DNA from: Streptomyces misionensis
GTDB taxonomy: Bacteria > Actinomycetota > Actinomycetes > Streptomycetales > Streptomycetaceae
Direction of reading: 5' to 3'
DNA: 64,000 nt
NCBI RefSeq assembly: GCF_900104815.1
Contig: NZ_FNTD01000004.1
Location: forward strand, 2,496,501-2,560,500
Shown here: piece by piece, positions 1 to 64,000 of the stretch
Numbering within the stretch: the first letter of the stretch is position 1
How the letters are laid out: each line of letters begins with the position of its first letter
The notes under the pieces: generated by a model
Seen by the model: the letters and a program-made list of their open reading frames with translations, nothing else
Databases searched by the model: none
Told to the model about the DNA's origin: nothing
Program-made: the position numbers and the translations under genes

Positions 1-873
1 CTCGCCGAGGGCGACTGGGACGCGGTGGTGGACACCTGGTCGGCGGCGCCCCGCGCGGTCCTGGAGGCGGCGCGGCTGCTGCGGGGCCGCGCCGGGCGGT
101 ACGCATACGTCTCCAGCCGGTCGGTGTACGCCTGGCCCCGCCCGCCCGGGGCCGGCGAGGACGCCCCGGTGGTCGAGGGCGCGGCGGACGCCGGGGCGAC
201 GGAGTACGCCCAGGACAAGCGGGGCGGCGAACTGGCCGTCCTGGAGACCTTCGGCGCCGAGCGCTCGCTGCTGGTGCGGGCCGGGCTGATCCTCGGCCCG
301 TACGAGAACGTCGGCCGGCTGCCCTGGTGGCTGGACCAGGTCGCCCGCGGCGGTCCGGTCCTGGCGCCGGGCCCGCGCGACCTGCCGATCCAGTACGTCG
401 ACGCCCGCGACCTCGCCGAGTGGCTGCTCGGCGCCCTGGAGCAGGAGTTGAGCGGACCGTACGACCTGGTGAGCCCGCCCGGGCACACCACCATGGGCGC
501 ACTGCTCGACGCGTGCGTCGCGGCGACCGGCGCGGACGCGGAGCTGTGCTGGGCCGAGCCGGAGCGCATCCTGGAGGCCGGGATCGAGCCGTGGACCGAG
601 CTGCCGGTGTGGGTGCCGCCGGGCGGCGAGACGTACGACGCCGTCCACCGGGCCGACGTCGGGCGGGCGCTGGCGACCGGACTGGTGTGCCGGCCGGTGT
701 CGGAGACCGTCTCGGACACCTGGCGGTGGCTGACCGCGATCGGCGGTGTGGCGCCCCGAAGGCCCGACCGCACGACCCCGCGGCTCGCCCCCGAGGTGGC
801 GGCGAAGGTGCTGGCCGGCCTGCGCGGGGGTGTACCTGGCACCACCCCCCGAGAGGGGGCCTCGGGCCAGTGA
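1..873 (+). CDS. NAD-dependent epimerase/dehydratase family protein (5' end missing)
   Basis: The reading frame is open from the first base, so the N-terminal Rossmann glycine motif lies outside the window. What remains is the latter part of an extended SDR/epimerase-type protein: a beta strand ending YAYVSSRSVY (serine region), then YAQDKRGGE, which supplies the Tyr-x-x-x-Lys catalytic pair, then LLVRAGLILGPYE and a substrate-binding C-terminal half with IQYVDARDLAEWLL. This pattern is typical of Streptomyces proteins annotated as NAD-dependent epimerase or SDR reductase; the substrate cannot be told. A GTG at 25 exists but would cut into the fold, so it is unlikely to be the start. It ends 31 bp before a sensor-kinase gene on the same strand. 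Confidence 0.85.
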   Translation, partial: LAEGDWDAVVDTWSAAPRAVLEAARLLRGRAGRYAYVSSRSVYAWPRPPGAGEDAPVVEGAADAGATEYAQDKRGGELAVLETFGAERSLLVRAGLILGPYENVGRLPWWLDQVARGGPVLAPGPRDLPIQYVDARDLAEWLLGALEQELSGPYDLVSPPGHTTMGALLDACVAATGADAELCWAEPERILEAGIEPWTELPVWVPPGGETYDAVHRADVGRALATGLVCRPVSETVSDTWRWLTAIGGVAPRRPDRTTPRLAPEVAAKVLAGLRGGVPGTTPREGASGQ

Positions 874-904
874 CCCCCGGCCGGGGGTCGGCGAGACTGG
901 CCGC

Positions 905-2164
905 ATGAACAGCGAAGACAAGAGCGGCCACGCCCGGCGGGTACTGCTGGCCGCCGTCCGGGGGCTGGTGCTGTCCCTCATCGTGCTGCCCTTCGGCGTG
1001 GCCTTCCTGGTACTGATCCCGCTGTCCCTCGCGCTGATACCGCTCGGCATCGGGCTGGTGACGACTCCGGCCGTGCTCACCGGGCTCAGGGCGCTGGCGG
1101 ACGCGCGCCGCAGGCTCGCGGCCGAGTGGTGCGGGGTGCGCATCCGGGCGGCCTACCGGCCCGTCCCGCGCGGCGCCAATCCGTGGACCCGCACCTTCAC
1201 GATGCTGGGCGACCCCCAGACCTGGCGGGACGTGCGCTGGCTGCCGGTGGACACCACGGCCGGCTTCGTCACCGCGCTGCTCCCGGCCCTGCTGCTGCTC
1301 TACCCCGTCGAGGGGCTGCTGCTGCCGGCCGGCCTGTGGCGGGCGTACGCACACGGCGGCACCTACTGGTACGCGTTCGTCCCGGTCACCGGGGAGGCCG
1401 GCGCCCTCGCCGCGGGCGTGCTCGCCCTCATTCTGCTCGCCGTCTCCTGGCGCGTCACCCCGCTCCTGCTGACCGCGCACTTCCGGCTCACCCGGGCGAT
1501 GCTGGACAACGGGAACGGCGAACTCGCGGAACGGGTGCGGGTGCTGACCGAGACCCGGCGGGACGCGGTGGACACCTCCGCCGCCGAGCTGCGCCGCATC
1601 GAACGGGACCTGCACGACGGGGCGCAGGCCCGGCTGGTCGCCATGGGCATGGACCTCGGCACCATCGAGATGCTGCTCGACAAGGACCCGGCGCAGGCCC
1701 GGACGCTGCTCGCGCAGGCCCGCCGCAACTCGGCCGACGCCCTGGAGGAGCTGCGCGGCCTGGTGCGCGGCATCCATCCGCCGGTCCTCGCCGAACGCGG
1801 ACTCGGGGACGCGGTGCGGGCGTTGGCGCTGCGGCTGCCGCTGCCCGCCGAGGTCACGGTGGAGCAGACGGGCCGCGCCGACGCGCCCGTGGAGTCGGCC
1901 GCCTACTTCGCGGTCAGCGAGGTGCTCACCAACGCGGTCAAGCACTCCGGCGCCGACCGGATCTGGGTGGACCTGCACCACGGCGAGGGCCGGCTGCGGA
2001 TCACGGTCACCGACAACGGCAGGGGCGGCGCGGCGATCGGCGCGGGCACCGGGCTCGCCGGGGTGGAGCGGCGGCTCGGTACATTCGACGGCGTCCTGGC
2101 CGTCAGCAGTCCCCCGGGCGGCCCCACCATGGTGACCATGGAGATCCCGTGCGTGTTGTCCTAG
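905..2164 (+). CDS. Two-component sensor histidine kinase (NarL/DesK type)
   Basis: Membrane histidine kinase of 419 residues. The ATG at 905 gives a short charged N-terminus followed by hydrophobic segments at about residues 15-60, 115-140 and 165-190, consistent with an integral-membrane sensor part. The HisKA_3 dimerisation box contains RRIERDLHDGAQARL with phospho-acceptor His about residue 237. The HATPase domain shows the N box EVLTNAVKHS, the DNGRGG motif and GTGLAGVERRL. The adjacent response-regulator gene starts inside its 3' end (16-bp overlap), so the two proteins are probably translationally coupled partners. The signal is unknown. An upstream in-frame GTG exists but lies inside the preceding gene and would add a non-family N-terminus. 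Confidence 0.93.
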   Translation: MNSEDKSGHARRVLLAAVRGLVLSLIVLPFGVAFLVLIPLSLALIPLGIGLVTTPAVLTGLRALADARRRLAAEWCGVRIRAAYRPVPRGANPWTRTFTMLGDPQTWRDVRWLPVDTTAGFVTALLPALLLLYPVEGLLLPAGLWRAYAHGGTYWYAFVPVTGEAGALAAGVLALILLAVSWRVTPLLLTAHFRLTRAMLDNGNGELAERVRVLTETRRDAVDTSAAELRRIERDLHDGAQARLVAMGMDLGTIEMLLDKDPAQARTLLAQARRNSADALEELRGLVRGIHPPVLAERGLGDAVRALALRLPLPAEVTVEQTGRADAPVESAAYFAVSEVLTNAVKHSGADRIWVDLHHGEGRLRITVTDNGRGGAAIGAGTGLAGVERRLGTFDGVLAVSSPPGGPTMVTMEIPCVLS

Positions 2165-2808
2165 CCGAAGACCTCTTCCTGCTGCGCGACGGACTGGTCC
2201 GGCTGCTCGAGGCGTACGGCTTCGAGATCGCGGCGGCAGTCGAGTCCGGCCCCGAACTGTCCCGCGCGCTCGCCGAGTTGCGGCCGGACGTGGCGGTGGT
2301 CGACGTACGGCTGCCGCCCACCCACACCGACGAGGGCCTGCAGTGCGCGCTGGCCGCCCGGCGGGCGCGGCCGGGGCTGCCGGTGCTGGTCCTCTCCCAG
2401 CACGTGGAGCAGCTGTACGCGCGCGAGCTGCTCGCCGACGGGGACGGGGCGATCGGCTATCTGCTCAAGGACCGGGTCTTCGACGCGGACCAGTTCGTGG
2501 ACGCCGTACGGCGGGTGGCGGCAGGGGGTACGGCGATGGATCCGCAGGTCATCCAGCAGCTGCTGGCCCGGGGCGGCCCGGCCGGCGACCGGCCGCTCGA
2601 CCGGCTCACCCCACGCGAGCGGGAGGTGCTGGAGCTGATGGCGCAGGGCCGGTCGAACGCGGGCATCGCCGCCCAGCTGGTGGTCACCGAGCGGGCGGTG
2701 GCCAAGCACACCTCCAACATCTTCGGCAAGCTGGGCCTGGAGGTGTCGGACGACGACAACCGGCGTGTCCTCGCGGTGCTGGCGTATCTCGACGGCGGCC
2801 ACCGCTGA
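2149..2808 (+). CDS. LuxR-family response regulator
   Basis: Response regulator of 219 residues, partner of the preceding kinase. The GTG at 2149 places the acidic pair E7-D8 at the usual position of receiver domains; the predicted phospho-acceptor is D52 in VAVVDVRLPP, and the conserved lysine is in GYLLKDRV. The C-terminal helix-turn-helix is a standard GerE/LuxR module with LTPREREVLELMAQGRSN and RAVAKHTSNIFGKLGL. The start overlaps the kinase stop by 16 bp in another frame, which rules out the long upstream reading frame as the true N-terminus. Targets cannot be deduced, but the usual pattern for this pair is control of nearby or own transcription. Confidence 0.93.
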   Translation: MRVVLAEDLFLLRDGLVRLLEAYGFEIAAAVESGPELSRALAELRPDVAVVDVRLPPTHTDEGLQCALAARRARPGLPVLVLSQHVEQLYARELLADGDGAIGYLLKDRVFDADQFVDAVRRVAAGGTAMDPQVIQQLLARGGPAGDRPLDRLTPREREVLELMAQGRSNAGIAAQLVVTERAVAKHTSNIFGKLGLEVSDDDNRRVLAVLAYLDGGHR

Positions 2809-2856
2809 GACGGGAAACCGCTGTGCTCGGCGGCACGGGTGTGCGAGGGTGACGCG

Positions 2857-3363
2857 GTGAATGAGGACTGGGAAGACCGTGCGGCCGCCGCCTGGGCCGC
2901 CTTCGCGCGTGACGAGTACCCGCAGGAGCGGGCGGCGGAGTTCCGCGCGCTGATCGACGGACTCGTGGCCGAACTGCCCGACGACAGCCCGCTGGGACCC
3001 TTCGAACGGGCCTGCGCCTTGGACTCGACCGGGCACTCCGACCGCGCCGTGCCGCTGTACCGGGAGGCACTGGCGCGCGGCCTGGACGGCTACCGGGGGC
3101 GGCGGGCCAGGATCCAGCTGGCCAGCTCGCTGCGCAACACCGGGCAGGCGGAGGAGGGCGTCAAGCTGCTCACCCCCGAACTGGACGCGCCGAGCGACGA
3201 GTTGGACGACGCCGTGCGGGCCTGTCTGGCGCTGTGCCTGTCCAGCCTCGGCCGGGACCGCGAGGGGCTGTCGCTCGTGCTCGGCGCGCTGGCTGCCCAT
3301 CTGCCGCGCTACCAGCGGTCGATGGCCAACTACGCCCGCGCCCTGGTCGATCCGGAGGCATGA
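2857..3363 (+). CDS. Tetratricopeptide-repeat protein (TPR_5 type)
   Basis: Soluble helical protein of 168 residues. The GTG at 2857 follows GAGGGTGAC and gives MNEDWEDRAAAAWAAFARDE, the usual N-terminus of this Streptomyces family. Several helix-turn-helix repeats are visible: LGPFERACALDSTGHSDRAV, YRGRRARIQLASSLRNTG, and a third around CLALCLSSLGRDREGLSL, with a closing LPRYQRSMANYA. This matches the short actinobacterial 'tetratrico peptide repeat' proteins (PF12688 as I recall) of unknown role. It begins 48 bp after the response regulator and may be co-transcribed. A GTG at 2839 would add six residues and is less well spaced. Confidence 0.85.
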   Translation: MNEDWEDRAAAAWAAFARDEYPQERAAEFRALIDGLVAELPDDSPLGPFERACALDSTGHSDRAVPLYREALARGLDGYRGRRARIQLASSLRNTGQAEEGVKLLTPELDAPSDELDDAVRACLALCLSSLGRDREGLSLVLGALAAHLPRYQRSMANYARALVDPEA

Positions 3364-3412
3364 GCGCGCCGCTTGACGGTGACCTACCAAGGGCTCGCTC
3401 GTTTTCCCGGAC

Positions 3413-5329
3413 GTGCAGTCACAGGATGTAGCCCAGCGTCACGCCCCCGCCTCCGGCCGCCCGGCCGGCCTGGAGCAGGCCGAGGCCTCGCTCGTGGAGC
3501 ACTACCCACGGCTGGTCCGGCTCGCCTATCTGGTGCTGCCGCCGGACCTCGGCCGCGAGCGCCGGGTGCTCACCGCACACGCCCTCGCCCAGCGCGCCCT
3601 GCCCCGGGGCCGCAAGCAGGCGTCCCTGATCCCGGCCCAGACACCGCGCCGGACGCCCGCGGCCGGCGAGGCCCCGGACGACGACCCCGGGTACGCCTAC
3701 CTCCGCGAGCGGGTCCTGCGCGCGGCCCTGGCGGCGGCCCGCCCGCGCACGGGCCGGCCCCGGCCGCTCCCCCGGGTGTGGGGCCTGCGGCTGGCCCCGC
3801 GCACCGGCGGCGCGGACGAACGCGCCCTGGAGCAACGGCTGTCGAAGCTGTCCGGGCCGGCCCGCGCGGCCTATGTGCTGCGCGGTCTGGAGCGGCTGCC
3901 CGACGCCGCCGTCCGCAAGGTCCTCAAGGCCGCCGGGGTGGCCGACCCGGGCGGCGCGCTGGCCTCGGCGAACAGCGTGCCCGCGCAGCCGGGGCTGCTC
4001 GCCTCCCCCGAGTTCGACCCGTGCGCCCTCCAGGCCCGGCCCACCGATCTGATGCGCCGCCGCCAGCACACCAGGGCGGCGCTGGGCGCGCTGGCCGCCC
4101 TCGCGGTGTGCGGGGCGCTGGTCGCGCTGCCGGGCGGCGGCTGGGGTCCGGACGGCGCCGCCGCGCCCGTCTACGCCGGCAACCCGGCCGCCGAGGCCGC
4201 CCTCGACCCGGCCAAGCTGGCCCGCGTCTCCCCCACCGCCTGGCGCTCCGCCGCCCGCACCGACTTCTCGGCCTGGCCGGCGCGCGGCGCGCTCACCGGC
4301 GACCGGGACCTGCTGCGCCGCGCGCTGGCCGTCTGGGCGCGGCCCGGCGGGAACGTCCGGGTCTCGGCCACCCCCGGCACCCAGACCGGCGGCCCGGCGG
4401 GCCCGCCCCAGCTGCTGTACGCGGGCCGGGTGGACGCCGCCCGGGTGGTGGTCTTCTACGACGGGCTGCGCATCGCCCGCTACGCCGAACCGGCGGACGG
4501 CACCGCGGGCGCGGCCCTGGACTTCGCCCGGGTGGACGGCGCGACCGGCGCCGAGGCGAGCGCGCTGGTGCTGGGCCGCTCGGACGGCAATGTGCAGTAC
4601 CTGCTGGCCCCCTGGGTGAAGACGGCGGCCACCCGGGACCTGATGAAGCCGGCCTCCGCGCCGAGCGCCCTGAAGGTCGCCGACGGCGTCACCGCCCCGC
4701 TGACCAGCCCCGCCCTGTCCACCGGCGACTGCACCTCGTGGACCGTGCTCCAGCTGTCCGACGGTGCGGGCACCCAGCTCTCCACCGACCTCGGCGAGCT
4801 GGTCCCGGCGCATCTGACCGCGGGCCGGCCGGGCGCGGTGGGCGAGGCCGCCGGGCCGGAGGGGCTCCAGGCGTGGGCGCCGTTCGCCTGCTCGCTGGCG
4901 ACCGAGCGCTCCTCGGGCGTGCGCGGCGTCAACGCCTGGGAGTTCGCGGAGCAGCCGCTGCCCGACGGCAGCGGGGCGGGCCAGTGGGTGTGCACCCGGG
5001 CCGAGACCTGGCGCGGCGACGGCACCGCGGCGCTGGCCCAGTTCCGCACGCCCGGCGCGCGGTACGGGGCGGTCACCGCCAAGGGCACGGACGTCACCGC
5101 GTGCGGTCCGCGTGATCCGCACGTGCTGGCCGGGGTGCTGTGGAAGTCCCGGGGCGGGCACTGGTACCTGCTGGCTGCGGGCGGCCCGGACACGGTGGCG
5201 ATCCACGCGAGCGGCGGGATCACCGCCTCCGCGCCGGGCTCGTTGCTGATCGCCAAGGCCACGCGGGGGGCGCGGGCGGAGCTGAAGGGCTCGCTGGCGG
5301 GCGGCCGGGAGATCGACGGGCTGCACTGA
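3413..5329 (+). CDS. Membrane protein with sigma-70-like N-terminal region
   Basis: 638 residues from GTG 3413. The first ~200 residues resemble the helical body of an ECF sigma factor (SLVEHYPRLVRLAYLVLP, then a second block AAYVLRGLERLPDAAVRKVL that recalls region 4), but are Pro/Arg-rich and lack a clear DNA-recognition helix. One transmembrane helix follows at about residues 222-240 (LGALAALAVCGALVALPGGG). The remaining ~390 residues should be extracytoplasmic and include Cys residues that could pair. Conserved in streptomycetes to my recollection, with no assigned function. It could sense cell-surface state through a sigma-like cytoplasmic part, but that is a guess. The high G/C third positions agree with it being a real gene. 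Confidence 0.8.
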   Translation: MQSQDVAQRHAPASGRPAGLEQAEASLVEHYPRLVRLAYLVLPPDLGRERRVLTAHALAQRALPRGRKQASLIPAQTPRRTPAAGEAPDDDPGYAYLRERVLRAALAAARPRTGRPRPLPRVWGLRLAPRTGGADERALEQRLSKLSGPARAAYVLRGLERLPDAAVRKVLKAAGVADPGGALASANSVPAQPGLLASPEFDPCALQARPTDLMRRRQHTRAALGALAALAVCGALVALPGGGWGPDGAAAPVYAGNPAAEAALDPAKLARVSPTAWRSAARTDFSAWPARGALTGDRDLLRRALAVWARPGGNVRVSATPGTQTGGPAGPPQLLYAGRVDAARVVVFYDGLRIARYAEPADGTAGAALDFARVDGATGAEASALVLGRSDGNVQYLLAPWVKTAATRDLMKPASAPSALKVADGVTAPLTSPALSTGDCTSWTVLQLSDGAGTQLSTDLGELVPAHLTAGRPGAVGEAAGPEGLQAWAPFACSLATERSSGVRGVNAWEFAEQPLPDGSGAGQWVCTRAETWRGDGTAALAQFRTPGARYGAVTAKGTDVTACGPRDPHVLAGVLWKSRGGHWYLLAAGGPDTVAIHASGGITASAPGSLLIAKATRGARAELKGSLAGGREIDGLH

Positions 5330-5407
5330 CCGACTTGCGTGACATCCGCGTCAACAAGAGGCACCGAGGGGGTTCTCACCCGCCGTACCCGTCAGTACAT
5401 TGACGCC

Positions 5408-6322
5408 ATGTCTAATACGCAGGCCCGGCCGGTGGAGTCCGAGCGCGTGCCGCTCAAGGCCCGCAACGTGTCCTTCTCGTGGGAGGACACGCCGCTGCAC
5501 TGGGTGCCCGGCGATCCCTTCGCCACACACACCATCAACGTGCTGCACCTGCTGCTGCCCGCCGGGGAGCGCTGGTTCGTGCACGTGTACAAGCAGGCGC
5601 TGCCGCTGATCGAGGACGAGCGGCTGCGCGCGGACGTCATCGGGTTCATCGGCCAGGAGGCCGTGCACTCCCAGTCCCACGACGAGGTGCTGCCGCACCT
5701 GCGCGAGCAGGGCCTGGACCCGACGCCGTACACCGCGCAGGTCGACTGGTTCTTCGAGAAGCTGCTCGGCGACCGCACCCTGCCGCCGGGCCGGGCGCGC
5801 CGCTGGTGGCTGCTGGAGCGGGTGGCGCTCATCGCGGCCATCGAGCACTACACCGCCTTCCTCGGCGACTGGGTGCTGGGCGCGGCCGAGCTGGACCGGC
5901 GCGGCGCCGACCCCACCATGCTGGACCTGCTGCGCTGGCACGGCGCGGAGGAGGTCGAGCACCGCTCGGTCGCCTTCGACCTCTTCCAGCACCTCGACGG
6001 GAGCTACCGGCGCCGGGCCCGCACCTGGGCGGCCGCCTTCACCGCCCTGGTCTTCCTCTGGCAGCGCGGGGTGCGCTTCTTCATGGAGAACGACCCGACG
6101 CTGACCGCCCCCAGGTACTCCGTGAAGGACTTCCACGACCGCGGCCGGCAGGGCGTGCTGCCAGCCACCGGCGCCATGCTGAGGTCCATCCCGCGCTATC
6201 TCGCCCGCGGTTACCACCCGTCCCACGAGTTCTCCACCGCCCAGGCCGTGGCCTATCTGGAGGCCTCCCCCGCCGCGCTCGCCGCACAGCGGGCCGAGCC
6301 GTCCGCGCGGGAGGCCGCGTGA
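5408..6322 (+). CDS. Ferritin-like 'metal-dependent hydrolase' (PF10118-like), probable di-iron enzyme
   Basis: 304 residues from ATG 5408. The sequence matches proteins annotated as metal-dependent hydrolase (PF10118). The residues present are those of a ferritin-like di-iron centre: E54, E84-x-x-H87 (GQEAVHSQSH), E146 (AAIEHYTAF) and E182-x-x-H185 (WHGAEEVEHRS), i.e. the E, ExxH, E, ExxH order of di-iron oxygenases. A hydrolase label is therefore doubtful; an oxygen-activating enzyme acting on a hydrophobic substrate is as likely. The stop codon overlaps the start of a ferredoxin-reductase gene by one base (TGATG), which would supply electrons. A TetR gene follows. In-frame codons back to 5339 exist but the ATG gives the usual short leader. 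Confidence 0.88.
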   Translation: MSNTQARPVESERVPLKARNVSFSWEDTPLHWVPGDPFATHTINVLHLLLPAGERWFVHVYKQALPLIEDERLRADVIGFIGQEAVHSQSHDEVLPHLREQGLDPTPYTAQVDWFFEKLLGDRTLPPGRARRWWLLERVALIAAIEHYTAFLGDWVLGAAELDRRGADPTMLDLLRWHGAEEVEHRSVAFDLFQHLDGSYRRRARTWAAAFTALVFLWQRGVRFFMENDPTLTAPRYSVKDFHDRGRQGVLPATGAMLRSIPRYLARGYHPSHEFSTAQAVAYLEASPAALAAQRAEPSAREAA

Positions 6323-7371
6323 TGCCGAGGCTGCCTGCCGTCGCCCTGGTCGCGGGCGCCGCCCTGCTCACCCGCCGTGCCCTCGCCCGCCGGGTCCGGG
6401 TCTCGCCGCTGTGGCCGCTGCCCGCGCTGGACCCGCCGCTGTCCGGCCGGCCGCGCCCCCGGGCCCTGCGGCTGCTGCTCACCGCGCACGAGACGATCGC
6501 CGACGGCGTCGTCCGACTGTGTCTGGAGGGGGACGACTTGCCCCGCTGGACGCCCGGGGCGCATCTCGACCTGGTGCTGCCCTCCGGGCTGGTGCGGCAG
6601 TACTCGCTGTGCGGGGACCCCGGGGACACCTCGTCGTACACCGTCGCCACCCGGCTGGTCGAGGACGGCCGGGGCGGCTCCCGGGAGGTCCACGAGCAGC
6701 TGGCCGAGGGCATGGAGCTGGAGGTGCGCGGGCCGCGCAACCGCTTCCCGCTGGCCGAGGCGGAGTCGTACGTCTTCGTCGCGGGCGGCATCGGCATCAC
6801 CCCGGTGCTGCCGATGCTGCGCGCGCTGCCGGAGCACGCCGGGTGGCGGCTGCTGTACTGCGGGCGGACCCGGGCCTCGATGCCCTTCCTGGAGGAGCTG
6901 GGCGAGCTGGCCGGGGACCGGCTGACGGTCGTCGCCGAGGACGAGGAGGGGCGGCCGGACCTGGACGCCCTGTTCGAGGGCGTGGCGGCGGGCACGGCGG
7001 TGTACTGCTGCGGCCCCGAGGGGCTGATGGACGCGGTCGCCGAGCGGGTGCCCGAGGGTGCCGCGCTGCATCTGGAGCGGTTCGCGCCGCGTGCTCCGGC
7101 GGACGGCGACGCCGCGTTCGAGGTCGAACTGCGGCGCACCGGGCGGACGGTGGCCGTGCCCGTCGGCACCACCGTGCTGGACGCCGTGCGCCGGGAACTG
7201 CCGGACCTCGCCTACTCCTGCGAGCAGGGCTTCTGCGGGACCTGTCAGCAGCGGGTGCTGGAGGGCGAGGTGGAGCACCGGGACGAGCTGCTCTCGGATG
7301 CGGAGCGTGCCGACTCGATGCTGATCTGTGTCTCCAGGGCCCGGGGGGAGCGTCTTGTCCTGGACCTGTGA
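6322..7371 (+). CDS. Ferredoxin-NAD(P)H oxidoreductase (phthalate dioxygenase reductase type)
   Basis: 349-residue electron-transfer protein. Domain order: a short hydrophobic N-terminus; an FMN/FAD-binding barrel with VRQYSLCGDP (R-x-Y-S motif) at about residue 92; an NAD-binding domain with YVFVAGGIGITPVLPML and AVYCCGPEGLMDAV; and a C-terminal plant-type [2Fe-2S] ferredoxin domain with YSCEQGFCGTCQQRV and a later Cys in LICVS. This order is that of the phthalate dioxygenase reductase/VanB family, which passes electrons from NAD(P)H to a non-haem iron oxygenase. The ATG overlaps the stop of the upstream di-iron-type gene (TGATG), so the two are translationally coupled and probably work as oxygenase plus reductase. 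Confidence 0.92.
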   Translation: MPRLPAVALVAGAALLTRRALARRVRVSPLWPLPALDPPLSGRPRPRALRLLLTAHETIADGVVRLCLEGDDLPRWTPGAHLDLVLPSGLVRQYSLCGDPGDTSSYTVATRLVEDGRGGSREVHEQLAEGMELEVRGPRNRFPLAEAESYVFVAGGIGITPVLPMLRALPEHAGWRLLYCGRTRASMPFLEELGELAGDRLTVVAEDEEGRPDLDALFEGVAAGTAVYCCGPEGLMDAVAERVPEGAALHLERFAPRAPADGDAAFEVELRRTGRTVAVPVGTTVLDAVRRELPDLAYSCEQGFCGTCQQRVLEGEVEHRDELLSDAERADSMLICVSRARGERLVLDL

Positions 7372-7439
7372 CCCAGCGATGTGAACACCCATTCGGGTCC
7401 GGACCGTTGGCGGCCGGATCCGCTCGGTAAGGTGTTCGC

Positions 7440-8138
7440 ATGAGTACCGGGGTTCGCCGCAGGATGGGCGTCGAGGAGCGGCGGCAGCAGCTGATCGGTG
7501 TCGCCCTCGACCTGTTCAGCCGCCGCTCGCCCGACGAGGTCTCCATCGACGAGATAGCGGCGGCCGCGGGCATCTCGCGGCCGCTGGTGTACCACTACTT
7601 CCCCGGCAAGATGAGCCTGTACGAGGCCGCGCTGCAGCGTGCCTCGGAGGAGCTGAAGGCCCGCTTCACCGAGCCCCACGAGGGTCCGCTCGGGACGCGG
7701 CTGCTGCATGTGATGGGCCGCTTCTTCGAGCACGTGGACGAGCACGGCCCCGGCTTCTCGGCCCTGATGCGCGGCGGCCCCGCGGTGGGCTCGACGACCA
7801 CCAACGCGCTGATCGACTCCGTGCGGCAGGCGGCGTACGACCAGATGCTCGCCCATCTCGGGATCGCCGACGCGCCGCCGCGGCTGGAGCTGGTCATCCG
7901 CTCCTGGATCTCGCTGGCCGAGTCCACCGCGCTGATCTGGCTGGACGGCCGGCGCATTCCGCGTGCGGAGCTGGAGGTCCAGTTGGTGCACGACTTCGCC
8001 GCGCTGGTCGCCGTCAGCGCCGTCCAGGACGAGGGCATGGCGGACGTGCTGCGCGCCATGCTCAAGGACGAGCCGGCCGACGGCCCCTTCGCGGAGCTCG
8101 TCGGCCGGCTGTCCACCCTGGCTTCCCCGCCTCTCTAG
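7440..8138 (+). CDS. TetR-family transcriptional regulator
   Basis: 232 residues. N-terminal TetR helix-turn-helix: EERRQQLIGVALDLFSRRSP, then VSIDEIAAAAGISRPLVYHY and FPGKMSLYEAALQRA. The C-terminal ligand domain is of the short generic kind with IRSWISLAESTALIWL. The gene starts 68 bp after the reductase gene and is on the same strand, so it may be last in the operon or have its own promoter. The gap contains a perfect 10-bp palindrome GGTCCGGACC (7396-7405) and an imperfect long-range pair TGTGAACACC / GGTGTTCGCA that could bind it. It probably represses the di-iron/reductase pair or itself. Confidence 0.92.
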   Translation: MSTGVRRRMGVEERRQQLIGVALDLFSRRSPDEVSIDEIAAAAGISRPLVYHYFPGKMSLYEAALQRASEELKARFTEPHEGPLGTRLLHVMGRFFEHVDEHGPGFSALMRGGPAVGSTTTNALIDSVRQAAYDQMLAHLGIADAPPRLELVIRSWISLAESTALIWLDGRRIPRAELEVQLVHDFAALVAVSAVQDEGMADVLRAMLKDEPADGPFAELVGRLSTLASPPL

Positions 8139-8197
8139 GGTCTTTCGTTTGGATCAGCACCCAGCACGCGTGTCACCAACGTCCCGGGACAGCACAC

Positions 8198-13606
<5,409 letters not shown>

Positions 13607-13709
13607 AGGTGGGAACTCCTTGCGATGACGGCTCAGTTCGGGTCCGACCCCACGCCTCGGCTCGGCATCGATGCCGGGCGTCCGCGCGACCGTACCGCCC
13701 GCGAAAGGG

Positions 13710-13740
13710 TTGCAGCAAGAGTCCTGAAAACATCGGCAAG
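13710..13740. promoter_or_regulatory. Putative MalR-type operator upstream of pulA
   Basis: TTGCAGCAAG at 13710-13719 is an inverted repeat TTGC-A-GCAA, and GGCAAGG occurs 15 bp further. The same CTTGC/GCAAG words recur upstream of the amylase and malE genes. It lies ~105 bp upstream of the pulA start. Inferred operator; no binding data. Confidence 0.5.
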
Positions 13741-13756
13741 GGATTTCAGGAGGGTG

Positions 13757-13789
13757 GGCCCGCACCGCCATGGGGGTGCGGTGCGGGCC
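13757..13789 (-). terminator. Hairpin downstream of the alpha-amylase gene
   Basis: Perfect 12-bp stem GGCCCGCACCGC / GCGGTGCGGGCC with a 9-base loop, 11 bp past the amylase stop and upstream of pulA. No U-run follows, as is common in Streptomyces. It would insulate pulA from amylase transcription. Confidence 0.7.
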
Positions 13790-13799
13790 GGGTTCCGGT

Positions 13800-15173
13800 T
13801 CAGCAGGAGGACTTGCCGGCGTAGATCGCCAGCGCGGTGTTCGGGGCCACCGACGCCGTGAACCAGCCGGTGGAGTTGACCGTCACCGTGGTGTTGTTCT
13901 GCACGTTGCAGTAGGTGCCGGCGGGCAGCGAGGTCTGGAACGAGCGGTTGGCCGTCGTGCCCTCGTGGTTGATCACCACATAGCCCTTGCCGCCGCGGCC
14001 GAACGCGATCAGGTTGTCGCCGTCGTCCCACCAGTTGGCGACCGCCTGGCCGCGGGTGGCGTTGCGGAAGGCGACCATGGACTTGATCTCCGGCCAGGCG
14101 TGCTGGCACTTCCAGCCGTCCTGCCAGCAGGCGTTGACCTGGCCGTTGTTGGGCGGCCCGGCGTCCGCGTCGCTCCACTCGTACCCGGAGTTGATGTCGG
14201 GCGAGCCGTAGGGCCAGGCCAGCATGAAGACGTTGGCCAGGGTGTAGTTGGCGCCGTCCTTGTAGTTCAGGGTGGCGCCGTTGCGCTCGGTGTCGTGGTT
14301 GTCCACGAAGACGCCGGCCACGTTGCCGGGCAGGTAGCCCCAGCCCTCGCCGAAGTTGTTCAGGTAGGCGAGCTTCTCGCTGTTGAAGACGCGCTTGAGG
14401 TCGTAGCCGTAGCGGAACTCCTGGACGTCTCCGTCGCCCGTGTACTCGGTGGGCTGGACGGCCTCGCCCGCGCCGTAGATGACCTCCTGCTTCCAGTAGG
14501 CGTTCGGGTTGGTCAGCCGGCTCTTGATGTTCGCCAGGTCACTGGCGGCGATGTGCTTGGCCGCGTCGATCCGGAAGCCGTCGGCGCCGAGCGACAGCAG
14601 GTCGTTCATGTACCCGGCGATCGTCGCGCGGACGTGCTCCGCGCCGGTGTCCAGGTCCGCCAGGCCCGACAGTTCGCAGGTCTGGACGTTCGTGCGGTCC
14701 TGGTAGTTGCTGATCGACGTCCTACAGGTGTGGAAGTCGGCATCCGAGTACACGCCCGGGTAGTTGTACTTGGTGTACTGCGTGCCGCCGGTGCCGGTGC
14801 CGCTGCCCGAGGTCATGTGGTTGATGACGGTGTCCACCACGACCTTCACCCCGGCCGCGTGGCAGGTCGAGATCATGTTCTTGAAGGTGGTCCGGTCACC
14901 GAGCCGGCCCGCGATCTTGTACGACACGGGCTGGTACGAGGTCCACCACTGGGAGCCCTGTATGTGCTCCTCGGGCGGCGAGACCTGCACGTACCCGTAG
15001 CCGGCGGGGCCCAGGGTGTTGGTGCACTCGCGGGCCACCGAGGCGTAGTTCCACTCGAAGAGGACGGCGGTGACGTCCTTGGTGCCGGGCGGGGAGGCGT
15101 CGGCGTTAGTCGGGGTCATGACAAGGGCGGCGGCCGCGAGGGCGACCGCTCCCGAAAGGATTCTGCGCACCAT
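13800..15173 (-). CDS. aml: Secreted alpha-amylase (GH13)
   Basis: 457 residues. The ATG at 15173 (after AAGGAA) gives [20 protein letters not shown] and a signal peptide ending near NADAS. The mature part is a classic Streptomyces/animal-type alpha-amylase: [41 protein letters not shown] (conserved region I), GFRIDAAKH with nucleophile Asp (~200), YGAGEAVQ with acid/base Glu (~236), and [11 protein letters not shown] (region IV, ~290). The C-terminal ~80 residues form the domain C beta sandwich, ending in a Cys. There is no starch-binding domain. It degrades extracellular starch to maltodextrins. An inverted repeat resembling the MalR operator lies just upstream, and a strong hairpin just downstream. 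Confidence 0.95.
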
Positions 15174-15205
15174 GTGGGGGTTCCTTCGTCGCTGAAGGGG
15201 ATTGC

Positions 15206-15226
15206 GCAAGGTTGCTGAAACCTTGC
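15206..15226. promoter_or_regulatory. Putative MalR-type operator upstream of the amylase gene
   Basis: Inverted repeat GCAAGGTT - 5 bases - AACCTTGC, perfect 8-bp arms, 33 bp upstream of the amylase start. The outer GCAAG/CTTGC words match those near malE and pulA, so it is the likely site for maltose-dependent repression. Confidence 0.65.
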
Positions 15227-15244
15227 GGTCACGCAGATGTTAGA

Positions 15245-15272
15245 GGCCCGCTGCCGGAAAAGGCAGCGGGCC
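15245..15272 (-). terminator. Hairpin downstream of aglA
   Basis: Perfect 11-bp stem GGCCCGCTGCC / GGCAGCGGGCC with loop GGAAAA, 36 bp after the aglA stop. It should end the malEFG-aglA transcript before the amylase promoter. Confidence 0.75.
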
Positions 15273-15307
15273 GCCGAGAAGTTGTTGCAAGAAAACTCAC
15301 ACGGCCG

Positions 15308-16996
15308 TCAGACCGCCGTCGTCCACCAGACGGTGGTGTCGGCGGGCGTCTTCGCCTCGTCGCCGGCCCGGGCCACCTCGTCGCTGGCGAGCAGCACCCG
15401 GCCGTACGCCGGGGTCGTCACCGACTCCCCCGTGGTGTTGGTGACGCAGACGAACTCGCCCCGGCGGAAGGCCAGTACGCCCTCGGGGGCGCGCAGCCAC
15501 TCCACCGCGTCCCCGGCGCCGAGGTCCGGCTGCGCCCGGCGCGCGGCGAGCGCGGCGCGGTACAGCTCCAGGGTGGAGCCGGGCCGCCCGGTCTGCGCGG
15601 CCACGCTCAGCTCGCCCCAGACCTCCGGCTGCGGGAGCCAGCTGCCGCCGTCCCCGAAGCCGTACGACGGCCCGGTGCGGGTCCACGGGATCGGCACCCG
15701 GCAGCCGTCGCGGAAACCGTCCTGGCCCGCGCCGCGGAAGTACGCGGGGTCCTGGCGCACCTCGTCGGGCAGGTCGACCACGTCGGGCAGGCCCAGTTCC
15801 TCGCCCTGGTAGAGGTAGGCCGAGCCGGGCAGCGCCAGCATCAGCAGGGTGGCGGCGCGGGCCCGGCGCAGGCCGAGGTCGCGGTCGCCGGCCGTGCGGA
15901 TCTGGGTACCGAGCCCCGGCGGGTTGGCGAAGCGGGTGGCGTGCCGGGTGACGTCGTGGTTGGACAGCACCCAGGTGGCCGGGGCGCCGACCGGGCGCAT
16001 CGCCTCCAGCGTGCCGTCGATGACCGCGCGCAGCTCGGCCGCGTCCCAGGCCGTCGACAGGTACTGGAAGTTGAACGCCTGGTGCAGCTCGTCCGGGCGG
16101 ACGTAGTTGGCGGTGCGCTCGACGGTCGGCGTCCACGCCTCCGCCACGAAAATTCGCTCCCCCGCATATTCATCGAGGATGGTCCGCCACTGCCGGTAGA
16201 TCGCGTGCACGCCGTCCTGGTCGAAGAACGGCATGACATCGTTGCCCAGCAGCTTCACCTGGTCGCCGGAGCCGAGGTCGGGCAGGCCCTCGGCCTTCAC
16301 CAGGCCGTGGGCCACGTCGATGCGGAAGCCGTCGACGCCCATGTCCAGCCAGAAGCGCAGGATGGAGCGGAACTCGTCGCCGACGGCCGGGTGTTCCCAG
16401 TTGAAGTCGGGCTGCTCGGGGGCGAACAGGTGCAGGTACCACTCGCCGGGCGTGCCGTCGGGCTCGGTGACCCGGGTCCAGGCCGGGCCGCCGAAGATGG
16501 ACTCCCAGTCGTTGGGCGGCAGTTCGCCGCTCTCGCCCTTGCCGGGGCGGAAGTGGTAGCGCTCCCGCAGCGGGGAGCCGGGACCCTCGGCGAGGGCGCG
16601 CTTGAACCACTCGTGCTGGTCCGAGGAGTGGTTGGGCACCAGGTCCACGATGATGCGCAGGCCGTGCCCGTGCGCGTCGCGGATCAGCGCGTCGGCGTCC
16701 AGCAGGGTGCCGAACATCGGATCGACCGCGCGGTAGTCGGCGACGTCGTAGCCGGCGTCGGCCTGCGGGGAGGCGTAGAAGGGGCTCAGCCACACCGCGT
16801 CGACGCCGAGGTCGCGCAGGTACGGCAGGCGGGAGCGCACGCCCTCCAGGTCACCCATGCCGTCGCCGTTGCTGTCGGCGAAGCTGCGCGGGTAGACCTG
16901 GTAGATGACCGCCTCCCGCCACCAGTCGCGGCGGCGCGCGGCGACGGTGGCGGTGGCGGAGTCGGTGGCCGGGGCGGCAGAGTGCTGCTGGCTCAT
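15308..16996 (-). CDS. aglA: Cytoplasmic alpha-glucosidase (GH13), maltodextrin utilisation
   Basis: 562 residues without signal peptide. The ATG at 16996, preceded by AAGGA, gives MSQQHSAAPATDS; the longer frame upstream is Arg/Pro noise. Motifs: WWREAVIYQVYPRSFADSNG and GDLEGV at the N-terminus, IIVDLVPNHSSDQHEWF (region I), GVDGFRIDVAHG with nucleophile Asp (~224), IFVAEAW with acid/base Glu (~287), and LSNHDVTRHATRF (~345). This is the oligo-1,6-glucosidase/alpha-glucosidase branch of GH13. It would hydrolyse imported maltose and maltodextrins to glucose. It is encoded 198 bp after malG on the same strand and ends in a hairpin, so it is probably the last gene of the mal operon. Confidence 0.95.
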   Translation of the reverse strand: MSQQHSAAPATDSATATVAARRRDWWREAVIYQVYPRSFADSNGDGMGDLEGVRSRLPYLRDLGVDAVWLSPFYASPQADAGYDVADYRAVDPMFGTLLDADALIRDAHGHGLRIIVDLVPNHSSDQHEWFKRALAEGPGSPLRERYHFRPGKGESGELPPNDWESIFGGPAWTRVTEPDGTPGEWYLHLFAPEQPDFNWEHPAVGDEFRSILRFWLDMGVDGFRIDVAHGLVKAEGLPDLGSGDQVKLLGNDVMPFFDQDGVHAIYRQWRTILDEYAGERIFVAEAWTPTVERTANYVRPDELHQAFNFQYLSTAWDAAELRAVIDGTLEAMRPVGAPATWVLSNHDVTRHATRFANPPGLGTQIRTAGDRDLGLRRARAATLLMLALPGSAYLYQGEELGLPDVVDLPDEVRQDPAYFRGAGQDGFRDGCRVPIPWTRTGPSYGFGDGGSWLPQPEVWGELSVAAQTGRPGSTLELYRAALAARRAQPDLGAGDAVEWLRAPEGVLAFRRGEFVCVTNTTGESVTTPAYGRVLLASDEVARAGDEAKTPADTTVWWTTAV

Positions 16997-17194
16997 GGCT
17001 TCCTTGGTGGTGACGGGAAACGGGTCATGGACGCGTGGGTGCCACGGGCGCCCGCGGTGGCGGGCCCGTGGGGTGCGGCGGTGCCGGCGGACCGGAGGCG
17101 GAAGGAGGCGGCCGCGGTGTCGGCGGGGTCGGATGGGCACCGCGGCCGCCTGCCCGCGCGGTGGAACGCGCGGGAGCCTCGTGTGCTCAGGGCG

Positions 17195-18100
17195 TCAGCC
17201 CTTGGTGCCGCCGGAGGTGAGACCGGTGACCAGGTTCTTCTGCACGAGGTAGAAGAACACCGCCACGGGTATCGCGATCAGCACCGCGGTGGCGGCCATG
17301 TAGTTCCACTCGGCGTCGTGCTGGCTGACGAAGGTCTGCAGGCCGACGGAGAACGTGTACTTGGAGTCGTCCAGCATGAAGGTGGTCGCGAAGGCGACCT
17401 CGGCGACCGCGGTGATGAAGTTGTAGAAGGCGGCGACGGCCAGGCCCGGGCGGGCCAGCGGCAGGATCAGCCGGAAGAAGGTGCCGAACGGCGTGAGCCC
17501 GTCGACCCGGCCGGCCTCGTCGATCTCGAAGGGGATCGTGTCGAAGTAGCCCTTGAGCAGCCAGGCGCTGTACGGCACCGCGGTGGTGCAGTTCACGAGG
17601 ATCAGCGCCCAGTAGGAGTCGATGAGCCCCAGGTCGCTGAAGATCTGGTACATCGGCACGATCAGCACGGCGATCGGGAAGGCCTGGGTGAGCAGCAGGA
17701 TCCACATCAGCTGCTTGTAGCCGGGGAACCGCATCCGGGAGACCGCGTAGCCGGTGGTCGCGGCGAGCAGCACGCCGACCACGGTGGTGCCGAGGGCCAC
17801 GATCATCGTGGACTTGAACCAGTCGAAGAACTCGGTGTGCTCCAGCACGAAGCTGTAGTTGGAGAAGCTCATCTTCCCGGCGATCTTGCCCGGGTGGAGG
17901 TAGTCGTCCTTGGCCGGGCCGAGCGAGAGGTAGATCAGCCAGGCCACCGGGGCCAGCGCGATCAGGCTCGCGACGACGAGGCCCGCGTGCAGCAGGGCGG
18001 TTCCGAGGGGGCCGCGCTCGCCCGGCCGGCGGCCCCGCGGGGCGGGCTCGGCGGCGGGGGCCGGTGCGTCGGCCGGCGTGTCGAGGGTGGTGGTGCTCAT
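17195..18100 (-). CDS. malG: Maltose/maltodextrin ABC transporter permease MalG
   Basis: 301-residue inner-membrane permease, MalFGK2-type. The ATG at 18100 follows GGAG by eight bases; an upstream in-frame ATG at 18139 lies inside malF. A proline/alanine-rich cytoplasmic N-terminus precedes six hydrophobic segments (e.g. LLHAGLVVASLIALAPVAWL). The EAA loop that contacts the ATPase is KGYFDTIPFEIDEAGRVDGL (about residues 185-204), in the expected place for the MalG family. The malF stop lies 19 bp upstream. No ATPase gene is linked; in streptomycetes a shared MsiK ATPase elsewhere is known to energise such importers. Confidence 0.95.
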   Translation of the reverse strand: MSTTTLDTPADAPAPAAEPAPRGRRPGERGPLGTALLHAGLVVASLIALAPVAWLIYLSLGPAKDDYLHPGKIAGKMSFSNYSFVLEHTEFFDWFKSTMIVALGTTVVGVLLAATTGYAVSRMRFPGYKQLMWILLLTQAFPIAVLIVPMYQIFSDLGLIDSYWALILVNCTTAVPYSAWLLKGYFDTIPFEIDEAGRVDGLTPFGTFFRLILPLARPGLAVAAFYNFITAVAEVAFATTFMLDDSKYTFSVGLQTFVSQHDAEWNYMAATAVLIAIPVAVFFYLVQKNLVTGLTSGGTKG

Positions 18101-18119
18101 GGCGGCGGCTCCTGCGGCG

Positions 18120-19124
18120 TCAGACGGCGAGCTGGTCATTGCGCTTCAGCCAGCGGAAGTAGAAGGAGGTGAAGACGGTCACGATGGACAGCAGCAGCAC
18201 GCCGTAGGCGGCGGACTGGGCGAAGTCGCGCGGCTGCTGGCCGAAGCCCAGGTAGTAGGACCAGGTGACGAGGATCTGCGCGTCCGGGGCGCTGGTCGGC
18301 CCGAACAGCAGGAAGATGATGGCGAACTGGTTGAAGGTCCAGATGACGCCGAGCAGGACCACGGTGGAGCTGACCGCGCGCAGACCGGGCAGGGTCACGT
18401 GCCGGAAGCGCTGCCAGGCGTTCGCGCCGTCCATCTTCGCCGCCTCGTACAGGGAGGTGTCGATGGACTGGAGCCCGCCGAGCAGCGACAGCATCATGAA
18501 CGGCACACCGCACCAGGTGTTGACCATGATCGCGGCGAAGCGCTGCCAGAAGGTGTCCTCCAGCCACTGCGGCTGCGGCAGGTGCAGCGCGTGCAGGACC
18601 TGGTTGAGCGCGCCGGAGTCGGCGAGCATGATCCGCCAGGAGAACACGGTGACGAAGGTCGGCACGGCCCAGGGCAGCACCAGCAGCACCCGGTAGAGGG
18701 TGCGGCCGCGCAGCTTCTGGTTGAGCATCATCGCGAGGCCGAGACCGATGGTGTAGTGCAGGGTCACACAGGCGGCCGTCCAGACGACCGTCCACAGGAA
18801 GTGGGACCAGAACCGGTCGTAGGACAGCGGGCCGAACAGGATTTCCTTGTAGTTGGACAGCCCGACGAACTTGTAGGTCGCAGCGATGTGGTTGACGCCG
18901 ATGGTGCGCGCCGAGTTGAGGCTGTTGGCGTCGGTCAGGGTGAGGTAGAAGCCCCGCACGAGCGGATAGCCGACGAGGACGGCGAGCACGACGACCACCG
19001 GGGCGATCATCGCGTAGGCGTACCAGTACTTCTGGTAGCCGTTTCTGATGCGCTGCCCCAGCCCGGGCCGAGGCGCGCGGTCACCGCGGCGCTTGCCGGT
19101 CGCGCGGTCGATGGCGACTGTCAT
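18120..19124 (-). CDS. malF: Maltose/maltodextrin ABC transporter permease MalF
   Basis: 334 residues, ATG at 19124 after GAAGGTG. The N-terminus is basic, then come hydrophobic segments starting IAPVVVVLAVLVGYPLV. A periplasmic-type loop with TIGVNHIAATYKFVGLSNY precedes the BPD permease domain. The EAA motif is SLYEAAKMDGANAWQRFRHV (about residues 223-242). It pairs with MalG to form the membrane channel for maltodextrins delivered by MalE. It is shorter than enteric MalF because it lacks the large periplasmic P2 domain, as usual in Gram-positives. A stable hairpin separates it from malE, which probably lowers malF/malG relative to malE. Confidence 0.95.
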   Translation of the reverse strand: MTVAIDRATGKRRGDRAPRPGLGQRIRNGYQKYWYAYAMIAPVVVVLAVLVGYPLVRGFYLTLTDANSLNSARTIGVNHIAATYKFVGLSNYKEILFGPLSYDRFWSHFLWTVVWTAACVTLHYTIGLGLAMMLNQKLRGRTLYRVLLVLPWAVPTFVTVFSWRIMLADSGALNQVLHALHLPQPQWLEDTFWQRFAAIMVNTWCGVPFMMLSLLGGLQSIDTSLYEAAKMDGANAWQRFRHVTLPGLRAVSSTVVLLGVIWTFNQFAIIFLLFGPTSAPDAQILVTWSYYLGFGQQPRDFAQSAAYGVLLLSIVTVFTSFYFRWLKRNDQLAV

Positions 19125-19174
19125 GGTTCGACACCTTCAATGGTTCAAGAACGGGGGGCCGGGCACAGGGCGGC

Positions 19175-19217
19175 GGCCGTCGGTTGCCCCCCTCGTGGGT
19201 GGGGGCAACCGACGGCC
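19175..19217 (-). promoter_or_regulatory. Intercistronic hairpin between malE and malF
   Basis: Perfect 17-bp stem GGCCGTCGGTTGCCCCC / GGGGGCAACCGACGGCC with a 9-base loop, between the malE stop (19226) and the malF start (19124). It probably acts as partial terminator or 3' mRNA stabiliser, giving much more binding protein than permease. Confidence 0.75.
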
Positions 19218-19225
19218 TGCCGGGC

Positions 19226-20497
19226 TCACTTGCTGAAGTCGGGGACCAGCTTGCCGATGGCCACACCGGCGTTGTTCAGGCCCGTGTCCAGCGACTCCTT
19301 GCCACTGGCGATCTTCGGCAGCTCGGTGTCCAGCGGAGCCCACAGCGAGCCGTACTCGGGCAGCGCCGGGCGGGGCTGGGCGGCGGACAGCACGCCCTGG
19401 AAGCCGGCGATGCCCGGGTCGGCCGTGACCTTCGCGGTGTAGGCGTCGGAGCGGGTGGGCAGGGTGGCGTTCTTCAGGGCGATGGTCTCCTGGGCGGAGG
19501 CCGACGTCATGAACTTCACGAACTTCAGGGCCGCGGCCTGGTGCGCCTTGTCGGAGCCGGCGTAGACCGAGAGGTTGTGGCCGCCGGTCGGGGCGCCCGC
19601 CTTGCCGGTGGAACCGGCCGGGACGACGGCGATGCCCAGGTTGGACTTGTCCTTGAAGGCGCTGCCCTTGTAGATGTTCGTGACCTCCCAGGGACCCTGG
19701 ATGATCGAGGCGACCTTGCCGTTGATGAACGCGTCCTCGATGTGGGCGTACGCGTCCGGGGTGGTGTCGGCCTTGTGCAGGCCCTTGCCCGAGAACAGGC
19801 TCAGCCAGGTGCCGAACGCCTTCTTGGCGGCCGGGGTGTCGATGGTGACCTTCTTGGCGGCGGCGTCGACGGTGTCGCTGCCCTCGCCGTACAGGAACGG
19901 CTGGCCGTAGTAGCCCTGGGTGGAGCCCCAGTAGCCGTAGGCACCGGTCTTGTCCTGCACCTTGGCGGCGTCCGACTTCAGCTCGTCCCAGGTCTTGGGC
20001 GGCGTGGTGATGCCGGCCTTCTTGAACAGGGCCTTGTTGTAGACGAGGGCCAGGGTGTCGGTGACCAGCGGCACGCCGTAGGTCTTGCCCTCGTACTGGG
20101 CCTGCTTGATCAGGTTCGGCTCGAACTTGGACTGGTCGGCGAGGGCCTCGGTGCCGTCCAGCGGCAGGAAGTAGCCCTTCTTGGCGAAGGCGGGGGTCCA
20201 GCCGACCTCGGAGCGCAGCACGTCCGGGGCACCGGTGGCACCGGCGGCCGTGTCGAACTTGTTCTGCGCCTGGTCGAACGGGACGTTGACGTACTTGACC
20301 TTGATGTTCTTGTTGGCAGCCTCGAACTGCTGCACCAGGGTCTTGTACGTCGGCGCCTCGTTCGTGGCGTTGGAGGTGTCCCACCAGGTGATGGTCACCG
20401 GCCCGTCCGACTTGCCGTCGCTGCTCCCGCCGCCGCACGCCGTCGCCGCCAGGGCGAGGGACGCCACCAGCGCGGAGGCCGCTATGCCACGCCGCAT
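19226..20497 (-). CDS. malE: Maltose/maltodextrin-binding lipoprotein MalE
   Basis: 423 residues. The ATG at 20497 sits six bases after AAGGAG. Lipoprotein signal peptide: MRRGIAASALVASLALAATA then C21, so it is tethered outside the membrane. The mature protein is a cluster-1 solute-binding protein: ITWWDTSNATNE, the long segment VKYVNVPFDQAQNKF, LALVYNKALFKKAGI, IIQGPWEVTNIYKGSAFK and GGHNLSVYAG are family hallmarks. It captures maltose and maltodextrins for MalFG. It is divergent from malR, with CTTGCA/TGCAAG inverted repeats in the intergenic region. The longer open frame running upstream to 20884 lacks an RBS and lies in the regulatory region. Confidence 0.96.
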   Translation of the reverse strand: MRRGIAASALVASLALAATACGGGSSDGKSDGPVTITWWDTSNATNEAPTYKTLVQQFEAANKNIKVKYVNVPFDQAQNKFDTAAGATGAPDVLRSEVGWTPAFAKKGYFLPLDGTEALADQSKFEPNLIKQAQYEGKTYGVPLVTDTLALVYNKALFKKAGITTPPKTWDELKSDAAKVQDKTGAYGYWGSTQGYYGQPFLYGEGSDTVDAAAKKVTIDTPAAKKAFGTWLSLFSGKGLHKADTTPDAYAHIEDAFINGKVASIIQGPWEVTNIYKGSAFKDKSNLGIAVVPAGSTGKAGAPTGGHNLSVYAGSDKAHQAAALKFVKFMTSASAQETIALKNATLPTRSDAYTAKVTADPGIAGFQGVLSAAQPRPALPEYGSLWAPLDTELPKIASGKESLDTGLNNAGVAIGKLVPDFSK

Positions 20498-20627
20498 GAG
20501 TTCTCCTTGAGGGTAAAGCCCGAGTGGTACAGGGGGCGGTCCCGCCCGCCCCTGCGACTTGCCGACTGCGCCGTTGCCGCGGCCGGGCGACCAGGAACGT
20601 AACAGCGTTGTAAGCGCTGCGAAAGAC

Positions 20628-20648
20628 CTTGCAGAAAAAAAGTGCAAG
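20628..20648. promoter_or_regulatory. Putative MalR operator in the malE promoter
   Basis: CTTGCA - 9 bases (A-rich) - TGCAAG inverted repeat, 130 bp upstream of malE. The A7 tract inside is striking in such G+C-rich DNA. Probable site of MalR repression relieved by maltose. Confidence 0.65.
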
Positions 20649-20731
20649 GGAACACGATGGTTATCGCGCCGTAACCCGGCCTCGACCGGCTCGCAACCGT
20701 GCAATGAAGCCGGTGAGGCGGCGGCAGCCGA

Positions 20732-20758
20732 CTTGTGCAAGACTCTGCAAGCTCTTGC
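20732..20758. promoter_or_regulatory. Second MalR-type operator cluster, malR side
   Basis: CTTGTGCAAG, then TGCAAG again 10 bp later, ending in the palindrome GCAAG-CT-CTTGC (20747-20758). Two TGCAAG copies one helical turn apart suggest cooperative binding. It lies 117 bp upstream of the chosen malR start, so it may mediate autoregulation. Confidence 0.6.
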
Positions 20759-20874
20759 CACCACCAACACGAGGGAGTGCGATGAGGCAGCAACCCGCAG
20801 CGGGACGTCCGACCGGACGTGCCCGGCGTCCGGGCGGTGGGCAAGGCGAGAGACGACCGGTACAGTCCGGTGGC

Positions 20875-21909
20875 GTGACCACACGGCTTGCCGACATCGC
20901 TGCGCAGGCGGGGGTGAGCGAAGCGACCGTCAGCCGGGTCCTCAACGGGAAACCGGGCGTCGCCGCCACCACCCGCCAGTCCGTGCTCGCCGCCCTCGAC
21001 GTGCTGGGCTACGAGCGCCCGGTCCGGCTGCGGCAGCGCAGCGAGGGCCTGGTGGGCCTGATCACGCCGGAGCTGGAGAACCCGATATTCCCGGCCCTGG
21101 CGCAGGTCATCGGCCAGGCGCTGACCCGCCAGGGCTACACCCCCGTGCTCGCCACCCAGACCCCCGGCGGCTCCACCGAGGACGAACTCACGGAGATGCT
21201 GGTGGACCGCGGGGTCGCGGGCATCATCTACGTCTCCGGGCTGCACGCGGACACCACCGCCGACATGCAGCGCTACGAGCGACTGCGCGCCCAGGGCGTG
21301 CCGTTCGTGCTGGTGGACGGCTTCTCGCCGTTGGTGCAGGCGCCGTTCATCTCCCCCGACGACCGGGCCGCGATGACCCTCGCGGTGACCCACCTGGTCT
21401 CTCTCGGCCACACCCGGATCGGGCTCGCGCTCGGACCGAAGCGGTTCGTGCCCGTGCAGCGCAAGATCGAGGGCTTCGTGCGGGCCGTGCAGGACCAGTT
21501 GGGGCTCGCCGCGGAGGTCGTGGAGTCGGAGCTGGTGCAGCACTCGCTGTACACCCTGGAGGGCGGCCAGGCGGCCGCGTCGGCGCTGATCGACCGGGAC
21601 TGCACCGCGGTCGTCTGCGCCAGCGACATGATGGCCCTGGGCGCCATACGGGCCGCCCGCCAGCGGGGCCTGGAAGTGCCCACGGACTTCTCGGTGGTCG
21701 GCTTCGACGACTCCCCGCTGATCGCCTTCACCGACCCGCCGCTCACCACCGTCCGCAAGCCCGTCCCGGCGATGGGCCAGGCCGCGGTGCGCACGCTCCT
21801 GGAGGAGATCGGCGGTACGCCCGCCCCGCACAGCGAGTTCGTGTTCATGCCGGAGCTGGTGGTGCGGGGCTCGACGGCCTCGGCACCGCACGCGCTGCGG
21901 GCCTCCTGA
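20875..21909 (+). CDS. malR: LacI-family maltose operon repressor MalR
   Basis: 344 residues from GTG 20875, which puts the DNA-binding helix-turn-helix TRLADIAAQAGVSEATVSRV at the extreme N-terminus as in other LacI proteins, followed by the hinge NGKPGVAATTRQSVLAALDV. The effector domain has LVGLITPELENPIFPALAQV, FVLVDGF, AVVCASDMMALGAIRAA and DFSVVGFDDSPLIAFTDPPL. It is divergent from malE and is expected to repress malEFG-aglA and the amylase genes, with maltose or a maltodextrin as inducer. An alternative start at ATG 20782, preceded by GAGGGAG, would add a 31-residue Arg/Gly-rich extension; the RBS there is better, so the start is not settled. Confidence 0.93.
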   Translation: MTTRLADIAAQAGVSEATVSRVLNGKPGVAATTRQSVLAALDVLGYERPVRLRQRSEGLVGLITPELENPIFPALAQVIGQALTRQGYTPVLATQTPGGSTEDELTEMLVDRGVAGIIYVSGLHADTTADMQRYERLRAQGVPFVLVDGFSPLVQAPFISPDDRAAMTLAVTHLVSLGHTRIGLALGPKRFVPVQRKIEGFVRAVQDQLGLAAEVVESELVQHSLYTLEGGQAAASALIDRDCTAVVCASDMMALGAIRAARQRGLEVPTDFSVVGFDDSPLIAFTDPPLTTVRKPVPAMGQAAVRTLLEEIGGTPAPHSEFVFMPELVVRGSTASAPHALRAS

Positions 21910-22015
21910 CGGCGCGGGCGCCGCGCGGCCTCGTCCGTGCGTCGTAGAAGGTGCGGTGCGGACCCGACCTTGGGATGATCGGGCGAAGAAGTCTTTTCTG
22001 GCAGACTTGATGCCT

Positions 22016-22870
22016 ATGAGTGACTCGACCGTGACGCAGTGGGAAGGTCGCGAGGAACAGGCCGGTCCGCAGGCCGTCACGGACAGGGACAGCCGGGGTG
22101 CGCTGGGCAGGCTGCGGCGGCCGCGCAGACCCCGGCTGTGGTTCGAGATCCTTCTGATCGCGGTGAGTTACTGGACGTACTCGCTGATCCGCAACGCCGT
22201 CCCGGAGCAGAAGGACAAGGCGCTGCGCAACGCGGACTGGATCTGGTCCGCGGAGGGCGCGCTCGGCATCGACGTCGAACGCTCGGTCAACCACGCCATG
22301 AACTCGGTGACTTGGCTGATCGTCGGCATGAACTACTACTACGCCACACTGCACTTCGTCATCACCATCGGGGTGCTGGTGTGGCTGTACCGGTGGCATC
22401 CGGGCCGGTACGCGGCCGCCCGGCTGGCGCTCTTCGCGACCACGGGGGGCGCGCTGGTGGGCTACTACCTGTTCCCGCTCGCGCCGCCCCGGCTGATGCG
22501 GGGCGGGCACTTCGTGGACACCGTGATGGTGCACCACACGTGGGGCTCGATGGCCTCCGGGGACCTCAAGCACATGTCCAACCAGTACGCGGCGATGCCG
22601 TCCATGCACATCGGCTGGTCGCTGTGGTGCGGGCTGACGGTCTTCGCGCTGGCGTCGGTGCCGTGGGTGCGGGTGCTGGGGCTGCTCTACCCGGCGCTGA
22701 CGCTGCTGGTGATCGTCTCCACCGCGAACCACTTCTGGCTGGACGCGGTGGGGGGCGTGCTGTGCCTGTCGTTCGGGTTCCTGGTGGCCCGCGCCTGGTA
22801 CGGCGCCGTGCCGTACGCCCTGCCGCGGGCGGTGGCGGGCGGGCCCGCGCCCGAGCCGGCCCGGGCCTGA
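22016..22870 (+). CDS. PAP2/inositolphosphotransferase-like membrane protein
   Basis: 284 residues, ATG 22016 (an ATG two codons upstream is equally possible). About six hydrophobic segments follow a basic N-terminus. Active-site motifs are of the PAP2_3/Aur1-Ipt1 branch: YYLFPLAPPRLM, AAMPSMHIGWSLW with the first catalytic His, and TANHFWLDAVGGV with the second His and Asp. Such proteins transfer or hydrolyse lipid phosphate groups, e.g. phosphoinositol transfer, at the membrane surface. It lies between malR and glnE without obvious link to either. Residues KX6RP of classic PAP2 are not complete, in line with the Aur1-like branch. Confidence 0.88.
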   Translation: MSDSTVTQWEGREEQAGPQAVTDRDSRGALGRLRRPRRPRLWFEILLIAVSYWTYSLIRNAVPEQKDKALRNADWIWSAEGALGIDVERSVNHAMNSVTWLIVGMNYYYATLHFVITIGVLVWLYRWHPGRYAAARLALFATTGGALVGYYLFPLAPPRLMRGGHFVDTVMVHHTWGSMASGDLKHMSNQYAAMPSMHIGWSLWCGLTVFALASVPWVRVLGLLYPALTLLVIVSTANHFWLDAVGGVLCLSFGFLVARAWYGAVPYALPRAVAGGPAPEPARA

Positions 22871-22884
22871 CGTCCCGGCGCGGC

Positions 22885-25884
22885 TCAGGGCTGGTCGTCG
22901 TAGAACAGTTCCTCCATGACGGCGCGGGCCCTGCGGGTCGTACGGCCGTAGTCGTCCAGCATGTCGCCGACGTGGCCCTCGCCGTAGCCGAGGTAGCGGC
23001 CCACCGCGGCCAGTTCGCGGGGCTGGGTGGGGAAGGTGTCCCCCGCGCGGCCCCGGACCAGCATCACCGCGTTGCGGACCCGGGTGGCCAGCACCCAGGC
23101 CTCGTCCAGGATCGCGGTCTCCTCCTCGCCCAGCAGTCCCGCGTCCCGTGCCGCGGCCAGCGCCGCCCTCGTCCGGGTCGTGCGCAGGCCCTCGATGTCG
23201 TGGCCGTGTCTCATCTGGAGCAGCTGGACCGTCCACTCCACGTCCGACAGGCCGCCGGGGCCCAGCTTGGTGTGCAGCCTCGGGTCGGCGCCGCGCGGCA
23301 GCCGCTCGGACTCCATCCGCGCCTTCAGCCGCCGGATCTCCCGTACGGCGTCCTCGGTCAGGCCCCGCGCCGGGTAGCGCAGCGGGTCGATCAGCTCGGT
23401 GAAGCGCCGGCCCAGTTCCGGGTCGCCGGCCACCGGCTCCGCCCGCAGCAGCGCCTGGGACTCCCAGACCAGGGACCAACGGCGGTAGTACGCCTCGTAC
23501 GCCTTCAGGGTGCGCACCAGCGGGCCCGACTTGCCCTCCGGGCGCAGATCGGCGTCGATCAGCAGCGGCGGGTCGGCACTGGGCAGCTGGAGCAGTCGGC
23601 GCATCTCGGAGACGACCTTGCCCGCGGCCGCGGCGGCCTCGTGCTCGTCCACGCCCTCCTGCGGCTCGTGCACGAACAGGACGTCCGCGTCGGAGCCGTA
23701 ACCCAGTTCGTGCCCGCCGAAGCGGCCCATCCCGATGATCGCGAACCGGGTGGGCAGGGTGTCGCCCCAGCCGGAGCGGACCACGGCGCGCAGCGTGCCG
23801 GCGAGGGTGGCGGCGGTGAGGTCGGAGACGGCCGCGCCGACGAGGTCCACCAGGGCGCCCTGGTCGGCCTCGACCGGGCTGGCCTCGGTGCCGTACGAGC
23901 CGACGATGTCCGCGGCGGCGGTGCGGAACAGCTCGCGGCGGCGCACCCCGCGGGCGGCGGTGACGCCCTGTTCGCCGTTCTCGGCGCGGCCCACGGCGGC
24001 GAGGATCTCCTGCTCCAGGGCCGCGCGGCCCCGGGGGGCGAGGCCCGCTCCGTCGCCGTCGCCGAGCAGCGCCACGGCCTCGGGGGCGCGCATCAGCAGG
24101 TCGGGGGCGAGGCGGCCCGCGGACAGCACCCGGGCCAGGTTCTGCGCCGCGGCGCCCTCGTCGCGCAGGAGGCGCAGGTACCAGGGGGTCTTGCCGAGGG
24201 CGTCGGAGACCTTGCGGAAGTTGAGCAGGCCCGCGTCCGGGTCGGCCGAGTCGGCGAACCAGCCGAGGAGGACGGGCAGCAGGGTGCGCTGGATGGCCGC
24301 CTTGCGGGTCACTCCGGAGGCCAGCGCCTCCAGGTGGCGCAGGGCGGCGGCGGGGTCGGCGTAGCCGAGGGCGACCAGGCGTTCACGGGCGGCCTCGGGG
24401 CGCAGCCGGGCCTCGCCGGGGGCGAGTTGGGCGACCGCGTCCAGCAGCGGGCGGTAGAACAGCTTCTCGTGCAGTCGCCGGACGACCGAGGTGTGCCGCT
24501 TCCACTCCCGGGTCAGCTCGGTGACCGGGTTGACGCGCAGGCCGAGGGAGCGGCCGAGGCGGCGCAGGTCCTCCTCGGCTCTGGGCACGAGGTGGGTGCG
24601 GCGCAGACGGTAGAGCTGGATGCGGTGTTCCATCGCGCGCAGGAAGCGGTAGGCCTCGTCGAGGCGGGCGGCGTCCTCCCGGCCGACGTAGCCGCCGGCG
24701 GCCAGCGCCTGGAGGGCCTTGAGGGTGGTGCCGCTGCGCAGCGTGGCGTCGGCGCGGCCGTGCACCAACTGGAGGAGCTGTACGGCGAATTCGACGTCCC
24801 GGAGGCCGCCGGGGCCGAGCTTGAGTTCCCGTTCGACCTCGGTGGGCGGGATGTTGTCCACGACGCGGCGGCGCATCTGCTGCACGTCGGCCACGAAGTT
24901 CTCCCGGTCCGCCGCCTGCCAGACCAGGGGGTGCAGGGTGTCCAGGTAGGCCTGGCCGAGGTCCTGGTCGCCGGCCACCGGGCGGGCCTTGAGCAGGGCC
25001 TGGAACTCCCAGGTCTTGGCCCAGCGCTGGTAGTAGGCGAGGTGGGAGGAGAGGGTGCGGACCAGGGGGCCGTTGCGGCCCTCGGGGCGGAGGTTGGCGT
25101 CCACCGGCCAGATGGAGCCCTCGACGGTGGTCTCCGAGCAGATGCGCATCAGGTGGGAGGCGAGGCGGGTGGCGGCGGTGAGGGCCTTGGTCTCGTCGGT
25201 GCCCTCCGCCGCTTCCGCCACGAAGATCACGTCCACGTCGGAGACGTAGTTCAGTTCGTGGCCGCCGCACTTGCCCATGCCGATCACGGCGAGACGGCAG
25301 GCGGCGGCGTCGGCCGGGGCCTCGGTCCGCGCCATGGCCAGCGCGGCGCGCAGGGTGGCGGTGGCGAGATCGGCGAGTTCGGCGGCGGTCTCGGCCACGT
25401 CCGTGGTGCCGCAGACGTCCCGTGCGGCGATGGACAGCAGGCAGCGGCGGTAGGCGATGCGCAGGGCGACGGGGTCGGTGGCCCCGGCCAGGCCGCGTTC
25501 GAACTCGCCGAGGCCGGGGTGGAGGTCCTGGGACTCGTAGGTGACCAGGGCCTGCCAGTCGCCGGGGTGGCGGGCGAGGTGGTCGGCGAGGGCGGCCGAG
25601 GCGCCCAGCACGCCGAGGAGGCGGTCCCGCAGGGGCTTGGCCGCGATCAGGGTGTCGAGGAGTTCGCGGTGGGCGGCGGGGGTGGGCTGGGCCTCCAGGA
25701 GGCGGACCAGGCCGTGCAGGGCGAGGTCGGGGTCGGCGGTGGCGCCCAGGGCTTCCAGCAGGAAGGGGTCGTCGCGGACGGGGGCCAGTTCGGGGGTGTC
25801 CAGCAGCCGCTCGGCGGCGGTGGCGTCGGTGAAGCCGTGTCGGAGCAGGCGCGTGAAGGTGCTGCTTCTGCGGCCCGGCGTCAT
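22885..25884 (-). CDS. glnE: Bifunctional glutamine synthetase adenylyltransferase/deadenylase
   Basis: 999 residues, close to the normal length for GlnE. It has two nucleotidyltransferase domains, each followed by an HD-like helical domain. The N-terminal (deadenylylating) copy has IGMGKCGGHELNYVSDVDV at ~203 and the C-terminal (adenylylating) copy has IGMGRFGGHELGYGSDADV at ~715. Both keep the G-S/D-x-(A/V)-D metal motif. LGPGGLRDVEFAVQLLQL and LGPGGLSDVEWTVQLLQM are the matching linker motifs. It modifies glutamine synthetase I in response to nitrogen state. ATG 25884 follows a purine-rich GAGGGGAG. It converges with the PAP2 gene, with a 14-bp gap. Confidence 0.97.
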   Translation of the reverse strand: MTPGRRSSTFTRLLRHGFTDATAAERLLDTPELAPVRDDPFLLEALGATADPDLALHGLVRLLEAQPTPAAHRELLDTLIAAKPLRDRLLGVLGASAALADHLARHPGDWQALVTYESQDLHPGLGEFERGLAGATDPVALRIAYRRCLLSIAARDVCGTTDVAETAAELADLATATLRAALAMARTEAPADAAACRLAVIGMGKCGGHELNYVSDVDVIFVAEAAEGTDETKALTAATRLASHLMRICSETTVEGSIWPVDANLRPEGRNGPLVRTLSSHLAYYQRWAKTWEFQALLKARPVAGDQDLGQAYLDTLHPLVWQAADRENFVADVQQMRRRVVDNIPPTEVERELKLGPGGLRDVEFAVQLLQLVHGRADATLRSGTTLKALQALAAGGYVGREDAARLDEAYRFLRAMEHRIQLYRLRRTHLVPRAEEDLRRLGRSLGLRVNPVTELTREWKRHTSVVRRLHEKLFYRPLLDAVAQLAPGEARLRPEAARERLVALGYADPAAALRHLEALASGVTRKAAIQRTLLPVLLGWFADSADPDAGLLNFRKVSDALGKTPWYLRLLRDEGAAAQNLARVLSAGRLAPDLLMRAPEAVALLGDGDGAGLAPRGRAALEQEILAAVGRAENGEQGVTAARGVRRRELFRTAAADIVGSYGTEASPVEADQGALVDLVGAAVSDLTAATLAGTLRAVVRSGWGDTLPTRFAIIGMGRFGGHELGYGSDADVLFVHEPQEGVDEHEAAAAAGKVVSEMRRLLQLPSADPPLLIDADLRPEGKSGPLVRTLKAYEAYYRRWSLVWESQALLRAEPVAGDPELGRRFTELIDPLRYPARGLTEDAVREIRRLKARMESERLPRGADPRLHTKLGPGGLSDVEWTVQLLQMRHGHDIEGLRTTRTRAALAAARDAGLLGEEETAILDEAWVLATRVRNAVMLVRGRAGDTFPTQPRELAAVGRYLGYGEGHVGDMLDDYGRTTRRARAVMEELFYDDQP

Positions 25885-26318
25885 TCTGGGGCTCCCCTCG
25901 GGTCACTGGTCCTGGGTGGAGCGTAGTCGCCCGCGCCGGGCCGTGCCGGGGGAGGTGCCGCGCGTGGTGATCACGGCCGGTGCCGTGCCCCCCGGATTCG
26001 CCCCCGTCGGCCCGGGTCCGGAGCCATGGGCGCAGCATGGGCACCGCGTGCCGCGGACCGTCACGCGGGGTCCGCCCCCGCGCGGGCACCCGGCCCTCGG
26101 CGTCGTGGGCGGCACGGGTCGGGGAACGACCCCCGGAGAGTACGTGGGTGCCCGTCCGGGGCGCTCCGCGTGCGCGCCGGCGGCCCGGGATCACGCCGGG
26201 CGTCCAGACCGCGCCCGCCGGGCGGAGGCAGCCCTCCAAGGGCCGCCCCGGTCGGCGGGCGCACGTCTTCCACGGCACGGCGACGGTGGCGGTGACCGCC
26301 GCCGTGCGGAGACCTCTC
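25885..26318. other. Intergenic region without a recognisable gene
   Basis: 434 bp between glnE and an SDR gene. Open frames exist on both strands but are low-complexity Arg/Pro/Gly readings without family resemblance or RBS. It should hold the glnE promoter; I could not identify -35/-10 elements with confidence. Confidence 0.5.
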
Positions 26319-27068
26319 CTAGTACGCGAGCTGCCCGATGCCCCCGTCGACGCGCAGCACGGTCCCCGCGGTGTACGCGGATTCGTCCGAGGCGAGGTAG
26401 ACCGCCGCCTTCGCCAGTTCGGTGGCGGTTCCGAGGCGGTGGAGGGGCACGGTCCGCCGGAGTTCCTCGTAGAGGGCGGCCCGGCGCTCGGGCCCGAGGG
26501 ACGCGAACACGTTGGTGATCGTCGGGCCCGGGCTCAGTCCGTTGACGCGGATGCCCCGGTCCTTCAGCTCATGGGTCAGCCCCCGCGTGTAGGAGAGCAG
26601 GCCCGCCTTGGCCGCGCCGTAGACCGTCGCGTTGTCGTGTCCGATGTACGCGGAGACCGAGCCGACGAGGATGACCGACGACTGCCGGGAGAAGAGTGGC
26701 AGCAGGTCTCTGATCAGGAAGAACGGCGACTTGAGATTGGTCGCGAGGAGCCGGTCGAACGCCTCCTCGGTCCATGCCTCGATCGGGAGGTGGGTGACGT
26801 CGGCGGCGTTGCTCATCAGGATGTCCAGCTTCGGCCACTCCTCCCGCAGCCGCGCCGCGAGCACCGCCTGGCCGGGTACGTCGCCGGCGTCGCTGACGAT
26901 GGTCAGCAGCGGGCCGTCCAGCTGCCGGGCCGCCTCGTCCAGTCGCTCCCGGGAACGGCCGGTGATGGCGACGGTCGCCCCCTCGGCGAGGAATTCCCGG
27001 GCCGTCTCCAGACCGATCCCGCTCGTCCCCCCGGTGATCAGCGCGTGCTTTCCCGCAAGACGTTCCAT
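26319..27068 (-). CDS. Short-chain dehydrogenase/reductase
   Basis: 249 residues, ATG 27068. Classical SDR: cofactor motif LITGGTSGIGLETAREF at residues ~10-26, an atypical SNAAD in place of NNAG, SVILVGSVSAYIGH with catalytic Ser, and VYGAAKAGLLSYTRGL with the Tyr-x-x-x-Lys pair, then GIRVNGLSPGPTITNVF and a C-terminal VLRVDGGIGQLAY typical of SDR oxidoreductases. Substrate unknown. It is the second gene of a pair: the other SDR ends 14 bp upstream. Both face a TetR gene over a strong palindrome, so they are probably derepressed together by that regulator's ligand. Confidence 0.92.
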   Translation of the reverse strand: MERLAGKHALITGGTSGIGLETAREFLAEGATVAITGRSRERLDEAARQLDGPLLTIVSDAGDVPGQAVLAARLREEWPKLDILMSNAADVTHLPIEAWTEEAFDRLLATNLKSPFFLIRDLLPLFSRQSSVILVGSVSAYIGHDNATVYGAAKAGLLSYTRGLTHELKDRGIRVNGLSPGPTITNVFASLGPERRAALYEELRRTVPLHRLGTATELAKAAVYLASDESAYTAGTVLRVDGGIGQLAY

Positions 27069-27082
27069 GGTCCTGTCCCCCC

Positions 27083-27832
27083 TCAGATCGCGGTGCGGCC
27101 GCCGTCGGCGGCCACGACCGCCCCGGTCATGTAGCTCGCCCGGTCGCCGGCGAGGAAGGCGATCACGTGGGCCACCTCGACCGGGTCGGAGGTGCGCTTG
27201 AGCGCGGTGGTCAGGCCCATGCCCCCCATGTCCGGGCCCATCGCCGCGACCACCTTCGCGGTGCGCATCGGGCCGGGAGCGACGGCGTTGACCCGTACGT
27301 TCGACTCGGCGAATTCCGCCGCCCAGGTGCGGGTCAGCGATTCGAGCGCCGCCTTGGTGGCGCCGTAGACGGCCATGCCCGGCATGCCGAGACCGGCCGC
27401 GGTGGAGCTGACGTTGACGATGCTGCCGCCGCCGCGCGCGGCCATCTTCTCCGCGAACAGCGCGGTGAGCAGGAACGGAGCACGCACGTTGACCGCGAAG
27501 GCCGCGTCGTAGTCCGCGAGGTCCTGCCCGGTGGTCGGGGAGAACGTCATGACGCTCGCGTTGTTGACCAGGATGTCGACGGCTCCGGCGTCCTCGGCCA
27601 GCTGTCGCACGCCCGCCACGTCGGACAGGTCGGCGGCGACGAAGCGCACCGTCGCGGCGGACTCGCCCCCGGCCCCGCGGAGGTCTTCCACCACCTGGGC
27701 ACCGCGCTCGGGATCGGTGCCGGTCAGGACCAGGTCGGCTCCGCCCGCGGCCAGCACCTTGGCCGTCGCGTGCCCGAGTCCGCCGATCGCGCCGGACCCG
27801 GTGACGAGTGCCCTCTTGCCTGCGAATTCCAT
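27083..27832 (-). CDS. Short-chain dehydrogenase/reductase
   Basis: 249 residues. ATG 27832 is preceded by GAAGGGCG; the GTG at 27847 would place the start inside that RBS. Motifs: ALVTGSGAIGGLGHATAKVL (a slightly longer glycine loop than usual), VDILVNNASVM, SIVNVSSTAAGLG with catalytic Ser, and VYGATKAALESLTRTWAAEF with the Tyr-Lys pair. The C-terminus YMTGAVVAADGGRTAI is standard. NAD(P)-dependent alcohol/ketone oxidoreductase of unknown substrate. It is the first gene after the divergent promoter shared with the TetR gene at 27947, and shares an operon with the following SDR. Confidence 0.92.
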   Translation of the reverse strand: MEFAGKRALVTGSGAIGGLGHATAKVLAAGGADLVLTGTDPERGAQVVEDLRGAGGESAATVRFVAADLSDVAGVRQLAEDAGAVDILVNNASVMTFSPTTGQDLADYDAAFAVNVRAPFLLTALFAEKMAARGGGSIVNVSSTAAGLGMPGMAVYGATKAALESLTRTWAAEFAESNVRVNAVAPGPMRTAKVVAAMGPDMGGMGLTTALKRTSDPVEVAHVIAFLAGDRASYMTGAVVAADGGRTAI

Positions 27833-27878
27833 CGCTTCGCCCTTCACGCCGGCCTGCGCGGCCGACTTTTGTGCGTCC

Positions 27879-27936
27879 GTTCAAGAAGTACCCGAGGAAG
27901 CTACGACTTCTTGAACGACCAGTCAAGAAGTCGTAG
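27879..27936. promoter_or_regulatory. TetR-type operator between the SDR pair and the TetR gene
   Basis: A perfect inverted repeat CTACGACTTCTTGA (27901-27914) / TCAAGAAGTCGTAG (27923-27936), 8-base spacer, ends 10 bp before the TetR start. A third half-site GTTCAAGAAGT is at 27879-27889, on the SDR side. The arrangement suggests that one regulator controls both directions. Confidence 0.8.
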
Positions 27937-27946
27937 GATCAAGCAC

Positions 27947-28546
27947 GTGGCACGAACCGGACGCCCCCGCGAGTTCGATCGGGAACAGACGCTGGAGCGC
28001 GCACTCGAACTGTTCTGGTCCCGGGGATACGGGGCGACGTCGATCCAGGACCTGGTCGACGCACTGGCCGTCGAACGCGGCAGCCTCTACGGGGCGTTCG
28101 GCGACAAGCGCCGCTTCTACCTCGAAGCCGTCAGGCTCTACTGGGAGGTGTACGAGCGGCACCTGACCGCCGCGCTCGACACCAGCCCGCTCCTGCCCGC
28201 CCTGCGCGAGATCCTGTCCCATCCCGTGCGGCTGGACGAACTGGTCTCCGACGCGGGCGTGCCGCAGGGCTGCCTGGTCGGCAACACGACCGCCGAACTC
28301 GTCCCCCAGGACGGCGAGGCGACGGAGATCGTCACCCGCTCGTACCGGCGGTTCACCGACATCGTCGCCGACGCGCTCCGCCGCGCCCAGGCCGCCGGCG
28401 AGGTCACGGACGGCGCCCGCCCCGAGGCCCAGGCCCGGATGCTGCTCTACCTGGTCCAGGGTCTGTCGCTCGTGTCGAGGGCGGGGCTCGACAGGACCGC
28501 GGCCCTGGCGGCGGTCGACGCGGCGGTGGACGGGTTGCGGGCGTGA
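27947..28546 (+). CDS. TetR-family transcriptional regulator
   Basis: 199 residues from GTG 27947. The N-terminus is RTGRPREFDREQTLERALEL, FWSRGYGATSIQDLVDALAV, then ERGSLYGAFGDKRRFYLEAV, a well-preserved TetR helix-turn-helix. The C-terminal domain has PQGCLVGNTTAELVPQD and RMLLYLVQGLSLVSRAG, the TetR_C form common in regulators of SDR and efflux genes responding to small electrophiles or lipophiles. It is divergent from two SDR genes across a perfect palindrome, so autoregulation and control of the SDR pair are expected. Confidence 0.93.
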   Translation: MARTGRPREFDREQTLERALELFWSRGYGATSIQDLVDALAVERGSLYGAFGDKRRFYLEAVRLYWEVYERHLTAALDTSPLLPALREILSHPVRLDELVSDAGVPQGCLVGNTTAELVPQDGEATEIVTRSYRRFTDIVADALRRAQAAGEVTDGARPEAQARMLLYLVQGLSLVSRAGLDRTAALAAVDAAVDGLRA

Positions 28547-28588
28547 CCGGACCTCCCGCAAGGCCCCGGACGGCCCGGCCGTCCCCCA

Positions 28589-28741
28589 TGCACCAGTCCT
28601 GAACACCTACTCGGCACGGTGGCCCCCGGCAAGCGCGCCGACCTGCTCCTGCTGAACGCCGACCCCACCGCGGACATCGGTGGCCTCCGCGACCTGCGCA
28701 TGGTGATCCTGAACGGCGAACTCGCCGTCGACAAAGGCTAG
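28589..28741 (+). pseudogene. C-terminal remnant of an amidohydrolase gene
   Basis: One frame from about 28589 to the TAG at 28739-28741 reads TSPEHLLGTVAPGKRADLLL, then LNADPTADIGGLRDLRMVIL and NGELAVDKG. LGTVAPGKRADLLLLNADP is the conserved end of metal-dependent amidohydrolases/imidazolonepropionase-like enzymes, where the last beta strands rejoin the small domain. No metal-binding HxH domain exists upstream; the TetR gene ends only 42 bp away. So ~50 residues of a ~400-residue enzyme survive, without a start. The remnant's stop overlaps the end of the convergent DUF72 gene. Confidence 0.75.
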
Positions 28742-29628
28742 ATCGGCCCAGGCGTCTCGAAGGAGCGGATCTCCGTTCGCGGGGCCGGCAGCGCGCCGGT
28801 GAGGAGGGTGCGCATCGTCTCCGCCGCGCGGACGGCCGCGTCCCCGCAGCAGTTGTTGAAGAGCAGGTGGAGTTCGTCGGTGCGGTCGGCCAGCCGGCGG
28901 ATGCGCGGCAGCCATTCCGCCAGTTCCGCCGCGGAATAGGTGTGGCGGAAGCGGTCCTCCTTGGTGCCGGTGCCCCAGCGCGGGCTGCGGCCGTGGAAGC
29001 GGACCAGGCCGAGCCGGGGCGTGGTGACGGGCGCGTCCGGGGGCAGCGAGCCGGAAAGGCCCCGGACGGTGTCCACGGCCACGGCGGTGGCGTCCAGGTC
29101 GGCGAGGAAGGGGGCGGTGCGGTCGCTGTGCCACCAGGCGGGGTCGCGGAACTCCACGGCGAAGGGCCAGTCGCGGGCCCGTTCACGGGCCGCGCGGACG
29201 AATGCCTCGGCGCGGGGGCCGGGGGTGAGGGAGGGCGGGTACTGGAAGAGGAGCGTGCCGAGGCGGCCGGCGCGGCGCAGCGGCTCCAGGGCCTCGGCGT
29301 AGCGGGACCACACCTCGGCCAGCAGGGCGTCGTCGCGGGCCCGGCCCCGCAGGTCCGCGGGGAGCGCGGCGGGGCGGGTCGGGTGGCCGGTGAGCAGGGC
29401 GTGCGCCTTGACGTCGAAGCGGAAGCCGTCGGGGGTGCGCTCGGCCCAGCGGGCGGTGGTGGCGGCCGTGGGCAGGGCGTAGTACGGGGAGTCCGCCTCC
29501 ACCACGGGGAAGCGGGTGGCGTAGTGGCGCAGACGGCCCTCGGTGTCGCGCCGGCCCGGCGGGTACCAGCCGGAGGCGAGGAGGGCGCGGTCGGTCCAGC
29601 CGCAGGTGCCGATGAGGATGTTCGCCAT
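28738..29628 (-). CDS. DUF72 (YecE-like) protein
   Basis: 296 residues, ATG 29628. It matches the DUF72 family, predicted TIM-barrel proteins: ILIGTCGWTDRALLASGWYP at the N-terminus, VVEADSPYYALPT, GFRFDVKAHALLTGH, LGTLLFQYPPSLTP, FAVEFRDPAWW, LGLVRFHGRSPRWG and the C-terminal LHLLFNNCCGDAAV (the usual F-N-N-C/H-motif). Molecular role unknown; related E. coli YecE is also uncharacterised. Its 3' end overlaps the stop of an amidohydrolase remnant on the other strand, so the remnant's arrival or decay did not damage it. Confidence 0.93.
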   Translation of the reverse strand: MANILIGTCGWTDRALLASGWYPPGRRDTEGRLRHYATRFPVVEADSPYYALPTAATTARWAERTPDGFRFDVKAHALLTGHPTRPAALPADLRGRARDDALLAEVWSRYAEALEPLRRAGRLGTLLFQYPPSLTPGPRAEAFVRAARERARDWPFAVEFRDPAWWHSDRTAPFLADLDATAVAVDTVRGLSGSLPPDAPVTTPRLGLVRFHGRSPRWGTGTKEDRFRHTYSAAELAEWLPRIRRLADRTDELHLLFNNCCGDAAVRAAETMRTLLTGALPAPRTEIRSFETPGPI

Positions 29629-29755
29629 GGGAGCGGGGGTACCCAGTAGTTCATCCGGTCTTCACGCGCGGGGTTCGGACACGGCAGGAGAAGGGAATCT
29701 TGGCGTGTGCATGCTTAGTCGGTACCGCCAGCCCCGCTTCCCCCCGGAGGTCGAT

Positions 29756-30640
29756 GTGTCCGGCAGTTCCCCGTTCCGCCGCGCCCGCACCGTCGTGACG
29801 GCCGCCGCCGCCCTCGCCGCCGCGGCCGGCCTGTGGGCCGGGCCCGGCGGCGCGGCCGCGCAGGCCGCGGGCGCCGTGCCCAGCCCCGACCACGTGGTCG
29901 TCGTGGTCTTCGAGAACCACTCGTACAGCCAGGTCATCGGGTCCTCCAGCGCGCCGTACATCAACTCGCTGAAGTCCGGCGGCGCCAATCTCACCCAGTC
30001 GTACGCGCTGACGCACCCGAGCCAGCCGAACTACTTCGACCTGTTCTCCGGTGCCACGCAGGGCATCACGGACGACAGCTGCTACACCCCCGGCTTCTCG
30101 TCCGCCCCCAACCTGGCCTCGGAGCTGATCGCCGCCGGGCGCAGCTGGGCCAGCTACAACGAGTCGCTGCCGAGCCAGGGTTCGACCACGTGCAGCAGCG
30201 GATCGTACGCGCGCAAGCACAACCCCTGGTTCGGGTTCGGCAACGTGCCGACGTCGAGCGCGAAGACCTTCGCCCAGTTCCCGACCGACTACTCGACCCT
30301 GCCCCAGCTGTCGTTCGTGACCCCGAACCTGTGCAGCGACATGCACGACTGCTCGGTGTCCACCGGTGACACCTGGCTGAAGAACAACCTGGGCGGCTAC
30401 GCGAGTTGGGCCAAGACCCACAACAGCCTGCTCGTGGTCACCTTCGACGAGGACGACTCGAAGAGCGGGAACCGCATCCCGACCGTGCTCTACGGCCAGC
30501 CGGTGACCGCCGGGTCCTCCAGCTCCACCACCTACAACCACTACGACGTGCTGCGCACCCTGGAGGACACGCAGGGCCTGAGCACGCACGCGGGCAACGC
30601 GGCCTCCGCCAAGGACATCAGCGGCATCTGGGCCTCCTGA
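29756..30640 (+). CDS. Secreted phosphoesterase / acid phosphatase (PF04185-like)
   Basis: 294 residues from GTG 29756, five bases after GGAGG. The N-terminus RRARTVVTAAAALAAAAGLW with an Ala-rich cleavage region is a signal peptide. The mature protein begins PSPDHVVVVVFENHSYSQVI, the phosphoesterase-family motif with the metal-binding E-N-H, followed by YALTHPSQPNYFDLFSG (H-P-S-x-P-N-Y), SFVTPNLCSDMHDC and LLVVTFDEDD with the metal-binding Asp residues. This is the small acid phosphatase/phospholipase C-like branch (AcpA type). It should release phosphate outside the cell. Cys pairs suggest an oxidised exoprotein. The in-frame ATG at 29711 has no RBS. Confidence 0.93.
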   Translation: MSGSSPFRRARTVVTAAAALAAAAGLWAGPGGAAAQAAGAVPSPDHVVVVVFENHSYSQVIGSSSAPYINSLKSGGANLTQSYALTHPSQPNYFDLFSGATQGITDDSCYTPGFSSAPNLASELIAAGRSWASYNESLPSQGSTTCSSGSYARKHNPWFGFGNVPTSSAKTFAQFPTDYSTLPQLSFVTPNLCSDMHDCSVSTGDTWLKNNLGGYASWAKTHNSLLVVTFDEDDSKSGNRIPTVLYGQPVTAGSSSSTTYNHYDVLRTLEDTQGLSTHAGNAASAKDISGIWAS

Positions 30641-30650
30641 GGCGGCCGGT

Positions 30651-31280
30651 TCAGCTCCGCCGCGCCGGGAACTCGCCCACGCCCCGCAGGAGTTCGAACA
30701 GTTCCGTGGACGACCTGGCCACCCCGTCCCCGCCGGCCCCGGTGATCTCCGCGCGCTGGGCGAGCGCGCGGGGGGTCGCGTAGACGAAGACCGGGACCGT
30801 GTCGCCCTGGGCGCGCAGTTCCCGGATCAGTTCGAGGCCGGCGGCGCGGTGGGTGCGGCCGCGTTCCCTGCGGCTCAGGTCCGAGACGACCGCGCCGAAG
30901 GGGCGACGGGCGCGGGCGAGGGCCCGCAGCCCCTCGTCGGTCGACTTCACCGAGGTGACCTCGACGCCCAGCTCGCGGAGTTGGGCCACCTCGGTGGCGT
31001 TGTTCTCGGGGCGGTCGTCCACCCAGAGCACCGAGTCCAGGGTGTGCGCGGCCGCCGGTGCGCCGACGGCCGCCAGCCTGCCCTGGATGTCGGCCGTGGT
31101 CCGGATCAGGCTCTCCGAGTACTCCTGGACCGACAGCTGCGCCTCGCCGACCTTGATCGTGAACCCCCGTGACCTGGCTATCTCCTTGATCAGCGGGAAG
31201 AGCCGCCACAGCACCAGGCCCGCCATGAGCGGCCAGGCCAGTCCCGTCAGGGCCTTGATCAGCTCCGTCGCGTCCTTCAC
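30651..31280 (-). CDS. Membrane-anchored protein with receiver-like domain
   Basis: 209 residues. The GTG at 31280 follows GAGGGAG. A single N-terminal hydrophobic helix (LTGLAWPLMAGLVLWRLFPL) is followed by a short helical linker (VGEAQLSVQEYSESLIRTTA) and a CheY-like domain: SVLWVDDRPENNATEVAQLR, FGAVVSDLSRRERGR (possible phospho-acceptor Asp) and DTVPVFVYATPRALAQ. The acidic D-D pair and the following strand/Asp spacing fit a receiver, but no output domain is present. Proteins with this WVDDRPENN form are found in many bacteria next to defence or sensory genes; here neighbours are unrelated. It converges on the phosphoesterase gene with an 10-bp gap. Confidence 0.8.
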   Translation of the reverse strand: MKDATELIKALTGLAWPLMAGLVLWRLFPLIKEIARSRGFTIKVGEAQLSVQEYSESLIRTTADIQGRLAAVGAPAAAHTLDSVLWVDDRPENNATEVAQLRELGVEVTSVKSTDEGLRALARARRPFGAVVSDLSRRERGRTHRAAGLELIRELRAQGDTVPVFVYATPRALAQRAEITGAGGDGVARSSTELFELLRGVGEFPARRS

Positions 31281-31408
31281 GGCACTCCCTCGGGATCGGT
31301 GGCGTGCCGCGATTGTCGCAGGGGCGGACGGCCCCGGGCCGGTAATTCCCGGGCGACGATCCCCAGGGGCATGAGAAGGTGCGGTCCGGCCCGGCGAAGG
31401 GGGAGGAC

Positions 31409-32008
31409 ATGGGACTGACCTACGGCTACGACATCCATCTGCCTCCCCGGAACGTCGCCAGGGCGCTGACCGACCTGGCCGGGCTGGCGCCGCCTTCCCG
31501 TGACGTGCCGCCGCTCGCGCTCACGCTGCCCGGGGGCGACCGGCTCGCCCTCCCGTTCACGTCCCGCTTCGAGAGCGAGCCGGTCGACTGCTCCGCGGGC
31601 GGCACGCTCGAACTCGACACGTCCCTCCTGTTCGGCGTCGACGACGTGGTGCGCGAGTACGCGGAGCACTGCGGCCACGAGCCGGAGGCGGACGGGCGGG
31701 TCGCGATCGGGTACGTCTATCTGACGGTCCGGTTCGAGTCCCCGCTGCACCCCGATTACGCGTCGATGGAGTTCTGGGCGGCGACGTCGACGATGAGCCG
31801 CATGTTCGAACGGTCGGCCACCGTCCGGGAGGTGTTCACCGGCCTCACCGCCGCCGCCGGCGGAGCGTGCTGCCTGTTCGACACCGGGGACGGCGGCACC
31901 CAGCGGGTGTGCTGGCTGAACGGCGAGCCGGCCGACGAACCGGTCCCCGGCCCCCGCTACCCGGACCTGCGAGCCCTCGTGGACACCTGGCCCGACCCGG
32001 GCCGGTGA
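31409..32008 (+). CDS. Conserved hypothetical protein
   Basis: 199 residues from ATG 31409, preceded by GGGGGAGG. Start MGLTYGYDIHLPPRNVARAL; then alternating strands including RVAIGYVYLTVRFESP and SMEFWAATSTMSRMFERSAT, and a Cys pair GGACCLFDTGDGGTQRVCWL. No signal peptide, membrane helix or catalytic motif. It resembles uncharacterised soluble proteins of streptomycetes. The stop codon lies inside the left arm of a 12-bp hairpin, so this is a monocistronic unit. Confidence 0.8.
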   Translation: MGLTYGYDIHLPPRNVARALTDLAGLAPPSRDVPPLALTLPGGDRLALPFTSRFESEPVDCSAGGTLELDTSLLFGVDDVVREYAEHCGHEPEADGRVAIGYVYLTVRFESPLHPDYASMEFWAATSTMSRMFERSATVREVFTGLTAAAGGACCLFDTGDGGTQRVCWLNGEPADEPVPGPRYPDLRALVDTWPDPGR

Positions 32009-32022
32009 GCACCGGCCCGGGT
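31995..32022 (+). terminator. Hairpin overlapping the stop codon of the 31409 gene
   Basis: Perfect 12-bp stem ACCCGGGCCGGT / ACCGGCCCGGGT, loop GAGC. The gene's TGA begins at the last base of the left arm. It faces the end of the collagen operon from the opposite strand and may terminate both transcripts. Confidence 0.75.
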
Positions 32023-32249
32023 AGCGGGTACCGGAAGCCCGGAAGCACGCGCGCGCCTGCGGAGGTGGGAATTCCCGGCGGCCCGTCGCGCAGCCGGCCC
32101 GGACGAGACCGGTGACGACCTCGGCGCGCTCCTCGGCGTTGCCCCCGGTCAGCGCATAGGGCAGAAACTGCCAACTCCAGGCTGCCAAGCGCCGAATGCT
32201 CCGCAACCGGGGCTGCCACCGAGCGGCAGTAGCCCCGTATCACCGGCCT

Positions 32250-32639
32250 TCAGGCGACCGCGAATTCGGAAGGGACGGCGACTCCGGCGTCGTTGGCCGC
32301 CACGACGACGTCGTGCACCACCGCCGGGTTCTGGTCTGTGCCCGTCTGCGCCAGCAGGTCCCAGACGGTGCTGCCGGTCGCGGCCAGCAGACACCCGGCG
32401 ACCGCGCCGGCGTACGCGGCGGCCGTGACGGCCCCCGCTTCCGCCGCGACGGTGCCGAGCCCGGTGAATCCCGCCGCTTCCAGCGCCGTCAGCGTGACGT
32501 CCGTTCCCCCGGCGAGCTCGGCGGCGTTGTGGAACTCCTCAAGGAAGTGAAGCACCTCTTCGGCAGAGGTCAGCGCCTCCGCGGGCGTCGGCAAGCCGGC
32601 GCCGTGCATGCAGAACGTGAACTCGCTCTCGAAACTCAT
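32250..32639 (-). CDS. Small Ala-rich hydrophobic protein, last gene of the collagen/oxygenase operon
   Basis: 129 residues; ATG 32639 follows AAAGGAACGCC. Not recognised. N-terminal third is acidic and helical ([20 protein letters not shown], residues ~24-43). The middle is a Gly/Ala-rich hydrophobic stretch ([20 protein letters not shown], then [14 protein letters not shown]) that could be a membrane-inserting hairpin or a packed helix bundle. The end is [19 protein letters not shown]. There is no signal peptide. It starts 54 bp after the collagen-like gene on the same strand and ends the operon. Third-position base use is less G/C-biased than in the neighbouring core genes. A helper, anchor or immunity-like role for the collagen protein is possible but unproven. 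Confidence 0.75.
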
Positions 32640-32693
32640 GGCGTTCCTTTCTCCACCCCTCCGGATCTCGTCCCCCGTTGCCTCATGGGCGAC

Positions 32694-33671
32694 TTACTCC
32701 TCCAGCTTCCGCTCGAAGCCGTGTTCTCCGGGTTCTCCGGGTCCTCCGGGCTCCCCAGGTCCTCCGGGTTCTCCGGGTCCTCCGGGCTCCCCAGGTCCTC
32801 CGGGCTCCCCAGGTCCTCCGGGCTCCCCAGGTCCTCCGGGTTCTCCGGGCTCTCCGGGTTCTCCGGGTTCTCCGGGTTCTCCAGGTCCTCCGGGTTCTCC
32901 GGGCTCTCCCGGTTGGCCGGGCTCTCCGGGCTCCCCTGGTTGTCCGGGCTCCCCAGGCTCCCCCGGTTGGCCGGGCTCCCCGGGCTCGCCAGGTTCTCCG
33001 GGCTCCCCCGGTTCTCCAGGCCCCCCAGGCTCCCCCGGTTGGCCGGGCTCCCCGGGCTCGCCAGGTTCTCCGGGTTGCCCTGGTTCTCCCGGCTCTCCCG
33101 GTTCGGACGTGGCCTCAATCGCGTTCACGGCAGTCGTGACCGTCTCGGCGGACTGCTGCATGGTGGTGTCGGCAACGGCGACGGCCGCTGCGAGCGGAGC
33201 GGCACCGCTCAGCCCCAGGAGGGCGCCTCCCAAGTCGACCGCCACGCGGCCGATCGCGATGAACGCGTTCACGATCGCGCTCAGCGCGTCAGCGATGGTC
33301 GAGGAGTTGCTGAGGTTGACATTGCCGATCGCATTGAATGCGTTCTCGACCGCGGTTTCCGCGTCCAGCGCGTGTTGGAGTATCCCGGATGCCGCGGTGG
33401 TGAGGACGTTTCCGTTCTTCGCGAGCGAGCTCTGCAGATCTTGGACGCGGGCCTTCACCTCCTGCATCGACTTCCCCTGGGAAATCGAACTGAATACGTT
33501 CGACAATGCCGTACCGATGTCGGTGACCCGTGGGTCGGTGACGCCTTGAGCGGCCGATCTGATCTGACTGGAGAGCTGGCCGGACTGGTTCAACTGGTTC
33601 TGGATCGCTTGCGCCTGAGGCTCCGGAACGGGGACCTCAAACAGCGCCATGCTGCCGTTTCCGTTGGACAT
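32694..33671 (-). CDS. Collagen-like protein with 41 Gly-X-Pro triplets
   Basis: 325 residues. ATG 33671 lies nine bases after AAAGGAGG; the GTG three codons earlier is too close to the RBS. Residues 1-~188 form a non-collagenous, Ala/Gln/Asn-rich helical region, with [20 protein letters not shown] at the front, coiled-coil-like helices ([15 protein letters not shown]) and a hydrophobic patch near [20 protein letters not shown]. Then 41 uninterrupted triplets follow, only GEP, GQP or GGP, closed by GEH and FERKLEE. Proline is always in Y, never X. A trimeric collagen helix is expected, nucleated by the N-terminal part. No signal peptide or sortase motif is seen, so location is unknown. It lies 45 bp after the SDR gene and downstream of a prolyl-hydroxylase-like gene. 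Confidence 0.9.
32730..33098 (-). repeat. Tandem 9-bp collagen-coding repeats
   Basis: 41 consecutive 9-bp units (369 bp) coding for GEP, GQP or GGP. Higher-order blocks are visible: alternating GEP-GGP near the C-terminus, and GEPGEPGQP blocks nearer the N-terminus. Unit number is likely to vary by slippage between strains. Confidence 0.92.
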
Positions 33672-33716
33672 GTTCCACACCCTCCTTTCTTTCTCGTATC
33701 CAGGTCGAGCATTACT

Positions 33717-34448
33717 CTATTTTCGATCGACCACTCGGACCTCGCCGGTGGCGGATCCGGAATCCAAGTCGCACACCGTCGCGAGCACCTGCTCGACGCT
33801 GACGATTGCCGGAAAGGTGTTGGGGGCGACGACATTCACCCGGACTCCCGCCGGTCCGAGCTCTGACGCCAAATGCCGGCTCGCCATGATGAGCGCCGCT
33901 TTGCACGAGCTGTAGCCGAGCTGGCCCAAGTCGGGATACACGTGGAGAGCGGCGACCGAGGACAGGTTGATGACATTCCGACGGGAACGTCGGTTCTCCT
34001 CCGGCGTCGACTGCCAGGATTGCCGGTACACTTCCACGGCCACCTGGAGAGGCCGCACGGCATTGAGGGTAAATTGATAAGGGAGACGTTCGAGAAAATC
34101 GACCGAGGTGGCGGGGCCCAGATCGTAGTGCACGGCGCCGTTGACGATGAGATCGATATGCCCGAAGGCCGCAAGGGCGAGTTCGGCGATGCGCTCGGCA
34201 CTGTCCGGAGTGGCCAGGTCGGCGACGATCGGATAGAAATAGGTCCGCATGTCGGGGGATTGATGCGCCGGAGCGAGAGGATCGACCACCCGTTCCTGGT
34301 GCCGCACGATGCCGTCGCCGTCTTTGTGGTACACAGCGGCGATGCGATAGCGTGTGCCGAGGTAGCGGCAGAAATTCCGCCCCAGTCGTCCTCCGGCGCC
34401 CAGCAGCAGACATACCCTCGTGTCATCCGGGGATTGCTGGTCGGTCAT
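33717..34448 (-). CDS. SDR-family oxidoreductase in the collagen/oxygenase operon
   Basis: 243 residues. ATG 34448 overlaps the stop of the oxygenase gene (ATGA), so its translation is coupled. SDR features: VCLLLGAGGRLGRNFCRYLG (glycine-rich cofactor loop, unusual GAGGRLG), DLIVNGAVHY in the place of NNAG, NVINLSSVAALHV with catalytic Ser, LGYSSCKAALIMASRHLASE with Tyr-x-x-x-Lys, and VRVNVVAPNTFPAIVSVEQV. The active-site residues are all there, so it should be a working NAD(P)-dependent enzyme. Tied to an Fe/2OG oxygenase, it might oxidise or reduce a hydroxylated side chain, or process a small-molecule partner. It is not close to the two SDR proteins at 26-28 kb. Confidence 0.85.
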   Translation of the reverse strand: MTDQQSPDDTRVCLLLGAGGRLGRNFCRYLGTRYRIAAVYHKDGDGIVRHQERVVDPLAPAHQSPDMRTYFYPIVADLATPDSAERIAELALAAFGHIDLIVNGAVHYDLGPATSVDFLERLPYQFTLNAVRPLQVAVEVYRQSWQSTPEENRRSRRNVINLSSVAALHVYPDLGQLGYSSCKAALIMASRHLASELGPAGVRVNVVAPNTFPAIVSVEQVLATVCDLDSGSATGEVRVVDRK

Positions 34449-35230
34449 TTCCGCTGCCCTCTCAGCCACGGCACGATCGCCTTTTCGCCCCACCGGGCCA
34501 CCGCGTCCTCCTTGGGACGGTGCCACCACATGATCAATGAATTGCGTGGCACACGGCTCTCCAGGTAGGTGTGAAAAGACCGAGGCGTGCACTCGAATGC
34601 GAGCAGCGCATTGTCCTTCGGAGGGGCCACGAGGAAAGGTTCCGCGACGGGGCCCGTCCTGTCGAGATACAGTCCTGTTTCGCCCCCGTTCCCCGGAACC
34701 CACGGCCCGTTGTGCAGGTAGTAGAGGAGCGCCACGGCGCGCACCCGCTCCACTACCTCCAACCCGGCTTCCCCGGTCTCACCGAACCGGTAATCGCAGC
34801 GTGAGGGATCCGAGAGATTCACGGCGGAGTCAGGCGAATCCTGGGGCCGGGCCGGGAACCAGCCTGGATTGAGGTCATTGTGTATATGGCCGCTTCGGGC
34901 GCCCGGCTCGTGATGATGCAGGCTCGCATCCACGTCGCATGTGAGAGGTGCGTCGAAAACGGATGACATCAGCCGGCGGAACTCCGCGGAGAAGAAGATG
35001 TCGAAGGCTCCCCGGTAGCCCGGACGGAAGCCGTGCCCTGTCGCCTCGAAGCCGCGCATGTTCCGCTCGAACCCGTGCCCGCCGGACGCGTCGAGGAGGT
35101 CACCCAGTTCGGCTGTCAACTGCTCGTGCAGCGCTGGGGTGAAAACGCTGTCCGCGAGGACGTGGCGGAAGGGGAACGTGCGTACCAGCCAGCGGCGACC
35201 GCAGAGAGAACGGTTTAAATCGGTATGCAT
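34445..35230 (-). CDS. Fe(II)/2-oxoglutarate-dependent oxygenase, prolyl-4-hydroxylase-like
   Basis: 261 residues, ATG 35230 after GAGG. A jelly-roll dioxygenase pattern is visible: SLHHHEPGARSGHIHNDLNP carries the facial triad H117-x-D119; YLHNGPWVPGNGGETGLYLD resembles the prolyl-4-hydroxylase strand pair ending in GGET; PRSFHTYLESRVPRNSLIMW gives the distal His (H220) and a 2OG-binding Arg (R229). This fits the 2OG-FeII_Oxy_3 group that includes collagen prolyl 4-hydroxylases. The predicted reaction uses O2 and 2-oxoglutarate to hydroxylate a substrate, giving succinate and CO2. It is the first gene of an operon whose third gene makes a collagen with only Y-position prolines, so that protein is the obvious candidate substrate. 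Other substrates (free amino acid, small molecule) remain possible. Confidence 0.87.
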   Translation of the reverse strand: MHTDLNRSLCGRRWLVRTFPFRHVLADSVFTPALHEQLTAELGDLLDASGGHGFERNMRGFEATGHGFRPGYRGAFDIFFSAEFRRLMSSVFDAPLTCDVDASLHHHEPGARSGHIHNDLNPGWFPARPQDSPDSAVNLSDPSRCDYRFGETGEAGLEVVERVRAVALLYYLHNGPWVPGNGGETGLYLDRTGPVAEPFLVAPPKDNALLAFECTPRSFHTYLESRVPRNSLIMWWHRPKEDAVARWGEKAIVPWLRGQRK

Positions 35231-35408
35231 CGGAGTACCTCGCCTCGAACAAGCGCGAGCGAGTAGATGCAGGAAGAAGCTCTGTAATCACTGTCTTGCG
35301 GTACTGGCGGATTCGCAAGTCGTAGGAGCTGGTCGCCAATCACATCGACAACTGCCCTTTTACAGACAGGAGTTGACGGACAGTCCGACCGACGTTCGAG
35401 GACAACCC

Positions 35409-36011
35409 CTAGGACAGGGACCACTTCATGGCGGGGGTGTCATCGGTGCTGTAGATCGCCTCGACCGGTCGCTCGCCGCCCGGCACGGGATAGACGATCT
35501 TCCCCCGTGAACAGTCGCCCGCGGTCACGTCGGCGTCCTCGATGTACTCGGGCTTGGGGAAGTCGTCGTAGGTGGTCCTGCTCGGTTCGATGCGGGCGCC
35601 GTCGGCGTACGCCAGCGTCCAGGGCTGCGACGAGGTGGTGAACTCGCCATCGGTGGCGCAGATCTTCACTTCCAGCGCTCCCCACACGTAACCCGCGGCT
35701 CCGACCTCCTCCGCGGCGGAGACATGTGAGGGGACGGGCTGCGTGTAGGACAGGACGGTGACGGTGCCCGCCGCGGCCTCGTACTCGTCGTCCCCCGGGG
35801 AGCTGAACTTCCGCACCTCCCTCAGCGCCGCACTGCCCGGCCTCGCGTCGCCCGCCCGTGGAGTGGCGCTTCCCGTCCGGGCCGTGCTTCCGGGTGTCAC
35901 GGTCTCCGTGACCGTCACCCGAATCTTTCCCGGCTCGCCGCTGCCACCACAGCCGACGAGGGTGGTCGCGAGTATGGCCATGACCGCCACGGCGGTACCG
36001 CGAGCGCGCAT
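35409..36011 (-). CDS. Lipoprotein of unknown function
   Basis: 200 residues. ATG 36011 follows GGGGGGAA. Lipoprotein signal: MRARGTAVAVMAILATTLVG then Cys, with lipobox L-V-G-C. A Thr/Ser/Pro-rich linker (about 25-60) leads to a beta-rich domain: YEAAAGTVTVLSYTQPVP, VWGALEVKICATDGEFTTSS, WTLAYADGARIEPSRTTYDD and CSRGKIVYPVPGGERPVEAI. This layout resembles the immunoglobulin-like DUF4352/telokin-type lipoproteins, which have no catalytic role assigned. The two Cys in the domain could pair. Its gene follows the same strand as the collagen operon but lies upstream of it with a 178-bp gap. Confidence 0.8.
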   Translation of the reverse strand: MRARGTAVAVMAILATTLVGCGGSGEPGKIRVTVTETVTPGSTARTGSATPRAGDARPGSAALREVRKFSSPGDDEYEAAAGTVTVLSYTQPVPSHVSAAEEVGAAGYVWGALEVKICATDGEFTTSSQPWTLAYADGARIEPSRTTYDDFPKPEYIEDADVTAGDCSRGKIVYPVPGGERPVEAIYSTDDTPAMKWSLS

Positions 36012-36373
36012 GTTCCCCCCTGAGATTGCGAACAGAAGATCATCATCCGCCATGTGGGGGGTGTGTGAAAAATACGGGGGCATCGTGGGGCGCTGACGCC
36101 CGCCCCGGACCGGGCCTGCGGCCGGGGCAGCGACCTCACGGAATCAGTACCGACGCAGGGCTGACCTGCGATCGAAGGGCCATCGTTGGTCGTTGTCGGT
36201 CACTGCGGGCCACCCTTCGACGGCCCACAGACGGCCCGGTGGTGCCATCGCCGACCTCTTCGTCCCGAAGCAGCCGACCTCGTGTCCGCGGCAAGCCGTC
36301 AGTGAGCGTGAGGCGGTGTGTTCCCACGGGAGCAGGGAAGGAGGCAGAGCGGGAGGGAGGACAGGAGACAACC
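36012..36373. other. Intergenic region, promoter of the lipoprotein gene
   Basis: No convincing gene. Open frames here lack RBS and family likeness. The + strand end carries GGAGGACAGGAGACAACC, the RBS of the following small gene. Confidence 0.4.
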
Positions 36374-36574
36374 GTGACCGTCCTCGCGATCTTTCTCCTC
36401 ATTATCGGGACGCTCTTGGTCCTGCTTGGGGCACTTCTGGTCCTTATCGGGACATCCTTGATCACTATCGGGGTGGCCTTGATCCTTTTGGGGGCGACCT
36501 TGATTGCCGTGGGCACGTACTTGCTGATCCGGAGACTTCTCGGCCGCGATCGGGGACGATCTCACTTCTGGTGA
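36374..36574 (+). CDS. Small membrane peptide with six glycine heptads
   Basis: 66 residues from GTG 36374, preceded by AGGAG. Almost all of it is hydrophobic: residues 2-52 lack charged residues. Gly occurs exactly every seventh residue (12, 19, 26, 33, 40, 47), giving six heptads of the form G-x-x-L-(I/V)-x-(I/L), e.g. GTLLVLLGALLVLIG. The C-terminus is basic (RRLLGRDRGR). This is the pattern of a glycine zipper, suited to packing two antiparallel membrane helices or an oligomer. No family recognised. It could be a holin-like, phage-shock-like or structural membrane peptide. A noncoding origin cannot be excluded, since opposite-strand frames are also open. Confidence 0.55.
   Translation: MTVLAIFLLIIGTLLVLLGALLVLIGTSLITIGVALILLGATLIAVGTYLLIRRLLGRDRGRSHFW
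36407..36532 (+). repeat. Six 21-bp degenerate tandem repeats
   Basis: Each unit begins GGG or GGC and ends in a hydrophobic codon; units share a central CTTGATC or CTTGGTC-like core (for example at 36443 and 36464). They correspond one-to-one to the glycine heptads of the small membrane peptide. Confidence 0.65.
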
Positions 36575-36904
36575 ATCCGAGGACAGGCCCTCAGCGCAGC
36601 CACCTCAGAATCGGATCGATGGATCACGGCTGGGTCAAGGCGGCGGGGGTCGGCCAGCGGTCCGTCAATGACGACCAACCGCGCCTGCGCCCGGGCGATC
36701 GTCCACTGAGGTCCGACGCCGACCGCTGCTGTTCGTCCTTGTTGGTGTCAGCCGGTGATGTCAGGCGCCGCACGCTCGTCGCTACTCTCGAGGGCACCGC
36801 TCCGGCGCCGGACGGCCCAGGTTCAGTGAGAGACGGCAGGGCCGACGGTCCACGACCATCGGCCCCACCCGTCGAATCAATGGGAAACCCGCCCTGACCT
36901 TCCC
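36575..36904. other. Intergenic region without a supported gene
   Basis: 330 bp between the heptad peptide and the end of the glnA2-like gene. A + strand frame runs through it but has irregular composition, no RBS and no recognisable motif. No terminator found. Confidence 0.45.
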
Positions 36905-38266
36905 CTACAGCACCGGCAGGTTCTTCCGCAGCTCGAACGCGGTCACCTCACTGCGGTACTCCTCCCACTCCTGCCGCTTGTTGCGCAGGAAGAAGTCGAA
37001 GACGTGCTCGCCCAGGGTCTCGGCCACCAGGTCGCTGCGTTCCATGAGGGTGAGGGCCTCGCCGAGGTTCTGCGGGAGGGGTTCGATGCCCATGGCCCGG
37101 CGCTCGGCGTCGGAGAGGGCCCAGACGTCGTCCTCGGCGCCCGGCGGCAGTTCGTAGCCCTCCTCGATGCCCTTGAGGCCGGCGGCCAGCAGGACCGCGT
37201 AGGCCAGATAGGGGTTGGCGCCGGAGTCGAGGGAGCGGACCTCGACGCGGGCCGAGCCGGTCTTGCCGGGCTTGTACATCGGGACGCGGACCAGGGCGCT
37301 GCGGTTGTTGTGGCCCCAGCAGATGTACGAGGGGGCCTCGCCGCCCGCGCCGGCCGTGCGCTCGGAGCCGCCCCAGATGCGCTTGTAGGAGTTGACCCAC
37401 TGGTTGGTGACCGCCGAGAGCTCGGCCGCGTGCCTGAGCAGGCCGGCGATGAAGGAGCGGCCGACCTTGGACAGCTGGTACTCCGCGCCCGACTCGTAGA
37501 ACGCGTTGCGGTCGCCCTCGAAGAGGGAGAGGTGGGTGTGCATGCCGCTGCCCGGGTGCTCGGAGAACGGCTTGGGCATGAAGGTGGCCTGGACCCCCTG
37601 CTCCAGCGCGACCTGCTTCATGACCAGGCGGAAGGTCATGATGTTGTCGGCCGTGGAGAGGGCGTCCGCGTAGCGCAGGTCGATCTCCTGCTGGCCCGGC
37701 GCGCCCTCGTGGTGGGAGAACTCCACCGAGATGCCCATCGACTCCAGCATGGTGATCGCCTGCCGGCGGAAGTCCATGCCGACGCTGGTCGGCGTGTGGT
37801 CGAAGTAGCCCGAGTTGTCGGCCGGGGTCGGGCGGGAGCCGTCCAGCGGGCGGTCCTTCAGCAGGAAGAACTCGATCTCCGGGTGGGTGTAGAAGGTGAA
37901 GCCCAGGTCGGAGGTGCGGGCCAGGGCGCGCTTGAGGACGTAGCGCGGGTCGGCGAAGGAGGGGGAGCCGTCCGGCATCAGGATGTCGCAGAACATCCGG
38001 GCCGTGCCGGGCGTCTCCGCGCGCCACGGCAGCATCTGGAAGGTGGACGGGTCCGGCTTGGCGATCATGTCGGACTCGTAGACGCGGGCGAAGCCCTCGA
38101 TGGCCGAGCCGTCGAAGCCGATGCCCTCGTCGAAGGCCTGCTCCAGCTCGGCGGGGGCCACCGCCACGGACTTCAGGAAGCCCAGCACGTCCGTGAACCA
38201 CAGGCGTACGAACCGGATGTCGCGCTCCTCCAAGGTCCGGAGCACGAACTCCTGCTGCTTGTCCAT
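36905..38266 (-). CDS. glnA2: Glutamine synthetase family protein, GlnA2-like (gamma-glutamylpolyamine synthetase type)
   Basis: 453 residues from ATG 38266; the ATG at 38281 has a poorly spaced RBS. The GS fold is complete: RFVRLWFTDVLGFLKSVAVA in the N-terminal beta-grasp domain, FYTHPEIEFFLLKDRPLDGS (metal-binding Glu), EFSHHEGAPGQQEIDLRYAD, MPKPFSEHPGSGMHTHLSLF (ammonia/His site), and RVEVRSLDSGANPYLAYAVL. The NLYDLP adenylylation loop of housekeeping GlnA is absent (C-terminal part reads YELPPGAEDDVWAL), so GlnE should not modify it. The length and position match S. coelicolor GlnA2, reported to attach glutamate to polyamines in their catabolism. That assignment is by recollection. Confidence 0.9.
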   Translation of the reverse strand: MDKQQEFVLRTLEERDIRFVRLWFTDVLGFLKSVAVAPAELEQAFDEGIGFDGSAIEGFARVYESDMIAKPDPSTFQMLPWRAETPGTARMFCDILMPDGSPSFADPRYVLKRALARTSDLGFTFYTHPEIEFFLLKDRPLDGSRPTPADNSGYFDHTPTSVGMDFRRQAITMLESMGISVEFSHHEGAPGQQEIDLRYADALSTADNIMTFRLVMKQVALEQGVQATFMPKPFSEHPGSGMHTHLSLFEGDRNAFYESGAEYQLSKVGRSFIAGLLRHAAELSAVTNQWVNSYKRIWGGSERTAGAGGEAPSYICWGHNNRSALVRVPMYKPGKTGSARVEVRSLDSGANPYLAYAVLLAAGLKGIEEGYELPPGAEDDVWALSDAERRAMGIEPLPQNLGEALTLMERSDLVAETLGEHVFDFFLRNKRQEWEEYRSEVTAFELRKNLPVL

Positions 38267-38470
38267 CTTCCGATTCCCCATCCTTGCTGGTCAGGAGCAT
38301 CCCACCACAACCGCGTTTCGTGCGTGTTGCGGACCTTGATCGCCCCGGCGTCCGCGTTCTGAACGCCTCCTCTACGGCAGGTGTACTGCCCTGTCGCCCA
38401 TCTTGCCTGCCTGCGCCGGGATACGTCATGGCCGGGCCCGGTGACGGAGTGAGGCAGAACACGCCCATTT

Positions 38471-38493
38471 AATTTGCATCCAAGATGCAAATT
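38471..38493. promoter_or_regulatory. NsrR-type operator in the hmp promoter
   Basis: Perfect inverted repeat AATTTGCATC - CAA - GATGCAAATT, 42 bp upstream of the hmp start. A partly matching palindrome sits upstream of the nsrR-like gene, so both are probably bound by that [4Fe-4S] repressor. Confidence 0.8.
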
Positions 38494-38534
38494 TCCATAG
38501 CGTTTGACCAGTCGAGATCGTCAAGGAGTCCGCG

Positions 38535-39722
38535 ATGCTGTCCGAGCAGTCCGCCGCCATCGTCCGCGCCACCCTCCCCGCCGTGGGCGCGGCCATCGAA
38601 CAGATCACCGACCGCTTCTACTCGCGCCTCTTCGCGGCGCACCCGGAGCTGCTGCGTGACCTGTTCAACCGGGGCAACCAGGCCTCCGGCGCCCAGAAGT
38701 CGGCGCTCGCGGGCTCCATCGCGGCGTTCGCCGGCCACCTGGTGCAGCACCCGGACGAGCGTCCGGACGTGATGCTGAGCCGCATCGCCCACAAGCACGC
38801 CTCCCTGGGCGTGGTGCCCGAGCAGTACCCGGTCGTCCACGAGCACCTCTTCGCCGCCATCGCCGAGGTCCTCGGCGACGCCGTCACCCCCGAGGTCGCC
38901 GAGGCCTGGACCGAGGTCTACTGGCTGATGGCCAACGCGCTCATCGCCATCGAGAAGCGCCTCTACGAGGAGAGCGGCTCCAAGGAGCTGCACGCCTGGG
39001 AGGTCGTGGGCCGCGAGGAGGACACCGCCGACGTGGTCACCTTCCGGGTGCGCCCGGTCGACGGCGCCCCGGTGCGGGAGTTCCGGGCCGGGCAGTACGT
39101 CTCCGTCGGGGTCAAGCTCGCCGACGGCGCCCGCCAGATACGCCAGTACAGCCTGTCCGGCGCCCCCGGCGAGTCGGTGCGGCAGTTCAGCGTCAAGCGG
39201 GTGCACGGCGGGGCGACCCCCGACGGCGAGGTCTCCAACCACCTGCACGCCGACGTCCGGGTGGGCGACGTGCTCGAACTCTCGGAGCCGTTCGGCGACC
39301 TGGTGCTCGACGACATCGCCGGGCGGCCCCTGCTGCTCGCCTCCGCCGGCATCGGCGTGACCCCCATGGTCGCGATGCTGGCCGCGCTCGCGGCCGACGG
39401 GCACGACGCCCCGGTCACCGTGGTGCACGGCGACCGCTCCCCCGCCGACCACGCGCTGCGCAACGACCACCAGGCCTACGCCGGCAAGCTCGCGGACTGC
39501 GCCGCCCACTTCTTCTACGAGCGCGACGCCGAGCCCGGCACCCGCACCGGTCTGGTCGACCTGTCCGGCATCCCGGTGGCCTCCGGCACCCGCGCCTACC
39601 TGTGCGGCCCGCTGCCCTTCATGCGCGCCGTGCGCGCCCAGCTGATCGAGAAGGGCGTGGCCCCGGCCGACATCCACTACGAGGTCTTCGGGCCCGACCT
39701 GTGGCTCGCCTCGGGCAACTGA
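38535..39722 (+). CDS. hmp: Flavohaemoglobin, nitric oxide dioxygenase
   Basis: 395 residues; ATG 38535 lies six bases after AAGGAG. N-terminal globin domain (1-~140) with DRFYSRLFAAHPELLRDLFN and IAHKHASLGVVPEQYPVVHE (proximal His region). FAD-binding domain with REFRAGQYVSVGV and RQIRQYSLSGAPG (R-x-Y-S). NAD-binding domain with PLLLASAGIGVTPMVAMLAA and YLCGPLPFMRAVRAQLIEKG, ending HYEVFGPDLWLA. It converts NO plus O2 to nitrate with NAD(P)H electrons. The gene is monocistronic, with a strong hairpin after the stop, and is controlled from a palindrome that matches one at the adjacent nsrR-type gene. Confidence 0.97.
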   Translation: MLSEQSAAIVRATLPAVGAAIEQITDRFYSRLFAAHPELLRDLFNRGNQASGAQKSALAGSIAAFAGHLVQHPDERPDVMLSRIAHKHASLGVVPEQYPVVHEHLFAAIAEVLGDAVTPEVAEAWTEVYWLMANALIAIEKRLYEESGSKELHAWEVVGREEDTADVVTFRVRPVDGAPVREFRAGQYVSVGVKLADGARQIRQYSLSGAPGESVRQFSVKRVHGGATPDGEVSNHLHADVRVGDVLELSEPFGDLVLDDIAGRPLLLASAGIGVTPMVAMLAALAADGHDAPVTVVHGDRSPADHALRNDHQAYAGKLADCAAHFFYERDAEPGTRTGLVDLSGIPVASGTRAYLCGPLPFMRAVRAQLIEKGVAPADIHYEVFGPDLWLASGN

Positions 39723-39735
39723 GCACACCGCGCGG

Positions 39736-39768
39736 GGGCCGTCCACCGGTGAGACCGGTGGGCGGCCC
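39736..39768 (+). terminator. Bidirectional hairpin between hmp and nsrR
   Basis: 15-bp stem GGGCCGTCCACCGGT / ACCGGTGGGCGGCCC with one G-T pair and loop GAG, between two convergent genes, followed on the + strand by TTC. Confidence 0.8.
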
Positions 39769-39803
39769 TTCGCCTTGCCCGCGCGCCGGGCGACGGCGGG
39801 GTC

Positions 39804-40256
39804 TCAGGAGAGAGGGGTGCCGGAGGGGCCCATCGTGATGCCCAGCAGGACCGGGCCCGTGGGGTCCTTGACGATCTGGTCCAGGGTGATCGGGTCCAGG
39901 TAGGAGTAGAAGGCGTCCTGCGCCCGGCGCAGGGCACCGCGCAGGCGGCAGTCCGAGCGCAGCGGGCAGGGGGTGGGGCCCTCGCACTCCACCACCTCGT
40001 CCTCGCCCTCGAAGCTGCGGACCACCGCACCGACCGACGCGGTACGGCCCCGCTCGGTGAGCGCCAGACCGCCGCCACGGCCGCGGCGGGCGTCGACCAG
40101 ACCCATGTGCTGGAGCTCGGCGACCACCTTCGCGGCATGCGTGTAGGGCACGCCCATGTCCTCGGCGACCTTGCGGGTCGCGGGCGTGTCATCGGTGGTG
40201 ACGGCGAGGCGCATCAGGATGCGCAGGGCGAGGTCGGTGGAGCGCAGCAGCCGCAT
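39804..40256 (-). CDS. nsrR: Rrf2-family repressor NsrR (NO-sensing [4Fe-4S])
   Basis: 150 residues from ATG 40256. The winged helix begins MRLLRSTDLALRILMRLAVT, with VPYTHAAKVVAELQHMGLVD as recognition region and the wing RRGRGGGLAL. Three cysteines, C91, C97 and C103 (ECEGPTPCPLRSDC), plus D8 are the ligands known for the [4Fe-4S] cluster of Streptomyces NsrR. An upstream ATG at 40280 overlaps the putative operator and would shift Asp8 out of position, so it is rejected. It converges on hmp, and palindromes upstream of both genes share the TTTGCA/GATGC core, so it should repress hmp and itself until NO destroys the cluster. Confidence 0.93.
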   Translation of the reverse strand: MRLLRSTDLALRILMRLAVTTDDTPATRKVAEDMGVPYTHAAKVVAELQHMGLVDARRGRGGGLALTERGRTASVGAVVRSFEGEDEVVECEGPTPCPLRSDCRLRGALRRAQDAFYSYLDPITLDQIVKDPTGPVLLGITMGPSGTPLS

Positions 40257-40271
40257 ATCGCGAGCGTAAAT

Positions 40272-40294
40272 AATACGCATCCGCGGTGCAAATA
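40272..40294. promoter_or_regulatory. NsrR-type operator upstream of nsrR
   Basis: AATACGCATC - CGC - GGTGCAAATA, an imperfect copy (6 of 10 symmetric pairs) of the hmp operator. It begins 16 bp upstream of the nsrR ATG, consistent with autoregulation by occlusion. Confidence 0.65.
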
Positions 40295-40397
40295 TTCCCG
40301 ATTGTCGCACGCGGTCTACGGCAGCCCTCCACCGCGCCATTACGATCAGCGGGCCCCACCCCCCGTCCGCCCCTTTCCCCCAGAAGGACAACGCCTC

Positions 40398-41102
40398 ATG
40401 GGTTCCGCCAACAACAGCAGCAACGCGGCGCGCAAGGCGCGCATCGAGGAGATGCGGCGCGCCGAGCGCTCCCGCGAGCGCCGCAACCGGGTGCTGATCG
40501 TCGCCGCGTCCGTGGTGGTCGTCGCCGGGCTCGTGGTCGGCGGTGTGGCCCTCGTGGACTCCGGCTCCGACTCCGGCAAGAAGGACTCCGCGGCGGCCGC
40601 CGGCGACAGCGGCAAGAACGTCGACAGCAAGAGCTCCGGGGACTCCGGCCACTTCACCACCGGCAAGGACGGCGTGCGCGTCTGGAAGGGCACGCTGGCG
40701 CGGACCCATGTGACGACCAAGGTGTCGTACCCCATGCACCCGCCGGTCGGCGGCAACCACAACCCGGTGTGGGCCGACTGCAACGGCGACGTCTACAACC
40801 AGCAGCTGCACGACGAGAACGCGGTGCACTCGCTGGAGCACGGCGCGGTCTGGGTGACGTACACGGACAAGGCGAGCAAGGCCGATGTCGAGGCGCTGGC
40901 GGCGAAGGTGAAGCAGACGCCGTACTCGCTGATGAGCCCGTACGAGAGCCAGTCCGCGCCGCTGATCCTGTCCGCGTGGGGCCACCAGGTGGCCGTCAAG
41001 AGCGCGAAGGACCCCGAAGTGGACAAGTTCTTCTCGGACTTCGTCCAGGGGCCGCAGACGCCCGAGCCGGGCGCCTCCTGCACCGGTGGAGTGATGAAGT
41101 GA
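40398..41102 (+). CDS. DUF3105 membrane-anchored protein
   Basis: 234 residues; ATG 40398 follows AAGGA. A basic cytoplasmic N-terminus (RRAERSRERRNRVLI) precedes one transmembrane helix (VAASVVVVAGLVVGGVALVD, ~32-52) and a Ser/Lys/Asp-rich linker. The extracytoplasmic DUF3105 domain has YPMHPPVGGNHNPVWADCNG and VHSLEHGAVWVTYTDKAS, with conserved His and Cys that suggest a metal or haem-like site. The function of this family is unknown. Its stop overlaps the start of a DUF305 gene (GTGA), a pairing common in actinobacteria, where the two are thought to act together at the cell surface. Confidence 0.9.
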   Translation: MGSANNSSNAARKARIEEMRRAERSRERRNRVLIVAASVVVVAGLVVGGVALVDSGSDSGKKDSAAAAGDSGKNVDSKSSGDSGHFTTGKDGVRVWKGTLARTHVTTKVSYPMHPPVGGNHNPVWADCNGDVYNQQLHDENAVHSLEHGAVWVTYTDKASKADVEALAAKVKQTPYSLMSPYESQSAPLILSAWGHQVAVKSAKDPEVDKFFSDFVQGPQTPEPGASCTGGVMK

Positions 41103-41734
41103 GCCGGCGCGTCATCGGCTGGGCGGCGGGTGCCGCGGCGGCGGCGCTCGTCGCGGCCGGCGGGATCACGTACGCGGTCGCCGATTCCGGTGACGGCCCG
41201 GCGGCGCCGAGGACGCCGGGCGCGGACTCGGCGGACGCCGGGTTCGCGCGGGACATGGCCGTGCACCACCAGCAGGCCGTCGAGATGTCGTACATCGTGC
41301 GGGACCGCACGAAGGACGAGGACGTGCGGCGGCTCGCCTACGACATCGCGCAGACGCAGGCCAACCAGCGCGGGATGCTGCTGGGCTGGCTCGATCTGTG
41401 GGGGCTGCCGAAGGTGTCGGCCGATCCGCCGATGACCTGGATGGGCATGGGCGGCATGGTCACCGCGAAGGACGGTTCGCTGATGCCCGGCATGGCGACC
41501 AACACCCAGCTGGAGAAGCTGCGGACGCTCAGCGGGAAGCAGGCCGAGATCTTCTACCTCCAGCTGATGACGAACCATCACAAGGGCGGCATCCACATGG
41601 CGGAGGGCTGTGTCGCCAAGTGCACCGTGGGCGTGGAGAAACGGCTGGCCCAGGGCATGGTCGACGCGCAGCAGTCGGAGCTCCAGGTGATGGCCGGGAT
41701 GCTCAAGGAGCGCGGTGCCGAACCGCTTCCGTGA
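41099..41734 (+). CDS. DUF305 exported protein, possible copper binding
   Basis: 211 residues; GTG 41099 overlaps the DUF3105 stop by four bases. The N-terminus RRVIGWAAGAAAAALVAAGG is a signal peptide or anchor. DUF305 is a ferritin-like helical bundle; here FARDMAVHHQQAVEMSYIVR and LQLMTNHHKGGIHMAEGC carry the paired histidines and Met-rich stretches (MTWMGMGGMVTAKDGSLMPG) often linked with copper handling. Two Cys lie near the C-terminus (CVAKC). It is co-translated with the DUF3105 partner. A periplasmic-side metal sensor or store is plausible but not shown by the sequence. Confidence 0.9.
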   Translation: MSRRVIGWAAGAAAAALVAAGGITYAVADSGDGPAAPRTPGADSADAGFARDMAVHHQQAVEMSYIVRDRTKDEDVRRLAYDIAQTQANQRGMLLGWLDLWGLPKVSADPPMTWMGMGGMVTAKDGSLMPGMATNTQLEKLRTLSGKQAEIFYLQLMTNHHKGGIHMAEGCVAKCTVGVEKRLAQGMVDAQQSELQVMAGMLKERGAEPLP

Positions 41735-41972
41735 CCAGGGAACAAGTCAGTTCGTAACACAGCCGTAAGGAAAAACTGCCCAAATCCCCCTGCGTAACGG
41801 TTACTTGAGTTTCTCTTGACCATTACGTTCCCCTGGCATGAACGGTTCATCGGCCAGAGTTGCCCCCATCGTGTGATCCATTCGCCGGCCGACACCACCG
41901 CCGCGGGCCGGCGCACGGAGCCGCGATGCACCTACCTACTACGTGCATGCGTATCGCATCGCAGGGGGTTCT

Positions 41973-43928
41973 ATGAGATCCAACCGCGCCAAGACGCGCG
42001 CCGTGAGCATGGCAGCGACACTGCCCATGATCGCCGGTGCGCTGGCGCTGGGCATACCCGCGGCCCACGCCGCGGACAGCCCCGCTCGTGACGTACTGAA
42101 GGGCACCAAGCCGCTGTGGGCCACCGCCAAGGCGGACAAGGGCGCCACCTCGAACGGCGCCCAGGTCAAGGCCCGGGTCTACCTCGCCGGCAAGGACGCG
42201 TCGGGCCTCGCCGCCTACGCGAAGGCCGTGTCCGACCCCAGCTCGCCCCAGTACGGCAAGTACCTGAGCGCCAAGCAGGCCCAGTCCCGCTTCGGCGCCA
42301 CCAAGGCCCAGGTCGCGGCCGTCAAGTCCTGGCTGACGGCGTCCGGTCTGAAGGTCACCGAGGTCACCCAGCACTACGTCGCCGTCTCCGGTGACGTGGC
42401 CGCCGCCGAGAAGGCGTTCGGCACCCAGCTGCACAACTTCGCCAAGGGCTCGAAGACCTACCGCGCCCCGGCGCAGACGGCCTCCGTCCCGGCCGCCCTG
42501 AAGGGCACCGTCCTGACCGTCACCGGTCTGGACAGCGCCCCGCACAAGGCGAACCACGACGACACGCTGCCGCCGCCGGACGCCGTGTTCAAGAACGCCG
42601 GGCCGTTCTCCACGTACTACGGCTCCAACATCGCGAGCACGCTGCCGAGCGCGTACGGCCAGAAGCAGCCGTACGCCGTCAAGGGTTACACCGGCAAGCA
42701 GCTGCGCGCCGCCTACGGTGCCGGCAAGTACACCGGCAAGGGCGTCCGCGTCGCCATCACCGACGCCTACGCCTCGCCGACCATCGCCTACGACGCCGGC
42801 AAGTACGCGGCGAACAACGGCGACAAGGCGTGGAAGACCAGCCAGCTGCACCAGGTGCTGCCGAACGCGTACACCAAGACGGACGAGTGCGGTGCCGCCG
42901 GCTGGTACGGCGAGGAGACCCTCGACGTCGAGGCCGTGCACGCGGTCGCGCCGGACGCCGACGTGACCTACGTCGGTGCGGCGTCCTGCTACGACGACGA
43001 CCTGCTCGACTCGCTGAGCAAGGTGGTCGACAACCACCTGGCCGACATCGTCTCCAACTCGTGGGGCGACGTGGAGGCCAACCAGACGCCGGACCTCGCG
43101 GCCGCCTACGACCAGGTGTTCCAGCTGGGCGCGGTGCAGGGCATCGGCTTCTACTTCTCCTCCGGTGACGACGGCGACCAGGTCGCCAACACCGGTGTGA
43201 AGCAGGTCGACACGCCGGCCAACTCCGCCTGGGTGACCGCCGTCGGCGGTACGTCCCTCGCGGTCGGCAAGAACGACAAGTACCTGTGGGAGACCGGCTG
43301 GGGCACCGAGAAGGCGACCCTGTCCGCGGACGGCACGAGCTGGACGAACTTCCCCGGCACCTTCAACTCGGGTGCGGGCGGCGGCACCAGCAGCACGGTC
43401 GCCGAGCCGTACTACCAGAAGGGCGTCGTCCCGGACGCGCTCGCCAAGGCGAACAACGCCTCCGGCAACCGCGTCGTCCCGGACATCGCGGCCATCGCCG
43501 ACCCGAACACCGGCTTCCTGGTCGGCCAGACCCAGACCTTCCCCGACGGGTCGCAGCAGTACAGCGAGTACCGCATCGGCGGCACCTCGCTGGCCGCGCC
43601 GACCATCGCGGGTGTCCAGGCCCTGGCGCAGGAGGCGCGCGGCGGCGCGGCGATCGGCTTCGCCAACCCGTCGATCTACGCCAAGTTCGGTGAGAAGGGC
43701 GTCTACCACGACGTCACGGACAACCCGACGGGCCACGGCCTCGCGGTCGTCCGCGTCGACTACGCCAACAGCGTGGACGACAGCAAGGGCCTGCTCTACT
43801 CCGTCCGCAGCCTCGGCAAGGACAGCTCGCTGTCCGCGACCAAGGGCTACGACGACGTGACGGGCGTGGGCTCCCCGGCGGACGGCTACGTCACGTCGTT
43901 CACGAAGAGCGCCCAGAAGCAGCACTGA
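41973..43928 (+). CDS. Secreted S53 family serine-carboxyl peptidase (sedolisin, kumamolisin-like)
   Basis: 651 residues from ATG 41973 after GGGGG. Signal peptide (LPMIAGALALGIPAAHAADS). The pro-domain (~35-230) has the kumamolisin activation pattern: DPSSPQYGKYLSAKQAQSRF and HYVAVSGDVAAAEKAFGTQL. The catalytic domain has the Glu-Asp pair in GEETLDVEAVHAVAPDADV (~313 and ~317), the oxyanion Asp in FYFSSGDDGDQVAN and the nucleophile in YRIGGTSLAAPTIAG (Ser ~539). The C-terminal DDVTGVGSP region should bind calcium. It is an exported endo- or tripeptidyl peptidase, working at acidic to neutral pH in the family. A large hairpin follows the stop. Confidence 0.95.
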   Translation: MRSNRAKTRAVSMAATLPMIAGALALGIPAAHAADSPARDVLKGTKPLWATAKADKGATSNGAQVKARVYLAGKDASGLAAYAKAVSDPSSPQYGKYLSAKQAQSRFGATKAQVAAVKSWLTASGLKVTEVTQHYVAVSGDVAAAEKAFGTQLHNFAKGSKTYRAPAQTASVPAALKGTVLTVTGLDSAPHKANHDDTLPPPDAVFKNAGPFSTYYGSNIASTLPSAYGQKQPYAVKGYTGKQLRAAYGAGKYTGKGVRVAITDAYASPTIAYDAGKYAANNGDKAWKTSQLHQVLPNAYTKTDECGAAGWYGEETLDVEAVHAVAPDADVTYVGAASCYDDDLLDSLSKVVDNHLADIVSNSWGDVEANQTPDLAAAYDQVFQLGAVQGIGFYFSSGDDGDQVANTGVKQVDTPANSAWVTAVGGTSLAVGKNDKYLWETGWGTEKATLSADGTSWTNFPGTFNSGAGGGTSSTVAEPYYQKGVVPDALAKANNASGNRVVPDIAAIADPNTGFLVGQTQTFPDGSQQYSEYRIGGTSLAAPTIAGVQALAQEARGGAAIGFANPSIYAKFGEKGVYHDVTDNPTGHGLAVVRVDYANSVDDSKGLLYSVRSLGKDSSLSATKGYDDVTGVGSPADGYVTSFTKSAQKQH

Positions 43929-43960
43929 CACGCTGCCGCCGGGCCTGACCGGCCGGGCGG

Positions 43961-43998
43961 AAGGGGGCGTGGGGTCCTGGCGGGCCCCGCGCCCCCTT
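43961..43998. terminator. Bidirectional hairpin after the sedolisin gene
   Basis: 14-bp stem AAGGGGGCGTGGGG / CCCCGCGCCCCCTT with one G-T pair and a 10-base loop, placed between convergent genes; A-rich and T-rich edges make it work both ways. Confidence 0.8.
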
Positions 43999-44010
43999 CG
44001 CGTCGGCGGG

Positions 44011-44766
44011 TCAGCCGGCGGGCCAGGTGCCGAGGGCGCGGGCCAGCCGGTCGTTCTGCTCGCGGGTGATGCCCTGGGCGAGGCGGACGCCGCACCGCGG
44101 GCTCATCGGCTCGTCGCAGTGCAGGATGCCGAGGAAGGACTCCTGGCCGCCCGAGAGGGGCGAGGCGGCGGAGGGCGTCCACGCGGCGGGCTCCCACAGC
44201 GGGTGGTCCGCGAGGAGTGCCTCCGCGAGGCCCGGGGCCAGTTCGGCGGGGATGCCCGCCCGCTCCAGCGCGTCGGCGACGACGTCCGCGGCCTCCTCGG
44301 GCAGGTCCTGGTCGCCGAGGGCGGGCAGCAGGAGGAGCAGGCGCGCGTGCTCCGCGTGGATTCCCGGGGCGCCGTGGTCCGGGGTGCGGGCGATGTGGAC
44401 CAGCTCCCGCCAGGACAGGCCCGGCCCGGCCTGGTGGCCGCCGACGGAGGCCAGGTGGCCGGTGCGGTCCCACTCGGGGTGGGTGACGAGGTACTCCGTG
44501 CCCGGGTCGTCGGGGATGTTGCAGCCGAGGACCACCGCGGTGTGGCCGCCGCCGAAGGGAATCCGGAACACCGGCCACCGGTCCTCGTCGGTCAGCGCGA
44601 GCCACGCGGCGTCGGTGTCGGCACCATCGGCACCGAACCACTCCGGGACGGGGTCGTACTCCTCCGTCTGGCTCAGCCACAGCAGGTACGCCGCCCAGAA
44701 CCCGGGCAGCGCCGGCAGCTCCTCCCCGTCGACGAGGGGAGCGTTCTCGAAACCGTGTATCAGCAC
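44011..44766 (-). CDS. Hypothetical protein, SMI1/Knr4- or DUF-type soluble protein
   Basis: 251 residues from GTG 44766. Not confidently assigned. Start LIHGFENAPLVDGEELPALP; tryptophan-rich middle (FWAAYLLWLSQTEEYDPVPE, RWPVFRIPFGGGHTAVVLGC) followed by LVTHPEWDRTGHLASVGGHQ and a C-terminal helical region with PEEAADVVADALERAGIP. The segment with GGGHTAVVLG and HLASVGGHQ recalls immunity-like SMI1/SUKH folds, but this is weak. No signal peptide. Longer in-frame extension upstream to 45078 is Arg/Pro noise and overlaps the next gene. Confidence 0.7.
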   Translation of the reverse strand: MLIHGFENAPLVDGEELPALPGFWAAYLLWLSQTEEYDPVPEWFGADGADTDAAWLALTDEDRWPVFRIPFGGGHTAVVLGCNIPDDPGTEYLVTHPEWDRTGHLASVGGHQAGPGLSWRELVHIARTPDHGAPGIHAEHARLLLLLPALGDQDLPEEAADVVADALERAGIPAELAPGLAEALLADHPLWEPAAWTPSAASPLSGGQESFLGILHCDEPMSPRCGVRLAQGITREQNDRLARALGTWPAG

Positions 44767-44867
44767 GGGTCCAGAGTGCCAGCCGCCTGTGACAGTCCGT
44801 CCGCGCGGGACGGCCACCGGCGCGGGCTCGCCGCGGCCGGTGGCCGGTTTCCGTGCCGCGTCCGGGG

Positions 44868-45284
44868 CTAGCGGACGTGGACCGTGACGACGTCGGAGGC
44901 GTGCAGCCGCACGGGGTGGCGGTCGTGCTTGTCCTTCAAGCCGTAGAGCACCGCACGGAATTGCAGGTCGCCGCGGTGCGCGGCGGAGCCGTGCGCGGTG
45001 AGCCGCGCGCCGGCCTTGGCCGCGGTGGTGCAGTTCTCCTGGTGCCACGGCTGCTTGCCGGCGCGCTCCTCCAGGCACAGCTGGTGCAGGTAGCCGGCGC
45101 TGTCGTCGTCGCCGTGCGCGGTGATCGTGAACGTCTTGCCGACGTGCGCCGTCCGAGGTGCCGTGATCTCCACGTCCCCCTTGGCGAACGCCGGCACGGC
45201 GGCCAGCGTCACCGCGGCCAGCCCCAGCGCGCCGATCACGGCCCCCCGGACGCCCCGCGCCCTCGTCTTCTTCGTCCCGTTCAT
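44868..45284 (-). CDS. Small secreted protein of unknown function
   Basis: 138 residues, ATG 45284 after GAGGGAAG. Signal peptide MNGTKKTRARGVRGAVIGAL plus GLAAVTLAAVPAFA, cut before KGDVEI. The mature ~93 residues are a beta sandwich-like domain: VEITAPRTAHVGKTFTITAH, LHQLCLEERAGKQPWHQENC (two Cys, probably bonded), LQFRAVLYGLKDKHDRHPVR and a final DVVTVHVR. It looks like an Ig/CalX-beta-like secreted protein seen in many streptomycetes. No enzyme motif. Confidence 0.8.
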   Translation of the reverse strand: MNGTKKTRARGVRGAVIGALGLAAVTLAAVPAFAKGDVEITAPRTAHVGKTFTITAHGDDDSAGYLHQLCLEERAGKQPWHQENCTTAAKAGARLTAHGSAAHRGDLQFRAVLYGLKDKHDRHPVRLHASDVVTVHVR

Positions 45285-45462
45285 GGACTTCCCTCCCCTG
45301 GGTCCCCCGGCGTCCGGCGAGACCCGCTTCGATCCCAAAGCGCCCGATTGCGCCTCGCTGGTCCTTCAGATGGGTGGGCCGGTGGGTCGGGTTGGGTCTC
45401 GACCGGCGTCTTTACGAAACCCTGCCAAACCCCCGGAGTGCCCACCGGGACGGGAGGCACGG

Positions 45463-46017
45463 TCAGGTGGCGGGGAGGCCCAGGGCACGCAGCACGCCCG
45501 GAGGTACGTCGACGCCTTCGAGGGCATCGGCCAGGCGAAGGGCCAGATCGGCGACGCGGAGGTCCGGGGGCGTCTCGGGCACGTCGTCGCCGATGCGGGC
45601 CAGCCATGCGGCGATCTTGCGCCAGGAGTAGAACTCCGTTCCCCCCACGCCTGGTTCGGGGGCCGGAAACCCGGCGGACTCCTCCGGCCGCCGGGACAAC
45701 TCCCGTCCGGAGCGCTGGGTGGCCTCCTCCAGGGTCACGATGTCGTCGTACCGGACACCGACCGCCCTCAGGCCGGGAACGAGTCGGAGGTCGCGGGCCA
45801 CTTGGGCGACGGCGTCCAGGAGCGTCGGAGCGTCGATGTCGCACGACAGTTCCCTCAGCGCGCTCGCATCCGGAACACGCGCGAAGTCTCCTGGGTTCTC
45901 GGGGCCCAGTGTGTAGGAGACGGACCCGTCCGCGAAGGCGTCACAGTGGTCGAAGACATCCGCCTGCTCGGCGGTGAGAGGCTGGTTGACCAGGAGGGTG
46001 AAGCTCCACTCTGGCAC
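45463..46017 (-). CDS. Hypothetical protein with excisionase-like helix-turn-helix
   Basis: 184 residues, GTG 46017 after AAAGGAC. First ~85 residues form an alpha/beta domain (WSFTLLVNQPLTAEQADVFD, ALRELSCDIDAPTLLDAVAQ). The middle reads IVTLEEATQRSGRELSRRPE, then GFPAPEPGVGGTEFYSWRKI and AAWLARIG. This layout (helix pair, G-F-P-x-P, then W-x-x-I/V-A-x-W-L) is the one seen in actinobacterial DNA-binding proteins related to MerR/AlpA excisionases. The C-terminus is helical. Target unknown; it stands alone upstream of a DUF397 gene on the same strand. Confidence 0.7.
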   Translation of the reverse strand: MPEWSFTLLVNQPLTAEQADVFDHCDAFADGSVSYTLGPENPGDFARVPDASALRELSCDIDAPTLLDAVAQVARDLRLVPGLRAVGVRYDDIVTLEEATQRSGRELSRRPEESAGFPAPEPGVGGTEFYSWRKIAAWLARIGDDVPETPPDLRVADLALRLADALEGVDVPPGVLRALGLPAT

Positions 46018-46246
46018 GGCGGCGGGTCCTTTCAGTGCTGGTGCTCCCGGACGAAACGATCGATGCGTTCGCCTAACAGCACACCACCCAGCCCCATCGG
46101 TGTCCGTTCTTCACCACCTGACACCCGGCTCGCTTCGCCCGTTCCAGGGCTGCCGCGACATCCCCGTCTTGGTGCCGCCCCTTGGAAGATGGACTGCGTG
46201 CCCTCGACCGGCCAGGGAGGCACCCGGACGTACCCCGGACGGAGTT

Positions 46247-46444
46247 CTACTTCAGCGAGGCGACGAAGGGCGCCCAGGCGGTGGCGGAGAGGAGGAGGGC
46301 GGGGCCGTGGGGGACCTTGGAGTCCCGGACGGGGACGAGGCCGGGGATGTTGTCGGCGACTTCGAGGCAGTTACCGCCGCTTTCGTTGCTGTAGCTGCTC
46401 TTGAACCAGATGGCTTCATTCAAGTCGGTCTGGTTGCTTGCCAT
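46247..46444 (-). CDS. DUF397 protein
   Basis: 65 residues, ATG 46444. The DUF397 signature is clear: AIWFKSSYSNESGGNCLEVA, then VPVRDSKVPHGPALLLSATA and WAPFVASLK. The start lies 29 bp inside the end of the XRE-family gene, so the two are translationally coupled. In Streptomyces such DUF397/XRE pairs are the WhiJ-type regulatory modules, in which the small protein modulates the DNA-binding partner. Confidence 0.93.
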   Translation of the reverse strand: MASNQTDLNEAIWFKSSYSNESGGNCLEVADNIPGLVPVRDSKVPHGPALLLSATAWAPFVASLK

Positions 46445-47279
46445 TTCGGTAATCCTCCGTCGCAGCCTTGATCATGGCGAGGGACGTGTCCGGGGACAGC
46501 GCCACGGCCCTGAGGCGATCGTATGCCTTGCGGTACTGCGCCACGAGGGCCGGATCATCGACAGTGCCTCCGCTGTGGGACGCCTCCATGTAGATAAGCG
46601 GTGGGGCGTCCGCGAAGGTCATACTCATGACGGAGGCGGCCATGAGGGGGTACGCCGCGCGCATCCGCGGAACGATCTGCGGAGTGATCCGGCGCCGTTC
46701 AGCCAACTCCACGATTCGGTGCAGCTGTTCGGCCATCCCCTGGTCCGTCAGAATCGGATCGGTGATCAGCGACTCGTGCAGGATCACCCAATACTCGGGC
46801 GTTCGGTGGTCCACCTCGAAGAGTTCAGCACGCGCCATTCGACCGCTGACCTTCTCGTCCACCTCGGCGTCGGGTGACAGGGGAAGACCGGCCAGGATCA
46901 CGGACCGCGCGTAGGCCGGGGTCTGAAGCAGCCCTGGGAGGAGCGTTGGGCACCACTCCTCGATAGTGAGGGCATACTTCTCCGCCTCCAGGACCTTCTC
47001 GAAGTACTCGGCGTGCCCGGCCCGCCTCGCCTTCCGCACATCCTCGCAATGCCTCTCGAAGAACCCGTCCGTCCCCAGCACCCGGTCCGCGTGCCGCGCC
47101 AGGTCCAGTGGCATCCGGCGCTGGCCGTGCTCGATGTCGCTCAGGTAGGACTTGCCGTAGAAGCTGCCCTCCAGGAACGCCTCCAGCGACAGGCCCGCCG
47201 CCTCCCGCTTCCACCGCAGCTCCTTGCCGTAGAAGGTCGGGACGCTCATCGAGCCGTCGATGTCCTTACGCCGAACCAC
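46416..47279 (-). CDS. XRE-family regulator with DUF5753 domain (WhiJ-like)
   Basis: 287 residues. GTG 47279 gives VVRRKDIDGSMSVPTFYGKE, the usual N-terminus of this family; upstream frame sequence is not family-like. Helix-turn-helix: LRWKREAAGLSLEAFLEGSF and YGKSYLSDIEHGQRRMPLDL. The DUF5753 domain shows EEWCPTLLPGLLQTPAYARS, VILAGLPLSPDAEVDEKVSG and MARAELFEVDHRTPEYWVIL, then the C-terminal LIYMEASHSGGTVDDPALVA. It is a developmental/antibiotic-type regulator partnered with the overlapping DUF397 gene. A divergent ATPase gene pair upstream completes the module. Confidence 0.93.
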   Translation of the reverse strand: MVRRKDIDGSMSVPTFYGKELRWKREAAGLSLEAFLEGSFYGKSYLSDIEHGQRRMPLDLARHADRVLGTDGFFERHCEDVRKARRAGHAEYFEKVLEAEKYALTIEEWCPTLLPGLLQTPAYARSVILAGLPLSPDAEVDEKVSGRMARAELFEVDHRTPEYWVILHESLITDPILTDQGMAEQLHRIVELAERRRITPQIVPRMRAAYPLMAASVMSMTFADAPPLIYMEASHSGGTVDDPALVAQYRKAYDRLRAVALSPDTSLAMIKAATEDYRNGKQPDRLE

Positions 47280-47412
47280 GCGCTCACCGCCGTAACTCAC
47301 CGTGCTGATTCCGCTGTTCGCGTCGTGGACGCGAAACCGCTTCCACGGTAGCGAACCGGGCGACACTCTGTGAGGTGTTCGTCACGCAACGCACAGAAGG
47401 CAGAGCAACTTC

Positions 47413-47634
47413 ATGTCGGACCACTCCCCCACGGCCTACGACGTCACCCTCTGCGTCGAGGAACTGCGCGCGGCCCTCGCCCTGCACGGCATCACGCTGC
47501 CGTCCCTCGGCCTCCACCTGCCGAGCTTTGCGGCCAGGTACGGCGAGACCACGGGGCTCCTCGCGCTGGGCAACTGCAACACGACCACGGCGCGGGCGCT
47601 CGCCGCCGTGCTCAGGAAGGCGGCGGGCGAGTGA
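47413..47634 (+). CDS. Small helical protein coupled to an anti-sigma-type ATPase
   Basis: 73 residues; ATG 47413 with weak AGAAGG upstream. Predicted helices YDVTLCVEELRAALALHGIT and TTGLLALGNCNTTTARALAA, ending VLRKAAGE. Not recognised, but this protein commonly precedes the small ATP-binding gene in Streptomyces WhiJ-type loci. The stop overlaps the next start (GTGA). Possibly a DNA-binding or scaffold helper. Confidence 0.8.
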   Translation: MSDHSPTAYDVTLCVEELRAALALHGITLPSLGLHLPSFAARYGETTGLLALGNCNTTTARALAAVLRKAAGE

Positions 47635-48038
47635 CGCGGCCCGTCGAACTGCACGTGCGGGCGACACCGAGGGCCGTGCCGGAGGTGCGTCACCGGCTGC
47701 GGGAGTACGACTACGACGTCCGCCTGTGCGCCACCGAACTGCTGACCAACGTCGTCGAGCACGTCGGCGAGGGAGCGCCGGTCAGGATCAGGGTGCTCGG
47801 CGCGGCCGAACCGGGCCGGGTCCGCGTCGAGGTGACGGACCCGGACCCGTGCGCCGTGCCCACCGTGCGCTCGGCGGCGGAGACCGCGGAGGGCGGGCGG
47901 GGGCTGGTCCTCGTCTCCGCGCTGGCGGACCGATGGGGGGTGGAGCAGGGGCCGGGCGGCAAGACGGTCTGGTGCGAGCTGGTGCCGGACCGGGAGCCGG
48001 CCGGCCTGGCCGGCCGGTGCGGGGCCTTCGAGAGGTGA
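47631..48038 (+). CDS. ATP-binding protein, anti-sigma regulatory (HATPase_c_2) type
   Basis: 135 residues; GTG 47631 overlaps the previous stop by four bases. GHKL ATPase pattern: RLCATELLTNVVEHVGEGAP (N box with Glu and Asn), VRVEVTDPDPCAVPTVR (in place of the D-x-G-x-G box, weakly kept), and EGGRGLVLVSALADRWGVEQ (G2 box). SpoIIAB/RsbW-like but without the kinase helix; such proteins sit beside XRE/DUF397 genes in streptomycetes. It should act in the cytoplasm on a regulator partner. Confidence 0.87.
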   Translation: MTRPVELHVRATPRAVPEVRHRLREYDYDVRLCATELLTNVVEHVGEGAPVRIRVLGAAEPGRVRVEVTDPDPCAVPTVRSAAETAEGGRGLVLVSALADRWGVEQGPGGKTVWCELVPDREPAGLAGRCGAFER

Positions 48039-48194
48039 GCCGGAGGGCGCCGGGGGTTCACACGGCTGAATGACGATTCAGAGCTGTTCGGGTGACATGG
48101 GGCGTGTCACCGTTTGTCGCCCGATGGGCTGGAAAACAACGCATCGGCCCAGCCTGTGGGTCGCTCAACCCGCTGGTGTGAAAGGTGATGCCTC

Positions 48195-48668
48195 ATGACC
48201 CTCGGACTGCGCAAGACCGTCGCCGCGGCGATCGTCGCGCTGACGGCTTCGTTCCTGCCGGCCGTCAGCGCCACGGCCGCGGAACCGGGCTCCGACGCCC
48301 GCGCGGGCAACTACTGTCTCGCCAACACCTGGAACACCCCGGAGGTGCGCACCCGGCAGTGCGACAGCTTCGACCGCGGCCAGTACTGGACCGTCGACGG
48401 AGACATGATCAAGCTCACCTACGCCCCCGACTACTGTCTGGCCAACACCTGGAACACCCCCGAGGTCCGCACCCGGCGCTGCGACAGCTTCGACCGCGGC
48501 CAGCACTGGACCGTCCGCGGCCAGCAGATCAGCCTGACCCACGCGTCCGGCTACTGCCTCGCGAACACCTGGAACACCCCCGAGGTCCGCACCCGGCAGT
48601 GCGACGGCTTCGACCGCGGCCAGCACTGGACGATCAACGACCGGCAGATCAGCCTGACCTACGCCTGA
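48195..48668 (+). CDS. Secreted three-repeat protein with QxW motifs (beta-trefoil-like)
   Basis: 157 residues; ATG 48195 after AAAGGTGA. Signal peptide TVAAAIVALTASFLPAVSAT plus AA. The mature part is three near-identical 40-residue repeats, each beginning YCLANTWNTPEVRTRQCD and containing DRGQYW or DRGQHW. Q-x-W at the same place in each repeat and two Cys per repeat fit a ricin-B-type beta-trefoil lectin in its smallest form. Sugar binding is inferred, not seen. The repeats differ at few positions, which suggests recent duplication or gene conversion. A bidirectional hairpin follows. Confidence 0.88.
   Translation: MTLGLRKTVAAAIVALTASFLPAVSATAAEPGSDARAGNYCLANTWNTPEVRTRQCDSFDRGQYWTVDGDMIKLTYAPDYCLANTWNTPEVRTRRCDSFDRGQHWTVRGQQISLTHASGYCLANTWNTPEVRTRQCDGFDRGQHWTINDRQISLTYA
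48312..48665 (+). repeat. Three tandem 120-bp coding repeats
   Basis: Units at 48312-48431, 48432-48551 and 48552-48665 encode the trefoil repeats. Units 2 and 3 are almost the same over long stretches (for example CACCTGGAACACCCCCGAGG in both), closer than unit 1. Confidence 0.88.
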
Positions 48669-48681
48669 TCCGCGGGGAGCG

Positions 48682-48719
48682 GGCCCGCCCCGGCCTCGCG
48701 GCCCAGGTCGGGGCGGGCC
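48682..48719. terminator. Bidirectional hairpin between trefoil gene and MFS gene
   Basis: 11-bp stem GGCCCGCCCCG / CGGGGCGGGCC between two convergent genes, 14 bp past the + strand stop. Confidence 0.7.
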
Positions 48720-48737
48720 GGCCGGAAAAACGGGACG

Positions 48738-49952
48738 TCAGCGGTGCACCGCCGTCGCCCCCTCCGGCACGTGCGTGGTGACCACCCGTCCCGTCGACGG
48801 AGTCGCCCGGCGGCGGTCCACCGTGTACGCCGCCGCCGCCACGCCCAGGCCGAGCACCGCGAGCGCCGCTCCGGCCAGGGCCGGGGAGGTCGTGCCCCAG
48901 CCCGCCGCCAGGGTGAGCCCGCCCACCCAGGCGCCGCCCGCGTTGGCCAGGTTGAAGGCGGCCTGGTTGGCGGAGGAGGCCAGCGAGGGGGCGGCCGAGG
49001 CCTTCTCCATCACCATCAGCTGAAGGGGGGAACCGGTCACGAACGCCGCCGTGCCCAGCAGCGTCACCGCCAGCGCCGCGCTCCACTCCGTCCGCATCAG
49101 CAGCGGGAACAGGACCAGGACCGCCGCGAGGGAGGCCAGACCGCCGAAGAGGGTGCCGCGCAGCGAGTGGTCCGCCAGCCGGCCGCCCAGCAGATTGCCC
49201 GCCGTCGCGCCCACGCCGAACAGCGCCAGCAGCAGGGTCACGCTCGTCTCGGCGTACCCCGCCGCCCCGGTCAGCATCGGCGTCACGTAGCTGTACGCCG
49301 CGAACAGCGCGCCGAAGCCCGCCACCGTCGTACCGAGGGCCAGCCACACCGGCAGGGACCGCAGCGCGGCCAGTTCGCCGCGCAGGCCCGTCGAGGGGGC
49401 GTGCGTGTGGTCGCGGGGGATCAGGAAGGCCAGGGAGGCGATCGCCACCAGGCCGATCGCGCTCACGCCCAGGAACGTCGCGCGCCACCCCAGGTGCTGG
49501 CCCATCAGCGTGGCCGCCGGGACGCCCGCGATGTTGGCGACCGTCAGGCCGAGGAACATCAGCGACACCGAGCGGGCCTTGCGCTCCGGCGGGACCATGT
49601 TCGTCGCGACGACGGCGCCCACCCCGAAGAACGCCCCGTGCGGCAGGCCGCTGACGAAGCGGGCCGCCAGCAGGGAGCCGTTGCCGGGGGCGCACGCCGA
49701 CAGCGCGTTGCCCGCGACGAACAGCGCCATCAGCGCGATCAGGACCGTGCGCCGGGACATCCGGGCCGTGGCGGCGGCCAGCAGCGGGGCGCCGACGACG
49801 ACGCCCAGCGCGTACGCCGAGACCAGATGGCCGGCGGCCGGGATGGAGACGTGCAGGTCGTCCGCGACGTCCGGGAGCAGTCCCATCATCACGAACTCGG
49901 TGGTGCCGATACCGAAAGCGCCGACGGCCAGGGCGAGCAGGGCCAGGGGCAT
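48738..49952 (-). CDS. MFS transporter (DHA1 drug-efflux type)
   Basis: 404 residues from ATG 49952; an upstream TTG at 49973 is in frame but less likely. Twelve hydrophobic segments. The first reads LALLALAVGAFGIGTTEFVM, followed by MGLLPDVADDLHVSIPAAGH, the start typical of the AraJ/CmlR group of proton-driven exporters. The motif-A loop between TM2 and TM3 is ATARMSRRTVLIA, and motif C-like GLPHGAFFGVGAVVATNMVP lies in TM5. Probably exports chloramphenicol-like or sugar-like compounds; the substrate cannot be deduced. Confidence 0.92.
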   Translation of the reverse strand: MPLALLALAVGAFGIGTTEFVMMGLLPDVADDLHVSIPAAGHLVSAYALGVVVGAPLLAAATARMSRRTVLIALMALFVAGNALSACAPGNGSLLAARFVSGLPHGAFFGVGAVVATNMVPPERKARSVSLMFLGLTVANIAGVPAATLMGQHLGWRATFLGVSAIGLVAIASLAFLIPRDHTHAPSTGLRGELAALRSLPVWLALGTTVAGFGALFAAYSYVTPMLTGAAGYAETSVTLLLALFGVGATAGNLLGGRLADHSLRGTLFGGLASLAAVLVLFPLLMRTEWSAALAVTLLGTAAFVTGSPLQLMVMEKASAAPSLASSANQAAFNLANAGGAWVGGLTLAAGWGTTSPALAGAALAVLGLGVAAAAYTVDRRRATPSTGRVVTTHVPEGATAVHR

Positions 49953-50043
49953 GGAGGGGCCTGTGCCTTTCAAAAGCGAAGGGGGGAGCAGCTGAATTGT
50001 TCAGCTGATGAACAAAGTCTCCCAGGCCCGCTATTCCAGCAGG

Positions 50044-51093
50044 TTACGAGCGCGTGTCCAGGTTCACACGGGCCGCCACCGGGAGGTGGTCGCTGCCTGT
50101 GCGCGGCAGCGTCCAGCTGCTTTCCGGGGCCATGCCCTTGACCATGATCTGGTCGATCCGCGCCATCGGGAACGACGCCGGCCAGCTGAACCCGAAGCCG
50201 CTGCCCGCCGCGCCCTGCGTGGAGCGCAGCTGGGAGGTGACGCCGTTGAGCGAGCGGTCGTTCATCGTACCGTTGAGGTCGCCGAGCAGGACGACCCGCG
50301 GCAGGGTCTCGTCGGCGACGGCCTCGCCGAGCGCGTCGGCGCTGGTGTCCCGCTGCCGCGCGGTGAACCCGGCCTTGAGCTTCACCCGGACCGAGGGCAT
50401 GTGGGCGACGTACACCGCGACCGGACCCTCGGGCGTGGCCACCGTGGCGCGCATCGCCCGCTTCCAGCCGAGCTTGATGTCCACGGCCCGCACGCCGCTC
50501 ATCGGGTACTTGCTCCACAGCCCGACCGTGCCCTCGACCGCGTGGTACTTGTACGTCGGCGCGAGCGCCCGCGCGTAGACCGGGACCTTGCCGGCGGGGA
50601 CCTCCTCCAGCGCGAGGACGTCGGCGCCCGAGGAGGCCACCTCACGGGCGGTGCCCGCCGGGTCGGGGTTGTCGGCGTTGACGTTGTGCGTGGCCACCAT
50701 CAGGTCGCCGCCGCCGTTCGACTTGTCGGTGAGCAGCCCGCCGAAGAGGTTGAGCCAGACGATCGCCGGGAGGAGTACGGCGATGAGCGTGATCGCCGAC
50801 TTCCGCCACAGGCCGAGCAGCAGCAGGACCGGCACGAACACGCCGAGCCAGGGCAGGAAGGTCTCGGTGAGGCTGCCGAGGTTGCCCACGGTGTTGGGCA
50901 CGTGCGCGTGCAGCAGCATCACCAGCGCGAGGAGCAGGGCGGCCCCGGCGAGGACGGCGCCCCGGCGCCAGATGCCCGCGTCGCCCCGCCAGGGAGCGAT
51001 CAGACGGTGCATCAGACGCCGCAGCCGGGACCCCGGGCGTTCGGGTCCCGAACCGCCGTCAGCCGTCTCCGTCATGTACGCCTGCTGCGCCAT
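50044..51093 (-). CDS. Membrane endonuclease/exonuclease/phosphatase-family protein
   Basis: 349 residues from ATG 51093. Three transmembrane helices (GAVLAGAALLLALVMLL; FLPWLGVFVPVLLLLGLW; AITLIAVLLPAIVWLNLFGG) precede an EEP domain facing outward. EEP motifs: LMVATHNVNADN (Asn), DVLALEEVPAG (metal-binding Glu), VYVAHMPS, LLGDLNGTMND (Asp-x-Asn) and TGSDHLPVAARV (S-D-H catalytic His). This architecture is common in Streptomyces ('endonuclease/exonuclease/phosphatase family protein') and may act on phospholipid head groups or extracellular DNA. Confidence 0.92.
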   Translation of the reverse strand: MAQQAYMTETADGGSGPERPGSRLRRLMHRLIAPWRGDAGIWRRGAVLAGAALLLALVMLLHAHVPNTVGNLGSLTETFLPWLGVFVPVLLLLGLWRKSAITLIAVLLPAIVWLNLFGGLLTDKSNGGGDLMVATHNVNADNPDPAGTAREVASSGADVLALEEVPAGKVPVYARALAPTYKYHAVEGTVGLWSKYPMSGVRAVDIKLGWKRAMRATVATPEGPVAVYVAHMPSVRVKLKAGFTARQRDTSADALGEAVADETLPRVVLLGDLNGTMNDRSLNGVTSQLRSTQGAAGSGFGFSWPASFPMARIDQIMVKGMAPESSWTLPRTGSDHLPVAARVNLDTRS

Positions 51094-51270
51094 ACCGTCT
51101 GCCTCACTGCCTGCCGTGCACACCGTTCGCCCCCCTGGGTTCGACCCTAGGGGATGATCGGCTCCGTTCCGCCGTCCCATGACGGCCGTACGCAAGACGA
51201 GGACGAACAGGCGGTGCGGGGAGTTCCGGTCAGGCGCCCGGTGGCGGGCGTCTGTGACAGAACGGGCACA

Positions 51271-51906
51271 TTAGTGCGATCTCGTACCGGAGCTGACGGG
51301 GCGTAGCCCTTCGAGGGTCGCGTCGACGATCCGCTCCGCCAGGTCCTCGGGGAGGTCGCCCTGGGGACGCATGGTGGTGCGCACCAGCATGGCGCCGACG
51401 AACATGTCGTTGGCCAGTTCGAGGTCGATGTCGGTGCGCAGCTCGCCGTCGCGCTGCCCGCGCCGGAGCACCTCCAGCATCAGGACGCGGCGCGGCGCGA
51501 CGACGCTCGCGTGGTAGGCCGCCCAGATCCGGGGGCTGGACTTCATCTGCACGTAGACGTTGTGCAGGATCGCGGAGGCGCGGCTGACCAGGCCGCGCCG
51601 GCGCAGGGACTCCAGCAGGACGATCAGGTCGTCGCGCATGGAGGTGCCGGGGAGCTCGGGGTCGGGCGGTTCGGCGGCGCGCAGGACGTCGACGAACAGC
51701 TCTTCCTTGCCGCTCCAGCGGCGGTAGATGGTGGCCTTGCCGACCCCTGCCGTGCGGGCGATGCGCTCGATGGAGATCTCGGCGAGCGGTACGCCGTCCT
51801 CCAGGAGCTGCATCACGCCCTCCAGGATGGCCTGTTCCACGGCCTCGCTGCGGGGCCGGCCCCGGGCGGGGCCGGCCGCGCCCGGCTGGTTGTCGGCAAG
51901 GCTCAC
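51271..51906 (-). CDS. TetR-family regulator, downstream of an MFS exporter gene
   Basis: 211 residues; GTG 51906 eight bases after GAGGACGG. TetR DNA-binding helices: GRPRSEAVEQAILEGVMQLL, then ISIERIARTAGVGKATIYRR and WSGKEELFVDVL. The C-terminal TetR_C domain has HNVYVQMKSSPRIWAAYHAS and ANDMFVGAMLVRTTM. It lies 103 bp after the MFS gene on the same strand. The MFS promoter carries a GATACG/CGTATC inverted repeat that is its likely operator, which would make repressor and pump co-regulated. Confidence 0.93.
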   Translation of the reverse strand: MSLADNQPGAAGPARGRPRSEAVEQAILEGVMQLLEDGVPLAEISIERIARTAGVGKATIYRRWSGKEELFVDVLRAAEPPDPELPGTSMRDDLIVLLESLRRRGLVSRASAILHNVYVQMKSSPRIWAAYHASVVAPRRVLMLEVLRRGQRDGELRTDIDLELANDMFVGAMLVRTTMRPQGDLPEDLAERIVDATLEGLRPVSSGTRSH

Positions 51907-52009
51907 GTCATTCCGTCCTCTCGGTGTGCTGCGGGAATTGTCCCGCAGCCGCCTCCTCCCCCCGTTGAGCCTCGGTGGACACCGGGTCGTCGGCCGTGTG
52001 GCCGGCGTC

Positions 52010-53596
52010 TCAGTCCATCGCGGCGACCAGTTCCGCTTCCTCGTCGCGCCGCTCGTCCTGCTTCGGCCTGCCCGGCAGGAACAGGGCCGTGACCAGGGCG
52101 CCGATCAGGGCGACGCCGGTGCCCCACAGGGCGGTGACGTGCATGGCGTGCAGGAAGGCGTCGTCGGCCGGGCCGACCAGGAGCTTGCCCTGGGGGCCGA
52201 GCTTCTCGGCGATGCCGAGAGTGGCCTCGATGGAGTCGCCGGCCTTGTCGCGCAGGGCGGCGGGCAGCGGGCCGAGCTTGTCCTCGATGCCGTTGCGGTA
52301 GGCGGTGGCCAGCACCGAGCCGAGGACGGCGATGCCGAGGGCGCCGCCGACCTGGCGGAAGGTGTTGCTCAGCGCGGAGGCGGAACCGGCCTTCTCGCGC
52401 GGCAGCGCCTGCATGATGACGACCGAGGTCGGCGTCATGATGTGCGCCATGCCGGTGCCCATCAGGAAGAAGATGACCTCCAGCAGCCAGATCGGGGTGT
52501 CGGCGTCGAAGGTGGCGAAGGTCGCGAGCGTGCCCGCGATCACCACCAGGCCGACGGTGGTGGTGGCCTTGTTGCCGAACCGCTGGACCACCAGGCGGGC
52601 GCGCGGCGCGAAGATCATCTGCGCGGCGGCCAGCGGCAGCATCAGCAGGCCCGACTTGAGCGGCGAGTAACCGCGCACGCTCTGGGTGTAGAAGACGGAG
52701 AAGAAGGTGACGCCCATCAGCGCGAAGAAGACCAGCGCGATGGCGGCCATGGCGGCCGAGAACACCTTGTTCTTGAAGTAGCTGACGTCCAGCGACGGGT
52801 GGTCGCTGCGCTTCTCGAAGACGACGAAGGCGGCGAGCACGACGACGCCGGCGGCGATCGTGGCGAGCACGGTCGGGTCGGTGAAGTCGGCCAGCTGGCC
52901 GCCCTTGATGATGCCGTAGACCAGCAGCACCAGGCCGACGACGGACAGGACGACGCCGATCGGGTCGAGGCGGCCCGGGTTGGGGTCGCGCGAGTCGGGG
53001 ACCAGCCAGAGCATCAGGCCGAGCGCGATGATCACGATCGGCACGTTGACGAAGAAGACCGAGCCCCACCAGAAGTGGTCGAGCAGGGCGCCGCCGGTGA
53101 TCGGGCCGATGGCGATGGCGAGGCCGACGCCGCCGGCCCAGATGCCGATGGCCTTGGGCTGCTCGTCGCGCTCGAAGACGTTCATCAGGACGGCGAGCGT
53201 GGCCGGCATGACGAAGGCGGCACCGAGGGCCATCAGGGCGCGGTAGGCGATCAGCTGGCCCGGGGAGCCGGACTCGGCCGCGAGGGCGGAGCCGATGCCG
53301 AACAGGGCGATGCCGCCGAGCAGCACCTTCTTGCGGCCGAGGCGGTCGCCGATGAGTCCGGCGGTGAACAGCAGGCCCGCGAAGACGAGGGTGTAGGAGT
53401 TGATCGCCCACTCGATCTGGCTCTGCGTGGCGCCCAGGCCGGTCGGGGCCGGGGTGGAGATGGTCTTGATGGCGACGTTCAGGATCGAGTTGTCGAGCAC
53501 CACGATGAGCAGGCTCAGCATCAGCACACCGAGGATGGCCCAGCGGCGGCGGTGCACCGCCTCGGGTATCCGGGAGGCAGGGACGGAAGTAGTCAT
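52010..53596 (-). CDS. MFS transporter, DHA2 family (EmrB/QacA, 14 TM)
   Basis: 528 residues, ATG 53596. Fourteen hydrophobic segments. Signature of the DHA2 drug:H+ antiporters: [18 protein letters not shown] in TM1 (L-D-x-T/S-I-V-N-V-A-like), [18 protein letters not shown] (motif A), and [20 protein letters not shown] (motif C). It exports hydrophobic or cationic drugs, possibly an endogenous metabolite. The C-terminus is acidic ([15 protein letters not shown]). It is followed by a TetR gene in the same direction and preceded by a palindromic operator in A/T-rich DNA. Confidence 0.95.
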
Positions 53597-53619
53597 GTGT
53601 TCGAGCCTAATTGGATTCC

Positions 53620-53640
53620 GATACGGAACCGTCTCGTATC
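53620..53640. promoter_or_regulatory. Putative TetR operator upstream of the DHA2 exporter gene
   Basis: GATACG - 9 bases - CGTATC inverted repeat, 23 bp upstream of the start codon, next to an unusually A/T-rich block (TTAATTAATTTA at 53641-53652) that probably contains the promoter. Confidence 0.7.
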
Positions 53641-53823
53641 TTAATTAATTTACCGAGAACTTACCCGTCCGGAGGGTTGACTTCGCCGTAAACGGAAGGA
53701 CGGCTTCGGGCGACGGCAAGGATCACAGGGGGTGCTCTGGCCCTGGATGGCACGAGGTGCCACCATGGACTCGATCCGGAGACGCCGTACGGGCGCTTCG
53801 AGATGACTGAAGGAGCCGTTGCC

Positions 53824-54690
53824 ATGACGCAGCTTTCGGCTGCCCAGAACAAGCCTTCCGACGGCAGCAAGGCGCTGTACGGGGGGAAGGGCACCCGCCG
53901 CATCACGGTCCGCGACATCGCCCTCGCCAAGGAGCGGGGCGAGAAGTGGCCCATGCTCACCGCCTACGACGCGATGACCGCGTCCGTCTTCGACGAGGCC
54001 GGCATCCCGGTCCTCCTGGTCGGCGACTCGGCGGGCAACTGTCACCTCGGGTACGACACCACCGTGCCCGTCACCCTCGACGAGATGACGATGCTCTCGG
54101 CGGCCGTCGTCCGGGGCACCAGCCGCTCCCTGATCGTCGCCGACCTGCCCTTCGGCTCCTACCAGGAGGGCCCGGTGCAGGCGCTGCGCTCGGCCACCCG
54201 GCTGGTCAAGGAGGCCGGGGTCGGCGCGGTCAAGCTGGAGGGCGGCGAGCGCTCGCACGAGCAGATCCGGCTGCTGGTGGAGTCCGGCATCCCGGTCATG
54301 GCGCACATCGGTCTGACCCCCCAGTCCGTCAACGCGATGGGCTACCGCGTCCAGGGGCGCGGCGAGGAGGCGGCGGCGCAGCTGCTGCGCGACGCGAAGG
54401 CCGTCCAGGACGCGGGGGCGTTCGCGGTGGTCCTGGAACTGGTGCCCGCCGAGCTGGCGGCCGAGGTGACCCGGACGCTGCACATCCCCACGGTCGGCAT
54501 CGGAGCGGGTCCCGAGACGGACGCGCAGGTCCTGGTGTGGACGGACATGCTGGGGCTCACGTCCGGCCGGGTCCCGAAGTTCGTCAAGAAGTACGCGGAC
54601 CTGCGCGAGGTCATGGGGTCCGCGGCGAAGTCCTTCGCGGAGGACGTCGTCGGCGGAGCGTTCCCCCTGGAGGAGCACTCCGTCCACTAG
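53824..54690 (+). CDS. panB: 3-methyl-2-oxobutanoate hydroxymethyltransferase
   Basis: 288 residues; ATG 53824 lies eight bases after GAAGGAG. PanB TIM barrel: [40 protein letters not shown] (metal-binding Asp), [54 protein letters not shown] and [17 protein letters not shown] (catalytic Glu), then [20 protein letters not shown]. It adds a hydroxymethyl group from methylene-tetrahydrofolate to 2-oxoisovalerate, giving ketopantoate for CoA synthesis. The N-terminal ~20 residues are a Ser/Asn-rich extension usual in Streptomyces. panC and panE are not in the window. A hairpin follows. Confidence 0.97.
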
Positions 54691-54708
54691 CCACCACGGC
54701 ACCACCGG

Positions 54709-54742
54709 CAGCCCCGTCGATCTTCCCCCGTCGGCGGGGCTG
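54709..54742 (+). terminator. Hairpin downstream of panB
   Basis: 8-bp stem CAGCCCCG / CGGGGCTG with an 18-base loop, 18 bp past the panB stop. Confidence 0.55.
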
Positions 54743-54843
54743 TCCTGTGTCCGCCGCCGGGCGGGGCCGGCGCCGGCGGTCTGTCGGTGGGCTGTCGGCC
54801 GGTTGTCGGTGGTTTGTCGGTGGCGGCTGACATGGTCCTTCCC

Positions 54844-55869
54844 ATGACGCGAATCGATGAGAACCCCGGCGGCGGACGGAACGCCGTGAGCGTGCGGGGG
54901 CTGGTCAAGCACTACGGCGAGACCAAGGCGCTGGACGGCGTCGACCTGGACGTGCGCGAGGGCACCGTGATGGGCGTGCTGGGCCCGAACGGCGCCGGCA
55001 AGACGACCCTCGTCCGCATCCTGTCCACCCTGATCACCCCGGACGCCGGCCGGGCGACCGTGGCCGGCTACGACGTCGTGCGCCAGCCCCGGCAACTGCG
55101 CAAGGTGATAGGTCTCACCGGGCAGTACGCCTCGGTCGACGAGAAGCTTCCCGGCTGGGAGAACCTGTACATGATCGGCCGGCTGCTGGACCTGTCCCGC
55201 AAGGACGCCCGCGCCCGCGCCGACGCACTGCTGGAGCGGTTCTCCCTCACGGAGGCCGCCAAGCGCCCGGCGAGCACGTACTCCGGCGGCATGCGCCGCC
55301 GTCTCGACCTCGCCGCCTCCATGATCGGCCGCCCGGCGGTGCTGTACCTGGACGAGCCGACCACCGGCCTCGACCCCCGCACCCGCAACGAGGTGTGGGA
55401 GGAGGTGCAGGCGATGGTCGGCGACGGCGTCACCGTGCTGCTCACCACCCAGTACATGGAGGAGGCCGAGCAGCTCGCCTCGGAGCTGACCGTGGTGGAC
55501 CGCGGCAAGGTGATCGCGACCGGCGGCATCGAGGAGCTGAAGGCCCGCGTCGGCGGCCGTACGCTGCGCGTGCGCCCGGTGGACCCGCTGGAGCTGGGCC
55601 CGCTCGCCACCATGCTGGACGAGCTGGGCATCACCGGCCTCGCCACCACCACCGTGGACAACGAGACCGGCACCCTGCTCGTCCCGATCCTCAGCGACGA
55701 GCAGCTGACGGCCGTGGTCGGCGCGGTCACCGCGCGCGGCATCACCCTCTCCTCCATCACCACCGAACTGCCCAGCCTGGACGAGGTGTTCCTGTCCCTC
55801 ACCGGCCACCGCGCCGGTGCCCCGCAGGACACCACGCCCGCCGACGCCCGCCAGGAGGCCGCCGTATGA
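54844..55869 (+). CDS. ABC transporter ATP-binding protein (DrrA-like)
   Basis: 341 residues; ATG 54844 chosen, ATG 54832 possible (neither has a strong RBS). Daunorubicin-resistance A type: VMGVLGPNGAGKTTLVRILS (Walker A), FSLTEAAKRPASTYSGG and SGGMRRRLDLAASMIGR (signature), AVLYLDEPTTGLDPRTRNEV (Walker B, D-loop), TVLLTTQYMEEAEQLAS (H-loop region is Gln-Tyr here, usual for DrrA), followed by the ~100-residue C-terminal regulatory domain ending SLDEVFLSLTGHRAG. It powers the permease encoded next, whose start overlaps its stop (ATGA). Confidence 0.95.
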   Translation: MTRIDENPGGGRNAVSVRGLVKHYGETKALDGVDLDVREGTVMGVLGPNGAGKTTLVRILSTLITPDAGRATVAGYDVVRQPRQLRKVIGLTGQYASVDEKLPGWENLYMIGRLLDLSRKDARARADALLERFSLTEAAKRPASTYSGGMRRRLDLAASMIGRPAVLYLDEPTTGLDPRTRNEVWEEVQAMVGDGVTVLLTTQYMEEAEQLASELTVVDRGKVIATGGIEELKARVGGRTLRVRPVDPLELGPLATMLDELGITGLATTTVDNETGTLLVPILSDEQLTAVVGAVTARGITLSSITTELPSLDEVFLSLTGHRAGAPQDTTPADARQEAAV

Positions 55870-56687
55870 GCGCCGTCACCACCAACGCCACACCGGCCGC
55901 CGCCGACGTCCGCATCCCGCTGCGCGGGCACCTGCGGCACACGGGTGCGCTCATCCGCCGCAACCTGCTGTGGATCCGGCAGGACCCGGAGTCGATGTTC
56001 GACGCCCTGCTGATGCCGATCGTCTTCACCCTGCTGTTCGTGTACGTCTTCGGCGGCTCCATCGGGCAGGCGCTCGGCGGCGGCCAGGAGCGGTACGTCC
56101 AGTACGTCATCCCGGGCATGCTGGCGATGATGAGCATGACCCTGTCCCAGGGCGTCGGCACCGGCTTCAGCCAGGACTTCAACAGCGGCGTGATGGACCG
56201 GTTCCGGTCGCTGCCGATCGGGCGCGGCTCGGTGCTCTTCGCGAAGATCGCCGTGGAGCTGGGGCGGATGCTGTTCGCGACCGCCGTGCTGATGGTCGTC
56301 GCCGTGCTGGTCGGCTTCCACATCACCAGCTGGCCCGGACTGTTCGCGACCGTGGGCCTGTCGGCGCTGTTCGCCTCCTCGATCATGTGGGTGTTCCTCA
56401 CCCTCGGCGTGATCCTGAAGAGCGCGCAGTCGGTGCAGGGCGTGGGCTTCCTGGTGCTGTTCCCGCTCCAGTTCGGCTCCTCGATCTTCGCGCCGACCGC
56501 GTCGATGCCGGGCTGGCTCCAGGCCTTCACCGACTACAACCCGCTGTCCACGCTCGCCGACGCGGCCCGCGGCCTGATGGTGGGCGGCCCGGTGGCGCAC
56601 GACCTGTGGGTGACCGTGGGCTGGTCGGTGGCGATCACCGCGGTGATGGCGCCGGTCGCGATCCACAAGTTCCGTACGAAGAGCTGA
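55866..56687 (+). CDS. ABC transporter permease (DrrB-like, ABC-2)
   Basis: 273 residues; ATG 55866 overlaps the ATPase stop. ABC-2 type export permease with six hydrophobic segments: SMFDALLMPIVFTLLFVYVF, YVIPGMLAMMSMTLSQGVGT, MLFATAVLMVVAVLVGFHIT, LFASSIMWVFLTLGVILKSA, GVGFLVLFPLQFGSSIFAPT and LWVTVGWSVAITAVMAPVAI. MDRFRSLPIGRGSVLFAKIA is the conserved cytoplasmic coupling loop. With the preceding ATPase it forms a drug or lipid exporter of the DrrAB kind. No biosynthetic genes nearby indicate a substrate. Confidence 0.95.
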   Translation: MSAVTTNATPAAADVRIPLRGHLRHTGALIRRNLLWIRQDPESMFDALLMPIVFTLLFVYVFGGSIGQALGGGQERYVQYVIPGMLAMMSMTLSQGVGTGFSQDFNSGVMDRFRSLPIGRGSVLFAKIAVELGRMLFATAVLMVVAVLVGFHITSWPGLFATVGLSALFASSIMWVFLTLGVILKSAQSVQGVGFLVLFPLQFGSSIFAPTASMPGWLQAFTDYNPLSTLADAARGLMVGGPVAHDLWVTVGWSVAITAVMAPVAIHKFRTKS

Positions 56688-56700
56688 CGTCCGCCGCGGC

Positions 56701-59700
56701 TCAGAGCAGGGCGGTGGCCTCCACGAGGGAGAGGCCACCGCCCTCCGCGTACGCCGCCCGGTACGCCCGCTCGTCCAGCGCCTCCCGGATGCGCTCCTCG
56801 GCCATGGTGCGGGCCCGCTGCTCCATGCCGGACAGGATGTGCCCGGTCGGCAGCAGGGCGTCGGCGGCGGCCAGCGCGCGGGCGGCGTCGGCGGCGCGGG
56901 CACCGGAGCCGGCCCGGGCCAGCGCCATGGCGCCGGCGGTGAGGGCGATGGAGGGCAGCTGCGGGGTGACAGCCTCGGCGAGCGGGTCCTCGGCGTGCCG
57001 GATCGCCGTGCGGACCCGGCCGAGGGCCTCTTCCTCCCGGCCGTCCAGCGCGTCCAGCAGGGCCTCCTGGCAGAGGATCACGGCATCGAAGACGACGAAG
57101 TTGGAGACCCTGAACTCCTCGCGCAGCAGCCTGAGTTGTTCCCTGGCCTCGCCGGTCCGGCCGGTCAGGCCCAGCCAGCAGGCGAGGAAGAGCCGGGCGG
57201 CGGGCATGGCCTCGCTGTGCGTGTTCTCCTGGCTCGCGACGACCTCCCGCAGCAGCCGCTCGCCCTCCTCCAGCTCGCCCGACTCCATGAGCACGCTGCC
57301 GAGGCGGGCGGAGAGCACGGCGGTCTGGGCGCGGGCGCCGAGCCGTTCGGCGTGTTCGACGGCGGCCCGGTAGTCGAGGGCGGCCTCCTGGTAGGCGCCC
57401 TTGCGCTCCCGGGCCTCGCCGCGCGCGGACAGGGCCTCGGCGGTGCCCCAGTCGTCGCCGAGGCGGCGGTAGAGGGCGAGCGCCTCGTCCGCGTCGCGGG
57501 CGGCGTCACCCGCCCAGGCGGAACGGTTGGCCAGGAGGTTGGCCCGCCACTGGAGGGCGCCGGCCAGTTCCCACTCGAAGCCGGGGGTCTCCCGGCAGGT
57601 CCGCACGTTGGCGTCGACGATCGTCCGCATCCGCTCGGCCCCGCCGGTGAGCATCACCGCGAAGAACCACACCATGCCGGGCGCCCGGCAGGTCTGCGGC
57701 ATCCCCGGGCTGTAGACCTTCGCGACGGTGCGCAGCTTGGCCAGCGCCTCGGGGCTCTGCCAGGCGTCCAACTCGGTGTCCATGCAGGCCATGTGGGCGA
57801 GGTGGAGACCGCGCCGGGCCTCGTTGAGCAGTTCCCCGGTGTACGGCGGCGGGTTCTCGGTGCAGCGCTCCCACACCGGTTCCGCGCGGCGCACCGGCTC
57901 GGTGAACGGGTCCGGGCCGAGCGTCATGACCTCGCGGCACCAGGTGCGGGCCTCGATCCGCTGGTCGCGCATCTGCCAGAACCACACCAGGGACAGCACC
58001 AGGCACAGCGCCTCCTGCTCGTCGCGCGCGGCGACGGCGTGTCTGAGGGCGGTGCGCAGGTTCTCGTACTCCAGCTGGATCCGGGCGATGGCGGCGCGCT
58101 GTCGCGGGCCGCGCAGCAACGGGTCGGTGGTGCGGGCGAGTTCGCGGTAGTACGTCAGATGGGCGCGCTCCGCCTCGGTGCGCCGGCCGGCCTCGGCGAG
58201 CCGTTCGGCGGCGTACTCTGCGACGGTCTCCAGCAGCCGGTAGCGCATCGTGCCGTCGGCCGAGGGGGCGGCGACCACCAGGGACTTGTCGACCAGGGAA
58301 CCCACGGCTTCCAGGGCGACGGGCCCGCACACGGCCTCGGCGGCGGCCAGGTCGCAGCCGCCCGCGAAGACGGACAGCCCGGCGAGGACGTCGCGCTCGT
58401 CGGCGTCCAGCAGGTCCCAGGACCAGTCCACGACGGCCCGCAGGGTCTGCTGGCGGGGCAGCACGGTGCGGCTGCCGGAGGTGAGCAGCCGGAACCGGTC
58501 GTCGAGGCGGTCCGCGATCTGCCGGGGCGACAGCATCCGCAGCCGGGCGGCGGCCAGTTCGATGGCGAGCGGCAGTCCGTCCAGGCGGCGGCAGATCTCG
58601 GCGCACGCCTCCGGGTCGTCCTCGACGCGGAAGCCGGGCCGGGCCGCGGCACCCCGGTCGGCGAACAGCCGGAGCGCGACGGGCTCGGGCAGCGGCTCCA
58701 CCGGGCGCACCAACTCCCCCGGCACGCCGAGGGGTTCGCGGCTGGTGGCGAGGACGGTCAGCCCGGGGCAGCGGGCCAGCAGCCGCTCGGCCAGCCGGGC
58801 GGCGGCGTCGACGACGTGCTCGCAGTTGTCGAGGACGATCAGCATCCGGCGCCGGGCGCAGTGCTCCACCAGCCGGTCCAGCGGGTCGTGCCCGTCGACC
58901 ACGGCGCGCATGCCCTCGGCGCCGGCGCCGTGCAGCACGGTCTCGCGGGCACCGATGGCGGTGAGCACGGCCTGCGGTACGGCGTCCGGGTCGTCCACGG
59001 GGGCGAGTTCGGCCAGCCAGACCCCGTCGCGCACGGAGTCCCGCACCGCCTCGGCGGCCTCCTGGGACAGCCGGGTCTTCCCGGCACCGCCGGGCCCGAG
59101 CAGGGTGACCAGGCGGGCGGTTCCGAGGTCGGCCCCGATCGCGGCGAGGTCGGCCTCCCGGCCGACGAAGGAGGTGAGCCGGGCGGGAATGTTCCCCTGT
59201 CCGGACCCACCGGCCCGCCCGCCGTGGCCGCCCGGCCCCCGGGACCACCACGACCGTCCCGGCCACCGTCGCCGTACCGGCCGTCGGGGCCGTCGGACTC
59301 GTCCCGGCCACCCGGGGCTCCCTCGCCGTACCGGTCACCCGGGCCGCCCGGACCACCATCGCCGTACCGGCCCGACGAGCTGCCGAAATCACCGAAGCCG
59401 CCGTCACCGCCGGAGTCGCCGCGACCGCCCCGGTCGCCGTCCCCGTACCGGCCGGTGGACCCGTCCGGACCGCCCTCGCCGTACCGGTCGCCCCAGCCGT
59501 CCCGGTCGTCCACGCCGCTCCCGGCGTCCATGCCTCTCCGGTCGCCCGTGCGGCCCCGGCCGGGGTTCGTGCCCCGGGCGGTCCGTGGGGGGCCGGGATG
59601 TCCGTCGTCGTCCGGGTCCAGCAACCGGGCGTGCAGGGCGCGCAGTTCGGGGCCGGGGTCGGAGCCCAGGCGGTCGGCGATCAGCCGGCGGACGTCCTCG

Positions 59701-60338
59701 TAGGCGGCGAGTGCCTGGGCCGGGCGGCCGAGGTCGCGCAGGGCGCGCAGGCGCAGCGCCTGGAGCGGCTCGTCCAGCGGGTGGGCGTCGCACAGGGCGG
59801 TCAGCTCGGGCAGGGCCGTCTCCGCCTGGCCGAGGGCGAGGGCGGCGGTGAGCCGGGCGCGCCGGGCGTCGAGACGGCGGGTCTCCCAGCGGGCGGCCTC
59901 CGCGGTGCGGTCGGGCAGATCGGCGAGGGCCGGTCCGTGCCACAGGGCGAGGGCATCGTCCAGGAGGGCGGCGGCCTTGGGCGCGTCGCCCTCGGCCAGG
60001 GCGGCGAGGCCGTCGCCGGTGAGCCGGTCGAAGCGGGTGAGGTCGACGTCGTCCGCGGCGGCGGCGAGCCGGTAGCCGCCCTCGGCGGAGGCGACGGCGT
60101 CCGCGCCGAGCGCCCGGCGCAGCCGGCCCACCAGGGCCTGGAGCGCCCCGGCGGCGTCGGCGGGCGGGTCCGCGCCCCACACCTCGTCCACCAGCACACC
60201 CGTCGGCACGGTCCGCCCGGCGCGCAGCGCCAGCACGCTGAGCAGCGCACGCAGCCGCGCCCCGCCGACCGGAACGGCCGTGCCGTCGGGGCGGAGCGCC
60301 TGGGTGGGGCCGAGCAGGCGGTAACGCACGGGGTTCAT
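56701..60338 (-). pseudogene. SARP-NTPase-TPR regulator (AfsR-like) interrupted by a frameshift
   Basis: The gene reads in two frames. N-terminal part from ATG 60338: MNPVRYRLLGPTQALRPDGT, OmpR-like DNA-binding domain, then the bacterial activator domain (LTAALALGQAETALPELTAL) and a Gly/Asp/Tyr-rich repeat linker (RYGDGGPGGPGDRYGEG). Beyond about 59230 that frame turns to Pro/Ser noise, and the sense continues one frame over with NIPARLTSFVGREADLAAIG, the Walker A LLGPGGAGKTRL, RMLIVLDNCEHVVDAAARLA (Walker B-like), LEALTATSREPL-type region and ~350 residues of TPR-like helices to 56701. The C-terminal frame has no start codon before 59046, after its Walker A, so it cannot be a separate gene. 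Cause: true one-base mutation in the G-rich linker, sequencing error, or -1 frameshifting. An intact version would be a ~1212-residue antibiotic/development regulator. Confidence 0.75.
56709..56743. terminator. Hairpin inside the end of the SARP gene, after the ABC permease
   Basis: Perfect 13-bp stem GGGCGGTGGCCTC / GAGGCCACCGCCC, loop of 9, starting 22 bp past the permease stop and lying within the last codons of the convergent SARP gene. It probably terminates the ABC transcript while coding on the other strand. Confidence 0.75.
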
Positions 60339-60732
60339 TGTCTCCGAGGCTCGGGAAGCGGTCAGGGGGCGGTCACCGGCCGGGGCCGGCCGCCCCGTCG
60401 AGGTCGAGGGTGACGAGGACGCCAACGGTACGACGGACGCGGCGCGCACCGTCCGCCGTGCCGAGATCCCGCTCCTGGAAGGACCGCGGGCAGCGGTCGA
60501 CGGGTTCCCGGGTCACGGAATCGGGCACCGGTTCGGGCCCGCGGCCCGCGGCACGAGCCCCCGCCCGGTCCCGGGGACTTGACGGCGGCGGGACGGCAGG
60601 TTCTCGTAGAACACCTTCTCGCGTGGCATTCGTCCACTGTCCAGGAACCGGACGGCGCGGGCGAGACGTTTTCCCCGTGTCCGCCGGGGTCTTCCCGGAC
60701 CCGCCCGCCCGTCGCAGCAGCAGGAGCCGCCC
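60339..60732. other. Intergenic region between divergent SARP and M50 genes
   Basis: 394 bp. No gene supported: open frames lack RBS or family motifs. It should hold both promoters; a TTGACG at 60579-60584 is the best -35 candidate toward the M50 gene, without a well-spaced -10. Confidence 0.4.
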
Positions 60733-61533
60733 ATGACCACCGCCACCATCCGACCCGGCGACCGGAGGATCAGTCCGGTGTTCGTCGGGATCCTGGCCGT
60801 GACGGCGGTGGCCGGCTGGGCCACCTGGACCGGCTACGCGGCGCGGCCGGGCGTCGCGGTGTTCCTGTTCGTGACGGCCGCCTGGGTCCTCTCGCTGTGC
60901 CTGCACGAGTACGCGCACGCGCGCACCGCCCTGCACGGCGGCGACATCACCGTCGGCGCCAAGGGCTATCTGACGCTGAACCCGCTGAAGTACACGCACG
61001 CGCTGCTGAGCGTCGTGCTGCCGGTGCTGTTCGTGATCATGGGCGGGATCGGGCTGCCGGGCGGCGCGGTGTTCATCGAGCGGTCCCGTGTCCGCGGCCG
61101 TGTGCGGCTGAGTCTGATCTCGGCGGCGGGCCCGCTGACGAACGCGCTGTTCGCCGCCGTGTGCACCGCGCCGTTCTGGCTGCACGCGCTGGACGGCGTG
61201 CCGCGCGACTTCCGGTACGCGCTGGCGTTCCTCGCGCTGCTCCAGGTGACCGCGGCACTGCTGAACTTCCTGCCGGTGCCGGGTCTGGACGGCTACGGCG
61301 TGCTGGAGCCCTGGCTGTCGTACCGGGTGAAGCGGCAGGTGGAGCCGTTCGCGCCGTTCGGGCTGCTGTTCGTGTTCGCGCTGCTGTGGGTGCCGTCGCT
61401 GAACACCGCGTTCTTCTCGCTGATCGACACGGTCCTGCGCGGGCTGGGCGTGGACACCGCGTTCTCCGACTGCGGTTACTGGCTGTACCGGTTCTGGAAC
61501 GGCACCCCCGAGGTGTGCACGTTCAGCCCGTGA
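60733..61533 (+). CDS. Site-2 protease family membrane metalloprotease (M50)
   Basis: 266 residues, ATG 60733. Six or so hydrophobic segments. Zinc motif HEYAH in LSLCLHEYAHARTALHGGDI (~residues 56-75) and the third-ligand motif NFLPVPGLDGYGVLEPW (Asp) near residue 185. The residues GKGYLTLNP-like segment AKGYLTLNPLKYTHALLSV after the first motif and SLISAAGPLTNALFA are typical of SpoIVFB/Rv-type M50B peptidases that cut transmembrane anti-sigma factors or small peptides. No substrate gene is recognisable nearby. Its last 11 bp overlap a small gene on the other strand. Confidence 0.93.
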   Translation: MTTATIRPGDRRISPVFVGILAVTAVAGWATWTGYAARPGVAVFLFVTAAWVLSLCLHEYAHARTALHGGDITVGAKGYLTLNPLKYTHALLSVVLPVLFVIMGGIGLPGGAVFIERSRVRGRVRLSLISAAGPLTNALFAAVCTAPFWLHALDGVPRDFRYALAFLALLQVTAALLNFLPVPGLDGYGVLEPWLSYRVKRQVEPFAPFGLLFVFALLWVPSLNTAFFSLIDTVLRGLGVDTAFSDCGYWLYRFWNGTPEVCTFSP

Positions 61534-61711
61534 CCGGCCGGTCCTGCGCGGCGGCGCGGGCCCGCTTGACGTAGTACCAGGTCATGTTGGACGACAGGCC
61601 CGCCAGCAGCACCCACACGATCCCCAGCCAGCTGCCCTGGACGAAGGAGACGACGGCCGCGGCCACGGAGAGCACGCAGACGACGAGGGTGTAGAGGGCG
61701 ATGCGGGGCAT
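61523..61711 (-). CDS. Small two-helix membrane protein
   Basis: 62 residues; ATG 61711 after AGGAG. Two hydrophobic segments (IALYTLVVCVLSVAAAVVSF and LGIVWVLLAGLSSNMTWYYV) and a basic tail (KRARAAAQDRPVTG). Common in streptomycetes as 'hypothetical membrane protein'. Its stop overlaps the end of the M50 gene. Confidence 0.75.
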   Translation of the reverse strand: MPRIALYTLVVCVLSVAAAVVSFVQGSWLGIVWVLLAGLSSNMTWYYVKRARAAAQDRPVTG

Positions 61712-61812
61712 GACGGGTGGCTCCTGTCGGGGGACACTGCTACGGCGAACAGTGTCCCCCATGGCCGGCGGCGGCTCACAGGAAGGTCGGCCCGGACTCG
61801 CGGGCCGGAAGG

Positions 61813-62517
61813 TCACACGTCGGTGAGCCGCAGCCCCGCGTGCGCCTTGTAGCGGCGGTTGACCGAGATCAGGTTGGCGACCAGCGACTCGACCTGGTGG
61901 GCGCCTCGCAACCGGCCCGCGAAGACGCCCCGCATGCCGGGGATGCGCCCGGCCAGCGCCTGCACGATCTCCACGTCGGCGCGCGCCTCGCCGAGCACCA
62001 TGACGTCGGTGTCGATCCGCTCGATCTCCGGGTCCTGGAGCAGCACGGCCGACAGGTGGTGGAAGGCGGCGGTGACCCGGGAGTCGGGCAGCAGCGCGGC
62101 GGCCTGCTCGGCGGCGCTGCCCTCCTCGGGCTTGAGCGCGTAGGCGCCCTTCTTGTCGAAGCCCAGCGGGTTGACGCAGTCCACGACGAGCTTGCCGGCC
62201 AGCTCGGCGGCGAGCGACTTCAGCGTGTCGCCGTGGCCGTCCCACGGCACGGCGACGATCACGATGTCGCTGCGGCGCGCGGCCTCGGCGTTGTCGGCGC
62301 CCTCGACGCCGTGCCCGAGTTCCTCGGCGGCGGACCGGGCGCGGTCGGCGGACCGGGAGCCGATGATCACCTTCTGCCCGGCCCTGGCGAGCCGGTAGGC
62401 GAGTCCCTTGCCCTGCGGCCCGGTGCCGCCGAGCACGCCGACGACGTGTCCGGAGACGTCGGGCAGGTCCCAGGGGTCCTTGGCGGGGGCCTTCTGTGCG
62501 CTGTCGCTAGAGGTCAT
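61813..62517 (-). CDS. npdG: NADPH-dependent F420 reductase (NpdG/Fno type)
   Basis: 234 residues, ATG 62517. The NADP-binding Rossmann motif is VVGVLGGTGPQGKGLAYRLA, with GSRSADRARSAAEEL after beta 2 specific for the 2'-phosphate. Then IVIVAVPWDGHGDTLKSLAA, VDCVNPLGFDKKGAYALKPE and RVTAAFHHLSAVLLQDPEIE are the NpdG/Fno motifs. The end is RRYKAHAGLRLTDV. It passes hydride between NADPH and coenzyme F420, giving F420H2 for tetracycline-, lincosamide- or redox-type reactions. The N-terminal 26 residues are an extension typical for Streptomyces. It is transcribed alone. Confidence 0.95.
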   Translation of the reverse strand: MTSSDSAQKAPAKDPWDLPDVSGHVVGVLGGTGPQGKGLAYRLARAGQKVIIGSRSADRARSAAEELGHGVEGADNAEAARRSDIVIVAVPWDGHGDTLKSLAAELAGKLVVDCVNPLGFDKKGAYALKPEEGSAAEQAAALLPDSRVTAAFHHLSAVLLQDPEIERIDTDVMVLGEARADVEIVQALAGRIPGMRGVFAGRLRGAHQVESLVANLISVNRRYKAHAGLRLTDV

Positions 62518-62633
62518 GGTGTGACTCTACGTCGCCGGGTGCGGGCGGACGGCCGGGACGGAAGGCGAGGGCGCGGACGGCCGGGAGCGGAAAAGGGGTT
62601 GCCGCCGCACCGCCGCCGCCCGAGCATGCCCGG

Positions 62634-63911
62634 GTGACCTCCGCCCTGCTCCCCGACCTCTCCCCCTGGAAGGCGTCCGCGGACTTCCGACGGCTGTGGA
62701 AGTCCGGGCTGATCAGCAACTTCGGCAGTTTCCTCACCTTCGTGGCCCTGCCCGTTCAGTTGAAGGACCTCACGGAGTCCACCGCCGCCGTGGGCGCCGT
62801 CGGCGCCGTCGAGCTGCTGCCGCTGATCGTGTGCGGGCTGTACGGCGGCGCGCTCGCCGACGCGCTGGACAAGCGGCGCCTGATCCTGTGGACGGAGGCC
62901 GGTCAGGGCCTGCTCAGCGCGGCGCTGCTGCTCAACGCCCTGCTGCCGGACCCCGCGGTCTGGCCGCTGTACGCCGTCGCCGCCCTGTCCTCCGCCCTCG
63001 GCGCCGTGCAGCGTCCGGCCCTCGACTCGCTGTGGCCGCGGATCGTCGCCCATGCCGACATGCCCGCCGCGGCCTCGCTGAACTCGCTGCGCTGGACGGT
63101 CGGCGGGGTGGCGGGCCCGGCACTCGCCGGGGTGGTGGTGGCCTACGCGGGCCTCGGCTGGGCGTACGCCGCCGACCTGCTGACCTTCGCCGTCTCGCTG
63201 GCGTACATCGTGCCGATCGCCGCCTCCCCCGCCGCCCACGAGGCCGCGAAGCCGTCGCTGCGGGCCGTCGCGGAGGGTGCCCGGTACGCGTGGAGCCGCA
63301 AGGAGCTGCTCGGCACCTACGTCGTGGACCTCGCGGCGATGTCGCTGGCCATGCCGCTCGCGGTGCTGCCGTTCCTCGCCGACGACCTGGGCGCCGACTG
63401 GGCGCTCGGACTGATGTACGCGAGCATCCCGGCGGGCTCCCTGCTGGTGAGCCTGACCAGCGGCTGGGCCTCGCGGGTGCGCCGGCACGGTCTGATGGTG
63501 GTGCTGTCGGCGGCCGGTTTCGGCCTCGCGGTCGCGGGGGCGGGCCTGGCCCGGAACGTCTGGCTGGTGCTGTCCCTGCTGGCGCTCGGCGGCGCCTTCG
63601 ACATGGTCAGCGGCATCTTCCGGTCCGCGATGTGGAACCAGACGATCCCCGACGAGCTGCGCGGCCGGCTCGCCGGGATCGAACTGCTGTCCTACTCGGT
63701 GGGGCCCCAGCTGGGCCAGGTCCGCGCGGGCGGCCTCGCCGCCCTGACCGGGCTGCGGGCCTCCGTCGTCTCCGGCGGCCTGGCCTGCGCGGGCGCGGTG
63801 GGCCTGCTCGCGCTGTGCCTGCCGGGGCTCATGACGTACGACGCGCGGACGAACGTCCACGCGGTGCGGATGCGGGAGCGGCGGGCCGCGGCCGTGCCCG
63901 GGGAGGCGTGA
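62634..63911 (+). CDS. MFS transporter (MFS_3/enterobactin-exporter-like)
   Basis: 425 residues from GTG 62634. Start FRRLWKSGLISNFGSFLTFV followed by ALPVQLKDLTESTAAVGAVG, the form of the DHA3/EntS-type MFS exporters (PF05977-like). Motif A is GLYGGALADALDKRRLILWT; a second copy of the loop is SLTSGWASRVRRHGLMVVLS, as expected after the central cytoplasmic loop. MWNQTIPDELRGRLAGIELL is another conserved segment of the group. The substrate may be a siderophore or drug. Its stop abuts a convergent gene. Confidence 0.92.
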   Translation: MTSALLPDLSPWKASADFRRLWKSGLISNFGSFLTFVALPVQLKDLTESTAAVGAVGAVELLPLIVCGLYGGALADALDKRRLILWTEAGQGLLSAALLLNALLPDPAVWPLYAVAALSSALGAVQRPALDSLWPRIVAHADMPAAASLNSLRWTVGGVAGPALAGVVVAYAGLGWAYAADLLTFAVSLAYIVPIAASPAAHEAAKPSLRAVAEGARYAWSRKELLGTYVVDLAAMSLAMPLAVLPFLADDLGADWALGLMYASIPAGSLLVSLTSGWASRVRRHGLMVVLSAAGFGLAVAGAGLARNVWLVLSLLALGGAFDMVSGIFRSAMWNQTIPDELRGRLAGIELLSYSVGPQLGQVRAGGLAALTGLRASVVSGGLACAGAVGLLALCLPGLMTYDARTNVHAVRMRERRAAAVPGEA

Positions 63912-64000
63912 TCACTCCTCGTCGGCGTCCGTCCCGGCCGTGTCGTGCCAGCGCGGGTCGTTCTCCCACTGGAGGTTGCGCTCGGCGGCGAGGTCCATCG
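63912..64000 (-). CDS. 3' end of an unidentified gene
   Basis: Only the last ~28 codons lie in the window (DLAAERNLQWENDPRWHDTA then GTDADEE, TGA at 63912-63914). Tryptophan/acidic C-terminus, charged, no motif. It is probably the end of a longer gene continuing past 64000. Function not inferable. Confidence 0.6.
   Translation of the reverse strand, partial: MDLAAERNLQWENDPRWHDTAGTDADEE

Follow-up and report, generated by a model that had tools for sequence, protein, structure and literature searches.

The locus analysed here, which lies in a 64-kb stretch of Streptomyces misionensis DNA (the window), raises the question of whether a bacterial oxygenase modifies the prolines of the collagen-like protein encoded beside it. 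In the account given by PMC8968730, hydroxyproline synthesis is beyond most bacteria, and the triple helices of bacterial collagens are believed to form mostly without it. An operon-linked enzyme resembling prolyl hydroxylases, from a family that accompanies proline-repeat proteins across two or more phyla, offers a direct test of native proline modification in bacterial structural proteins. A sequence-only reading had proposed a dedicated four-gene cassette for collagen maturation; the best reading now puts in its place a module of wider reach, with this collagen as one case.

Organization and base composition of the locus

The four minus-strand genes described earlier, encoding the oxygenase, an SDR, the collagen-like protein and a small protein, were found again in the window (Table 1), and the spacing first read from the sequence was confirmed: the oxygenase and SDR genes overlap by 4 bp (ATGA), and gaps of 45 bp and 54 bp separate the SDR gene from the collagen gene and the latter from the small gene. 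No sigma-70-type promoter match was found in the intergenic stretch upstream of the oxygenase gene, and a promoter and terminator scan was uninformative.

Table 1. Features of the locus, with positions in the window
Feature	Position	Strand	Basis
2OG-Fe(II) oxygenase, 261 aa, prolyl-hydroxylase-like	34445..35230	-	Pfam, model, conserved residues
SDR-family dehydrogenase (PF00106), 243 aa	33717..34448	-	Pfam; conserved oxygenase partner
Collagen-like protein, 325 aa	32694..33671	-	Pfam PF01391; triplet count
Gly-X-Pro tract, 41 uninterrupted triplets, proposed substrate	32730..33098	-	worked-out coordinates
Small hydrophobic protein, 129 aa	32250..32639	-	ORF; 14-hit family; module membership putative
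Intergenic stretch upstream of oxygenase, presumed promoter region	35231..35408	-	

The GC content of the operon is 0.63-0.71. GC3 stands at 0.71-0.77 for the oxygenase, SDR and collagen genes and at 0.885 for the small gene, whereas four neighbouring genes have values of 0.84-0.985. The low GC3 relative to these neighbours suggests a foreign origin of at least the first three genes. A phage or viral origin was rejected, as no relative was found in the viral contigs, where eight stretches fitted a pattern and none was confirmed, or in the phage records searched.

The collagen-like protein carries an uninterrupted Gly-X-Y tract and matches PF01391 at 61.3 bits, above the cut-off of 27.2. Among its 43 Gly-led triplets, counting verified the 41 uninterrupted Gly-X-Pro triplets noted earlier (28 GEP, 8 GGP and 5 GQP), which are followed by GEH and GFE; within the tract, proline stands in the Y position only. 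As start codon we favour the ATG that ends at 33671, which is preceded by AAGGAGG. An antisense ORF (32608-33549, plus strand) is also collagen-like in translation; three features favour the minus frame, namely a ribosome-binding site, its place in the operon and the GC pattern over codons in the N-terminal part. For this N-terminal part (about 190 aa) no homologue was found in a weak search, which scored none of 6606 candidates and also missed the protein itself. No oxygenase or SDR match lies within about 5-6 kb of the other collagen-like ORFs of the same genome (L146-L148).

The oxygenase resembles protein prolyl hydroxylases

The oxygenase matches PF13640 at 27.8 bits, against a cut-off of 27, and PDB sequences by remote profile matches only. 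Its predicted fold is that of a prolyl hydroxylase: after re-alignment of Foldseek's top 1000, 47 of the 50 structural matches listed are of this kind, OGFOD1 being the best, and the non-prolyl oxygenases PasI and PolD take ranks 7, 9 and 10. We found 123 relatives, of which 120 are covered by the alignment. All 120 keep the Fe ligands H117, D119 and H220 and the 2OG arginine R229, which upholds the HxD...H triad and arginine first recognised by eye; S231, which completes the RXS motif R229-x-S231, is kept in 104 of them. H105 and H107 are invariant in the family. R164, corresponding to the arginine by which prolyl hydroxylases bind their substrate, is present in 119/120 relatives; it aligns with an arginine of the protein prolyl hydroxylases 4nhx, 6t8m, 6iuq and 6ey1 that PolD does not share. 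From its motif we take R164 to occupy the position of Arg322 of PHD2, an enzyme outside the alignment used. As described in PMC4396695, Arg322 binds the carbonyl of the substrate proline. The double-stranded beta-helix fold, the Fe triad with RXS and the substrate arginine are all present, and the prediction that the oxygenase is a peptidyl prolyl hydroxylase is supported by sequence and model alike.

The regiochemistry is less readily assigned. In the same account (PMC4396695), the residue three positions before the HxD histidine (H-3) is Tyr310 in PHD2, a P4H, and Leu152 in OGFOD1, a P3H. The corresponding residue here is a glycine, G114, invariant in 30/30 sequences, so that both the P4H tyrosine and the OGFOD1-type P3H leucine are absent from this position of the oxygenase. 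The P4H-specific label was dropped because of G114.

An SDR is the conserved partner of the oxygenase

In overlapping draws of 200, 392, 394 and 323 genomes of the family, strong matches to the oxygenase came only from the genome itself and from G328, with two further weak matches near 1e-3; a class-wide draw of 394 genomes returned the genome itself and two genomes already in the set. Relatives thus appear rare in the family, in profile searches that scored 6-8 candidates per genome and whose absences are not airtight.

The loci at which the oxygenase does occur were compared, leaving out its four closest relatives (P0002-P0005, 60-78% identical). A collagen-type run of at least 8 triplets was found beside the pair at none of 55 loci, the pattern catching only Gly-rich stretches in L029 and L059, and L065 and L069 have no Gly-X-Pro tract by the fixed patterns. 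What comes nearest to collagen is a proline-rich protein of L016, in which six Gly-led triplets, GPP in five cases, form a single run. The four genes do not occur together at any locus of this set, which excludes P0002-P0005, and we accordingly reject, for the loci examined, the idea that the four-gene cassette is conserved. The conserved part is the oxygenase with the SDR, adjacent in 56/57 loci; L055 has the oxygenase and a tract and no SDR match.

The SDR had been given no role in the sequence-only reading. It combines a PF00106 match with an N-S-Y-K active site (N129, S163/S164, Y179 and K183). The glycine motif of classical SDRs is TGxxxGxG. That of the present family is TGxxGxxG at positions 16-23 (T16 in 56/57; G17, G20 and G23 in 57/57), the SDR of the window having a leucine at position 16, and the classical-subtype label was dropped. 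In the model, eight residues only connect the strand ending at 209 to the helix starting at 218, where related SDR enzymes carry substrate-loop helices. This short connection suggests that the site is open and takes a large substrate, not a small metabolite.

The near-invariant SDR points to a second, unexpected step. We propose that oxygenase and SDR form a mobile protein-modification module, in which the oxygenase would hydroxylate prolines of repeat tracts with Fe(II), 2-oxoglutarate and O2, and the overlapping SDR would most likely use NAD(P)+ to turn the resulting hydroxyl into a ketone (oxoproline). That such a portable peptidyl-proline hydroxylation module, complete with its oxidation step, takes this collagen as its substrate here is in our judgement probable, with moderate confidence. 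Proline as the modified residue and this collagen as substrate are inferred, and most inferential of all are the SDR step and the hydroxyl position (C3 or C4). Alternatively, the oxygenase alone could yield stable hydroxyproline in the collagen and stabilise the triple helix as in animals. The SDR would then have another task, for example to supply or recycle a cofactor, to reduce a side product of over-oxidation or to provide the sugar with which hydroxyproline is O-glycosylated. The Y prolines are indeed at the animal P4H site, which the B. anthracis P4H favours too in the description of PMC8968730; L055 dispenses with an SDR match; and at L024 the pair is followed by a gene with sub-threshold glycosyltransferase matches. 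An SDR that is nearly obligatory and whose model has only the short 209-218 connection argues against this alternative, which we regard as unlikely.

Proline-repeat proteins are encoded near the pair

We searched the neighbourhoods of the pair with a fixed tract pattern, a tract of 18 or more residues being termed strong. Any tract was found in 11/24 non-Nocardia loci and a strong one in 9/24; the 15/24 without a strong tract include some on short contigs. The repeats are diverse. (GPTP)n occurs in L014 and, in L055 (Phenylobacterium), in a protein with a sub-threshold trypsin-like match, and (GPTP)n and (GPVP)n in the Nocardioides-type loci L025, L029 and L059. (EP)n occurs in G328, where it overlaps the oxygenase, and in a neighbour protein of L010 (Trebonia) that also has a GPGEPGEP motif beside the pair. 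L012 (Methylococcaceae) has (GPDPGP)n with a radical-SAM-like gene, L024 (Mesorhizobium) has (TP)n at the contig start, L049 has (HPVP)n and (SP)n in two proteins, one of pro-kumamolisin type and the other unassigned, and the proline-rich protein of L016 shows sub-threshold PPE/WXG100 matches. A (VTPGH)n protein in L018 was noticed after the test and stands outside all counts.

Of 36 random control stretches drawn, 34 were distinct, G1032 and G1060 being the same genome; one came from a Nocardia genome, two from the genome itself and two from G328, and the rest from the genomes of 15/24 non-Nocardia loci. In these 579,730 bases, a strong tract occurred in 0/34 stretches and any tract in 1/34. 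Fifteen further PF13640 sites, spread over six of the same genomes (185,089 bases), had no tract. The frequency of strong tracts at the loci differs from that in the random stretches (9/24 versus 0/34, Fisher p 1.2e-4) and in the combined controls (9/24 versus 0/49, p 1.3e-5), p values that serve as guides, the loci not being independent. Tracts had been suspected at L010, L029, L049, L059 and L067/L069 before the pattern was fixed; without four of these pre-seen loci the comparison is 6/20 versus 0/49 (p 3.2e-4), and without L059 as well, and hence all five, 5/19 versus 0/49 (p 1.1e-3). A looser measure of proline density does not discriminate (15/24 loci versus 14/36 controls). The oxygenase family is found near proline-repeat proteins more often than the controls. 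The link covers only part of the family, since none of the 33 Nocardia loci has a tract within about 6 kb of the pair; with Nocardia counted in, the comparison is 9/57 versus 0/49 (p 0.003).

The tract types differ, from (GPTP)n, (GPVP)n, (EP)n and (SP)n to (GEP)n here, and proline is their sole common residue; a common enzyme would therefore most simply act on proline. This argument for the collagen prolines as the site is stronger, on the repeats compared, than the mere presence of a collagen. The pair might instead act on a non-proline residue, a free amino acid or a small molecule, its nearness to tracts reflecting a shared trait such as secreted or mobile low-complexity genes. PF13640 does include a dioxygenase acting on isoleucine, the free L-isoleucine hydroxylase HilA, in the description of PMC3684760. 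Such free-amino-acid hydroxylases and the high ranks of PasI and PolD in the fold list count against peptidyl-proline hydroxylation, and the tract-free Nocardia loci would also fit another substrate. Yet R164 is common to protein prolyl hydroxylases and not to PolD, the other PF13640 sites of the same genomes are devoid of tracts, and the tracts have only proline in common. We therefore consider action on something other than peptidyl proline rather improbable.

The collagen-like protein as proposed substrate

Hydroxylation of this collagen appears to be the likeliest reaction at the locus, because a prolyl-hydroxylase-like enzyme is found here and its family lies near proline-repeat proteins. 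The original proposal that the oxygenase hydroxylates the collagen has gained from the fold, the conserved residues and the tract neighbours, and has lost its P4H label to G114. The candidate substrate is the downstream collagen-like protein, with all 41 tract prolines in Y.

The small hydrophobic protein is less tied to the pair. It has 14 homologues, of which the six named ones are all from Streptomyces or Kitasatospora; none of these six strains is among the named strains of the oxygenase hits, eight small-protein hits being unnamed and few oxygenase hits named. Comparing the named strains of both lists thus demonstrated no link between the small gene and the oxygenase, and membership of the small gene in the module is putative. 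A search of 238 genomes gave only the genome's own copy and two weak 25-bit matches, and one of 43 genomes its own copy only. Near position 70 kb on contig C4, close to one end of the largest contig, is a degenerate copy of the 3' end of the gene (147 bp, 92.5%). The collagen and small genes could then be an older Streptomyces pair upstream of which oxygenase and SDR landed by chance, the collagen not being a substrate. The separate strains, the degenerate copy and a small-gene GC3 unlike that of the other three genes agree with such a history. The collagen gene itself, however, shares the low GC3 of the pair and follows it after 45 bp, and GPGEPGEP stands beside the pair in Trebonia; we find a chance landing improbable.

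Other partners of the pair

Elsewhere the pair would serve other proline-repeat proteins, at some type VII secretion loci and in some RiPP-like clusters, often with a sulfotransferase as well. Relatives of Stf0-type sulfotransferases occur at 10/24 non-Nocardia and 0/33 Nocardia loci, a count without random control; they were confirmed by Pfam in L024, L047 and L055, and in L014 one and an oxygenase occupy a single reading frame. The type VII secretion components EccE and EccB are encoded at L016 and L018. In L017 (Microvirga), a radical SAM methyltransferase is assigned to TIGR03975 (660.6 bits, cut-off 281.9), and L020 (Planobispora) has a relative of it at 56% identity; in both loci, poly-proline precursor-like ORFs immediately precede a tetrapyrrole-methylase-like gene, whose NCBIfam matches fall below cut-off. 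We came upon these ORFs, of which that of L017 contains an N-filled assembly gap, only after the test, and they are outside the counts. By their gene content, L017 and L020 look like RiPP clusters. In the 64-kb window, tblastn (E 1e-3) with the radical SAM, methylase-like and Stf0 proteins of L017 and six other context proteins found no RiPP maturase near the pair.

Pairing of oxygenase and SDR could furnish polyproline, (GPTP)n-like and collagen-like chains with many ketones, and these ketones, or hydroxyls sulfated where Stf0 is present, might serve for cross-linking or conjugation; we offer this function as a tentative suggestion. If true, the oxoproline module would be a bacterial counterpart of animal collagen cross-linking and plant hydroxyproline glycosylation, and would provide new enzymes for hydroxylating or ketone-tagging recombinant collagens.

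Comparison with known systems

Among the open-access papers listed, we recognised none that reports this pairing of oxygenase and SDR together with collagens or proline-repeat proteins. The L-isoleucine dioxygenase and the 4-hydroxyisoleucine dehydrogenase (5gwr) work as a pair and follow the same logic, the 2OG oxygenase hydroxylating and the SDR oxidising to a ketone; their substrate is a free amino acid, unlike the protein tract proposed here. In plant hydroxyproline-rich glycoproteins (extensins and arabinogalactan proteins), prolyl hydroxylase acts on proline-repeat tracts that are then further decorated. The likeness lies in these tracts, with arabinan or arabinogalactan glycosylation there and SDR and sulfotransferase here, and we claim no evolutionary link. 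The protein prolyl hydroxylases (OGFOD1/Tpa1, PHD2, P. putida P4H and collagen P4H) share with our enzyme the predicted fold, the Fe triad, the 2OG arginine with RXS and the arginine for the substrate carbonyl; it differs from them in the glycine at H-3, the invariant H105/H107, the near-obligate SDR partner and PDB profile matches that are only remote. A further comparison is with the B. anthracis P4H, which hydroxylates (PPG)n peptides with Y favoured (Schnicker and Dey 2016, as described in PMC8968730). Both are bacterial enzymes associated with collagen-like sequences whose Y prolines are the favoured or proposed site, but the B. anthracis enzyme is described there on synthetic (PPG)n, whereas the present oxygenase is operon-linked to a collagen and paired with an SDR.

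Proline-rich proteins beside the oxygenase-SDR pair

In a Microvirga locus (L017) and a Planobispora locus (L020), relatives of the 2OG-Fe(II) oxygenase-SDR pair occur together with a polyproline ORF, a Stf0-type sulfotransferase and a RiPP radical SAM C-methyltransferase, the last assigned to TIGR03975 in L017 and represented in L020 by a relative of the L017 protein. Both loci appear to be RiPP clusters with polyproline cores.

Type VII secretion genes lie near the pair in loci L016 and L018, and also in L011, L013, L025 and L045. EccE was found in L016 and EccB in L018, the latter with relatives in L016 and L025. All six loci contain subtilase relatives, which we read as mycosin-like, and L016 and L018 encode proteins rich in proline and glycine.

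Among the 33 Nocardia loci (between L021 and L064), no proline tract was found within about 6 kb of the pair. In 32 of these loci the neighbourhood of the pair encodes a protein, roughly 790-870 aa long and in our reading LPG-synthase or flippase-like, and in 31 it includes an SGNH-esterase-like gene.

On the Methylobacterium oryzae plasmid, genes for type I secretion and for a long repeat calcium-binding protein precede the oxygenase, and the annotated SDR lies directly 3' of the oxygenase.

Coordinates of features at the compared loci and in the window
Feature	Position	Strand	Remark
Poly-proline, leader-like ORF	L017:2722-3645		directly 5' of tetrapyrrole-methylase-like gene
Poly-proline, leader-like ORF	L020:2964-3614		directly 5' of tetrapyrrole-methylase-like gene
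Oxygenase, unannotated	L065:7001-7723		Methylobacterium oryzae plasmid
Open frame opposite collagen gene	32608-33549	+	reads as collagen-like GSP/GPP protein
Degenerate second copy of small gene's 3' end	G000:C4:70268-70372 (in L145)		close to contig end
Protein with (GHP)n stretch	L148:5651-6505	-	same genome as window

The collagen gene and its genome

The frame antisense to the collagen gene owes its collagen-like reading to the Gly-X-Pro codons of that gene. The partial copy of the small gene, taken with downstream DNA, extends over 147 bp at 92.5% identity. No oxygenase or SDR match lies near the (GHP)n protein, which to us looks chaplin-like.
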